Made by a program: the position numbers and the translations under genes. From the NCBI GenBank assembly GCA_025558075.1, contig JAHLKF010000007.1, forward strand, positions 186,001 to 250,000: DNA of 64,000 bases. The letters are read 5' to 3'. Origin of the DNA: Gaertneriomyces semiglobifer (Eukaryota; Chytridiomycota; Chytridiomycetes; Spizellomycetales; Spizellomycetaceae). The notes beneath the pieces were generated by a model. The model did not search any database. It had not been told where the DNA came from and worked only from the letters and a program-made list of their open reading frames with translations. This document shows positions 1-64,000 of this stretch, in pieces (position 1 is the first letter of the stretch; every line of letters begins with the position of its first letter).

Positions 1-1940
1 CCGCTACCCCCACTACCACCGCTACCACCATCAGTGTCGTTACCATCTCTACCATCACCTCCTGGAAGTCCCCGCAACGTACTCCCCATGGCGGAGACAG
101 CACGAATGACGACGATACCTCCCCGCACAAAATCCGCACCTAATCGGGCACCTTACATATCTCCCTCCACTCCGGATATTGAAAGATCTCTGGAAGAAGA
201 GTTCACCGCTGGCTTGGTAATGTTATTGCACCAAAACTTTCTACCCGTCGATTTAAAAGCCAAGGCCGACGCGGCGTTGAACGGGAAATACGACGTCTCC
301 GCGGCAGTGGTTGCGCCGGCGCCACCACTGCAAGATGCGTTGATACTAAACGCCGCGAGCGGACCGTCAGAACTACCTCATGACGACAGGGATCAACCGG
401 TGTTCACCGATGAGCCTTCCGATGGCGTCTCATGCGATAAAGTGCACCACAGCTGGTCTAGTGCTTCCACAGTAGTGGACGAAGAACAGGTCAGTCCGGC
501 GTTATGCTAACACTTTGCTGGCATCTGCGCACTCAACTCACAATGCCAACAGCTTCACCATGCTCCAACAAACTCCATCTACACAATAGCAGATGGAGTA
601 ACGAAGGGTATTTTGGAGAACGATGACATTCGCCACTCAAACGATGTATCCGGTCAACAGCTACATGATCTGGTGGATATGTACGACGAGGGCCATGAAG
701 AACCACGGTTAGAGCGAGGGCATTCGGAAAAAACTCTAGTGGACGAGAGTTATTACGACATCAATATCCCGTCAACGCTGAGGTACTTCCAGGCTCATAA
801 ATTGAGCGTGAAATATGTTGGCTAACTTGAAATGCACAGCGGAAACGACACTCGCAAACCAACAAAAAGCAAATTGAAGTTCGGAAGTCTCATGCGGGGC
901 GCATCGTACAAAAAGTCGCGCGTTGATTATGAACCGCCTAGTCTGGCCGAGATGGGCTTAGCACATGCTGATAAAGATGGATATATGCTTTTCCGTAACC
1001 ACGATGAGCAGTCGTATAGGCGACGGTGGTGCATTTTGAAAGAGAAAGCGATTCATATATTCAAGTCAAAAATGGTGAGCCATGGTCTGCGACTGATTTA
1101 TTTCGCACACGATCTCATAACTATGTACAGGATTCTGTGCTGGCCATCACCATTCACCTCACTCCAGACCTCCAAGTCATCCCAGAATGTACAAATAGCA
1201 CAAAGGACCACTTTGCATTCTCACTGGTCACACCTCAGCCTGGCACAGGGTCACACACACTAGCGTTTTCATTCGTTGCAGATTCGAGATTAGACATGTT
1301 GACTTGGATCTCGGCCTTCGTTCGCGCATCGTCGTGCAACCAACAACGTGTTCCCCGCATCTTGATTCCGGTCTGCAGAGACGACGGCACATTGTCGCGT
1401 GAGCCCATCACCACGCTACACATGCCTTCAGTAACAGCGCGAGCAGCAACTCAAACGTCTCCGAAGAATATATTTGCTCAAGAGAGAACTCTTCCAATGC
1501 CAAACAAGCGCTTTACACTCAGCAGTATCACAACCAAAATGACAAAGCCCCTTCGGAGGCTCGGCTCCATGTCATTCGCAGAATCACCGATCATGCCGAC
1601 GGTCACGCAAGATCGTCAACCGGTACCGCCCATGCCTCCGCAAGTGCCTCGCTCAAGTCAGGATTCTCAACGAAGTAATGTCCCAACACCCAGTCCCAGA
1701 TCGGATTCGCTAAATGCGTGCGTTGAACACTTTACTTTGCCGCGACCACCCAGACGAACAGTCTCTATGAAGTCGGCCTCTGAAGTGGATGACGACGCCT
1801 GGTCAGTCTCTTCGAAGCGATCAAATTTGGATGCCGCCACGCGGGCTGAGCGACGGAAAAGCCGGATTATACATACCCCAATCTTTTACGATATGCCGCC
1901 GGTTCCAGCAGTGCCGGGCCCGTTCGTGAAACAACATTAA
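1..1940 (+). CDS. PH-domain protein, 5' end outside window
   Basis: Four exons join in frame: 1-489, 553-782, 840-1074 and 1131-1940, giving about 587 visible residues. The frame is open to the window edge, so the start lies upstream. The introns are 63, 57 and 56 nt, and the second has a CTAAC branch site. A pleckstrin-homology domain starts near 979 (DGYMLFRNHDEQSYRRRWC) and is split by the third intron. It ends with the expected C-terminal helix carrying a Trp (DMLTWISAFVRAS, about 1300). PH domains bind phosphoinositides or proteins at membranes, so a membrane-associated adaptor role is plausible. The N-terminal part and the Ser/Pro-rich tail are low-complexity, with proline motifs such as PPMPPQVPR that could bind SH3 domains. 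No catalytic domain is visible and I cannot name the orthologue. Confidence 0.75.
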
Positions 1941-2087
1941 CCCAGCCTGAAGGATGAATGTGATAGTATCAGATATAGTTCTGCGTTTAATCATAGGGTA
2001 ACCAGTGCATAGGTAGAGTTACAACACAACATTATGTAACAGCTCATATAAGCGAGCAAGTACCACATTATGACTTTCTCGACTGGA

Positions 2088-4338
2088 TCAAGTGATGACC
2101 GGCGCAGGGCCAGTACCATTGTAGTTCCGAGTAGCAGGTGTTCCTACGTCGCCGTCAGGATTCCCGGTAGAGCTTCCGTCCCAGCAGTGCGCTTGCAAGC
2201 AGGTCTTGCAGTTCTGAGGTATATCTGAGGCATTAGGGTTGTTTCGCCACATAGGCGCAACTAGCATACATCCAAAGCACTCTGCGAAAGAAACATCGGT
2301 CGAGGTCCCGTTAGGATTGCGCATAACTGCGATGCCGTTGGTGAAGAACCCTTCGACTTCGTTGAGAGTGTAAGATGTCTGGAATGTTGAAGTGTTGGTC
2401 GAGATTCCGGATGCGTTGAAGTTTGGGATATACACAATCATGGGCCCACGATAAGTGTCATTTCCTCCGCCGTTGTTAGCAAGACCAGCGCATCCAAACG
2501 CTACGATCTTTGTGTTTAGTCCTTGCGTAACTATAGCTTCCGGGGTAGCAGGGACTGGTGGAAACCGGTCGGGAATGTTTTTCCACCTGGAATATTGGGA
2601 TCTAAGCGAATAGAGGGAAATGTGAGTTTGTTTATCAACGATACACTGCTACTATGGCACAACGTACGAAATGACAAGAGATGTGGCGTTTGGAAAGCCT
2701 CCATTATCGTTGGAGGCATCGAGAGCGATGATAGTGTCGATATCGCGCGCTTCCTGTATCAAGTGGAATAACGGCATATTTTGGCCGGCCTCGCCACCGT
2801 CTACCAGTTCAACCGTAAGCGATTCGCTTATGGAACGGTTCACGCTCGCAAAGTTATGAAATGGGTTGGGTATTATAGCAGTATCCCGGCCCTCTTCTGA
2901 AAGAATATTAGCAATTGGCTGAAGTATGTCGGGTACCTGCCCGCTTTCAATGGCGACATTGAATAGGGATGATGAGGTGCCAGAAATGAATTCGGTCAAG
3001 TCGAAACCGTTCACGCACGGTGGATCTCTGCTGTTTCTATAAATTTCTCATTAGCACCATGCGTACTGCTTTTATAGAAACCTTATACGTACTGGGCATC
3101 TGTGTTTCCCCGATGAGGAAAAGTGATATCCAAGATTTGGTTGTGAATATGGTTCTGGAACTGCAAATTTGCCGACTACCCTTACCATCGTCATCTTCAA
3201 CTGGTGGATGTTGAGGAGTTCCATCATCCATAAACGTTCCAAGCAGCTGTGTTGGAAGGTAACTTCTGACCGGTGCATTCGGTGAACCGGTTTCAAAGAA
3301 TGAAGATTCCCACTGAAAAATACTAGTCAACATCCAATCCAAGCCTCAACCGCTTTGATGGCAAGTTTGATGCTCTGCTCACCAGATTTGCTTGGACAGT
3401 GACCCGTGCCTCTCCAAAAGTTCGTTGAGTATATGTAATGAGTGGGAAAGGGACTGAATGGTTGGCAAACGAAGGTGCACTAGCTAAACTGGACCATAGC
3501 GCAGTGAAGCGATCGTCAGGGATGGAGGCATCCTGCGTAAGATGTATGCTGTCAAAGCATCAGTACACGAAGAAGTACATTGGATCGATTTCCTCACCTC
3601 AAGAGCCTAGACCAAAAGTCGGTAATAGTCACATTGAAGCCCTCATCATGCTTGTCGTCAACTTGGTCGGCAATATCACTGTATTGCCGAATATTCCCAG
3701 CAAGATTCGTGATCCCAGTTCCCGCAGGTTGAAGAAGGTTGGTCTCCAAGTTCCATATGGGAAACATCGTCCCGGTATTGATGTTCGGGAAACTATTGAG
3801 GTAAAGCGAAGCCAAGAGCCATGATCCGCCCGACAGCCCAGCAATATATGTAGATGTCTGCAAAACTCCGCCGGTCTTAATGTCGTTCACAGCAGTGTCG
3901 TTGCGAGCGTCGAGCGCATTGAGAATACTGGCGCCAAAAAGCATGGCACTATGGGAATATTTTTATTAGCCATCAATCGCTCACAATATCCGCTGCGCAT
4001 GCAATCAGAAACACTAACCGAAAACCACCTCCGCTAACGGCGATGGCCACCTTGGGGGGTCGGTTGTCCATGAAAGTCACGTTGCTCAAATTGATTCTAC
4101 TCAGGTAATCTGTCCATGACGAATTGGTAGCCTGCTCTCGTGCGCTGACCCATGCCTGCTCATCTGGTCCCACCACATCACCCGTTCTGATGATGGCACC
4201 AGACGGACAATCAACAAAGCTAGGCGCAAGGGACCTAGGAGTGATCTGCCGGTAGCGCAGCACTGGAAGCGCCTTGGCCGTACCAAGCAGGCTAGATGTT
4301 ACAAGGAATGCCAGAACGATGGACCAGTTGACGGGCAT
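2088..4338 (-). CDS. Secreted lysophospholipase / phospholipase B (cPLA2 catalytic fold)
   Basis: This is a fungal phospholipase B, an enzyme that removes acyl chains from glycerophospholipids outside the cell. The ATG at 4336-4338 is the first in its frame and starts a hydrophobic signal peptide (MPVNWSIVLAFLVTSSLLG). Family motifs appear in order: the oxyanion-loop GGGFR, split by an intron at 3949-4018; the nucleophile motif GLSGGSW near 3830; the acidic partner VDGGEAGQN near 2800; and a Cys-rich tail (ECFGC, NCKTCLQAHCW). The Ser/Asp dyad therefore appears intact. About seven exons are needed. The clearest intron is 3949-4018 (70 nt), and one near 3549-3597 is only about 49 nt. Multiple NxS/T sites fit a glycosylated exoenzyme. 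No clear GPI-anchor signal is seen at the C-terminus. Confidence 0.88.
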
Positions 4339-5460
4339 GGTGGGTGCAACAGACAAATGCGCACCCTTGAGAGGTACAACAGCGCTCAGGAGCCCTTGTA
4401 AATCTTTAAATTTATCACTGGCCCTCAACTGGTCATTTCTGGCCAAGATGCTCAGAAGGCCGTGCTTTTGTTTCTTTTTTTTTCTTGAGAACCCCGGCAG
4501 ATTTTGACTAGTGCCATTGTCATGTTGGTCGGCAACCCTGACCGATTTATCGGATAGGAGGCAAACGCCCGATTTTGATGATAATGATACAAGCACCACC
4601 GTCGCCCGGAGATCAAGCCATACTTTTAATTCATGTGTGAAGGTGACAAATGGCAGCGTTCGTCAAAACCCTGAAATACCGCGACGCTTATTTGATGACG
4701 TTAAATGCGTTGACTTTCGCACGCTTGTTGCCAAACTTTCCCACGGCGTCCTCTTACAACACCCTAACTGTGAACAGAATTCCGTACCACAATGTCAAAG
4801 ACCATCCAACTGACGCTTGTTGGGCACCTTCGCAAAGGTTTTTCTTCGATACTACGATGGAGATGGCTTGTTTCGCGGGCTGGGACTGAAACACCCTCCG
4901 ACATTGAAATGGTTGAATCCATTCCCTCTGAAGTCTCCAGGACCACCTTTACCACGTGCAAACCCGGGTCTCCATGATGATGTTTGTTAGAATGATGGCC
5001 TGAGGTTGGGAGAGAAGAAAGCGTCCACTTAAAGTGCGTCGCCGTTCTGAGTTTAAAAGCTTTTGTCCTCATATTTCATCCTTCAGGTGCCCTTGCCAGC
5101 ATGTCGTGCCTTTTTGACGTCAACTGTAATAGTCAACGCACAAGTTTATGTGATAGGCGCCGTCAATATCATGGTGCATCTCTCAATCTTCATCTGTCAC
5201 TTCTGCCTCGACGGCAGCTGAGGAGCGCATGGCGGTAAATAGGTCATTGGACGAATCAGAGCCTAGGAGGCGTCAACCGAGCAATCCGAATAAAACTTTA
5301 TTTAGACCAGCTATTAATGCCGTCACCCAAACCGGCCAACGATTCGCTGAATTTTTGGTCCAATGTGTTAACTTACATAGTCACATTCAAGGAAAGTATT
5401 GATAAATGTTCATATACATAGTGGATTCGAGATATTTACAAGTGATATTTACACGAAGGT
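4339..5460. other. Intergenic region, no gene recognised
   Basis: This 1.1 kb lies between the start of the phospholipase B gene (read leftward) and the stop of the next leftward gene. Only short, unconserved frames occur. A T-rich run near 4470-4490 may belong to the phospholipase 5' leader or promoter. No repeat or RNA gene was recognised. Confidence 0.4.
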
Positions 5461-7986
5461 TCAGTTCATGTGGGTTTCTCTTCTGAACTTGGGTACATCA
5501 AACGGTAAGCTTGCGGTCCTTGGCAGTAGCGACTTCACGCTAAAGCGCTTCTCCGCCTTCTTCGGGTTCCCGTCGTTTTCCCGCATTTCTTCCTTCTCGG
5601 GTACTTCAAACTGCAAGCTTGTCGACCTTCGCAGTAGCGATTTTACGCTAAAGCGCTTCTCCGCCTTCTTCGGGTTTTTGTCGTTTTCCTGCTCGGGTAC
5701 TTCAAACTGCAAGCTTGTGGACCTTCGCAGTAGCGACTTCACGCTAAAGCGCTTCTCCGCCTTCTTCAGGTTCCCGTCGTCTTCCTGCTCGGGTACTTCA
5801 AACTGCAAGCTTGTAGTCCTTCGCAGAAGCGATTTCATGCTAAAGCGCTCCTCCGCCTTATTTGAACCGTTCCCGCCGTTTTTGCTATCTTCCTTCTCGA
5901 CTTCCTCGAGGATGTCTCTATGTACAACAGGCACAATATGTTCAACTTTGTCCACATTTGGTAAAAATGAGTTTATGGTCAGCAAGCCGTCTTCCACACC
6001 GATCCCACCACGTAGGGCATAACCTTCAGGGTGCACATCCTGAGCGATAGTGTCCGCATCTGCGAACAAGTGCTCAACCCACGCACCGATATTGCGCGTG
6101 GAAGCCTTTGCCGCCTTGGTGACGAAAATCGCCTGAAACACATGCGGTTGGTCACGGTAAAGTTCATGACGTAGCAAGCCGCTCTCAAGCATGTGTGGGT
6201 TAGCCTTGGCTAGGCGTTGAGCATAAAGAAGTCCTTCGTCGCGGATCATTTCTGCATCACCGTTGGTAATGAGACAAGGCGGCATTCCATGCGCATCCGC
6301 GTACAGAGGTGAAGCCAAAGGATGAAGGGCCAACCCAAAAATTTTAGGCTCGATTTCTGGATCCATCACTCGTCCTTCCGAAGAGACTCGAAAGCGTCCA
6401 TCAGTCGCGGGGATACGCCGCAGGTCAACCACAATGTCTCTCGTGACTTCCGCAGCCTTCTGATGCAACATGAGAGACAATGGCCTGCCGATCCCGATCA
6501 GGTCCTCCAAATTGCGCTCCTCGTACTCTATCTCCAAATCGCCCTCATCCCGCGCAGAGCCGGCTCTCGCTTGTGTGTCGAAAACGTCACGATTTCTAGC
6601 GTTTGGCCCGAAGCCGCAAAGGTAAGAATACACGGGATTGACGGGATCTTCAACCTTTTCGCCTTCAAACATTGTTGCAAGCATGCTCTCTGGGCGTCCT
6701 GGTAGGATATCAGAATGATAGTTGTCCAACCATGATTGGGAAGAGCAGGTCATATCGACGAATGGTGAGATCAAGACATTACCGCGGACGTGCTTGAACA
6801 TCATCTCTCCATTCGCGTCTCGAAGAAAATCTTTGAGGTAAACACAGAATGCAGCTGAGATGGCTCCGCCTGCGGAATCACCAATGAGAATAATGTTGGA
6901 GGGGTCAACGGCTTCGTGCATTGGAAACTTGTCGAGTTTAGCCAACGCAGGATGGTCGGGTTGAGTGAGATACAGGTAGGCAGCGAACACATCATGTATC
7001 GGAGCAGGGAAAGTGGCCTCCGGCGCCAGACGGTAATTCAAAACTATTGGGGCACGTTAATTCAGCTGTGAAAGGTAATACACAATACCGCCGCGACATA
7101 CCAAAGACTTTTGCGCGACACCTTTTCGCAAGGCGATAGGTGATCAATCTGTGCGTTTTGTGGCTACCCATCTATGGAAAGTCAATGCCCTCTTTAATAA
7201 AAATCGCACCGAAAGAGAATGGGGAACTGCTCTTACGTACAATATATGCTCCACCATGGACATACAGCACGACACGCTCAGTCTTAGCTGGAGCAGTCTT
7301 GTTTTTCTTGTTCTTCCACTCCATCCATTCACCATTCTAGAGATATGTTTCAGGATATGGTTGCCAAACACTACAATCGGCTTGATGAAAGAACATACCA
7401 ACGTGTACACATCCTCTCCTTCTGCTTCCTCGGGAACAATGAATCCCTTCGGATGCGGCCTGGCCGACCTTTCATATTGTAGCAACAGATTTCTATCAAT
7501 TTGGAACTTGAACGGAGTGATCTTGGCCGGTCCGGGGAGAGGAGTTGGGTACTCCATCTGCGACCGCGCGCGTGCGACACTATGTCCTCGATATTCAACG
7601 TTGGCTTTGATGACTTTAACGAGAATATTCATGGCAGGAGACCAGGTCGGCCGGCGACCCGGGCATGAAGGTGACATTGCATTGGCCATGGCCTAATTGC
7701 CCGTGGGCATGAGCTTTTCTCCGCATGATGCATGGCAGAACTAGTTCCTTACCGTGAGTGTGGTGGCGCTCAGACCTGCACGGTATGAGATCACGTTCTG
7801 ACGACGACAGGTGGCTTTGAGAACCTCCACTAAGGCGACGCAGAGATGTCAGCTCATTTCGAGACTAACCACAACCAACGAGAGGCACTTACGATCATCG
7901 CCATGTTTTTGGCCTTTGTCAACGTGGACGATCTCAACATCATCTGCGGAGTCGTTCAGAGTGGCCTGGCTATCGCTTTTCTTCAT
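5461..7986 (-). CDS. HSL-type alpha/beta hydrolase (fold-3 family) with repeated C-terminal tail
   Basis: Six exons join in frame: 7986-7893, 7829-7753, 7692-7399, 7336-7241, 7171-7102 and 7043-5461. They encode about 737 residues. The catalytic core is that of the hormone-sensitive-lipase/acetyl-esterase family: oxyanion-hole motif HGGAYI, nucleophile motif GDSAGG, an acid within NGDAEMIRDEG, and a His in QPHVFQ. The triad is complete, so this is a probable carboxylic-ester or acylglycerol hydrolase. No signal peptide is visible, which suggests a cytosolic or lipid-droplet location. The last ~130 residues hold four ~30-residue repeats of the form KRFSVKSLLRRSTSLQFEVP, which are basic and rich in phosphorylatable Ser/Thr. 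The start MKKSDSQATL is the first ATG before a normal donor site. The substrate cannot be told from sequence. Confidence 0.85.
5480..5870 (-). repeat. Four coding tandem repeats in the hydrolase tail
   Basis: Four imperfect ~90-bp units encode KRFSVKSLLRRSTSLQFEVP-like blocks. Three carry RRTTS or RRSTS, which fit the R-R-x-S/T basophilic kinase consensus. The last, most C-terminal unit is degenerate (LPRTASLPF) and has lost the Arg pair. Confidence 0.85.
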
Positions 7987-8489
7987 GGTGAAATTTAGAC
8001 CTCATGTCCTCCCAAGACCCTCCGATTGCAGTGCCCGCTTTTATTCGAGCTGGACACATATCCGTACAGCAGGCGGCCCATCTCGCCAACAGCAGTTTTT
8101 TCCTTCGGGAAGCAAACAAATCCAAGGAAATCCCAGTGTCTTTGGCAGGTGTGTGGCCGAGTCCGCGGGTCCAAGTCCTCCAACGGCTCCTCACGCGTCA
8201 ACGGGCGGGTTGGAACCTAATAATATCCCGCAAATGTCAAAATTCTGTGAACGGAAGATTTCTTCGTTTGCATCCACGGGAAAAAGGGCCGTCCGAGGGC
8301 GTCGAGTTGAAAGGACTCTTCAGTGGCGTTTCGGCGTCAAATCGCAACGGTCAGTCCTCATCAAGGAACTTCTCAAATTAAGTTTTATCCTTTATTGCCA
8401 TGCCACGAATGAAAACAAGTATGAAAGTAATACACCCAAATTACGACTATTTGCCTACTCTATTGCTACATGCGTTTCTGCGCCCCCTT
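7987..8489. other. Intergenic region, no gene recognised
   Basis: This is upstream DNA of the HSL-type gene and the downstream end of the antiporter gene. Frames here are short and unlike known proteins. Nothing else was recognised. Confidence 0.4.
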
Positions 8490-11400
8490 TCAGTACTCAT
8501 TGGTACTTGGCACGAAAAAGTAACTCCCGACAAGAACAAAGTAGGCTACCAATAACATACTCCCTTTGAAGTAGTTACTTTTGCCCTCAATGTACACGTA
8601 CGTCAACAAAAAGGTGCCAAAGAGAACGGTGTACATGTCCCATCTAGGAAAGACCAGGGTGAAAGCTTCAGCAGCCGGTGCAGGTTCCTCGGGCGTCTCA
8701 GAGCGCGTTGTGAGTGAGGTGTATAAGGTGCTAAACGCGACTGAGATCCTAGAACCCGGTGCAGCATCGGTGGGAGTGGTGAAGGATGGTAAATGCGCCC
8801 CACCAAAGTATGCGGCACTGAAAGCGACCATCACCGGAAGTTGCAACATGGCTACTTGCATGACGTAGGCTGATCCGATTTCCAGAGATAGGGCAATGTT
8901 GTTGTTCATCGCGAAAGCAATCGCATTGTAAAACTCGGTGATTGTCGGAACAATCGCAAAGAGTGTCACTCCAAGCACCTTTTCTCCAATTCCGCTGCCT
9001 TCGATCACATAGTCAATACTGCCGATCAAAACTTCGGCAATCAAACTGTAGAGAACGGTGCAGACTAACAAAATAATCGAGCTCCGCAAAATACTCCAGT
9101 TAGGATGATCGTGCCCGTGAGACTCCTCTTCCTCCTCCTCGGAAACATCTTCATCGGTATAATCGTCCCCATGAACGGACGCCACCGGATCGGGATCAAT
9201 CACGCGGACCACACCATCCGTCGTCGGAATGCCACGGCACAGTGAAGGCGATAGAGGGTTTGAAATGAAATTGTAATAGCTCTGCGGGCGGAGATGTGGA
9301 GATGCACCTAGCTGCGGGCGCGGGCTTTGTGTTGCGCCTGCAACAGAAGACCCAATACCTCTTGGCGGGAGTTGCAATGGTGGTGGCAGTTTTGGGAACG
9401 GATATTCGGTAGAAGTTGCGGTGTTGATATACCGAACGTTGCCAGAAATACCTAGTCCGCTTGGAGTAACGGGCACACTGGCACCAGCAGCGCCAGCAAT
9501 CTTGGACAGCCTCTTACCACTCGTCTGTCCGAGGGTATCGGTAGCTGTTGTAGATTGCCGTGAATCCAAGCTCGAACGTGCTGATGATTCGTCGCCAGTT
9601 AAGTTGTGTGAGAATCGTTTATGTTGTGAGCGTCCCATCAGTCTCCGGGCACCACGCTTCTTTTTCTTAGGAGGGGCATAAATGACTGCGGAGTGCGTTC
9701 TCAACGTGAACAACATCCCAATGCTGTACATAAGTATTAAAGACCCAGCGCAAATCCATGTGAGAAGCTTAGTGCTGGATTGATACACCGGGTCTTCCGT
9801 TGGATGAACGGGCACTAAACGACACCCAGTGCACGTTAGTGCCATCTTCACCGCATCCATTTGTTCACCTCCGTTCCAAGGACATTCTCTGCATTTCAGC
9901 TCTTGCGTGCCGAACGTATCTTGAAAAACGGTCGGGATAAACATGCCGATGAAACCCATGATCAACATAGTCGCAGTAACTCCCGCGCTCTTGGCATTGA
10001 ACCGCTGCTCTTTGCGTTTCAACCCTCCAAAGAACATGGACACTCCAGGCAATCCCAGCAATCCGACAAGTAATGATCCAACGATACCTCCAACCACCAA
10101 TACGTCCTTTCCATCAGCCAAGGCAAGCATGTAAAGAATAATTTCAATAATGGAACCAAATGTCGCGTTGATGACAGCGCCTACAGCCAAAGAGCCGGTC
10201 TCGGATGTGATCGATGCAACCGCCATTCCAATGAAGTATGCCAGTGGGATAGAGCTCAGAAGTGCAGTAGTGAAAATGACCGAATGGCTTCCAATTCCTG
10301 TATAGTTCGAGTATGGTCCAACGACGTAGTAGTCCACCAGGGTGAAAAAGATGACCCAAATCAAGTTCATGAAAATGATGTTGATGCCATCAATGGTATA
10401 CTTGTAATACTCCCAACCAAAAGCATTGTATATGCAGAGAATGACTTGGAATTCCGGTGCAATTTGTGGCCCTTGAGCAATGGCGCCGGGAATCTGCGTG
10501 GGAGTACCGAGAGTTGTAGGAATGGATATTGGCTCGTCGGCATCCGAGAGTATATTCGCTGGGCGCCAGAAAAGACGGCTAGAGCGGCGCAGCGCCTCAG
10601 AAACGCGAGAATTAAAGCTCGCCCGTCGTGAAAGAGGTGCGGCCGTCGACTTTTCATAAACGGGAGTGTGAGCGGAGATCGACAACGGATGACGCAACAT
10701 GTGCTTCAGTAGAACGTAATTCAGCTTGGCCATTGGCAACGAGAAGACGAAGAACGCGGAACCAAATGTTATGACCAATTGGAATGGGGCGATGAAGATC
10801 AACAATAAAATCCTGAAGAGCGTCCCGGAAAGGCCCCAATTGTATCCGCGTCGAATCCAACGAGGGACCCAGCGAGGCCAATGACGTTGACTGTGACCGA
10901 CAGCGTAGCTGTAACGGCGGTTGGAGGCCGTGCACTCGTGCCATGCTTCATCTGAACCTTCACTTGCGGTTTCATTCATATCCGAACAACCAGGGTCACA
11001 ACGATCAGCACCATCTGAGGTCGCAAACTTTGGTGAAGTGGGGCTATCAGCTCTTTGAATTCCAGCTTCTTCATCTGGAATACCGACGACATATGTGTCA
11101 TCAGAGTATCTTTGGCCATCGTGATCAACAAGGAGACCGGTTGCTTCTGTAACCTCTTCACCACTGGCTGGCATTTCTTCACCGTGTTGGAAGATCATGT
11201 GGTATACTCGACGCTTAGCGATGAACTTGCCAAATGGCCACATCATATAATTGGACAGGTTAATCAACGTCTAGAGGTAAGTTTGTTAGCGCTTTTCCAT
11301 TCCTTATGGTACTACCAAAACAAAAGCTAGATCCACGAACCTTGGCATATTGCCAGACATTCGCTAACTCAACCAAGAGCCATGGCACCAATGTTTTCAG

Positions 11401-12048
11401 GGTACAATCAACAGTTTCCGGAGGGGATCCGCAGAACCAAATCTTGCAGCCAAGCATACCAACGAGGGCGAAAGGTCCAAGGCCGACAATAGCAACCAGT
11501 AGATAGATCAAGGCAATCCACCATCCAAAACAAAGGAAATACAGGACATTTCCGGCAGTACAATAAAATGATGTAGATGGACGTTCTCCCGGTGTTTCAT
11601 GCAGCGCATGATATGTTTTGCTGTCGATGCTCCGAACCTTACGATAAAGGGCGGGCTTCCAAATTCTTAAACCAAAAGGATGGCTGACATTGATGGCCTC
11701 TTGAACATCCCTCAATGAGCGCTCGTTGTTTCGTTCGTCGTCAGCAGCGTTCTCGTCGTCACCGTCCCCATCGTCATGATCCTCGTCTGGCGTGTGATCG
11801 CCATCCGGCGAGCTTGAATTTGTGCTGTCCTGACTACCTCGTCTGATGGGTCGCTCGTCGTACTCAATATCCGGTTCGCTATGGTCGCGGTCAATAGGAG
11901 TCGATCGACCAGAACCTGGTCGAACAGCGCCAGGAACTCTGGATCTCAGAGTTGACCCATACACAGAGTTACGACTGGGCGGGCCGGATGGGGGTCCCAC
12001 ACGAGCGTTGCGGGAGGACGCTTCATGATATGTTTGCGGTCGAGGCAT
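8490..12048 (-). CDS. CAX-superfamily cation/H+ antiporter, Vnx1-like
   Basis: Two exons (12048-11341 and 11270-8490; intron 70 nt) encode about 1,162 residues. The protein resembles yeast Vnx1, a low-affinity vacuolar monovalent-cation/H+ antiporter of the Ca2+/H+ exchanger superfamily. Two exchanger modules with alpha-repeat signatures are visible: NATFGSIIEIILYMLAL in the first half and AIVPTITEFYNAIAFAMNNN in the second. They are separated by a long polar loop containing an acidic stretch and HGHDHP. The N-terminal ~150 residues are acidic and disordered, followed by extra membrane segments typical of the Vnx1 type. The start MPRPQTYHEASS is chosen because a pyrimidine-rich acceptor (TTTCTTTGCAG) lies just upstream, so a 5'-UTR intron is possible. 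Ion preference cannot be read from sequence; a Ca2+ or Na+/K+ exchanger are alternatives. Confidence 0.85.
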
Positions 12049-12979
12049 CAGGTATACCGGCTGTGCATTCGTTGAGTTAAGGCCCCTGCAAAGAAAAGAA
12101 CTTCTTGCCAAAGCACAAGTGAGTTGAACTTTCGACAGGAGAGTGACAGGTTCGACAGCGACTGCGGCAGACTGAGTGAAATACTCGAAATGTGAGGTAT
12201 GTGGGGAAGCAGAAGATTATGAGGAGATCTTCGTGTAGAACTAATACAATATGAGGTCTCTTTGCCTTGTTGGTAAGGATATTTCCTGCAAGCCTTTTCC
12301 CAGGCGAGCTTTTAAGTGGGCCAACGGTTGGACAATTGAACGAAGAATAACAGCCCCAAACAACTGCTGTGCAAAATGGAGCCCACGCAAGCTAGAAAGG
12401 ACAAGACCAGGAGAAACGAGTGCAATCTGAAGAGTCAAAAGCAGAAATCATAACGACCGACGGCTGCACTGTGATGTGACACTTTCATTACACGCTGCTA
12501 GTGCTGAACTCGTGTGTGATTCGACTGTTAGATTCGATGCACAACATTGGCTTACATGCATGCATTCAATTCAGACAAAGACGATCCATCCAGACGCTGG
12601 AACGCCGGCTGCTTGACATTCACATCCTGCGCATGGTGGCATCATCCACCCGTCCACAGACATGGTCGTTGAAACAAGTTCAATTCAGTCCGTTCGCCAA
12701 CAATTCCCAGCAGACAGTAGTTCCGCCCGACCAACAAATAATTATAGATAAGCGGCCGTATCTCTCCGTGATGTCATGTACAGACGTCCCTCGGCACAGT
12801 CACGCGAATAACGCCACAAATTTCTGTGTTTAACACTTGGGCTATTGATAACATCTTTGGAGTTAGGGCTGCTTACGTAGCCTCGGGGCCCGTTGCGCGT
12901 CACGATCAAAGCAGCGAACAACAAAAAAGTTGAGTGAAGGTGAATTTGGAGGTTGTTTCCAAGCGGGAAGGACGGCGCC
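12049..12979. other. Divergent intergenic region containing one arm of a direct repeat
   Basis: This region separates the leftward antiporter gene from the rightward LRR gene and probably contains both promoters. It contains direct-repeat copy 1 (12675-12738). No conserved coding frame was seen. Confidence 0.5.
12675..12738 (+). repeat. Direct repeat copy 1, upstream of LRR gene
   Basis: About 64 bp that recur at 14785-14844 in the same orientation. The shared core is ACAATTCCCAGC-GACAGTAG followed by TTCC-CCCGACCAAC, with a 4-6 nt gap near the left side and a few substitutions. It lies about 240 bp before the LRR start codon. Confidence 0.8.
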
Positions 12980-14700
12980 ATGTCCACTAAGAAGCGCAAA
13001 GGCGCTACGACTAAGTCCGGGCAAGTGAAGCGACTCAGATCTGGACGCATCACCGAGTTCAATGATGCTGTGGAACGTTACGCCGAGGTGAGAGGTTTCT
13101 GTGTGCTGATCCGTGCATTCAATATCTCACAACAAAGAGGTTTTCGCAGAGGGAAAATGCGCGGCACTTTCATGGGTTCTATATGCTTCTTGACCAGGCG
13201 GATGTGACAAAACCACTCACGGACTTCGCCATCGAGGTGCGTCGACTCGCCCATGCAGTTGCTAAGCAAGGTGTAATCGTGTTTTCGCAGGTCATTGCAA
13301 AGAATTTTCCAAAGCTGGTTCCCCAGCCAGGTTTCGTGCGGAGAATGGATCTGCTTGCTCCACAATTGATCAGCAAACTTCTCGTTACTCTTTCGAAACT
13401 CTATCCAGACACTCTGACACCAGAAATTCTGGTGACATGCTTCCTAGCACGCCAAGCCGGCTCGTTCGACCGCTTGGCTCTCGATAAAATTCCATCGAGT
13501 CGCCATTCCCTGGTGTGGAACAGCCTTGCAAGCGAAGAGATGCTTACGCAACTCAAAGAACTCTGCGTAAACGCCGTGGAAGTGGGTGCCGGTGTTCTTG
13601 TTAACGCCATTAAGAATATGCCCCAGTTGACCGTGTTTGAAAGCAATTCCAACCGACACCTGGACGACCGTGTTGTGCAAGCACTTAAAGAGCATTGCCC
13701 GTTGCTCAGAAAGATTGATATCGGCTATACGTCTGTTACGCACCGTGGTGTTGCGTATATATTCTGCATGAACGCGATAACTGTCGTAAAGTGTACGGGC
13801 ATCAACGTTGGCGGTACGAAAGCATGGGAAAGCTTTGAGCAGAACAACCCAGACGCGCGACCACAACTAACACACCTCAAACTGCGTGGGTGTGAGCAAA
13901 TGACCAGTGATGGCTTGGCCATCATTCTTCGAATTGCTGGCCCTCAGTTGCAGTCGCTCGACATCTCCGAACCCGCGCCTTCAGTTGTACTCACTTTTCA
14001 AACGCTGGAACCTTGTTTACGCACGCTTGTGAAACTCAACGTAGCGGGCGTAAACTGTCGTAACGCACAATTCCTAAACATCATGGAAGCGCTTCATAAT
14101 AACGGGACATTAACTAAACTGACAATGACCGAATCCAACGCCAGTCGAAGCTTCGCGATGAGAGGAACCCGCCACAATAAACTTTCCGTGATATTACCCT
14201 ACCTCAATCGTATCCGCAAACTCTTCATCAACTGCACAGACCTCGTCTATCTCACACCCGTTCTCAAAGCAGTGCCCAATATCGAAGCCCTAGATGTGAG
14301 CGATAACGTGTGTAATCCCATTGATTTTGTGGACATTCCCGACCAAGAACTTGAAAGTATGCTGCCGTGTCACAAGACGCTGGTGCACTTGAACTTGAGC
14401 CGAACACGGGTGGACGACCGCATTGTTCCCTTTTTGAAGAGATGCCAGCGTCTGAAAACTTTGCTTATTGAAAGTACTCAGTTGACCGCTTCCGGGATTC
14501 GGGATGTCATTCAAGCGTGTCCGCAGTTGGAGGAACTGCTTCTAACGGGCTGCAGGGCGTGAGTACTTATTCACATGGTTGCCTGATTGGCGTTGTGGAC
14601 GTTGAAGCATTGACGAACTATCTGCAGGATTCCTCCTAGAGAACGGCGAGATTTCTTCGCAAAATCTTGGGCGGAATTCCACGGTGAAATTGCGGAATAG
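12980..14700 (+). CDS. Leucine-rich-repeat protein (F-box/AMN1-like LRRs)
   Basis: Three exons (12980-13087, 13150-14558, 14628-14700; introns 62 and 69 nt) give about 529 residues with consistent phase. The N-terminus is basic (MSTKKRKGATTKSGQVKRLR), suggesting a nuclear protein. Cysteine-containing LRRs follow, for example LTHLKLRGCEQMTSDGL, LVHLNLSRTRVDDRIVPFL and LEELLLTGCRA. Such LRRs mediate binding in F-box, Rad7 or Amn1-like proteins, but no F-box is evident, so the partner is unknown. A reader stopping at 14562 would end at CRA; the GTGAGT donor at 14559 and the acceptor at 14626-14627 instead add a short basic tail (RERRDFFAKSW). The last exon overlaps one arm of an inverted repeat (14666-14720), so the C-terminus may be of recent origin. 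Confidence 0.75.
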
Positions 14701-14720
14701 TTATTTTGCTCGTACGAAGC
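14666..14720 (+). repeat. 55-bp inverted repeat, left arm (inside LRR last exon)
   Basis: It begins CTTGGGCGGAATTCCACG and matches the reverse complement of 17101-17155 at 51 of 55 positions without gaps. It covers the last ten codons and the stop of the LRR gene plus 20 bp beyond. Confidence 0.9.
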
Positions 14721-14784
14721 TCATGCACGAGGTCAAACAAGCACATCCGCAGCTTCAGCATTTGTTAACCTCCATCCATCCACA

Positions 14785-14844
14785 CAAGTTCAGTCATTCG
14801 CCCACAATTCCCAGCTGACAGTAGTTCCTCCCGACCAACGAATG
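14785..14844 (+). repeat. Direct repeat copy 2, downstream of LRR gene
   Basis: Same orientation as 12675-12738; see that entry. It lies 85 bp after the LRR stop codon and 65 bp after the left arm of the inverted repeat. Confidence 0.8.
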
Positions 14845-15804
14845 CTCGTACATGCATGACATCAGTATACAGTAGGGGTACAATAGAAAAAGGCCAAAGG
14901 TGTGATAGCGGCAGTATGGATGAAGCGAACCGTTCCGGGGCTGTTCTTAACAGCGGGCGGCGTTAGGACTTAAGATGCCATACTACCTCCCCGAGCCGAC
15001 TCCATGGGGGGCAGACACCGAAGCGTGGGCACTCAACCAGGAAAAGGGCTCGGCTGCATCACACCTTTCTACGCATGCATCGGAGTGCGTCAAGATGCAC
15101 AGCGGTGGGAAAGATCGCAAAATACTCGCTTTTGCCTCAAACCAGACCATCTGCTTCTATTGCGTGCCCTCTCAGATTGGGAGAGCACACGACACGCCTA
15201 ACATGGACCGTGTCGTCCCCGGGGACTTCAGAGGGGAAGGCTGTTTTCCAGCGACCCATTTCGGAAGTATGCGGGTGCGCAGCATCTCGCGGTCCGTGCA
15301 GCGGGCCACCAAATAACCAAACAACCAACAAACTCAACAATATATATGAACACTTACCTACAGGTTTGGTAGAAGATGCGCCGTGTTGAGATCGACAAAG
15401 CTGGCCAAGCCATGGCTCGAAATTACGAGCTGGCTCGATGGCTACATAGATGACATAATCCTGATCATGTGATTTGGTGAGGCATTTTTGCGATTGGGAC
15501 CAGCGGAGTTTAAACTTGGATCCTTACACGAACAGACTCCGCATCTTAACAAGAGCATACTACTCTCTGAAGCTGAAGTCGTAGCTGTATATATTATATA
15601 GCCGCCTTGATCTTGAGGAGACGGACTGATCACCCGGATCCGTGCCGCTAGTAGCAGTTCGCTAAGTTCTCGTAAGCCTCTTACTTCCCTACGTCAAACG
15701 TCAACGATTCTACCTAGATCTTCTAAGCGGCCGCGCCCATTTTAGAAGTACATCCGTGCGCACTTATTATAATGGACTCTGGATAAGCACCATAGTGCGG
15801 ATAG
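14845..15804. other. Unassigned DNA between LRR gene and Fanzor relic
   Basis: Several overlapping frames of 60-113 codons occur at 14975-15390 on both strands, but none resembles a known family. An AT-rich stretch sits near 15585-15600. If the 55-bp inverted repeats are element ends, this is the 5' non-coding or decayed N-terminal part of that element. Confidence 0.35.
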
Positions 15805-17029
15805 CTATTAGCAGTCAGTTTCCATAGTGACCCCTGTACTATACCATCTTTTCCGTTACATGTGTACCGTTCGCGACATATTAAACTCGACACCGACGCC
15901 CTCCACCGTCCCTTGCGCCGGTCCGGTTTCGCCGGACGGCCCGACTTTCCAAGGACGCCTGCAGACTTGAGGTCCGACGCCCGTGCATGGTGGGAGCTCG
16001 TGTTTCCGGATTTGGGCCGGGGGGAGACCAGAAACAGGGAGTTCGCATATGGCATCGCTTCTGACGGAGTGGCATGTAGTTATTTCTACCAAACGAAAAG
16101 CGCCATGTGAAACATTCCCGCTTGGTCAATCAATACGGCGTCAAGGAAGATGGGAGCTATGTCACCGTTGACCCAACAAGAACGGTGATTGGAGTGGACC
16201 CGGGGCGGATTGACGTGGTCACGGCGGTGAAGGAGATGAAACGAAGCAAAAAAGTCATTCGGATGTCTCGCCAGGAACACTACATGCTGACCGGGATGAC
16301 GACGGCGACGAAATGCCGGGACTGCGTAGTTGCAATGGGTGAAGAATGCGCCAGATGTCAGACAAATCAACAACGATACACCGGAGAAACGGGTGTCACC
16401 ATCAACGCAGTTCCTCATCCACTGCAACTACGTCTCCACCCATCTATCTGCCTCGACTCCGCGAGTTTTTCGGTGCCCGCCGAATTACTCGCCATAAGTT
16501 CAAGGCATACATGGGAAAACAACATGTTTGGAACGTCGTTGCACAACGTCTTGCTGGCGACAGGGCAGCCCAACGTAACTTCGTTATCGCCATGGGCAAC
16601 GCCAAGTTCCAACACAACTCCCCCGGTGGTCCGTCAAGCCCGCTGAGGCGAATGGTGAAGGAATTGAGGAGAAGATGCATGGTGAGGATGATCGATGTGT
16701 TTCGAACATCTATCACCTGCTCCAAGTGCGATGACGAGCTGCCAAAGAAGACCCGACTGTGGCAAGGTGCATTTTCTTTAATCAATATTGCGACCACTGC
16801 AAACTAACCCTGCGGCCTTTTCCTGGTAGTCAAAGTTTGCAACAACATTTTCCTTATCCACGCAAGTGATTACTTGGATTCATCGTTCCAGATCTCACAC
16901 ACTTACATTTCCGCAAAACGACAGTGGAATCGGGACGTCAACGCCGCCAGGAACATGCGAAGCATCTTCCTGGACATGAACAGCCACAACGGGGAAAGAC
17001 CATATGCTTTTCAGCGTACCCCCGCTTAG
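15805..17029 (+). pseudogene. Fanzor/TnpB-like RNA-guided nuclease relic, frameshifted
   Basis: Pieces of a TnpB/Fanzor protein follow each other in the right order but in different frames. Frame 1 (about 15805-16100) has a helix ending in WWELVFPDLGRG and the domain motif FAYGIASDGVACSYFY. Frame 0 (about 16080-16405) has RuvC-I, TVIGVDPGRIDVVTAV, with its Asp at 16197-16199. Frame 1 (16408-16440) has QFLIHCNYV. Frame 2 (about 16445-16766) has ARRITRHKFKAYMGKQ, FVIAMGNAKF, IDVFRTS and the zinc-finger half CSKC. A plausible 63-nt intron (16767-16829, CTAAC branch) leads to the last exon, with a damaged second Cys pair (VKVCNN) and RuvC-III WNRDVNAARNM (Asp at 16934-16936). At least three frameshifts and Val in place of the expected RuvC-II Glu argue for a dead copy. 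Sequencing indels could explain frameshifts but not the missing Glu. Confidence 0.82.
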
Positions 17030-17100
17030 TCCAGATCCTATTAAGTGAGCGGAGTTGGTGAGCTGTATATACAATGTTATATAGGATGATAGTAAATGCG

Positions 17101-17155
17101 GCTTCGTACGAGCAAATTGACTATTCAGCAATTTCAACGTGGAATTCCGCCCAAG
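17101..17155 (-). repeat. 55-bp inverted repeat, right arm
   Basis: Reverse-complement match to 14666-14720 (51/55). It lies 71 bp past the Fanzor stop and 14 bp before the PARG stop codon, so it sits exactly between the relic and the next gene. Confidence 0.9.
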
Positions 17156-17169
17156 CTTTGTGACCGTGG

Positions 17170-19572
<2,403 letters not shown>

Positions 19573-19818
19573 ACTTTCGACGATCGTTAGTTGCGGACGG
19601 AATATGTGTGGATTTGACTGGCAAAAGTCGTTCGCACTTTGTACTTATCGCTGACACAGAATGGTTACCGATAAGGAAAATTGACCTGATTTATTCGATT
19701 TGCAGCAAACAACAAATATCTACAAATATCAACATGTCCTGATATCCAGTCTAATGGTGTTCAGAGAAGCAACAAGCTAAAGCGATCTATATAAGCGGTG
19801 AATCTACACTAATAGGCC

Positions 19819-21309
19819 TCAGGCGTTACCGAAAAACGGCGGAAAGACCACTGCCTTGGCAGACTTTCCTGCAACAGCTGGTGTTGCTTGGGCAGCTGGT
19901 GGGGCAGTGCTGAAAACAGTCTCCACGACAATGTCGATGACCTCAATTTCACCTCCTGGGTTGCCAGGGTCAGTGTTGGTTCCAACAGTTGGCGCAGCCT
20001 CCCCTGTCGTGGTAGGGAAGTACACTACCGATTCAGATGCAGAAGCTGAGGGCGCCTCAGGACCGGGTGCAGCAGTGGTAGCTGGCTCCTGTCCGCCCGC
20101 GCTTGTGGTGATTGGATTGCCGTTCTCGTCACAATCTACCTCTACTTGGGCACCACCACCTCCTGGCTGGGTAGGCCCGGCGGGACCAGGAATAGGGTTT
20201 CCGTTTTCATCACAGTCCACTTCTTCTTGAGCACCACCACCACCGGGTTGCTGCGGGGGCGTGGCGGGGCCAGGAATAGGGTTTCCATTCTCATCACAAT
20301 CGACCTCCACATCGCCAGGAGTGCCGGGAGTGCCGGGAGTGCCAGGAGCTGTAGTAGGCTCGGCACCTCCGCCAGCGGAGGTGGAGTCGCCAATTGCGGT
20401 AGGACTGGGAGCCGCGACAACCACACCTGTGGTAATTGGGTTGCCGTTGTCATCACAATCAACTTCTTCAGCTCCGGTTTGCTGGGGTGGTGCTGCGACA
20501 ACAACACCCGTGGTAATGGGGTTGCCGTTGTCATCGCAATCCACTTCTTCAACTCCAGTTTGCTGTGGTGGGGCGGCAACGACAACACCCGTGGTAATCG
20601 GGTTACCATTATCATCGCAATCCACCTCTTCACCACCACCACCAGGAGCATTGGTAGGTGTGCCGGCAGGAATTGTCTGGGCCGGAACTGTTTCTGCAGG
20701 CGGCGCCGGATATGGAGGTGCTGGTCCAGGAGGTACTGTTTCACCAGGAGGTGGTCCACCAGGAATCGTCTCCGCCGGGCCTGTTTCTGCAGGTGGTGCC
20801 GGATACGCCGGCGCAGTTCCAGCTGGAGGCGTCTCGCCAGGCGGAGCTTGCGTGGGCGGAGCTTCAATAATAGGAGTCGTCTCGGCAGGTGGTGCGGGAG
20901 GAGTGTCTACAGGAGGCGTTTGCGCAGGGGGGGCAGTCTCTGCGGGAGGTGCAGGAGGTGCAGGGTACACCGGCCCGGGTGGAGTTGGCGTAGGAGCAGG
21001 GGCCGCAGTGGTGCCTTTGTTCTTGTGCTTCTGGTTCTTTTTCCCCTTCTCTTTATCATTGTCATTGTTGTCATTGCCTTTGGAGCCGTGACGCTTCGCA
21101 AGCCTGCGCCGTCTGGCTTTACGTTCCACTTCATCCAACACTTGGGCGTCGGCAAAGCCTTCGTCAGCAACGACGGTGCCGACACGGAGGTTGAGAGCGG
21201 AACCATCACGGGAAGTGATGGAAAAGGAGTCAACGGGCAGCTGAACGGGGGCTGCTCTCGCAAGAGACGCAGCTAAACCCAAGCTGAGAAGGATCGTCTT
21301 GATGTGCAT
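19819..21309 (-). CDS. Secreted Pro-rich protein with VDCD(D/E)NGNPI repeats
   Basis: A single exon of 496 residues. It starts with a clear signal peptide (MHIKTILLSLGLAASLARA), then a short domain and a dibasic stretch (ERKARRRRLAKR) that could be cleaved by a Kex2-type protease. A Lys/Asn-rich linker follows, then a long Pro/Ala/Thr region. Six copies of VDCD(D/E)NGNPI occur in the C-terminal half, each with a single Cys, spaced by Pro/Gly/Thr linkers. This architecture suggests an extracellular matrix or cell-wall protein with heavy O-glycosylation. The Asp-rich loop is reminiscent of calcium-binding loops but does not match EF-hand spacing. No known family was recognised. The opposite strand is also open for long stretches because of the codon repeats. 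Confidence 0.75.
   Translation of the reverse strand: MHIKTILLSLGLAASLARAAPVQLPVDSFSITSRDGSALNLRVGTVVADEGFADAQVLDEVERKARRRRLAKRHGSKGNDNNDNDKEKGKKNQKHKNKGTTAAPAPTPTPPGPVYPAPPAPPAETAPPAQTPPVDTPPAPPAETTPIIEAPPTQAPPGETPPAGTAPAYPAPPAETGPAETIPGGPPPGETVPPGPAPPYPAPPAETVPAQTIPAGTPTNAPGGGGEEVDCDDNGNPITTGVVVAAPPQQTGVEEVDCDDNGNPITTGVVVAAPPQQTGAEEVDCDDNGNPITTGVVVAAPSPTAIGDSTSAGGGAEPTTAPGTPGTPGTPGDVEVDCDENGNPIPGPATPPQQPGGGGAQEEVDCDENGNPIPGPAGPTQPGGGGAQVEVDCDENGNPITTSAGGQEPATTAAPGPEAPSASASESVVYFPTTTGEAAPTVGTNTDPGNPGGEIEVIDIVVETVFSTAPPAAQATPAVAGKSAKAVVFPPFFGNA
20110..20640 (-). repeat. Coding repeats of VDCD(D/E)NGNPI
   Basis: Six units visible at the DNA level (…GGGTTGCCGTTGTCATCACA… on the + strand), three with the fuller form NGNPITTGVVVAAP. 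They fall into two subtypes, DDNGNPITTG and DENGNPIPGP, suggesting separate rounds of local duplication. Confidence 0.85.
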
Positions 21310-22308
21310 GACAAGTGGGGTACTGGCGCCGTGTGAACCTGACGACGACTGTCTACACTGATCTTGATGGGCGACGAAGGCTGCTGCCGGGACGTGAGGG
21401 TGTGCTGCAGCAGTGATGCAGGATGTATCTAACTATCTACCAAGCCCGTCGGGAAGTTCTTTGCATGCAGGGTGTATATACGGTAAAGCTTGAGTCCTGC
21501 TGGAAGGTGTAGCGGGTGAGTGGTGGTGGGTGTGGTCGAAAACAGAGGAAGAAAGAAGACGGAGGTTGGTCCTCCACCCGCAACGGAAGTTAATGCGTTT
21601 TCCCACACGGTTTGCCTCGTTATTATCGATACACGTGAATTGGGGTGGAGTTGGGGCCAGGTGGCGGCGGCGGCAGTGTTCAATTCAGGGGGCGAGGGTT
21701 TGACAGTTGTGCATTGGGAAAAAGGGGGGCGGGTGCGAAGGGGTGTGGGTTACTTATAAGTGTTTTAGCCACTCATGCACGCTGGTTGATTGATAGGGGA
21801 CACATTGCCCCCTCGCCGCTGTGTCCCCTAGCTAGTTCCATATGTGTATCGTATTGACACCCATCCTCAGTTATTAATGGCCCGATGGCAATGTATTGAG
21901 ATTGCTCTCCACATCTCCACTTCCTTTTGCCTGTGTGAATTGGGCAAAGCGTCCAACCAAGTGGCCGTGGCAAATTGAGGGGTGATGGATGTTGTTTCAA
22001 AGGCATTAGAGAAGTGGCACAGTCATAGCCTGTGGTAAGAGGCTTTTGACCACTAATAGACGACCTTGATCAAGAGCGAGGAGGCCCAACGTTTCAGATT
22101 CGAGCCAGCCACTTGTGGCGCACCCTTCGCTTATGTCAGCCAAGCTCCGCCTGAGTATATGTGAACGCGTCCACCTGTAAGCTCAGAGATATTTTTTCAA
22201 CCAAAGGCAGGTGCGTGAAAGCAACTTGTTGTATGTGCGAAAAGAAAAAAACAAAAGAAATGACAAAGTCTAACACGGTCGCCCGCCCACCACAGCATCG
22301 TATAAAGT
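21310..22308. other. Intergenic region, no gene recognised
   Basis: About 1 kb upstream of the secreted repeat protein and downstream of the giant repeat gene. Purine-rich and G-rich tracts occur near 21640-21740. No coding or RNA feature was recognised. Confidence 0.4.
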
Positions 22309-25300
22309 CTAATAAGCCTGGACGGCACTACCACTCCTCTTCAGCTCATTTATGCTTCCAGCCTTACTACCCTGTCGTGACAACGTTCGCGGTGTTGTGC
22401 TTGCACTCTTCTCTCGCCCTGCTGCTGCTGGCTTCTCCTCAAATATATTCTGCGTAACGCCTTTCTCCAACTCACCGGGAACGTCTTGCTTGCTGCTCAA
22501 TATAAAGTGTCCACTCCCATGTGGCTTCTCCTCCACATCTACCATCGATTTTTGTCGCAGGGTATCCATCGCATTCTCAGATGCACTACCAACTGGTGGG
22601 ACTTGTCTCGGTCCAGTGTCACCAGTGGACTTGTGTTTCGGCTCTCCTTTAAGCAACTGGATTAACGTGCGTCGGCTTCCGTGCGGACGACCATCGTCCG
22701 TCTCGATAGGCTGACTCTTGTTCTTCCCTCCAAGCTGCTGCTTTTCTGTCTTGGCTGTAGCTGCCCCTCCGCTCAAAACGGGTGTGCTCGTGTACTTGCC
22801 ACCCCCCGTACTTTTTAACAATGCCTTGTCGGAGGAACCTGTCTTGTGCAATCGACGCGTAAAGATATTTCCGCTTGCAGACTGGCCTGGCGGATGCGAT
22901 GTGGGAGGCGTCGGCACTCGTTTCAATTGTGTATCGTCATGTTGTTGCGGGACCTCGGTAGTCACAGTGATCGACGCAGTCACCGCTGTTGCGTCCGGGC
23001 TGATCTCTTGTGCATTAGTAAGAACTGCTTGTTGCTGTTCCGCTTGTGGAGCGGGAGTGACACTTTGTTCGTCGACTGCAAGACGAACCACAGAAGTTCC
23101 TAGGTTGATGTCTTGTTCAGCATGCGTGGATGACAACTCATCACGGGAGGCTGGCAATGGGACTGTTGCAGGATCCACAATTTCGGCGTGAACCGTTACC
23201 TGTGTAGACTGCGTAAGATCTTGGATGGATGGCTCACTTGATTGTTGATCTTTTAGAATTTCACTAGCGTGCCTCGAGGGCGCCAGGGCCTGACTCGCAT
23301 TCACCGACGGAACTTTGGTATCCTCCGTCTGCTGGTCGTGCTGGTCTTGTTTGTTGAGAACTTGGCTTGCATGCACGGATTGTGTCTTGCTTGGTTCCGC
23401 CTGGTGTGCCTCAGACTCGCCAACCGATAATCCAGTTGCGCACTTTGCCAAATCAGCCCGTGATGCAGGAAGGGGCACATTCTCTGGTTCTGCACTAGTT
23501 TGTTGTTCTTGCGGAGTTTGAGCGCCCGCTGCAAGTGCCTCAGCTGACTTTGCCAGATCGGCGCGTGACGCTGGAAGAGGTACGTTCTCAGGTGTAGCTT
23601 CAGTAGCATTGATTGAAGCAGATGATTTTGCGAGGTTTGCCTTTGAGCCAGGGCTGAATGCTTGCTCAGGTACCGTATCTTGCGCTGCGTTGACTGAGGC
23701 AGATGACTTTGCCAGATCCGCCCTTGAAGCAGGAAGACGCACGGTTTCAGGCGCCGCCTCAGCGGCATTGATTGAAGCAGACGACTTTGCAAGGTTCGCC
23801 TTTGAGCCAGGACTGAATGCTTGCTCGGGCGCCGTACCCACTGCATTGACTGAAGCAGATGACTTTGCCAGCTCGGCGCGTGACGCTGGAAGAGGCACAT
23901 TTTCGGGTGCTGCATTGATTGAAGCAGACGATTTTGCGAGGTTTGCCTTGGAACCAGAACTGAATGTTTGCTCGGGTGCCGTATTTTGCGCTGCGTTGAC
24001 TGAAGTAGATGACTTTGCCAGATCGGCGCGTGACGCTGGAAAAGGCACGTTCTCAGGGGTAGCCTCAGTGGCATTGATTGAAGCAGACGATTTTGCAAGG
24101 TTCGCCTTTGAGCCAGGACTGAAGGCTTGCTCGGGCGCCGTACCCACTGCATTGACTGAAGTAGATGACTTTGCCAGATCGCCGCGTGACCCTCGCAGAG
24201 GCACGTTCTCAGGTGTAGCCTCAGTGGCATTGATTGAAGTAGACGACTTTGCAAGGTTCGCCTTTGAGCCAGCACTGAATGTTTGCTCAGGTGCCGTATC
24301 TTGCGCTGCGTTGACTGAGGCAGATGACTTTGTCAGATCGGCGCGTGACGCTGGAAGAGGCACATTTTCGGGTGCTGCATTGATTGAAGCAGATGACTTT
24401 GTCAGATCGGCGCGTGACCCTGGAAGAGGCACATTGCCTGCTGCATTGATTGAAGCGGAAGATTTTGCGAGGTTCGCCTTTGAGCCAGAACTGAATGCTT
24501 GCTCGGGCGCCGTACCCACTGCATTGACTGAAGCAGATGACTTTGCCAGATCGGCGCGTGACGCCGGCAGAGGCACATTCTCAGGCGCAGTATCGGTTGT
24601 TTTGGACTGCTCATCGGACCTAGCGTGTATTGAAGCTGTAGACTTTGACAGATCCGTCCTCGAGGTAGAAAGGGGCACGTTCTGCGATGGGTTGATTTCC
24701 CTTTCGTCTTCTTTTTCGTTCACGGCTGGCGCTGCGGCATCAGTGGCAGTTTCCGGTGGGATTACCTCTGTCGGTTCCACACCTCCCAAATCTTTAGCGT
24801 CCCTTCGTTGCTCATCCGCTAACGTACCGCGGGAGGCGGACACAGGAATTGATTCCACATGTGCGCCTTCTGGTACTTTAGATCCTGCAGTAATCGATGT
24901 GGTAGAGGGCGCCTTAATCACATCACGCAGCTCGTCGCGGGAAGCTGGTAGAGGGACTTCACTAGGATTCGTAGAGACGACAACTTCGCTTTGCCCCTGG
25001 TTACCGCCCAGTCCTAAATCTTGAATTGCGGAGGCATCACCGACCGGGGCATTGTTATCGTCGGGTAGAGGTTGTTCTTGGGTATCCTGTCGCGGTCCGG
25101 ACAGCTCTTCCATGGACTTTGGTAATGGCACAGCGTTAGCGTCCACAATCAAGGCCCCGTTCGGAAGTTCCGCGCGGAACTCTTCAGGCTTACCACCCGC
25201 ATGAGCCTTTAGTTCGGTTGCGGAGAGTTCGTCCTCGACTTGAGGGCCTCCGCGTTGGGGATCCTCGTGCATATCCTTTTGCATGGCGATTGTAATGGGG

Positions 25301-28300
25301 GGTGGAATAGCCGCATCCCCGTCGCTAGGCTCGGCAATATGGCGGTGAGTCGCTACTTGTGTTTCATGCATGATTGCATCTCGTGTTGCCGGTTCGGGAA
25401 CATCATTAGTTTGTGCCGAGGTAGCGTCCTCAGGGGCGGTTTCCTGTTCGCCTTCGCCGGGAAGGCTGGCCTTGGAGCGACTTGCATTGAGGTTTCGCTG
25501 AGAAACTGATGGCTGTACCGGGACGGGGTCAATATCGCCCGCGGGAGGTTGAGATATCAAGTCAGTCCGAGACGCAGGAAGAGAACTCATCGACCGAAGG
25601 TTAGTTGCACTGCGACCCGACAAATCACTTGATGCGGGACGTCGGTTCTCGTCCTTCGAGGTCACGTCGTTCGCCAGTTCATCCCGAGACGCGGGTAAAG
25701 GAACCTCGGCAGGATTAACGGACCCTATGTTGGAAGTGCTGCGAGCAAGTTGGTCCGCTGACTTTTGATCTTCGGCATGTTGCTCACCACCCATGTCCGC
25801 CGCCTCTTTATCGGCCGAATCATCCTCGGCATTAACCGCGCCCTTGCTATTACTGAGCTTACTCTTTGACCCCGTCAGGTTTTTGAAGCTGTTCTTCACA
25901 CTATTCGCCAAATTCTTTACAGACAACTTGTTTGTGGACTTGGTTCTGGCACCCCCCAAGTTCGCTAAAGAGCGACTGTCACTCCTAGAGTTGCTCTTTG
26001 TCAAGTTGTCGGTCGATCGGGCGGCAGGATTGAGCGAGCGAGAACCGGAGAGCTCATCCATAGAACGACCACGAGCGGGTGTACCAGGTAGGGGAACATT
26101 TATAATGCTTCTACTCGATGCTTTGTCAAGAGGCACATCTTCCGGCTCAACAGACGCACCCAATTCGGATTGAGATGCGACAATCGCACCGGGTGTGTCT
26201 ACCAAGTGTGGTTGCGACTTTTTCACTTCTTGAGGCGACTCCATCGGTTGCTCACCCTCGCCCAAATCAAAGTCATCAGCATACGCGCTTGTTTCCTGCG
26301 TTGAATCGGCAAGCCCAAGCTCCACTGTGAACGCAGTTTGCGACTCGGCCTTACTCAGTTGCTGCTGTGAGCCGGTAAGTTTCTGTCTAGATGCGACATT
26401 CGACTTTGTTTTGTCAAGCTGCTGTTGTGAGCCGGCAAGCTCTTGCTTCGACGCTGCATTTGATTTTGCCTTGCTCAACTGCTGTTGCGAGCCAGCAAGT
26501 TCTTGCTTCGACGCCGCCGCCGACTTTGTCTTGCTTAATTGCGGCTGTGAGCCGGCAAGTTCTTGCTTCGACGCCGCCGCTGACTTTGTCTTGCTCAACT
26601 GCTGTTGTGAGCCAGCAAGTTCTTGTTTCGACGCCGCATTCGATTTTGCCTTGCTCAGCTGCTGCTGTGAACTAGCCAGTTCTTGCTTCGACGCGGCATT
26701 CGATTTTCCCTTGTTTAGCTGCTGTTGCGAACCGGCAAGTTCTTGCTTAGACGCCGCATGCGATTGAGCCTTGCTCAGCTGCGGTTGCGAGCCGACAAGC
26801 TCTTGTTTCGACGCCGCATTCGATTTAGTCTTGCTCAGCTGCTGCTGTGAACTAGCCAGTTCTTGCTTCGACGCTGCATTCGATTTGGTCTTGCTCAGCT
26901 GCTGCTGTGAACTAGCCAGTTCTTGCTTCGACGCTGCATTCGATTTGGTCTTGCTCAGCTGCTGCTGTGAACTAGCCAGTTCTTGCTTCGACGCTGCATT
27001 CGATTTGGTCTTGCTCAGCTGCTGCTGTGAACTAGCCAGTTCTTGCTTCGACGCTGCATTCGATTTTCCCTTGTTTAGCTGCTGCTTCGACCCAGCAACA
27101 TCTCGCGTCGAGCCGGCCTGTGACTTAAGCTTTGCAAAATCATGCTGAGAACCTGCCAGTTGCTGCTGAGATTTGGCGAGCTGTTGCTGAGACTTTGCAA
27201 CTTCATGTTGCGTTTTCGCGTCGGCCTCAAAATCCTCATCATATGCGTCAAGTTGCTGATGAGAACTGGCGAGACTGTGTTCGGACTGTGTCTTTGAAAT
27301 GGCTTTGTCGAGCTGCTGCTGAGATTTGGCAAGCGATTGCTGCGATTTAGCAAGCTGTTGTTGGGAAGCTGCGAGCGATTGCTGTGATTTCGCAAGCTGC
27401 TTTGGCTTGTCCATGTCTTGTTGGGGTTGGGCGTCCCGTGCGTCGAAATCGGCGTCAAAGTCATCGTTGTAGGCCTCTAGTTGCTGACGTGAACCGACAA
27501 CGCTCTGCTTGGAAGGAATTCTAGATTCCGGCTTCTTCAGTTGTTGAGAGCCGGTGATATCTTGTTTAGATTGAGCACGAGCCTTGGCTGCATCCGGTTC
27601 AAAGTCATTGTCGTAAGTGTCAAATTGCTGAGAGCGGCTAGCTGACTTGTCCTTGCCCAACTGATGTTGGGATGCGGACAAGTTCGACTCAGATGTGGCT
27701 TCGGCAGCAAAGTCAGGTAACTGCTGTTGCGAGCTGCCAATCTTGTGCTTGGAAGACACTTCAAAGTCATCGCCGTAAGAAGTAGCATCTTGCCTGGGAG
27801 GCTCAGCGACTATTTCCTTTGAGGGCGGATTCACTTCAAAGTCTGTTTCGTACTCATCGGGTGCAGCAGTTACCGGTCGTTCGCTTTCACTTTCAGCCGG
27901 TTCAAAGTCGGATCCATAGGCCGCCGATTGAGGTCTGCCATCATCCTTAGGTGGTGTGCCTGTAGGCTGTTTCTGCTTCTCCGCGTCCGCCTCGTGTCCA
28001 GTTTCTCCATCATGTTGGTCAGAGCTCACATCAACATTGGTCTGCTCCAACACTTCTTTGAGCACAGCCTTCTCCTCCTGATCGCCTTCCAATACAACAA
28101 AACTTCCAGTACTTCCAACGTCCTCAGTTCCCTCATCACTTTCCCATCCTTCCTGATCTTCCCCACTAAACTCGCTATCGCCAGCGACAGGAAATTTCGA
28201 GTTTCTTGTAGGTCTGGCACTTTTTGGTCTCATGCTCCGATGGCGAGGTGTTTGTGGGCGTGCGCTGCCAGCACGCGATGAGTCTCGGGAGGCAAAAAGA

Positions 28301-29495
28301 CCACGGGGCGGTTGTGCTTGTTTCGGTTGCTCCACTCTCTGTAATATACGATGCAGATGTGTAGAAGCATCATTGAACTGGCCCTTTCGATACTCTTGTT
28401 TGGCGATATCAAAGAGACGGGTAACCGAATCGTTAGAGCCCTGGCTCCACTTTTCATCTTTATCATCCCACTGGGCAGACGGTTGCTTCCTGGAAGGAGG
28501 CCGGGCAACACCCGCTGAGGCGCTACGATTATCCGGACGAGAGGACTGGCTGTCAACATCATCACCCCACGCGTTCTTTCTAGAGACGTTCGCGCTCCGG
28601 TTTCCATGTACATGACTCGGGTTAATGCCGAGGCTTCTTAATTTGGCAGGACTATGCTGCTTCAGTCGGATCATCAGCTGTCGTTCGGCACTTGGTGGCT
28701 TCTGGCTATAAAGCAAAGCAGTTTGCGTCATCGTCCGTGGATAATGCTTAATAATCTCCTTCTTTCGTTCGGCAGAACCGACTGTCTTGAGAAGCTTGTG
28801 CTGGGACAGGGGGTCTCTGGAAGCAGCAAGCTTACGCCGGAGAGCGGCCTGTAAAGTCTGTTGTTAGAGTCGATGAGAGGAAGTGCGAAGGAAGGATGAA
28901 ACATTGTGCAGAAAATTACCTCAATTTCTCGATCAAATTCCCTTTCTTGGGCCAGACGCATGAGACGAGCTTCATACTCATTCCGATCTTGGCGGATCTG
29001 GTTGTATTTGAAGCGGCGCTGGTCGACAATATGACCTTCTCTATCAATCTAAAACATGATTAGATGATGAATGACAAGATGTAATCTTGCTTATTAACTT
29101 ACTAGGCCCAGCTTTAAGAGGTGTCGATGTATGTGCGGACTTGTGAAGTAGTCTTTCAGAAATTCGTCGGTCAAAGGATCGTAAGAGGGCATGTGATGCG
29201 ACACTAAGTTCACATCGTACGTCCTTTCTCTTGCTCTCAAAGCTTGAAATGCGTCAGTTCTGACCCGGATGGTAAGAAGTTAGCCCCTAAACTTCTCCAC
29301 TTATGGGATAGTGTCTAATACATACCGCTTCTTCTTGGTGCCTCCAAAAATCCCCGCCAGCTTCTGACCCCCGTCATCTTGAGGCTCTTGCAATCGTACC
29401 TGCTTTTGTGCATTGGGCAAGGGCGGAAGAGATGATGAAGAGCCAGTGGATGGACGCCGACCAGAATTCTCCCCACTGGGGTGATCGGTAAGCAT
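22309..29495 (-). CDS. Giant ERICH3-like repeat protein
   Basis: About 2,300 residues. The first exons (about 29495-28866) encode a short conserved block: MPSYDPLTDEFLKDYF, then HRHLLKLGLIDREGHIVD and a coiled-coil-like segment rich in Arg/Glu. It matches the N-terminal pattern of vertebrate ERICH3 (YF…RIRRHL…GLI…G) as I remember it; ERICH3 is described as a ciliary protein. The rest is one exon of 2,140 codons that is disordered, acidic and highly repetitive, with two tandem arrays: 20-residue units with SKTKSNAASKQELASSQQQL, and longer units with ENVPLPASRADLAKSSAS. Introns occur near 28867-28920, 29052-29105 and 29250-29327. The start MLTDHPSGENSG at 29495 is the first ATG. No enzyme domain is seen. 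A structural or flagellum-related role is inference from the N-terminal block only. Confidence 0.65.
23540..24620 (-). repeat. Coding repeat array, PENVPLPASRADLAKSSAS type
   Basis: Alternating units encoding PENVPLPASRADLAKSSAS and PEQAFSPGSKANLAKSSAS, roughly a dozen copies with shuffled order and small changes. The alternation suggests the duplicated unit contained one of each. Confidence 0.85.
26340..27075 (-). repeat. 60-bp coding tandem repeat array (about 12 copies)
   Basis: Each 60-bp unit encodes a 20-residue block such as SKTKSNAASKQELASSQQQL. The three units at 26881-26940, 26941-27000 and 27001-27060 are identical at every base, and 26821-26880 differs at only a few positions. 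The frame is kept throughout. Confidence 0.95.
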
Positions 29496-30591
29496 CGTCT
29501 CGTGCGTTCCCGAGGCTCCACAGAAACGCTAATTTGTAACGAGTGAAGCTTTACAGGAAATGAACTAGATCACAGCGATATCCTTCAATCGGGCTACCCT
29601 GTGAAGCCAAGAAGGACGATCGAACGAACCCAATTCCCTTCTCTCCTCAGATGCCGACACTTAGTTGAATAAACTCCGTCAATAGGAGCCTAACAGCCTC
29701 CTCGGATCTATATCTGCGTCACAAGCAGGCCGAGCCCGCCGATCCGGAGAATATAGGACATACATAGGCGGTTTAGCACGTTACGAAAGATGTGCATTCA
29801 CGCAGTTTCTTTTTATAACAGAATGGGCGGTGCTCGTCCCTTAATTGATTTGGTATCGCGAGCAGTTCGGAGATTTTCGCAAACACGAGGGAATGTCGTG
29901 CATAGAGTTACGTTTGCAAATACGCACTTCCTCACAAGCGATACTTGCAAGCACCTACGAACGAGAAGTGTTTGTGATGGTTTACTTTCCTGTCGCTGTT
30001 CAGCGGTGAGAAACTGGCTGGACGAAAAGGAAATATCCGAAATGTTCCACGCGCCGAAAACTCCGCTCGAGAACGTTGATTACCTAATCTGAAACCGATA
30101 ACCGCTGGTGGGAAACGTTGCTGATGATGGTGACGTTGCGTTCTCATCAAGATCAATCAAGTCTGTGACGATACTCATATTCATGAGAGTAATAAGAGTC
30201 TGTCCTCTCATGATTAGGAAAGGCGCTGGATGCCCATAGAATGCAAAAATCGGATCGTCGTTTGAATAACCAACAAAGCTTGCTGATTAAGTGCGCACGT
30301 ACTGGTGGTCCCTCCCATCCACCGCAGTTCAGCAATATGCAGGCAAGCGCTGTATATGTAGGGAAGACCACGGCGAATACTGTTGCGAACTTGAAGGATT
30401 CTGTCCGCCCCAGAGTGCTCGTGTTATCGACTACGCCGGATGTGATTAATAAACGCTTGTAATGCAATGTCCTTCTGCAGCAAGCTCTTCCACATTGCAA
30501 TTCGCATAGCAACCTTCTCTTCATCAACGCTTGCAACATTGCAGCAGTAGGTGGTCCATCTTATCAGAGGCTACTAGGCGAGGAACGGACT
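29496..30591. other. Divergent intergenic region, no gene recognised
   Basis: 1.1 kb between the leftward giant repeat gene and the rightward Nab2-like gene, presumably holding both promoters. Frames of 70-130 codons occur (for example 29790-30092) but resemble no family, and no splice-supported gene could be built. Confidence 0.4.
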
Positions 30592-32384
30592 ATGTCGCAA
30601 GCTACACAAGTGCCGCTAGATGCGGTTTCCACAGCATTCTTCAAGGTAGGTAGTCGCTTCGCGTAATCTGCGCGAGATCTGCATCTGCATCGTATGGTTG
30701 TTCACGAAAGATGAGCTAATTCGTCACCATCCTTGATTAGAAAGAGTTGAAAATTGCAATTCCCACGCTATTGCCTACTTTTCCTGATAATCATGAGATG
30801 ATGCTTGACTACATCACAAGCCTGAGCTGTGAGCTGAGACGGCCATTACCAAAGTTACTGGAGGAAGTCAAAGATTGTAAGTACACCGTGCATCATCTTG
30901 TTGAGCAGCTCCAACCTTTACGGGACCGAATTTCTCGTTTTTCTCTTGTGGGCGTACTAACCTGAAATGTCTGCCGTACCCTAGTTCTGCCTGAAGAAGA
31001 AGTTGTACAACTAAGTACCTGGTTGAACGATTTTGCACAGAAGTACCCAGAAAAGCAAGATACATTAATGAACATTGACGATCACCCAAACCAAATCGAA
31101 GAAATGGCAATTAATTTGGACGAGGAGGGAGATGATGAACGTGAGATAATGCTTTTTTTTAGTTGTTACCCTGTATGATAACTTACCTATTCCACAATAG
31201 TGATGCAAATGACTGGCACGTTAGAGAACTCCAAAGTCCAGCGATCAGATCAGTCGCAACCTCGGATTCAGCGCAAAAACATGTTTCTTGATGCTGCCAA
31301 ACAAGCTGCAGCGTCAACTCGGCTGGCATCTACCACGTCCCCATCAAAAAACACGACCGAAGCTAAGAAACGCACCCTTGAAGAGGCCAGAGAATCACCC
31401 GAACATTCGATAGCGAAACAAGACTCAGACTCAACAGAGCCTAACGTTGAGCGCTCAGCCAAATTTTCGAAAACGTCCGAAAACGGCCGTCACTCACGTA
31501 CCCGTACCGACACGGCTGACTCGGTAACATTCACCGTTGGCATTGGGTCTTCTGATGCATCAAATGCCTCGACACCCTTGGTTCTTCCTTCAGCTGATTC
31601 GGAGGCGTCTATCCGGTGCACCTACTGGCCGAATTGTAGTCGAGGGTCAGCGTGCAAGTTCCATCACCCATCAGAGCCGTGCCCCGATCATCCGAATTGT
31701 GCGAAGGGAGCTCAATGTCTCTATATACATCCTGGACAGCAAAACACAGGCGGAAATGTCGTCCTATGTCGCTTCGGTACCAGGTGTACGCGGCCGGACT
31801 GCAATTTTACACATCCTATGGGTTACGTACCTCCCATGGGACGCGGAAGGGGCAGAGGAATGACTGGGCCCGGCCAGGTGCTCAACGTACCGTGCCGATT
31901 CTACCCGAATTGCACAAATCTGATGTGCCCGTTCTGGCATCCTGACGCTCCTACAAGCTTTAATGGCACCGTGAGTCTGATGTCCTCTGTGCCACGGCGC
32001 TCCACGCCGCCTACCCCGACCAATGGAAATCCAGCACCCAGCTCGAATCCGATTGTATGTAGGTTTGAGCCGTACTGCACGCGACCAAATTGTGCTTTCT
32101 TTCATCCGTCAAAGGCCAAACATGCCCTTGAAGGGACGGAAAATTTGCCCAAAAGCACTAAATTTACGGAGCCAATTGAAAAAGATCCTCTCACCAATCC
32201 GTCTGGGAACGCCGGTAGAGGAAGGAATCGGAGCTGGGTGAATACTAACGCTACTACCGCACCTACGGGCAACGGAACAGCAGCGCACATTAGCGAGAGG
32301 GTATACGCGCTGCCGGATGATGTGGGCGTAGAGCAAATTGCTGTTGGGGAGACGACTGGCGCGGTTTCTGGAGAAGAGAAGTAG
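30592..32384 (+). CDS. NAB2: Nab2/ZC3H14-type poly(A)-binding CCCH zinc-finger protein
   Basis: Four exons (30592-30645, 30741-30876, 30985-31140, 31201-32384) give about 509 residues with consistent phase. The N-terminus is a helical PWI-like domain as in Nab2/ZC3H14 (ELKIAIPTLLPTF, LPKLLEEVKDFLP). A Ser-rich nuclear-type linker follows. The C-terminal half holds five tandem CCCH fingers of the spacing C-x5-C-x4-6-C-x3-H: CTYWPNCSRGSACKFHH, CPDHPNCAKGAQCLYIH, CRFGTRCTRPDCNFTH, CRFYPNCTNLMCPFWH and CRFEPYCTRPNCAFFH. This family binds poly(A) tails and controls tail length and mRNA export. A short RG-rich stretch (GRGRGRG) between fingers 3 and 4 may be arginine-methylated. The three introns (95, 108 and 60 nt) include two longer than typical for this window. 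Confidence 0.88.
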
Positions 32385-32512
32385 GAATGTTTACTTTACC
32401 AGATATGAATGTAAAGATGTACAGTTAGCTGACAGGGCGCTGCGACGCAAGAACTTGCTGTACAGATTAGATAAATCTATCAGCTTTGTTCGTTTACTGT
32501 CCTAATGATTCC

Positions 32513-33870
32513 TCATCGCCCGTTTGCATGTTCTCGTTCTATAAACGGCGGCGCGGCTTCATCACTACCAACCATCCCACCAACTTCGACGTTTGCACTT
32601 GGAAATCCACCAGGAATACCTTTACCCAACTCGTCTTCAACGTCAGTCACACTTTCATACGTCCGTAGCACTTTGGTATTGTATCCTTCGCACCCCTTGC
32701 ACTTGTGGTACAAAAAGTGGAACTTGGCTTCGGTCTTCATCTCACAATCGTTGCAGTATACTTGCGCGTATGTATTCGCGTATTCCGGAGGCATTTTATG
32801 CCGTTCAAGCATTGCGTCAATGCGTCGAAAGTACTCTGTCATATCTGCGAGAGACTTGAAACATGTGGGACACTGGTAGGAGGTTTGTATGTATTCTTGG
32901 TGACACTTGTAGTGAATGCAGTGACCGCAGGGCTGGTAGAAAAGACGTCAAAATCACTTTCACACAGAACTCACTAAATGTAGAGCTCACCATGAATATT
33001 ACTGTTGTGGTACTTGTGAACATATACTCCCCGCAAATGGGGCAATCGCTTTCCAGGTTCCTTTCAATGCACTTATGCTTCCCTTTCAAGCTAATCGCCA
33101 TGCAGACATTGCACTTTTCGCAGTGAAAATAGTCCACCCCCAGACCTCGACCGATTCTGCAGATTCCACAATCATCACAGTGATATATATTTTTCCGCGT
33201 ATCATCATCCCAAAGCTTACACACGCCGCAGAAATACGATGCCAGCTTCTTTTGGCAATTAGGATTGGAGCACATCTGGGCAGCAGGTTGAGCAGTTTGA
33301 CAATGCATGCAAATCATGGTTGTCGTCTGATTTCTGAAGTCGTCCATGTTAGACGCGCATTTTGCCGAAATAATCGAGTTGGGAACCCCACCTTATGATA
33401 TTGTGATCTGACACTTCATCATGACAAAATCGGCAAGTGAAGAACTTTCCACAGCAATTCGCCTGCAACTTGCTGCCTCTCTGATAGTGCTTACATCCCA
33501 GAATGCCCGCATCCCGGTCATGCCATGTTATCATTTTGTCCTCCTCGGTCAAATGAGTCAGATCCGTACGTCTATGCTCCAGCCGATTACTGGCAATCGG
33601 GGATCGGTTCTGTTGCATTCGTATTGTCCAATCACTGGTCATCAACTCTTGGATTTTACGCGCCTTTTCCACAGCTGACAGGCCGGTGTCAGCCTGAATG
33701 CTAACGATCTGTTTGCGTAAAGCGAGTTGGGCATCAGATTGGGGTAAAGGACTGGGAAGTTTCTCCTTGTCGGCTGGTATTGGCGACGTCGAACGTGATC
33801 TGCTCGCAGCGGGCGTGATGACTGCGAGGTGCTGAGAGTTCCGGCGGGAAGAGACTCTATCCGACGACAT
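32513..33870 (-). CDS. RCHY1: RCHY1/PIRH2-type E3 ubiquitin ligase (CHY + RING)
   Basis: Three exons (about 33870-33392, 33333-32992, 32932-32513). Domains run in the standard RCHY1 order. The CHY zinc finger spans the first intron (GCKHYQRGSKLQANCCGKFF … CHDEVSDH … ICMHCQTAQ). The CTCHY zinc finger follows (WDDDTRKNIYHCDDCGICR, YFHCEKCNVCMAI). A RING finger is split by the second intron (CPICGEYMF … PCGHCIHYKCH … CPTC). Last is a C-terminal zinc ribbon (YCNDCEMKTEAKFHFLYHKC). The protein is a ubiquitin ligase; animal RCHY1 targets p53 but the fungal substrate is unknown. The N-terminal ~120 residues are Ser/Pro-rich and specific to this protein. Start MSSDRVSSRR is the first ATG. Confidence 0.9.
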
Positions 33871-34355
33871 GCTGGTAATGATTAATGTGATGATAAAGTA
33901 GGTGAATTCTACGACTAAAAGTGGGGAGCTGAAGTGGTTGTTGCTCGGCGAGGCGTTGAGGCCTGTGCGTGTCTGTTCCGCTGTGCTTGGTTGGTTGGTT
34001 GGTCCCGCTCTGGCCGCTCTGTCTCGACTGCCTTGTAGTTCCTCGAAGATATGTCTTTGTCGTCGTCGTCGTTGTCGTTCGTCGGTGTCTCAATTTCAAG
34101 ACGGCGAACGGCGCCAAAAGTGGCGAAGTCTGAGTCGATTCTCACTTTATGAGTCAAGTGAGAGATCCAAGTCACACGCCGCTGATAAACGCATCCCCCG
34201 CGGAGATGAATGCGCGCCTTGACGCGCAGGCGGTGTTCTTCAAAATACAGGCATGCAACGCCAATGTGGAATCTGGTGCCCGCTGCCAGCAAATATCTTT
34301 ATCATACTAAAACAGTTATGATTATGAGGTGGTAATACAGTGTACGTTAATGTTT
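33871..34355. other. Intergenic region, no gene recognised
   Basis: About 485 bp upstream of the RCHY1-type gene and downstream of the esterase-ABCG fusion. Nothing beyond short random frames was seen. Confidence 0.4.
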
Positions 34356-37300
34356 CTATTGCTCTGCACGTACATCGGCGTGGTTCGCAACGCCATCTTC
34401 TAGCATTCCTTCAAACTCTGCCATTGAAGGTCCCATCTCAGTTGCAGCATCCTTCATCTCCACAGCCGGCTTGGTACTTCTCACCCAGTCCCAAAACTTG
34501 CCTCTTCTACGGCTCCAAAAGGATTCCCAATAAGCGTCACGCAACAATAGGCCCATTTGCATGACTCTCATTGCTATCCAAATAATTCCTAGCGCCAACA
34601 AGCCAGCTTCAGGCGATATCGGCTCAGCACGCGCTTGCTCAACTAAAACATCTCCTTCTTTGGCCTGACAGACTCCATGATTCTCCAATACACAGTCGCC
34701 AGCGAATTCCGCATTAGCACGAATAAGTGGAGCAAGGCCCCAATATGTGGGATTTACGTACTGTAACCAGGCAATTGCGTCGTAAAACACACTGTCGCCT
34801 TTTTGGATCCAAATGCCGGACGCGATGGCCAACACTGCTTGGGAGAAGAAGGCAACAGATCTAGCCTCTGGCCTTCCCAACGACGTAGAGTATACGAGTG
34901 TAAATAATGTCGTCGTGCAGTTGTAGTAAACTAAAAAGAGCACAAAAACAGTCGCAATTCGGTATGGATCTTCGTTGCATCCGAGGATAAAGTAAGCGGT
35001 GACACAGGCGACAAACGCCTCCATTGTTGCCATTGCACTCTCGAAGAAAATTCGGTGGAAAAAGAAGGCGAGCGGATGAACTGTGCCGTTCGTGGAATCA
35101 AAGTTATATATATCCCGGTCTTCATAATAGTCGAACGAAATGTGAATATTCTTCAGTGCCGGCAACCCTACGCATGCTGTCGAGAAAGGTTAGGGCAATC
35201 ACGTACTTGCTGCAGCCTGTACGCGCAATGTGCTCACCTAAAGCCAAACCTTTGGTCTGCAAGACCAGACTTAAAGTGTCTGTTCCTGGTCGTCGTTGAA
35301 GCAACGCTAACAGCCACACACCGACAACGCAAATAGTAAGCATGTTGAGCTTCCGTTTAACGGGCCGAGCAGTCCACCATCGAGCGTTGATTATCACGAG
35401 TTGTTTCAACGGCCATGGTTTGTTCCTTTGTGTCAAGGTAGCGTTTTTGTTGCATTCGTTTCCAATGGCTGCAGCTGAACCAGTCGGCGAAACACCTAGT
35501 AAATTCACCGGAAGAGCCTCTCCCAGCTCCAGCTTTTCGAGTTTTTCGGATGAGCCTTTTCGTATTCCAAGAAGGGCTCCCGCCATCGTGCTCATGATGT
35601 TCTGGGGCGGGCCCTCCGAAGTCCCTTTCTTGGCGGGCATATGGCGGAGCAAAGTCCGCGTACCTGGCTCGCCTTCCTCTTCTAGACCCAAAAGGCGCAA
35701 CGGCACTGGCAACTTCACAGCCCCTTCCATATTCTCCTCACTTCTAACAGACTGCCGTGCATCACTGTCGGTCGTCTTCTGATGTTTGGACTGGCTTCGG
35801 CTTCGGCCATGATCCCAGTCCACTACAGGCAAATGACGAGAGGTGTAAAACCCGACCGCGTAACTAACATCCGCAGGTCGTATACTACCGGCAACGTCTA
35901 GAATCAGGTCAGCCGGATTGCTCACTTCTTGTTGGCTTAACCCTTGTGTAGAGTCAGGATCGCTTCCCTCATCACTTCTCACGTCATCATAACTGCCTAC
36001 ACCTTTCGTGGTTGCATGAGTTAACGCCATCATCTTATCCCTTAACTTGAGAAAATGTTCATGAGACTCTCCTGGCGTTCCAGAAAACAACAACCTCCCA
36101 TACACAAGTACGAGAATCTGCGAAAACATTTCGAACATCTCTGTGCGCGGCTGGTGAATGGAGCAAATTACGGTATACCCTTGCGATGCCATCTGAGCCA
36201 TGGCTTTTCCCACGTCTAAGGAGCTCTTCGCGTCCAAGCCGCTAGTGGGCTCATCCAGAAACAAAACACTGGGCCGGCGAAGAAGGGCAACAGCGATGCT
36301 AAGTCGACGGCGTTGCCCACCGGAAATCCCACCTGCGTTGTTCTCCGGGCGTTGAATCAAGACATCGGCACACACAGACAGGTTCAGCATTTGCAAAATA
36401 CCGTTGACCCGACGAACTTTCTCCGTACGCCTCATGTCTGCTGGTAGCTGCGGCGCAATCACGTTACTGCCCGCTCTTGTGGTGGGAAAACCAACAACTC
36501 CCTTTTACCTCTAGCATTGCGTTGTACATCATCACTTCCCGAACGGTTAATCCGTAATACGGTGCATCGTGTTGTGCAACAAATCCGGTAATGTTACGGA
36601 ACTTGGAAGCACTGAGGCGAGAAAGAGGTGCGCCTCCGAAGAAAATGCGTTGTTGACTCCGGTTCGCCTTAATCCTTCGATTCAACTATGGAAATAAACG
36701 TGTCAGCACCAGGATTAATACGAGGAACTGAAACAATGTCTACTAACAAGTGATAACAGAGTTGTTTTTCCTGCTCCGCTACTTCCCATAATAGCCGTCA
36801 CGGTCCCGGGCTGGCACACAAAGTTGACCCCATCAATCAGTCTCTTTCCGTGAGGCGCGTCCCCAGCTCGGTATGTTAATTCCCGGCATTCTACCGTAAC
36901 CGGTACGGGCTTCTCTTCAGTTAACAAATTCATCGCGCTCGCAGAGTGGTCGGATCCCGAATTTTTGTGAGAGTGTTTCCCATCGACTTTCTGCTGTAAG
37001 TTCTTCAGTGCGAGTGAGAGATCCGCTTCCTGGCGTTCAACGAGGGAGAAAAGTCGAGGCATTACATGGCGCAGATGGACCGAATAGAGGAGGAGATAGA
37101 ACTGAGTGCCCAGAACGCATCCTATGATGGCAAAAGATGTGATCAACACAGACAAGGAGAGAGCGGAATCATTTTGCCGTATAAGGGCAATGTCTTCAGC
37201 AGATAGACGGGGTGCGTACTGGTACCCAATCTCATCCCACGCATCGCACTCCGTGGCGCGTGGGTGGTTGGGCGCAAGGTGTGGTGAATACTCAGCAGGT

Positions 37301-39000
37301 GTGGGTACGCCATTAGAATTGGGGAAAACCTGGACTGGAAAACGATCTGAATTGCTCAGGACGGGTGACCAGTCGCCTAAGGAGGCGGCATCCAGTGATG
37401 ATTCGGTTACAAATGTGCGCAAGTAACCCCGAAAGGCGATAGTCCCTTGCTGAAGGATCGCTAACGCTCGGGCAATTAGTGACGGCACGTTTGCGGCGAG
37501 GCAAAGGGACTACCTACCATTCTCAGGCATGCGAAATATGTAACTTAAATCCGTAGTGTGGCACGCTAGATTGCCGCACACGTCACCCATGGCGTCATCC
37601 TGACCGCCCATCCAAGGTGCCTCCCACAAGTAACTCCAAAGAAGAGCTGTGCTACCCTGCAGAGAGTGGCGTTGTGGGCAAAGGAATAACCAATCCGTTG
37701 TCATCCGCGTGAGATATGGTTTGCGGTCTTCCATAAGACCTCCTTGGTCTGTGTCGTAGACTTCTCGTATCTTACGATGGTGCGGGGTAAGCAAGCCTTC
37801 ACTGTTAAGGGAACAGCGTCAGGGGATGTCAGTGACCCAGAAGTTCTAAAAAGAAATTCGAACATACAGAGCAACGTTGAATGTGGAGAAAGCAATTGCA
37901 CCGGGATTGGCTTGATTTATGAACAATGATGTTTCGTTCGACGTGCCACCGATCTGAGATAATTGCGTTTAGCATTCCGAGCACGGGAATTTCAAAGCAG
38001 AGATATTTACCATCACTGACGTTCCATACAGTACGTCAGCCTCTTTGAGTAGCTCAAAAGGGTTGTCGAGTATATCCAGTCCATCTACGACTGGAAGGAA
38101 CGTTCGATAAACCAGCTGGGAAATCTTGTCTTCGTGGTCCCCATTCCTTGCATTCAGAATTTGACGAGCGCCTTTTGCCTGCATGCAAGTTTTCGTTCGG
38201 CACCCGAGTCTCAAAGCCATTTCGGATGCCTTTTGTTGACTCTGAGTTGGAGAACTGAGTCTGACAGCGGGCGGTGACATGAGAACCATCCGTTTCGCTA
38301 TGTCCCGCGTAGACGAATGCGCAAGATGGATAATTGCTGACTGGGCTCCTGCAGATTGGCCTAGTAATGTTATTCGCGACGGATCGCCACCAAAGGCTTG
38401 AATGTTATTCGCAACCCATTGTAGTGCAAGACGTTGGTCTAAGATGCCGTAATTGGCTGGCCCGGTTTGGCTGTCATCCAATTCACTTAAATCGAGGTAA
38501 CCAAAAACTGACAGCCTGTAGTTGAAGCTGACGACGATAGCGCCCAAAGTCCGTGATAAGTCCGCACCATCATATGAAGCAAGGCTTGCGCTCCCAGTGT
38601 CAAACGATCCGCCATGGATAAAAATCAAAACGGGCAGAGAAGGCGTTGCAAAATTGGCAGAATCCTCTATAGGCGTCCAAATATTTAAGTAAAGGCAATC
38701 CTCGGATATTGTTTCTGGGCACAGGATGGTCTGGCACACCTGGTAACAACTAGGACCGACGCTGGTTGCTGAAATAGTGGTCGCAGATATCGGTGCAATG
38801 GTTGGTGCCTCCCAACGAGCGGCTTCTGCGTAACGGATGCCCACAAATTGAAATGTCCCATGTTCGTTGGCTCGGCCAGCTATTCTTCCAATGGTAGTGT
38901 CTACTTCGGCGATATCACCAGGCGCTGCCCCCAGCGTAGAGGCTATCAAAATACAGGCATATAATACCTGCACTCGCAATAATGCTGTTAAGCTGATCAT
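34356..39000 (-). CDS. Carboxylesterase-ABCG transporter fusion
   Basis: Seven exons (39000-38011, 37953-37868, 37801-37518, 37460-36748, 36685-36509, 36447-35238, 35176-34356) fit in phase and encode 1,426 residues. Residues 1-~25 are a signal peptide. Residues to ~538 form a complete type-B carboxylesterase: oxyanion motif IFIHGGSF, nucleophile LLGQSAGA, acid in GGTSNETSLF, and His in NLACHTTDLSYIF. A membrane segment follows (SVLITSFAIIGCVLGTQFYLLL, about 555-580). The ABCG nucleotide-binding domain has Walker A GSSGAGKTT, signature ISGGQRRR and Walker B VLFLDEPTSGLD. Then come the ABCG2-type membrane domain and a short cytosolic tail. The esterase end, membrane segment and Walker A share exon 4 without a stop, so this is one gene. 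Topology is coherent: esterase outside, ATPase inside. The insert after the NBD (about 880-1050) is polar and unusually long. Confidence 0.85.
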
Positions 39001-39351
39001 CGTTCGCTGTTGGAATGGCTGACTTACACTTACTCCTTAACTTCTGTTCAAACCGACGCAGAAATGCTGGAGAAAAGCCGCCACCCCTGTAATCTTTAAT
39101 TTCACATAACAGCTCACTTTCCAATATGGAAGCATTTCCAAGTAAATGTTGACTTTGGTTGAAAGGAAGTTGAAGTCGTTGGTTGAAAGAACTTGCACCA
39201 GTATTATGCGTGCCGTTCCGAAGGTTCAAAGTTGCTTTTAACTCGACGCGATGAACCGCCGGTCGCTATTGCAAATTTGATATTGTTCGTCATAACCTCG
39301 GAGCTTTGGCCACTTCACCAGGAATTCTCTCTGAACAGTGTTGCTATCAAT
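39001..39351. promoter_or_regulatory. Shared divergent promoter region
   Basis: 351 bp separate the start of the esterase-ABCG fusion (leftward) from the start of the alpha/beta hydrolase (rightward). Both must be transcribed from here, so co-regulation is possible. No specific operator motif was recognised. Confidence 0.45.
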
Positions 39352-40329
39352 ATGCCTCATAGTATACCTGTGCACCATGCAGAGACGCTAAACCCTTTGA
39401 ATCCTCCCCATCGCACTGCCATTCGGCTTCCAGCACCATGCAGAGTCTCAATCAAAGTTAATGGTCAGTATCAACTAGCAGCACAACTGTGTTACTGCAG
39501 CGCATGCATTCATCTTGCAGCATCACGATCAGATCCGTTAGACCACGAGGTTCCTGGCATCTTGCATAAAGCACCACAGCCAACGACGAACTGTGCGATT
39601 CTGGTATCCGGCGCTGGTGGCGGTGTTAGCGGGCCAATGGGCATGTACGTTTCCCTTGCTGCGCGATTGGCGCAAGTTGGAGTGCATGCCCTGCGTCTTG
39701 ACTACCGCGAACCAGCGCGGAGCCGCTATTGCGTTCCGGATGTCATTGCGGCTATTGAATGGATGATGAAAACCGAGGGTTGCACGAACTTTACGCTGGC
39801 TGGATGGAGCTATGGGGGAGCACCTGTTTTCACCGTAGGCGCTAAGCTCAAGGAGAGGATTAAAGGAGTTGCCACAGTAGCGAGTCAGGTGATTGTCCTT
39901 CGACAGTGCCAATGTTTACCTGCTCAGGTGTTCAACATGCATTGTCGATAGACAGCAGAGACTCAGGGAATAAAAGAACTGGCCCCCGTGCCAATTCTTC
40001 TCATGCATGGCACTGGCGACACATGCTTGTAAGTAAGATATCCATTTTATATGGTTACGTAACTGATTATTTGCAGGAGTTCGCGCTGTTCAGAGACATT
40101 ATATCAGATGTATGGAGATAAGTCTAACAGCGACCTGGTGCTATTTCCCGGTGATGACCATGGTTTGAGTAAAAATTCCGCTGCGGCAGAGAATAAGCTG
40201 TTTGCTTTCTTTTGCCGCGTTTTGGGCGTCTCTGCCAACAACGATGGAGGACAAAGTTTGATTCACGGCGCAAAGGAAGGTAGACGGGTTATGGCGGAAG
40301 GTCACGACATGGAAAATGAGAGCTTCTGA
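39352..40329 (+). CDS. Alpha/beta hydrolase (dienelactone-hydrolase-like)
   Basis: Three exons (39352-39888, 39952-40028, 40077-40329; introns 63 and 48 nt) give 288 residues. The fold is visible from ILVSGAGGGVSGPM (first beta strand and oxyanion loop), LRLDYREP, nucleophile elbow LAGWSYGGAP, acid in LLMHGTGDTC and His in FPGDDHGL. The triad Ser/Asp/His is complete. There is no signal peptide, so a cytosolic serine hydrolase acting on a small ester or lactone is likely; the substrate is unknown. It is divergent from the esterase-ABCG gene and convergent with the second ABCG gene. ATG at 39352 was chosen as the first in frame after the divergent promoter; TTG-initiated extensions upstream were ignored. 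Confidence 0.8.
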
Positions 40330-40437
40330 TTCGAGCTCGAACTCGTCGACCATTCGTTGAATTTATTTGCATCAGAAAAATAAAAAGCCGTCATGTCACT
40401 CAGACTGGGCAACATGGGTACCAAGCCTACACCATGA

Positions 40438-42869
40438 CTATACTCTCTCTGCTAAAATAAATTGGTGCGCATCCGGGTGGTTCTTCTCAGTGTAAGCCAA
40501 GCAAACACCTGATAAAACAATGCCCAGCCGCATATAGCAGCGATGCACACGCCCCTCGAGGGTGTTTCCTGAGAAAGCATTAAGTGGTGCCCGTGAGGTT
40601 GCAAGTGGAGTACTTCTCACCAAACTGAATGCCTCAACCACTTCTTCTCCGGACGGTTTACAGAAGGCGCCTGTTCCCCCGCTGCAATCAAATGTTAGTC
40701 CCTTGAATTCATTAATCATGAATCCGCCGTACGCATATCGAACGATGGAAAGCCTGTGTACATTGGTTAGACGAGATTGTTGAAGTTATTACGACAGCTT
40801 ACCATTGGATCCATCTCAAAATGGGTGTCACGCTCGAAATATTACCAAAATTTCCGCCAAAGATGACAAAGACGACCACAACCAACGGTCCAAACACTTG
40901 AGCCATCTGTACATTGGGAGCCGCAGCTCCAATGATCATACCCAGAGATTGCGATGCAAATACAACCACTTGCGTATCGGCAAAGTAGTAGAGAAACCGC
41001 GCAAAGCTGTGATTCAAACCAATGAGCCAGTACACTGGTATGCTAAAACATGCCGATGCGATAGCAGCAGTTGGCCACTGAGAAATCGCCTTGGCAGCGT
41101 AGGCGGTAGATACGCGATACATGCCTGCCGCTCGCTCACGGAGAATCATGCGACGCTCCAAAGGGAATACCGTGATGATTGGTTGCAGAAACGAGAATAC
41201 CTGAACACAGGTCCGGTCAAGTGATGTTCTCATCAGCAAGCAAGATCCTTGTGTATACCTGATTGATACATATGAAGAACAACACTCCAACTCGATTTTG
41301 CACGCCAGCGGCATCCAGGTCGATCCGGAAGAAAACAAACCCCAAGAGAAGGAAGAGCAAGAGTTGTTGGAAAATGTGCGCAATGATTATTGTTCTTCCA
41401 CGCATCACGCTCTGAGTTCTTTAAATGTTACACTTTTCCGTCGACAGATATGTGATGTGGGGTCTCACCTTGAAGTTGCGCTGGAGCAAAATACCAAGTT
41501 CATAAAAGTAAGGAACTCCAAATCTCTCCATTTCAGATGACTGAGCTTGCCTTTCCAAACTCAACCGATGCCGAGCCACTACACTTTTGCCCAGGCGTCT
41601 TTGTTGCTCCATAACTTCGGAAACCAATTTATCGTCTATTGGCGGTACGTATTTTGATTGCAACGCTGGCCAGTTCTCGATGAAGCGTTCAACGTTCCTC
41701 TCGGTCTCCGGGTTCTTGGGATCCACCTGAAGGATGTCGAGGAAGAAGTCTGCGGGGTTTGTGTGCATTGGTATGTGAAACCCCTGACTCTCAAAAAGCT
41801 GTAATGCCTCATTTGGTGGACCAAACCAGACGTTTTTGCCTTGCGCCATCAATCCCACGACGTCTAACAAGTCCAGGATCGTTTCACGTGGCATATGTAT
41901 AGTCATAATGAGCGTCTTTCCGGTCTTCTTGGCATATCTTTTCAATAGTGCAATCAGATTTTGCGATGTTGCGGCATCCAATCCCTTTTTAACGCCGTTT
42001 TACGGCCTGTGTTTAGTAAGGGTACCATACGACGCAATTGTGCCGGACACTACCGTAGTTGGTTCGTCTAAGAACAACAATCCGGGGTCCGCAACTAGCT
42101 CAATACCGATAGAGACACGTTTCTTTTCGCCACCAGATATTCCACCAACAGACGGATTGCCGATTCTGGAATGAGCAATGTGGGAGAGACCAAGGGCCTC
42201 CAACGCAAGGCTAACCCTCTGCAACTTCTGCGCCTTTGAGAATTGAGAGTTAGGCAGTCGCAGCAGAGCCGCAGTCTCTAGGGTCTCTCGCACTGTCAGG
42301 TTCTCGTACAACAGATCCTCTTGCTCCACGTAACCAATTTTTTTCTTCCACGTCCGTCTCTCGCGAATTTTCCCATTCTGAAGGATAATTCCGGAAGGCT
42401 TTCCTGTTGGCACTCGCCCAGCCAAGATATTTAGCAATGTCGTTTTGCCGGCGCCACTTCCTCCCATTATTGCGACGATTTCTCCAGGTTTGGCGATACC
42501 GGAGACACCGTGCAAGATTTCCCTGGTGGTTCTCCGTTTCCCACGACCCATTTCAATTTCGTATCGGACGTCTTGCCATTGGAGAAGCACATGGTCGTCA
42601 TCATATGGTACTGCTTCAGCCGTGGTTTGCTCGATATCATTCGGGATTGAAGGTCCCGATGCACCGTTGGCAGGTATATCAATGGCAACCTCCTCCCCGT
42701 CTTCGAGGACATCGGGTGACTTTTCGGGGAGTTCATTACCGAGAGCTTCAAAATTGGCCGAATTATCGGCTACAGGAATGTTAGGGGTGACTCGAGCGGA
42801 TGAGAACAGAGGTGGTGCGCTTGATGGAACCCGGACCATCTCCTGGTGGTTGCTGTTTGCATTCTGCAT
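40438..42869 (-). CDS. ABCG-family half-transporter
   Basis: A conventional NBD-TMD half-transporter of the ABCG/White type. Exon 1 is 42869-42054 and exon 2 starts at 41984. Three or more further exons reach about 40438; their exact limits are approximate. Motifs: Walker A GGSGAGKTT, signature GGISGGEKKR and Walker B LLFLDEPTT, with GLD restored across the intron. Membrane helices follow (IIIAHIFQQLLLFLLLGFVFF, GPLVVVVFVIFGG). The C-terminal loop has Cys residues (TFDCSGGTGAFCKPSGEE), as in the last extracellular loop of the family. The N-terminal ~90 residues are acidic and disordered. Such half-transporters dimerise to export lipids, sterols or drugs. The substrate is unknown. It lies tail-to-tail with the alpha/beta hydrolase. 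No esterase domain is present here, unlike the neighbouring fusion. Confidence 0.85.
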
Positions 42870-43600
42870 ACTGCTTCCTTCGGCGCCGAGGCACTGTGAA
42901 AGGTAAGAGGCTAACGGGAGCTCGAGTTGTTTGAGGAACGATTGTTGGAGACACAATGATAAAACGGAAATCCATGGGAAAATTGCATGCGGACAGGAAG
43001 ATCGTTGCGTGAAATACTGTATTAACAAACACAGGGTTCGCCTTCAGATCGAAAGGTGCATCTGATTTATGGGAACTCGGGTCAACGCAAAGCCTACTTA
43101 TACGTGATCCGATGACATATTTTCTCACTCGCTTCCAGTCTTTTTGCCATAATGATGACCCACAGCGTGGACATGCCACTTGAATACTGTACGTTCAATC
43201 CGAGGCAGCGGTTGTGACGAGCAGGACATTGTCGTCCTAGTATATATATAAAGCGGGGCAAACGGTGGTTTCCCAACATTTCCGTCAAGTTCTCCTCTCA
43301 AGCGACTGCATTTGGATTCGCTACTTCCGAGAGGATGTCGTTACGTCGTTCTGCGGTTTGAGCGATCCGACCTAGAAGCAGCGGGCGCTATGATATATTG
43401 GTTACAGTGATCGCCGGTTCCGATGAGCTGAGAGCGACGCGTATCTTCTTTGCGAGGACTTGCTCATCTTTAGGCCTGGCTTTGATGAAAGTCGTCGCCA
43501 GGACGATCACCAAACCGCCTTCAGCCCAGCCTGATGATCATGCACTCCGGGCATGCAACGATATGTCTCCAAACAAAAACACCCAAATATCCACTTCTGA
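42870..43600. other. Intergenic region with a TATA-like element
   Basis: About 730 bp upstream of the second ABCG gene and downstream of the TPT-DUF3431 gene. A TATATATATAAAG element occurs near 43240. A + strand frame at 43398-43685 has no recognisable similarity. No RNA gene was seen. Confidence 0.35.
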
Positions 43601-45793
43601 CTACGGGAAAGGTACCTGTACCTCTCTTGGCTGTCCTGTGAAGAGAATATGCCAAGTGTACTCTAGCATACGGCCTGACCAATAGTCGGCCCACTCCCCA
43701 GACATGAGGAAATCGTAAATTTCTTGATACAGCTGTTTTGGGCGAGAGTGAACAGTGCTGTTATGTACAATAAACTACATTCATGGTGTTTAGACCATGA
43801 CATGAGAGCGATACAGCTGCAAAGGCACCTGCTCTTACCTGTGCGCAACAGGTGTACTCGATGATTTCCGGCGGAGGACCCAGGTGTTTGGCGTAGAATC
43901 GGTCCCAGAATACCTTTAAGCGCCAGTTTCCTTCCGCATCCTCGCCAAGACTGCGATCATCGATGGTAAGGTTTTTTACGTGATGGAAGGTAGCTGGAAT
44001 TTTAATGAATGGCGCTGCATCCCAATTCCCCTTAAGTAGAAGCTGATCTACGGGGCCGGTACTGTGCCAAGATTGGCGGTGGCCATGAATGAAAGCCATG
44101 CGTTTCGGCAGATCCTCCCAATTATCGAGGATAAATTTTCTAGGGTGATACATTAACTGGGTGATCGAATGACGAACACGATGGATTTGACGGGCTTACA
44201 TATATGTACTTGCTTCATTCCCTTTATTCGGCAGACTGTGTGTAGCCTCCGCGTCCCCTTTCTGATATACGGTGTATGAAATGCGTTCGTCGAGATATAC
44301 CGGCAGCCAGCTGACATCCTCCTTTGAGCGCGATACAATAACTAACTTTTCCCGTTCCACAATTTGAGTCTCAGTCTGAGTCTGACAGAGTGTCAAACCA
44401 TATTTAGTGCTTAACAACATGATACTAGTTAACGCGAGTAGCAGAATTGTTACTCCAATGACTAGGGCTCGTTGAGGATTGCCGCGGCGGAAATTACGAC
44501 GTAATATTTCTTCATTGTGGTACCACATGAACGCAAAAGTAGCGATTGCGTAGCCGAAGAGTTGCACGCCGGTCAGGCTTGTGCCGAAAACGAAGAAGGC
44601 GACAAGGAGGATGACGAGATCTCGGAAAATACTGGCGGAAGATGAGGCGAATTTCGAAAATTTATACTGTAGGTAGCGCGATGTGTTAGTAACCAAAATA
44701 CTTTTCTTGTCGGCGTAGAGGGATGCCGTACCATTAGCAAATTCACAACATATAATCCTGCTAGGGACGCAACATTCACGATGATTAAGTCTACTCTCAT
44801 CCGAGAAGCGTCCTGTGAACTCATCCGGCGGAGTTCCATAGCTAGAAACGTCACAGCACCGAGTACGGTCGCGGCCTGGAGTGGACGATGAGAGTAAGAA
44901 CGAAGCCGGACATAAAATGAGCCTACGAACCGGTGAAATCCACAAGAGCTGCTCCACGGGTTTTAGGTCGAGTAGCTCCGCTGTTTTCTCACTCATTAAG
45001 CGTCGTAGACCTTCCAACATCACGGCACCACAAAGAAAAACCACTCCCAGCGCATTAGGATTCGATTCACCAAGTATAGTAATGAATATGCCCCAAGATA
45101 GAAGACCGAGATGAAACCAGACTGGCTGTTCTACCGGAGGAGTGTTTCTGATCCGGCTGCTGATGAGGGGCACAAGTAATACCGGCAGAAAACTCTGTCC
45201 AAACGTCCGTCAGCCCAACAGTTAACTTTCCTACAACACCTGTTAACGGTACCTTCAACACTTGCAGGAGCGGCAAGGAGAGATACATATAGGCTACGTT
45301 CGTGAGGCAAGTGCTAAGCGCAAAAAGCGCGGCCAGCGGCAAGACCTTTTGACAATAGGTCTTCCATGTCGTTTCAATAATCGTCTCTCCAAAGCGCTTT
45401 GAACGCCGTCTGAAGTAGACCCATCTCAGTAGAGACAGGGCGCAAAGTTGTAGACATGAAATCAATATCGGAAAATCTGAAATACGACGCGGCTCAGTAT
45501 AGGCCAAAAAGATGTGTGGTCACCGCGTTGAGCTCACTGTTGTCATTGTGGGATAGGATCTTTTTGCTCGTAACGCCCACCAGAGAACCAAAGACCGCCA
45601 GGGCTCTGTACAGAGAAATACCATTAGGTAAGCCGGACAAGGCTGCGCCCAAAATGCTTGGGACCCACCCTATTATTAAGGCTCCTTTGAGTGATGTTCC
45701 CGACACGGCGGTTGATTGACTTTCACGCATTTGTTGAGCCTGGCATTCATTCGGTACCATCAGCTCGTACTGTCCGCTATGTGAGGACTCCAT
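43601..45793 (-). CDS. Nucleotide-sugar-type transporter (TPT/DMT) fused to DUF3431
   Basis: About five exons. The first encodes MESSHSGQYELM and a TM segment (SLYRALAVFGSLVGVTSKKIL). A ~72-nt intron joins it to FPILISCLQLCALSLLRW. Further TPT-family helices follow (AALFALSTCLTNVAYMYLSLP, SFLPVLLVPLISSRIRN, FRDLVILLVAFFVFGTSLTG). After the last transporter helix (FGYAIATFAFMWYHNEEI) the same exon continues into another hydrophobic segment (VIGVTILLLALTSIMLLSTKY) and then DUF3431: VSRSKEDVSWLPVYLDE, SLPNKGNEASTY, FILDNWEDLPKRMAFIHGHR. The last exon ends MLEYTWHILF, matching the DUF3431 end. The stop is at 43601-43603. The transporter would move a sugar nucleotide into the Golgi, with DUF3431 as a lumenal tail. 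DUF3431 has no assigned function that I know of. Confidence 0.75.
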
Positions 45794-48050
<2,257 letters not shown>

Positions 48051-48462
48051 GCTGCTTTGTGTAATTTAAAATCGTCCGTCATGTATTATAGTATTGTTTG
48101 CCAGTAACATCGCTCCTAAGTTGAATCCAGCATTTTCCTGAAGTCCGTTTATTCTGACACTAGCTACTAGTAATGCGGAATTGCGCTGTTGGCAATGTTG
48201 CTAGAAGTCCACCTGCTCAACCCCTTCGCGTCAAATGTCTCTCATTGGTTCGACGCGTGCGAACGTGAGACATTGACTTCGAGAAACGTGCTCCTCCGTT
48301 GGCATTTACTGTCCAGTGGAAGGAGCACGACAGTGGGGCAACTCAGACCAAAGAGATGGTGTCTTGATCATACGAATATGGCTTGTCTGTCAATGCTATT
48401 AAAGCTCGCCGCTGGATGCGGGAGTTCCCCAATTCGCAACCTCATCAAGTAACTACCTCATC
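48051..48462. other. Intergenic region, no gene recognised
   Basis: About 410 bp between the mutase stop codon and the phosphatase start. Short random frames only. Confidence 0.4.
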
Positions 48463-50001
48463 ATGGCCTGGCCGACAGTATGGTTTGCCTTGTGGACGTT
48501 AGCTGTGCCTACATTGGCTTTTCCTATTTCGCAGCAGCATGTGCTGTCGATACCAAAGACCCCAGTGAACGGATCAGAACCCAACTTTGCTTCTAAGACG
48601 CCTTATCCTGCACCGGCAACAGAGCCATCAACGCTGGAGGGATACCACTTAGAGCAGGTGCAAATGGTAACCATCATTGCTTTTGAGTGAATATATATCA
48701 TCAAGCCCCTGTCTGACCAACTTGTGGATAGGTTCTTCGGCATGCTTCGCGAGCTCCAACTAAACCCGGTATTTTGGACATGCGAGCACTGCAGAAACAT
48801 ATCACGAGTTCCCCGTCACTTCGAGCAGAGTACGAATGGATAAGACAATGGAAACCAATGTATATGGATGAGGAGGGCCTTTTGACTGCGAGTGGCGAGA
48901 GGGAAGCATGGTTGCTGGGAACGAGGTTTAAGGGGCGATACCGCAGCCTACTGCAGTGAGTACCACTTCCATAAGTCTATGAAATTGCATATGGCTGATC
49001 CGCAAACTCCTATCGCAGAGCCAATGCCTACTATCCCCATTTCTTTCGGTTCATTTCATCGCGCTCGCCGAGGTCATTCCTAACGGGCCACTTCTTCGCA
49101 TCCGGGTTGTTCTCACAGAACAAAGGCGAGGCTTGCCACGACGTCCCATCACATGGCACATACATCCGCACCGTCGACCATTCCGACTCGCACATAACGA
49201 ACCCACATGGTTCATGTCCTGAATGGAAAAAGGTTGCTAAATCACAGGCGACACGGACGCTATTGAAGGAGGCCATGCATGAGCATTTGGGTCCAATCGC
49301 CGAGCGTCTTGGACAAGAGATTGGTGTGAGCTTGCGCGGTGATGATGTGTGGACCATCTATCATCTCTGCGCATTTGGTCATCTTGTCCCGGAAGATGAG
49401 AGCAATGAAACGAAGCGATTTTGCGCGCTGTTAAGCGACGGCGACTTTGAGAAAGTGTCATATGTTGCCGATTTGCGGTCATGGGCAAAAGTAGGCTACG
49501 GGGAACTGAATGCAAATCTTGGTTGTGCTGTGGTTACCGACGTTATAGACAGTATGAACAGTCGAAACATTATGGATGTGAGACTCGGGCACTCTGAAAC
49601 AGTGGTTGCGGTCTTGCGCGCCTTGGTATGAGCATTGCAGTGCCTTGCACTCTGAACAAACACGCTAACATGTGTCTTAGGGAATATACGGCGAAGCAGG
49701 GTCAAGGCCAGATGTCCCGCCCGCAGACTGGCGCACTTCGGACATCATCCCATTTCTGGCTAATGTGGTATTCGAACTTTACTCGTCGCCAGTTAGTTCG
49801 GATACATTCGTACGGGTACTTCACAATGAGAGGCCGGTGACAGTTCCTGGGTGCCCAATACGGGATGACTCTCTATGCGAGTTTAACACCTTCCAAGCAG
49901 TTGTAAAGCAACGTGGCCTGCTAAATTGCAAAGTTGAAGATATGTGTCACGACAAAACTTCGAATGACGTTGACTTGAACACGTTCATCATCAGTTTGTA
50001 A
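48463..50001 (+). CDS. Histidine acid phosphatase, MINPP/phytase-like, secreted
   Basis: Four exons (48463-48666, 48732-48955, 49019-49625, 49681-50001) encode 451 residues. A signal peptide is clear (MAWPTVWFALWTLAVPTLAF). The fold is histidine phosphatase clade 2, closest to multiple inositol polyphosphate phosphatase: VLRHASRAPTKPG near the N-terminus, FRFISSRSPRSFLTGHFFASGLF, then DDVWTIYHLCAFGHL and the C-terminal RLGHSETVVAVL, where the catalytic proton donor is expected. The usual active-site motif is RHGxRxP; here Gly is Ala (RHASRAP). Both Arg residues and the His are kept, so activity is possible. It would release phosphate from inositol phosphates outside the cell or in the secretory pathway. 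Cys residues in the tail (PGCPIRDDSLCEF, LNCKVEDMC) suggest disulfides. The C-terminal exon is fully in phase. Confidence 0.82.
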
Positions 50002-50416
50002 ACGGGTGATTAAGACGAGAGTAAAAATTCACTAATATAGAACCATGTTTTGCACTGTATCTTTTGTGGTGAATGGTTAACCCAGTAGCCAATGCATCCG
50101 CTGCCTTCGCAATATACTGGACATGTTCCAAAGGCAACTCCGACAACGCGTCCGAGGTGAGTCATACCGTCACGTGACCCTCTCTTTTTCTCCTCTAACA
50201 ACGGAGACTTTTGAAGCAGCTTTTGACACTTTCACCTACTTTTTCGTTACAAAGAACGATCGACGAAGCGTGACATGTAAGTACTTGTGAGAGTAGATGG
50301 TTATGCTCATGTTGCACCGTTTGTTCGACTGCCAGCGGTACTTACGGTGTCTTCTGTTTTCGCTTTAGTGAGGACGTCTGTTTGACCAACTTAACCTGTA
50401 CAAGAACCCAATCACA
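50002..50416. other. Upstream region of ribosomal protein gene
   Basis: Pyrimidine-rich DNA at 50175-50250 (CTCTTTTTCTCCTCTAAC and CTACTTTTTCG) is typical of a ribosomal protein promoter or leader. No coding feature was recognised. Confidence 0.4.
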
Positions 50417-51163
50417 ATGTCTGCAGAAGGAGATGTCGCCGCTGAGGGTTGGTTGCTTTTGCCGTTTTGAGAGGATTTGATATGAACTTTTGGAACTTAC
50501 TGGATGGCCTCTATCAGTCGTTGAGGTGTCTGCCGATGCCGTTGCCCCCCGTGGCACCATGTCCGTTGTCGAGGCCCTTCAGGAAGTGTTGAAGAAGGCT
50601 TTGGTCCACGATGGCCTTGCCCGTGGTCTCCGGGAAGCCGCCAAGGCGCTTGACAGGTACGTACAATCGGATCTGTAGATAGCGGAAAGGTATAGGATAA
50701 GTAGTTAGAGAGACCACCGCTGGGATGGACAAGCCCCAAGGATGAATTCGCACCTATCCAAAATGTTTCAAGACGGGACTGAGGTTTCTGTGATGGACAC
50801 GCGTCCTTCTGATGGGCTTGGAAGCAGTTGGATTGTGAAACGTTGTGACGAGCTGATCAAGGGACGACGGCTAATGTTCGCTTTCACTACAGACGTCAGG
50901 CCCACCTTTGCGTCCTTGCCGAGAACTGTGACGAGAAGGAATACGTCCGCCTTGTCGAGGCTTTGTGCGCTGAGCACAACATCAACCTCATCAAGGTTCC
51001 CGACAGCAAGCAGCTCGGCGAGTGGGCTGGTCTCTGCAAGATCGACCGTGAGGGTAACGCCCGTAAGGTCGTTGGCGCTTCTTGCGTCGTCGTCAAGGAC
51101 ATTGGCGAGGACTCTGAGGCCATGAACATCCTCCTCGAGCACTTCCGCAGCCGTCAAGCTTAA
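50417..51163 (+). CDS. RPS12: 40S ribosomal protein eS12
   Basis: Three exons (50417-50447, 50518-50656, 50893-51163) give 146 residues, near the family's usual ~130-145. The protein belongs to the small ribosomal subunit head and has an L7Ae-like fold. Conserved blocks: [73 protein letters not shown] and [20 protein letters not shown]. The second intron is 236 nt, long for this window. The first exon is only 31 nt, as often in fungal ribosomal protein genes. Downstream, an apparent 3'-UTR intron (51195-51387) contains a box C/D snoRNA. Animal RPS12 genes are also snoRNA hosts. Confidence 0.93.
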
Positions 51164-51194
51164 GAAGCTGAACATGCGGACGTAGGCAGTCAAG

Positions 51195-51387
51195 GTGAGC
51201 ATTGCGTAGGCTGAGACACAGGACAGGCACCTTGCTGTGATGATCGTGCAGCTCCCTCTTCAGACAATCCATGACTGAAATTGCCGCATCCGGAATCATG
51301 AATATGCAACGACTGAGCTTCTGTGCCTGTCCTGTCTGCATGATCGAGTTGGTGGTCCGAATTCTAACTCTATTTTCATTTTCAAAG
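51195..51387 (+). other. Probable 3'-UTR intron of RPS12
   Basis: GTGAGC donor at 51195, CTAAC branch site at 51364-51368 and AAAG acceptor at 51386-51387, giving 193 nt. No open frame crosses it. It lies 31 nt after the RPS12 stop codon and encloses the snoRNA. Confidence 0.55.
51231..51322 (+). ncRNA. Box C/D snoRNA
   Basis: All four boxes are present with normal spacing: C box GTGATGA at 51237-51243, D' box CTGA at 51275-51278, C' box ATCATGA (one mismatch) at 51295-51301 and D box CTGA at 51313-51316. The flanks form a perfect 13-bp stem: ACAGGACAGGCAC at 51218-51230 pairs with 51323-51335. Such RNAs guide 2'-O-methylation, with the guide just upstream of D' (CAGACAATCCATGA) and D (ATATGCAACGA). 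The rRNA target was not identified. Confidence 0.7.
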
Positions 51388-51704
51388 GTACCTCCGGAGC
51401 CATCTATATCGTCGGTCACTCAATTGTAGACTGGTAGTAATAGCGGCAAAGGGTTGTACTGGGGACATGTGATGCTACTGTGCAATAAATATTCCTACTT
51501 GGAATTTTGGGAACTGCACTCATGTGATTGGCAGCGCTTGCGGGGTAGGCCCTGCCTTTGCATCTATTCACTTGCTGGTGCAGTATGCCCAATATGAAAT
51601 ACCGCAGAATTATAGCAGAGGTATCATGAATTAAGATTAATTACAAAGCGATTAGAACCAACTAAGAACAAATTTATGACTCGAATCGCTTCGGGAGGCG
51701 TTTA
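51388..51704. other. Intergenic region between RPS12 and Zn2Cys6 gene
   Basis: Convergent 3' ends with AT-rich DNA (for example AATAAATATT at 51485) that probably holds polyadenylation signals. No gene was seen. Confidence 0.4.
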
Positions 51705-54677
51705 CTACCGCCATTGCGGAGGTCGCTGTGGTCCCTGCTGACCCGGCGGACCGTTGAAAGGACGCTGAGGTGGAGGATAAGGCGCGGCTCCACCTTGTTG
51801 CGGTGGATAATAATACTCCTGTGGTTGTCCGTATGGCTGTTGCTGGCCATGCGGATACTGGGTGGGATAGGTGGGAGGTCTCCCAACAACACCGTAGCCC
51901 GGTGCAGGGCCAGGAGGTGCCTCAAAAGCTTGCATGTGCTGTTGTGGTTGCATATCCCAGACGGCCATGGACATACCCATAGAATTCAGGCTCTGCGAGC
52001 GCACGGAAGGTGGTTTCCCGAATTGAGCCGCCGTCGCTGCCTGGGACCCAGCGGGGCCATTGACGGGAGCAGCGTGCTGTTGGTGGTGCGGGTAGAGAGG
52101 CGTGGTGGCACGTGGTGGCAAATGATTCTGGGAGTACGTTGGCGGTTGTGGTTGTTGAGGTTGCTGCTGCTGCGCATATGGTTGTGGCGGTTGTGTCAGT
52201 GGTTGCGGTTGCGGTTGCGCCTGCGGTTGAGGTTGAGGTTGCGCTTGCGATTGCGATGGCGGCTGCGGTTGTGGTTGAGGTTGTGATTGCGGTTGCGGTT
52301 GTGATGGCGGTTGTGGCAGTGGCTGCGATTGTGGTTGTGGTTGTTGCTGTGGTTGTGCTTGTGTAGGTGACACAACAGGTGCTTCACCATTGGCCGCACG
52401 GATACCCTCAACAACGCTCTCCAACATACCAAGCAATCGACCGGCCATGAACCAGTATCGGGAAATACCCTTGAGCGCACGACGGTGGATATTCAATTGA
52501 TGTTCCACTTGTTGTTTCGTAGGCAATGCCGCAGCGGGGCTGTTGGTACCATCGCTCTCGCGATTGCCCAATAGCTGGAGCATCATCACTTGTACCAGCC
52601 CAGAATGGAAGATACAGAAGCTGACAAAAGGTGAGAAGTAATGGAATTCAGGATTCGTTTTCATCACTTTGTCGCACACTTCGCCAACTTCATTAGATGA
52701 ACTCAGGCAGATACCAAAGCTCGGGCTGCTGGGGTTGATAGGGGTCACTGTTCCACCGCTCTCGCCTGGGTTTCCAATAACCACCTTGCCATCTTTGATG
52801 TGGAGAACCAGCTTTGGCCGGTGTAAAACAACTACAGCCGTGTGGTAGAAAATGTGAAGATACGGAATCATCCAAGGTTTCGGGTTGACGGAAGCAAGGT
52901 CGGAGCTGAATGTATTCGCGCCATGTAACGTCCTCATCCACTCAGGAAGCGAAGAGAACCAGTCACGGAGAGATGCATCCAATATCGACAAGTGATAATC
53001 TGCGTCAGGGCTCAGCGCCGGCATCGTGGCCTGACTACGCTGACCGTTCTTGAATTGATTGGAATACTCAATGATCTTGCCAAAAATCTTGAGCAAAAGG
53101 AAAAAGTAACCATACGGAGACAATGACGGCACACCGGGTGTAAAAGTGCTGGTGCTCGTCAAAACCGCGACCTGGTATTCGTGTTGCGCCTCGGTCTCGC
53201 TTGACTGCGGCGGCTCGTCACCCTCATCGTTAATCGCGGCAAAAATACGTTCTTCGCAGGGCAAATAAACCTTACAGTCCTTTTCGTTAATAATCATACT
53301 TCTATCGGCAGCAGCGCCAGAATAGCGATCGAGTGCGAAGCAGCAAAACCAGACTCGGCGTCGAGTCTCGAGCTCCAACCAGGAAATGTTGTTCATTTTA
53401 GGGTCTTCTTCCATCGAGTCGTCGAATGCAGGCTCCGTGTTGAGCTTCAGTTCTTGGGCCATGCGAATGGCCATTCCTGAGTACATCCAAGCAGCTGACC
53501 CTGAACATCAATTAGCCGCTACATTCGGGCGACCACGCGAGGTGGGCGGCGCTTACCTCTTCCGGAACCCGCGGCGTACACTCCCATCAGTAAAAGCGCG
53601 GTAACGGTAGCCACGTTGGGCATATCCATGTAATGATCAACGAGCTCCCTAGCTCTCACGTAAAAGACGTCACCAAGATTGTACAAAGTTTCACTGTTCG
53701 TCCGAATCGCAGGATGCGTTGAATACCGAGCCGCTAGCGAGTACATGGCGTTCAACAACAGCGGACTTTGCTTGCTAAGATCTCGCATGAAAGTCTTTTC
53801 ATGTATGAGAGGCAAGACTTGATGCAGATAGTGGAAATACAGCTGCAGAAGTTGATAAGTGGCTTCAGGCGGAATGTATCCGGAGGGATGCGCGAGCGGT
53901 GGTGGAGGTTGAGGATTAGGAACTGGAGACTCAAAATTTCGAGACGATGATATGAAAAAAGAGTTTGAAACCAACGCGGTGGTCTCGTCCACGCCGTGAT
54001 TCATGTGGGTCATGTCCATTGCAGACCGCTCGCGACGAGCAAGATCCGTATCATCTTCTCAGAAGAAGGAAAGTTAGCAGGACAAAGAGATATACACAAA
54101 AGGATGCGCTTCCACCCACCATTTACGATAGCCGGGAGGGGTTTCAGCAGCGCTTCCATTTCCTTGAGACGATTTTCCAGCGACTCTATGTAGCCTGCCC
54201 TCGGTCCTCTCTTCTTGGCACCTCTAGAATACGTACACTCAACATTTTGTCGTATACAACTTCCGCATGACGGTTTACCGCCATCGCATTTTACTTTCTG
54301 TCAAATGGAAAAACGCACACACGCCACAAGGAATTAGCGCAGGGATCAAATTAGGTTGCTGACGATGGCCTAGCGTGATGTAATCCCATCACGTCTCCAA
54401 TTCAAGAAGATCAAAGCCTCGCGGTAGAGCTTCCAGAAAAAAAGGCAATCCAAATCAAACCTACCTTGCGATTACAGGCATCACAGGCTTGGGTAATTCT
54501 TTTCCGCTTGGCTCTTTCCTCTTGAGTTTCACCCTCATGCTGCCCGTCATTTTCATTTCCTTCCTGACCATCATTGGATACTTCGTAACCCTCCTCTCCA
54601 CTTCCTTCATCATTGTCATGCGAGATACCCCGGTTGATACCCGTGTCCATCTCGGAGTCTTCATGACTATCGCTCAT
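51705..54677 (-). CDS. Zn2Cys6 fungal-specific transcription factor
   Basis: A binuclear zinc-cluster regulator. The cluster spans the first intron: ACDACNRK in exon 1 (near 54470) and KVKCDGGKPSCGSCIRQNVEC in exon 2 (near 54255), six Cys in total. A short coiled coil follows (YIESLENRLKEMEALL). The fungal-specific transcription factor middle domain is recognised by LLQLYFHYLHQVLPLIHEKT, LLNAMYSLAARYS, YSGMAIRMAQELKL and ETRRRVWFCCFALDR. The C-terminal ~200 residues are Gln/Pro-rich, including a long QPQP tract, a plausible activation domain. The start MSDSHEDSEM opens a very acidic N-terminal region. At least four exons are needed, with introns near 54320-54470, 54065-54110 and 53500-53560. 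No target pathway can be assigned; nuclear by family. Confidence 0.88.
52140..52370 (-). repeat. Hexanucleotide coding repeat (Gln-Pro tract)
   Basis: A run of GGTTG(C/T)G-type units on the + strand encodes alternating Gln and Pro in the transcription factor tail. Synonymous changes interrupt the array, so it is older than the 60-bp array in the ERICH3-like gene. Confidence 0.85.
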
Positions 54678-55058
54678 TGTAGCACTGGGTGGCTGTCAAT
54701 GACCAGTGCAGCAGTACGGCTTGAAGGAATTGGAATTGGCCTCTCCGAGACACACGCTCTTTGCGTCTCGTTATCTACTTTTGCTGCTGGGTGTCAACCA
54801 GCCAACGCTTATCAATTATTAAGATTACGTAAAATATGCGCGTTTATTAAATGCAGAAATGCACGGCAGACAAGGACAGTCGTCGGCAGTAGAGTAGAGG
54901 TAAAGCAGAGTAGTAGACGATAAAATATTATGTTATTCTCAAGAGTACCCAAAAGAAGCATGTACATGGATCCTGACTGCAGCACCCGTCGCATTTCAAG
55001 CTTAAATCCCAAAAATATATAATACACATATGCAAAGCAGGACGATATTTGCCAGTGC

Positions 55059-55940
55059 TCAACACAGTAGGTTACCAAGGGCCATGACGTTACGTCGCTT
55101 TTCTGGCGTCAGTGGTGATATTGATGCTGGCGCGCCTTGTTGTGCAAGCAGCAAAAGTCCGCCTGCAACATCATACTCGTGATCCGAATTGAAAGCTTGC
55201 GTAGGCGGCGTCGGACTGCTGGTTCGAGCAGGTCTTGGTAGCTCACAGAGACTTGGGCGTCTGCTTGGACGATACGGAGACGGGGCGTGCGGTGGTGAGG
55301 CGGGTTCTTCCTTCTCATCAGCTGATTGCACCACCGGCGACTTTGTATGCCTTTCTGATTTCCACGAGTCGGACGCGGCAGAGCTTGGCGGAGAGCCAGG
55401 CGCGACGGGCCCGTCATTGCTGGGACTCTTGACGGTGCGAGTCTCGTCAAGTTCTTTCTGCAACAAACGAATGTAATCGATGGCGTTCTGAAGAATGCTG
55501 AGCTTGTGCAGATTCTCTTGGCCGTGGCATTGAGGAACAAGCTTTCGTAGCGTGCTAATCTTATCGTTGATCCGCTCGCGGCGACGACGTTCGATGGCGG
55601 AATGTGATACTTTCCGCAAGAATTCTCTGTCTTTCTTGAGAGAGGTGATGGTTGGAGGCGGCGATGAAGCTGGCTCTTCCTTCACTTTAGGATATGACGG
55701 CACGCGCGCCTGATGCCGGGCTAGAGACGTCGGCAGACCAGTGACAGTAGAGAGTGGCGGCAACGGCTGCGTCTGCTGTGGGTGCATACGGGGATATGCT
55801 GCGGGCGCGGCACCATACGGTATGTAATGGTGGTCATTTGACGTATTCGGAATGGTGATATGATGAGCCATGTTAAGAGGGACGTGCTGATGGTGACGAT
55901 GTTCGATTGGATGGTGTTGATGGTAGCTCATGTATTCCAT
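55059..55940 (-). CDS. bHLH transcription factor
   Basis: A single exon of 293 residues. The basic region HSAIERRRRERINDKI and helix-loop-helix (LRKLVPQCHGQENLHKLSIL then AIDYIRLLQKELDE) are complete. The Glu and Arg residues that read E-box DNA (ERRRRERIN) are present, so CANNTG binding is expected. The N-terminus is His/Pro-rich (SYHQHHPIEHRHHQHVP) and the C-terminus Ser/Pro-rich with acidic patches; both are probably disordered regulatory regions. No leucine zipper is obvious. Orthology within fungal bHLH proteins cannot be settled here. The start MEYMSYHQHHP is the first ATG, and a TATATAATA element lies about 20 bp upstream of it. Confidence 0.88.
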   Translation of the reverse strand: MEYMSYHQHHPIEHRHHQHVPLNMAHHITIPNTSNDHHYIPYGAAPAAYPRMHPQQTQPLPPLSTVTGLPTSLARHQARVPSYPKVKEEPASSPPPTITSLKKDREFLRKVSHSAIERRRRERINDKISTLRKLVPQCHGQENLHKLSILQNAIDYIRLLQKELDETRTVKSPSNDGPVAPGSPPSSAASDSWKSERHTKSPVVQSADEKEEPASPPHAPSPYRPSRRPSLCELPRPARTSSPTPPTQAFNSDHEYDVAGGLLLLAQQGAPASISPLTPEKRRNVMALGNLLC

Positions 55941-57579
55941 GTTGGGCTGGTACCAGATATATAATACTGCTCAAGGCAATTGGGATTGATGGGTATGCGA
56001 GTATCTAGAGTAAACCTGAACTGGAGGTCGAGGAGTGCGTGGGGGGAGGCTTTTATATAACACCCTCGACGCTGAATGCCCGGCACCGCTCGGGAGACTC
56101 GCCAATGTTGCTATCACGCAACGGAATGATGCAAGCCGAGCGATTATGATTATTATTATGGTCGGTATAAGCCGAACGTGCCCGCGTTGCGAGCGTTTTT
56201 TTGATACGCGGGATTTTTGTGTGGACGGATTGCGCCGATTGACATGTGCGTGGGTCTGTGTGTTCCACCCTTCAATTCATCAATGGGAAAGCAGCCGACT
56301 CGGATTGGACCGATAAATAATCGTTTTGTTGGGTGCTGCGCGTATCTGTGTGTGGATCGACAATGGGAAAACATGCCATTTGAATTGACTCAGCTCGCGT
56401 GCCTGTTCGGGTGTTATCGGAACATGGGCGGTTTAAGATAAAATCACACAAAAAAAAAGTGAACAAAAAGCCTCAGACAATCAGCATTAATATCATTAAT
56501 ATTATATCAGTGTGCCATCAAGAAGGGTTCAATTCAAAGCCAGAAAGGGATGGCTCTTGGACATGATTGAGGCAATGCTTACGGGTAGTAATCATTTTGT
56601 ATCATATCGGGATGCCATTATCATTATCACAGCCATGTCTCGTGCGGGCAACCGCTCAATCGATTGGACGATTGCATAGGGGACTTGAAAAACAAGGTTC
56701 GGATGGATGGATGGATGCATCATATCAACCGACACTCGTGATGGCCAGTATCACTTCCTCATCCATAAAAAAAAAGGTGTTGCACAGATCTGCGCACTGG
56801 GAAAATAGCGCTATCCGAGGTTTGACACATGTTTCCCACAACCAATTCTGCCGAACTATCGTGTTCGCAATTCCCAGTGTCCGTTGCGCGGCTGCTCGTA
56901 TACGCGAATTGGAATGGGAATCGATGTGCAATCTCCATGATCTGCGAGGACGTTGCTTCGGGGACACCGACTCATCTTAGATATCAACGATATCTGTCAT
57001 GAACCGTGCGCAATCGCTGGCAGGTGTGATAATTCATTCAGCGCCACTTATCGGCGAGCATCCACGTCGAGGATTTATGATTCCAAACACGTGGTCGTTA
57101 CACGAGCTGCGCACGAGGGATAAGGGATGTAGGGTTGCACCGCGCTTACTTCTCTCAAGGACTGCAATAATCAAGGAGACGTGCATGCACGTTATCGGAT
57201 CAATCGAAAATGTTTCCGACATCACCCGCTCAGCAAGAGCACGCGCTATCAGTGCCACTATCGCATTTTTGGTATGATTTTACACTTTCTTTCTAAAGCA
57301 AACGTGACAGCCACGTGAGACTTCCAGTGGCGCTAGTGGCGCTGAAATTAATTCAGCCAGCCGATGGAAACGTCCACCGACATCGGCGAATGTGCAGAGG
57401 CCAAAAAGAACTTCCAATAGTATTCTATGTTCATGCATGCGGCATACCCAGGAGGCCTATCCAAACTATCCAAAAACCCCGCCGATAAGAGGAATATGTA
57501 CAATTCTACTTTACACAAGCTACATAGAGAATTCAACCAAACTAACTTTGAAAAGGAATCTCGTTGCTGAGGAAAATGT
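55941..57579. other. 1.6-kb gene-poor region
   Basis: The longest stretch without a gene in the window. It includes an AT-rich segment (about 56450-56510), a short (GATG)n microsatellite near 56700-56720 and an A-run near 56765. Frames up to ~137 codons occur on both strands with no family resemblance. It may hold the bHLH gene's upstream control region. Confidence 0.5.
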
Positions 57580-59496
57580 TCAGTTTGATGGAATCAACGT
57601 GGCGGAACTCGACTGACTTATAAACGTATTCGTCGTTGTCATAGTCTGAGCAGATGCCTTGCTGTTCCTAGTGTTCACAGTCCGACCGGAAATGGACTTG
57701 CCCCTCCATCTACCTTTGGAAGATTTTGATTCTGCAGAAATAGAGGCCTTTTTTCCAATGGCTGTCGCTTCTGTCGCGTTTCCTTGCGATGCAGTATCGC
57801 ATTCATTGCCGCCCCATTTCTCTTTCCATATCCAACTCTCTCCGATTACCCTCCCTCCGCCTTTAGCGCATTCCCGTAACCACTTTGCTGCTACCTTCCG
57901 ATCCCGTTTAACGCCCTCTCCTCTGATATACATCCGTGCACACATCTCCTGAGCATCCGTGTCGCCCAACTGTGCAGCCAGTTGAAAGTAGTACAGAGCC
58001 GTCGACAGACTTTTCGGTAAGCCCCAGCCTTGGTGATAACATGTAGCTAACTGGTATAGCGGCAACGGAAGGAACGAGCGGGTAAAACGGAGACTTGTGT
58101 GACGATATTGCGACTGTGAGTGAAGATGGGTTGTCAGCGGCGTGGGAGGCGACGCTGAGTTCATGAGCGGCGTTGATGGGGTGGGGGTCATGTTAATTGA
58201 GGGCGGTACGTTAGTTAACGTGATGCCGGTCGAAAGGCGGCGGAGAGCAGGGAGGAAAGACAACGAGAATCTGTTCCGCTTACGCGCCCCCGATGTCGCT
58301 GAGGTAGATCCAGCGGTCGTTGGCTCGTTTACAGGCGTGGGGCAGACCCGTCCGTCTGCGACTGGTAACGCGATCGACACCGGTCTGGTAAATGAATGAG
58401 ACGGTGCCTCTGCAGGTTCCGACTCTATCGATGGGGGCGTCGTGGCCGCGGAGCTATCATCCGCACCATCGGCGGCGACACCATGATGAACAGATGTTCT
58501 TCGATGTAGCTTCCTGTGCTTTGGTCGTGTGAGGGAGGCAGGCGAGCTGGTCACTCGCCTGAGCTTTCTACTGGGTCGCCTTCCCAAGGCACGGTCCAAA
58601 GTCCACCACTCGGTCTGGAAATCCTTTCGTGCGGCGACATCCATCGAATCAAAAGATTTGGGGCCACTTTCATCACTCTGCGTATCGTCTTCGTCGCTTT
58701 TCTCTATCACGGCCTCTAACGCCAGACTATCAGCAGGTGGGAAATATTCAGTCATCTCGCCGGTCTGGGAAGCGATTTGCTTGCTGATGTTTGGTATGGG
58801 AGGTACAGGAGGCACCGTTTCAATCGGAGTCTGCGCTTCGGCGCTTTCAGGGGAACCCAACACCAAACCCTTGACGCTTTTGACCTCAACTTCGATCCAT
58901 TCACCTGCGCTCTTCGGTTCCACTTTGCCAACGGTCGGCAACATTTGAATAACGTATTCGGCCGCCAACTCAAAAAGCGCAACCGCTGCAACTGTGTCCT
59001 GTCTGCAGCCCCATCCATGTCGCAGCGCCATGGCATACAGGTAGCACCCGACCGGGTGACCTAAAGCGGCGCTGATGCTCAGATAATAGGCAGAAAGGAC
59101 GAGGTTTCCCGCCTCATGGTAATGAATGCCAAGAGCTAATGGGTCTGTAGCATCGATCTTTGGTGGGGCTGGTGGAAGGGGATTAGGAAGCTTGGTTGCG
59201 TCAATATGTGAGTCCACGAGGTGAGCGGGAAACGCAATTTGAGGAGTGTATGATGGCATGGAGCTATGCTTTATGTTACCCTGGAATGCAAACTGAATTC
59301 AGCTCCCGAACAATGCATGAAAGCTACGGAAGAGTGCTTACCTCTATCATCTTCTCCACCTCGCCCTTACGGCTCTTAACCTGGATTCGCCTCAAACTGC
59401 CGTCCTCCTCCATGGTAGTCTCCAAGTCCACAGCTGCCCCTGAAGAGCTCGGTACTCGGACGACAGCCTTTCCACGACGCTTCAGGTTGACCATCA
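57580..59496 (-). CDS. Sel1-like repeat protein
   Basis: Two exons (59496 to about 59342, then about 59260-57580) give roughly 610 residues. Sel1-like repeats, a TPR-like helical pair, are seen at both ends of a long disordered insert: YYLSISAALGHPVGCYLYAM / LRHGWGCRQDTVAAVALFEL at the N-terminal side, and YQLATCYHQGWGLPKSLSTA / LGDTDAQEMCARMYIRGEGV at the C-terminal side. Sel1 proteins are scaffolds; fungal examples act in cell-wall (Chs4-type) and mating pathways, but I cannot assign one. The insert is Ser/Thr/Pro-rich with basic patches (RRPSRKLRRVTSSP) that look like kinase targets. The tail is basic and Ser-rich. The start MMVNLKRRGKAVVRV was chosen because the intron that follows has a normal GTAAGC donor. 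Confidence 0.8.
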
Positions 59497-60148
59497 TTGC
59501 AATAAGCGTGATAAGGTTTCGAAGCTCAAATTGAGGCCAAACTTGGTGTGAAATCTAGGTTAGGCTCTCCTAGATATTGAAAGCCTTCCCGTAGGGCTTT
59601 TCTTCCCCACTTCTCCGTCGATCTCTCGCCTTTTTTTTGGGTGAGCGATGGGTGGCTAGATAAGTCTTTCTTTCTTATTCCCAAACTGTCGAAAGGAACT
59701 CGACAACAAGTTGCAGGCCACGGGAAGGACGGCCGTGATGGGATTACGTAATCAGTCCGCCGCTCAACCCTAACCCGGTTGTGTAAAGTGTTGGCGCGCC
59801 AGCCGAACACGTCTGCTCCTCACCGAAGGTGGATTCCTGGCGGTCAGATAAGACGGGCTGATAATATCGGTCGTCATTCAGATGCAGAACTAATGAGGGA
59901 TCACCGTTTGATGGGGACGAATGAGCAACCTCCAGCATTCCCAGAGTCCCTAGGGCCGTGCCGTCACGCATACAGATGCTTTTCTGCTGAAGGCTTTGGA
60001 CTGTATAGTTTTCTCATTGAAATCTCGAGACATACTACTTCTAGGCTCCCAATGAAAGATACCGACGAGCGTTCACCCACAAAAGGAAAAGCTTATGAAT
60101 TTTGTATATGTACACAGGCACAAGACATGAAGCCAGATCGCACATATT
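59497..60148. other. Intergenic region, no gene recognised
   Basis: About 650 bp between the Sel1 protein start and the methyltransferase stop. Nothing recognised beyond a T-run near 59630. Confidence 0.4.
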
Positions 60149-60898
60149 CTATTCGGATGCGCCCTTGAAGCCTATTGATCCGAATAGGGGGAATTTTCGC
60201 ACTTCGCCGAGGCTTTTCACCTCTCTCTCCATTTCAAGAGCCTGGGGTCGTATCACCACATCCTGTAGCCCGGCCGCGTGATAATATTCAGCGATGCTTT
60301 CTGGGGCGAAACCTCCTCCGTGCGCTATACAATGAGCGTGTGCAGCATCAGCCGGATGGAATAAGTGACTATTTTCATCCTTCAGGATGTCGATCACAAT
60401 AAGCTTGCCACCGGGTTTCAACAGCTTCGCGAGACGTTCAAAAACAAGCGGGACATTCTCAATGTGATGTAATACGAGCTGCGTAAAGATAACATCAAAT
60501 CGCTTGGACGAAATTTGGGCATAGTCTGCGTCCACACATAAATCAAGAGCCAAGGCGGAGATATTCGAGAGCGACAGCGTTTTAGCTTTGGCATTGTATA
60601 CCTCCACCATTTTACCGGCAGCATCTACACCCAGGATCGATTTCACCGTTGGTGCCAGAGGAACGCTAAGGATACCTAGATGCGACTGTTAACATCACAT
60701 ATTGTTGACTGCCCATTAAGATCCCAAACCTGTTCCGCAGCCAAAGTCGAGACATTCCGCATCGGCACTAAAGGCCTCAATGTCTTTGAAGAACCGAATC
60801 GCTTGGTCGGCAACGACTTGAAGGTCCTTACGTTGGTCCCATTTGTGCGCGGCAGCATTGAAGAACTCCTGGTTATGTTCTGTAATTGAGGATGCCAT
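60149..60898 (-). CDS. SAM-dependent methyltransferase (class I, Methyltransf_11/25 type)
   Basis: Two exons (60898-60730 and 60675-60149; intron 54 nt) give 231 residues. The SAM-binding motif I ECLDFGCGTGILS is formed across the intron. Acidic motif II is VDAAGKMVE, motif post-II RFDVIFTQLVLHHIENV and motif III LLKPGGKLIVIDIL. The size and motifs fit a small-molecule methyltransferase with a Rossmann fold; the acceptor substrate is unknown. An upstream in-frame Met (MELEKDNSKP) lies 13 codons before the chosen start MASSITEHNQEFF, and either could be used. There are no membrane segments or targeting signals. Confidence 0.85.
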
Positions 60899-61168
60899 TT
60901 TTGCAGTTGGCTTACTGTTATCTTTTTCTAATTCCAAAAGTTGAGTTTAAAAAAATGTTGATCATTCCATGATGAGTCACGTCAGAACTGGACAAACCGC
61001 GTTCTCGAAGGTAAAAGTATAAAAAGATGAGTTGTTTATAATTTAACGCGTAAAACAATGAAGGGCTGTGGTTGATGATGAACATCGGTTGAGGCTATTT
61101 ATACCATCGAAATCGGGATAAGTAACGGAACATGTCTTGACCACCCGTTCCGTTAAAACTAGCGAGAC

Positions 61169-61654
61169 ATGTGGGCGCTGTATAACAACTATCACCAACG
61201 ATATGTCGACAAGAGGCGTTCGGGCGACAGCTTTGTTAAGCCCAGCGATGCGGACATCGTGAAGTCAGAATGGTGGGTTGCGTCGGGTGCAAATTGCAGG
61301 GCCCGAATTGTTCTAATTTTTAAAGGCAGTAGCGCAACGGAAGAAAGGCAGGAGAAAGCGACTTCCCATACGCCACGCACGATGGAACCTGACCCTATTG
61401 TCACGCTCGAACGGCATTGGAACCAGATACGTCCACCGGTACCAGGGTGGTATATGCTTCGCAGCCCGCTCTTCACCTCAGAACACCAACGCAATATAGC
61501 TCTGTCCAACCCAGCTAATGAACATCATCGCCAAGACGTAGAAATGACCCGCAAGACCGTTCTTGCCTTGTACCGTTCGCGATTGGCGTTCGCAAAGCAC
61601 GTAAAAGATGACGGTAACTTTACATACCTTTCGAACGACCGCAATGCAGTGTAG
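61169..61654 (+). CDS. Hypothetical ORF, 161 codons
   Basis: Not recognised. The frame starts with ATG and contains a basic C-terminal half (RKTVLALYRSRLAFAKHVKD) that could form a helix, and an internal Met (MEPDPIVTLERHWNQIR) that is a possible alternative start. No splice-supported extension was found. It may be chance. Confidence 0.3.
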   Translation: MWALYNNYHQRYVDKRRSGDSFVKPSDADIVKSEWWVASGANCRARIVLIFKGSSATEERQEKATSHTPRTMEPDPIVTLERHWNQIRPPVPGWYMLRSPLFTSEHQRNIALSNPANEHHRQDVEMTRKTVLALYRSRLAFAKHVKDDGNFTYLSNDRNAV

Positions 61655-61903
61655 AATCCATCAGGCTACGCTTAGTCGCAGTATTGTCATGTAAGGGTAG
61701 GAATTCTCCGGTAGTTAGGAAGTAGAACTTGATCCTTATTATCGGGAACTTCTGGTAGCCACGGTTACTATTTTGGGAAATCGTCCATCTCACCGATGTC
61801 GGCCAAAGTATCGCTCAAGGAGGTGAGCTACCTATGATTATACAGCTTGTGGAAGCAAAGCCCAATCTATCAGAACGCCAGCGAACAGTTTCAAACCGCG
61901 CGT

Positions 61904-62617
61904 ATGCGCGCAGGCCATATGCCACCGCAGTCAGGGCAACATCCGCACTTCAGGTTACAACGCACGCACCGAGCGCTGCCGACTGAGGAACCCGCCGATG
62001 GACCGTCGCCGTCGCCGCCGCCATCGACATCATCCAACTCGTCCCTCAACAATGATCTTTCATATATCCGCTCAGGACTCGCGAAGCTCTCTCAACCCTC
62101 ACATTTTCCCAACCGAACTCTTCGCCCAACGTTCCTCGCTCCCAAAGATCGGCAGTGGAAATTGCCGGATATCGTCGATACCCATCATACCGAGGATAAA
62201 AGGAAGCTCAGTGGTCGGAGACGGAGCGTGCATTTGCCGGCGTTAAACTCACAACATGTGCCGCCGCATGGGCATTCATCTACACTACCCAACAATAACA
62301 TCTCGCACCTACCACGCCTTTTAACTCCAGTGCAAAATCTGACGCTGCCATCAATACATCGCGCTCCTACGCATAGTCATCAGCATCCGCCATCCGCGCG
62401 CAGAAAGAGCACAGCCGGTACGAAACCGCGGTCGGCGATATCACGAGATCGATATACGGGTTACCTTGAGACCTACATCCTCAATCAACAAATCCATATG
62501 GGCGAGGAGGAGATGAATATCACACCGGCAGTGCGAAAGGGGAACGGGATGGCATCAGAAAGAAGAAGCGTCGTGAAGTTTCCGCCGTTGGTTGAGAGAG
62601 GTGGTGCGATTAGGTAG
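61904..62617 (+). CDS. Hypothetical low-complexity protein
   Basis: Not recognised. From the first ATG the frame encodes about 237 residues rich in Ser, Pro, His and Arg. The most complex segment is near the C-terminus (YTGYLETYILNQQIHMGEEE). The frame is open a further 57 nt upstream, so an upstream exon is possible, but no convincing junction was found. The opposite strand lacks a comparable frame, which favours it slightly. Confidence 0.4.
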   Translation: MRAGHMPPQSGQHPHFRLQRTHRALPTEEPADGPSPSPPPSTSSNSSLNNDLSYIRSGLAKLSQPSHFPNRTLRPTFLAPKDRQWKLPDIVDTHHTEDKRKLSGRRRSVHLPALNSQHVPPHGHSSTLPNNNISHLPRLLTPVQNLTLPSIHRAPTHSHQHPPSARRKSTAGTKPRSAISRDRYTGYLETYILNQQIHMGEEEMNITPAVRKGNGMASERRSVVKFPPLVERGGAIR

Positions 62618-63246
62618 GAAGCTCAGCGAGAAGACGCTTGAGTTCTCATGGTTATAGAATTGATGGCACGCGGCTTCTTGCACCGGGAAGTCTCGTATAA
62701 GGCATAGGCGGTCACATAGGACTCTTGTGTGGTTATTCCAGAACAAAGATTCTTGTCGTCTGCGCGCGCATGGAAATGTGGATAAGGTGCGCTTCTTCTT
62801 GGCTGCCAGAAAGGCAGCTATTTGCGGGTGCTCCTGTAGGCGTTTTGAAATATATGCATCGGCCCATGCAGTGTCGCTTCAGTTCCTGCGAATGACCTCT
62901 TCCTCAGGTCATTTTCATGCGTGAATGCCCATGCGTAAGATAAGAATGCATCTGACCAACGATCCAATTGAAGACAGAAGTTGGCCACTTAAATGAGCAT
63001 CAGTGAGCACGCGAAGAGTTATGAAGCGCTTGCGGGAAAACCTTGCGTGTACGATTGATGAACGTCAAAACTGAACCGTTGCATTCACTTCGACGTAATA
63101 TTCGCTTGAATGCGAAAACCTGTGAGCGAATAATAACTTGTTTTCGACGGTCCTTCCGATGAGCCGTTACCAGTAAAACAGAATACAAGGAGGACCATAC
63201 ATGATTTGGAGTATGAAAAGGTGAATGATGATGTATATTTACATGA
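62618..63246. other. Intergenic region, no gene recognised
   Basis: About 630 bp between the hypothetical ORF and the ankyrin protein stop codon. No feature seen. Confidence 0.4.
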
Positions 63247-64000
63247 TTAACGAGACCATTTGTCCCATCTAGTTATCCAGCCAGATGCCACCACGTCCAT
63301 CACACTTTTTCCGACACCAAGAACCCGACAAATATCTGCGCCGGCAGCTACTAATAGCTCCACCAGGTTCACGTATCCGCGAGCGATAGCAATTCGGATT
63401 GGCATCTCGTCTCCAGCACCTACATCAGCACCGTGTCGCAGCAATAATAAAGCAACACGTGGGTGATTGTTCTGTACGGCCGATATCAGCGAGCTGTTCA
63501 ACGCCTCGCGAGGAACGCTAGCGATATTAATATATAGCTTCTGCGAAGGAGCAGCGAGCGGTGTGGTAGCATTCAGCAGTAACTCCAGAACATTTTCATT
63601 TCCGGCAGCAGCACAGTCTCTCAAAATTAATCCACCAGCGACGCTCGGGTCTGCACCATGCTGGAGCAGAACTTTTGTGCAAAGGAGGCTCCCTCGCGCA
63701 CATGCCAGCCGCAATAGCCAGTTATTGTCGTAACACACTTCAAATGACGGCTGCGCGCATAAGAATCGAAGGCATGAATGCAAGTCTCGCATGATGATAA
63801 TTTCCGCGAGATCGTATTTCAGGAATGCATCATGCAATGTCAGAAATGGCGGACGAGCAGACAAAGCCGTGCATAGAACCGCCAGCAGTGCTTGTTCTGG
63901 GAGATCGGAAAAGGGTATCGGTAAGTCGCGAATACGTGGTGTCTTCGACGGAAATGCGGAACACCAGAGCCGAAACGTTTCAGCTAGTATGGCGTCAAAC
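63247..64000 (-). CDS. Ankyrin-repeat protein, 5' end outside window
   Basis: The frame is open to the right edge, so only the C-terminal ~250 residues are seen. Ankyrin repeats are recognised by LLRLACARGSLLCTKVLLQH-GADPSVAG, CAAAGNENVLELLLNA, ISAVQNNHPRVALLLLRHGADVGAG and IAIARGYVNLVELLVAAGADI. Ankyrin repeats mediate protein binding; no other domain is visible. Near the edge, FSDLPEQALLAVLCTAL resembles the start of a short F-box-like or helical segment, but this is weak. Confidence 0.75.
   Translation of the reverse strand, partial: FDAILAETFRLWCSAFPSKTPRIRDLPIPFSDLPEQALLAVLCTALSARPPFLTLHDAFLKYDLAEIIIMRDLHSCLRFLCAQPSFEVCYDNNWLLRLACARGSLLCTKVLLQHGADPSVAGGLILRDCAAAGNENVLELLLNATTPLAAPSQKLYINIASVPREALNSSLISAVQNNHPRVALLLLRHGADVGAGDEMPIRIAIARGYVNLVELLVAAGADICRVLGVGKSVMDVVASGWITRWDKWSR

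Follow-up and report, generated by a model that had tools for sequence, protein, structure and literature searches.

The genome of the chytrid fungus Gaertneriomyces semiglobifer contains two genes in which a type-B carboxylesterase, a single membrane helix and an ABCG-type transporter are fused in one coding frame. One lies in the stretch of DNA analysed here (the window: 64,000 nucleotides of contig JAHLKF010000007.1, assembly GCA_025558075.1, positions 186,001 to 250,000), the other on a different contig, C2. The catalytic and ATPase motifs are conserved between the two proteins, and both of their domains group together in phylogenetic trees. Because a distantly related second gene has the same layout, the fusion seems, judged by its sequence, to be a genuine protein that has been maintained, and not an annotation error. 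We propose that it is an exporter with an esterase tethered at its exit, made as one polypeptide and working as a half-transporter; taken whole, this is the best explanation of the data and, on balance, a probable one.

The window gene consists of seven exons (Table 1). When the splice model was rebuilt by script, it reproduced all of the exon lengths and agreeing phases that an earlier, sequence-only reading of this DNA had put forward: the six introns are all GT..AG (57, 66, 57, 62, 61 and 61 nt), and the spliced frame of 4281 nt including the stop is divisible by three and encodes 1426 amino acids with no internal stops. What that reading had placed in the single frame was also recovered, namely an apparent signal peptide (hydropathy only), a full Ser/Glu/His triad, one helix, and an ABCG ATPase and membrane domain. 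Pfam matches in the protein are COesterase at residues 32-453 (E 1.1e-81; 275.8 bits against a cut-off of 27), ABC_tran at 663-819 (E 1.5e-26, above cut-off) and ABC2_membrane at 1140-1302 (E 9.2e-10), the last being weak at 38.9 bits against a cut-off of 26.9. Exon 4 carries, without a break, the C-terminal motif of the esterase (CDAWDEIGYQYAP), then the helix at residues 553-571 and Walker A at 679-687, as had been claimed. Scored by host codon use, the coding frame was top in six of seven overlapping sub-windows of this exon; in the sub-window from nt 183 another frame was slightly ahead (-0.01 vs -0.07). The host table held 8127 codons from eight loci, some of which share a gene that is thus counted twice, and the in-frame scores were the highest, yet mostly near or below zero.

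Table 1. Coordinates of the fusion gene in the window, its neighbour, and other loci of the genome discussed in the text
Feature	Position	Strand	Size, basis or remark
Whole esterase-ABCG fusion gene	34356..39000	-	7 exons, 1426 aa; splice model and Pfam
Exon 1	39000-38011	-	990 nt
Exon 2	37953-37868	-	86 nt
Exon 3	37801-37518	-	284 nt
Exon 4 (esterase end, helix and Walker A uninterrupted)	37460-36748	-	713 nt
Exon 5	36685-36509	-	177 nt
Exon 6	36447-35238	-	1210 nt
Exon 7	35176-34356	-	821 nt
Predicted signal peptide, ~residues 1-25	38926..39000	-	hydropathy only
Type-B carboxylesterase domain	37216..38907	-	Pfam 32-453, alignment to paralogue extends to ~residue 535; three introns inside
Catalytic Ser216 codon (GQSAG)	38353..38355	-	aligned to acetylcholinesterase GESAG Ser; invariant with paralogue
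Catalytic Glu337 codon	37933..37935	-	aligned to an acetylcholinesterase Glu; invariant with paralogue
Catalytic His440 codon	37558..37560	-	aligned to paralogue His only; outside the printed PDB alignments
Single membrane helix, residues 553-571, esterase/ATPase boundary	37108..37164	-	hydropathy
Walker A GSSGAGKTT, residues 679-687	36760..36786	-	sequence
ABC_tran ATPase domain, Pfam 663-819	36241..36834	-	two introns inside; signature ISGGQ and Walker B LFLDEP
ABC2-type membrane domain	34545..35361	-	hydrophobic segments within ~residues 1113-1364; one intron inside; helix count a hydropathy estimate, not exact
ABCG half-transporter gene (context only)	40800..43043	-	upstream of fusion, same orientation; not among COesterase places
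N-terminal region of C2 paralogue, with neither a clear signal peptide nor a clear upstream exon	L004 7170-7900	-	
Adp1-like ABCG, EGF-like Cys pattern and helix before ATPase	L140, C4:160500-167500		by eye
Adp1-like ABCG, EGF-like Cys pattern and helix before ATPase	L141, C4:227500-233500		by eye
ABCG with Cys-rich N-terminal stretch (CPEGSKAP) and helix	L145, C32:76500-83500		by eye

A search of the genome (20.86 Mb, 66 contigs) for COesterase identified at least three places: the window gene, one on C2 and one on contig C8. The search went exon by exon with the best five candidates scored, and further places are possible. Since the C8 place fits BD-FAE (112.2 bits) better than COesterase (55.4 bits), the clear type-B esterases found are those of the window and C2 genes. 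On C2, an open frame of 722 residues leads from the esterase through a helix to 'NAIMGPSGAG', at which a 64-nt GT..AG intron splits Walker A; the frame resumes with 'KTSLMNLLTG' and runs on through the ATPase and membrane domain, the last exon being preceded by a 62-nt intron. The esterase, the helix and the first half of Walker A are held in an unbroken exon of 1888 nt, and over its last 900 nt the coding frame was top by codon score in 9/9 sub-windows. Counted from the first in-frame ATG, the model encodes 1396 amino acids with the domain order of the window protein: COesterase at 11-432 (E 5.6e-72; 243.8 bits against a cut-off of 27), ABC_tran at 608-764 (E 1.9e-23) and, again weakly, ABC2_membrane at 1091-1302 (E 3.4e-10; 40.3 bits against 26.9). 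Homologues always encoded as two genes would have spoken against the earlier reading; the one homologue found, that on C2, contradicts this by being fused as well.

With this order repeated in a gene on contig C2, a chance frame or a misassembly becomes very unlikely, and because the junction falls within a single exon in both genes, we reject as a likely reading that neighbouring genes were read as one. It also appears highly improbable that the open frame is incidental, with a membrane-anchored esterase and an ABCG half-transporter arising as two products through distinct transcripts or an internal start. Other ABCGs do function without an ectodomain, and the window gene has Met587 and Met630 behind its helix. 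Against this, the in-frame open junction within one exon has been kept in both genes, and between the helix end and Walker A of the C2 gene the only two Met codons are those of FLMQ in the helix end and NAIMG just before Walker A, so that a separate C2 ABCG would need its start inside the helix. We favour a single transcript spanning esterase and transporter.

Divergence between the two genes is deep. Identity is 29% in the esterase and 38% in the ATPase, with 386 of 1280 aligned residues identical over the whole alignment. By alignment columns, no position is shared between the six window introns and the two C2 introns, the closest pair lying seven columns apart near Walker A. S216/E337/H440 and eight esterase cysteines do not differ between the fusions, nor do SGAGKT, ISGGQ and LDEPTSGLD; both proteins also have the H-loop His. 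A tree of nucleotide-binding domains (NBDs) was built from 18 ABC ATPase rows, all from the G. semiglobifer genome (two from gene models and 16 from open frames, of which three were stitched from two pieces), and covers 25 of 36 ATPase places, the 11 omitted being ABCB/ABCC-like by eye, or weak. The two fusions fall together in this tree with support of 96/88, and an ABCB-type row with a long branch, C20, adjoins them at only 80/35. They also fall together (96/92) in an esterase tree that sets them, as the only non-bacterial rows, among 30 bacterial rows; here both are long branches, for which the program warns of a possibly false join, and the row adjoining them is L060 from Sulfidibacter (96/88). 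As far as sequences can tell, the simplest history would be one fusion, then a duplication and long divergence in which both halves were kept.

The bacterial loci came from a scan that gave at least 544 relatives among at least 595 pattern-matched stretches, of which the best 80 were taken; the tree used 30 of these, picked as every second one down the score ranking of loci with more than 300 aligned residues. All 80 loci contain esterase open reading frames and four also contain an ABC ATPase frame, and in none of these best 80 of at least 544 relatives were esterase and ABC ATPase found in the same frame. One apparent joint match, L074, was rejected as two separate genes in a different order. 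Viral contigs gave 289 pattern matches, with none confirmed.

In the PDB, the esterase part matches type-B carboxylesterases, cholinesterases and p-nitrobenzyl esterase, which the fusion resembles in sequence family, catalytic residues and aligned cysteines; they differ from it in that no ABC transporter by name is among the 60 matches listed in either search. Cysteine pairs 85/102 and 267/272 of the window esterase align to cysteines of acetylcholinesterase 4qww, where we take them to form disulfides. The ester hydrolase of the fusion is active-looking, a putative enzyme. A cholinesterase-like domain followed by a helix is also found in neuroligin-type proteins, and the esterase domain could conceivably be a binding or adhesion module of that type, or a cap for folding or dimerisation, with no catalysis in vivo. 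We consider this unlikely, as Ser, Glu and His are all present in both diverged genes, even though a non-enzymatic ectodomain has a precedent in the EGF repeats of Adp1 (main text of PMC2848647). In the transporter part of both fusions, the ATPase precedes the membrane domain and contains Walker A, signature, Walker B and H-loop; the top PDB relatives are CDR1, a 'Pleiotropic ABC efflux transporter', ABCG25 and ABCG2.

Several known proteins share parts of this design. Dictyostelium Tag proteins likewise carry a hydrolase and an ABC transporter on one chain, but theirs is a serine protease, not an esterase, and the transporter is of ABCB type, not ABCG. Plant ABCG24 and ABCG28, with Cys-rich ectodomains, and locus L145 of the present genome resemble the fusion in having a helix and then an ABCG behind a Cys-rich N-terminal stretch; unlike the fusion, no esterase is seen in them, and L145 gave no Pfam match in the one open frame scanned. 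The plan of ectodomain, helix and ABCG is itself already known from Adp1, of all ABCGs that carry an ectodomain the best known. A survey of 27 fungal species that included the chytrids S. punctatus and B. dendrobatidis describes Adp1-type proteins (Group VII) as carrying, ahead of the ATPase, a large EGF-type soluble domain followed by a membrane part, and counts six such genes in S. punctatus; the function of Adp1 was still enigmatic at that time, and the word 'esterase' is absent from the survey's main text (Kovalchuk and Driessen 2010, PMC2848647). The rule given by the sequence-only reading, that the cytosolic ATPase comes first in ABCG half-transporters, is, on that text, not general, with Adp1 and its fungal relatives as exceptions, so its interpretation stands for the architecture and falls for the ATPase-first rule. 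S. cerevisiae Adp1 (Adp1p/YCR011C) is like the fusion in having an N-terminal soluble domain, a membrane part and then a single ABCG ATPase and membrane domain, and unlike it in that the soluble domain has EGF repeats in place of an enzyme (same main text); by Pfam, the ectodomain of both fusion genes is COesterase and not EGF-type.

The genome has two Adp1-like genes of its own, assigned by eye, in whose ectodomains no EGF match above the Pfam cut-off was found (a piece of L141 reached 22.9 against 65 for EGF_TEN, and the one of two L140 frames that was scanned gave none). The NBD tree, in which yeast Adp1 is not a row, has no supported grouping of the fusions with these two, that fork being open. 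Since Adp1-type proteins and the EGF-like and Cys-rich ABCGs of this genome share the order of parts, what differs is the kind of ectodomain, and a catalytic esterase in this position, its catalysis being putative, looks new.

The orientation of the protein in the membrane is probably N-out/C-in at the single helix, with the esterase outside and the ATPase in the cytosol. The N-terminus of the window protein has a hydrophobic stretch followed by small residues and is signal-peptide-like by hydropathy alone. Within 15 residues of the C2 helix there are one K/R before and five after, which fits N-out/C-in; around the window helix the counts are two before and one after, from which the positive-inside rule gives no direction. 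N-glycosylation sequons give no direction either, with 2/8 in the window protein and 2/6 in the C2 protein ahead of the helix and the rest behind. By hydropathy, no recognisable signal peptide is present in the first exon of the C2 model, and no upstream exon encoding one was found within 900 nt, allowing one intron of 45-110 nt (eight combinations, best hydropathy 0.68). All ATGs upstream of the gene in locus L004 were examined and include two weak hydrophobic starts, with values of 2.03 and 1.78 compared with 2.48 in the window gene, neither of them among the eight combinations. The C2 model may lack its first exon, or its protein may be sorted by other means.

ABCG half-transporters function as dimers, use ATP on the cytosolic side and are for the most part exporters of hydrophobic molecules. 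In the mechanism that we propose for the fusion, a type-B (cholinesterase-like) ester hydrolase would enter the secretory pathway by means of its signal peptide. The single helix would anchor it with its N-terminus outside and C-terminus inside, leaving the ABCG ATPase in the cytosol, followed by the ABCG membrane domain. With one ATPase and one membrane domain, the protein would be a half-transporter and should dimerise; the neighbouring ABCG gene (Table 1) is a candidate for the partner by position only. The pump would bring a hydrophobic substrate, an ester or an acyl molecule, to the outer side of the membrane, where the tethered esterase, held over the exit, would cleave it. Hydrolysis at that point could prevent return of the substrate and make export one-way, or could free an active product. 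The esterase and pump activities may be coupled, as their tethering suggests.

The reverse direction, an import in which an ester is split outside by the esterase and the resulting acid or alcohol is taken in by the transporter, seems improbable to us. Most characterised ABCGs are exporters, and the fusion NBDs are not grouped with the PDR-type NBDs of the genome in the NBD tree, its deep forks being open. In favour of uptake, yeast requires the ABCGs Pdr11p and Aus1p for sterol uptake (PMC2848647, main text), so that ABCG-dependent uptake does exist in fungi. Of the two functions offered by the earlier reading, we infer that processing at export ranks above hydrolysis with uptake.

More tentatively, the two genes may point to a new class of ABC exporter that bears an active esterase of its own at the exit, combining transport and processing in one protein. 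Both clear type-B esterases were found here only in fused form, suggesting an export-and-cleave pathway special to the lineage, although we hold this wider proposal to be doubtful. If true, transport and processing would be united here in a single eukaryotic polypeptide, as they are in the protease examples. An enzyme as ectodomain would also offer a biochemical handle on the role of ABCG ectodomains, as the preferred ester could hint at the transported molecule.

Regarding genomic context, an alpha/beta hydrolase gene (Abhydrolase_1, E 2.1e-07 in its first open frame; 39352-40329, + strand) stands between the fusion gene, to which it is head-to-head, and the ordinary ABCG half-transporter gene. 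On C2, the fusion is the only one of the 25 ABC2_membrane matches listed for the genome. Chitin synthase (four places, five matches) and IFT46 (two places, five matches) were detected in this genome and in 0/14 control genomes, which fits a flagellated (zoosporic) fungus. Elsewhere in the window, a BD-FAE match of 28.5 bits (E 8.9e-6) lies at 6832-7047 on the - strand (C7:192832-193047).
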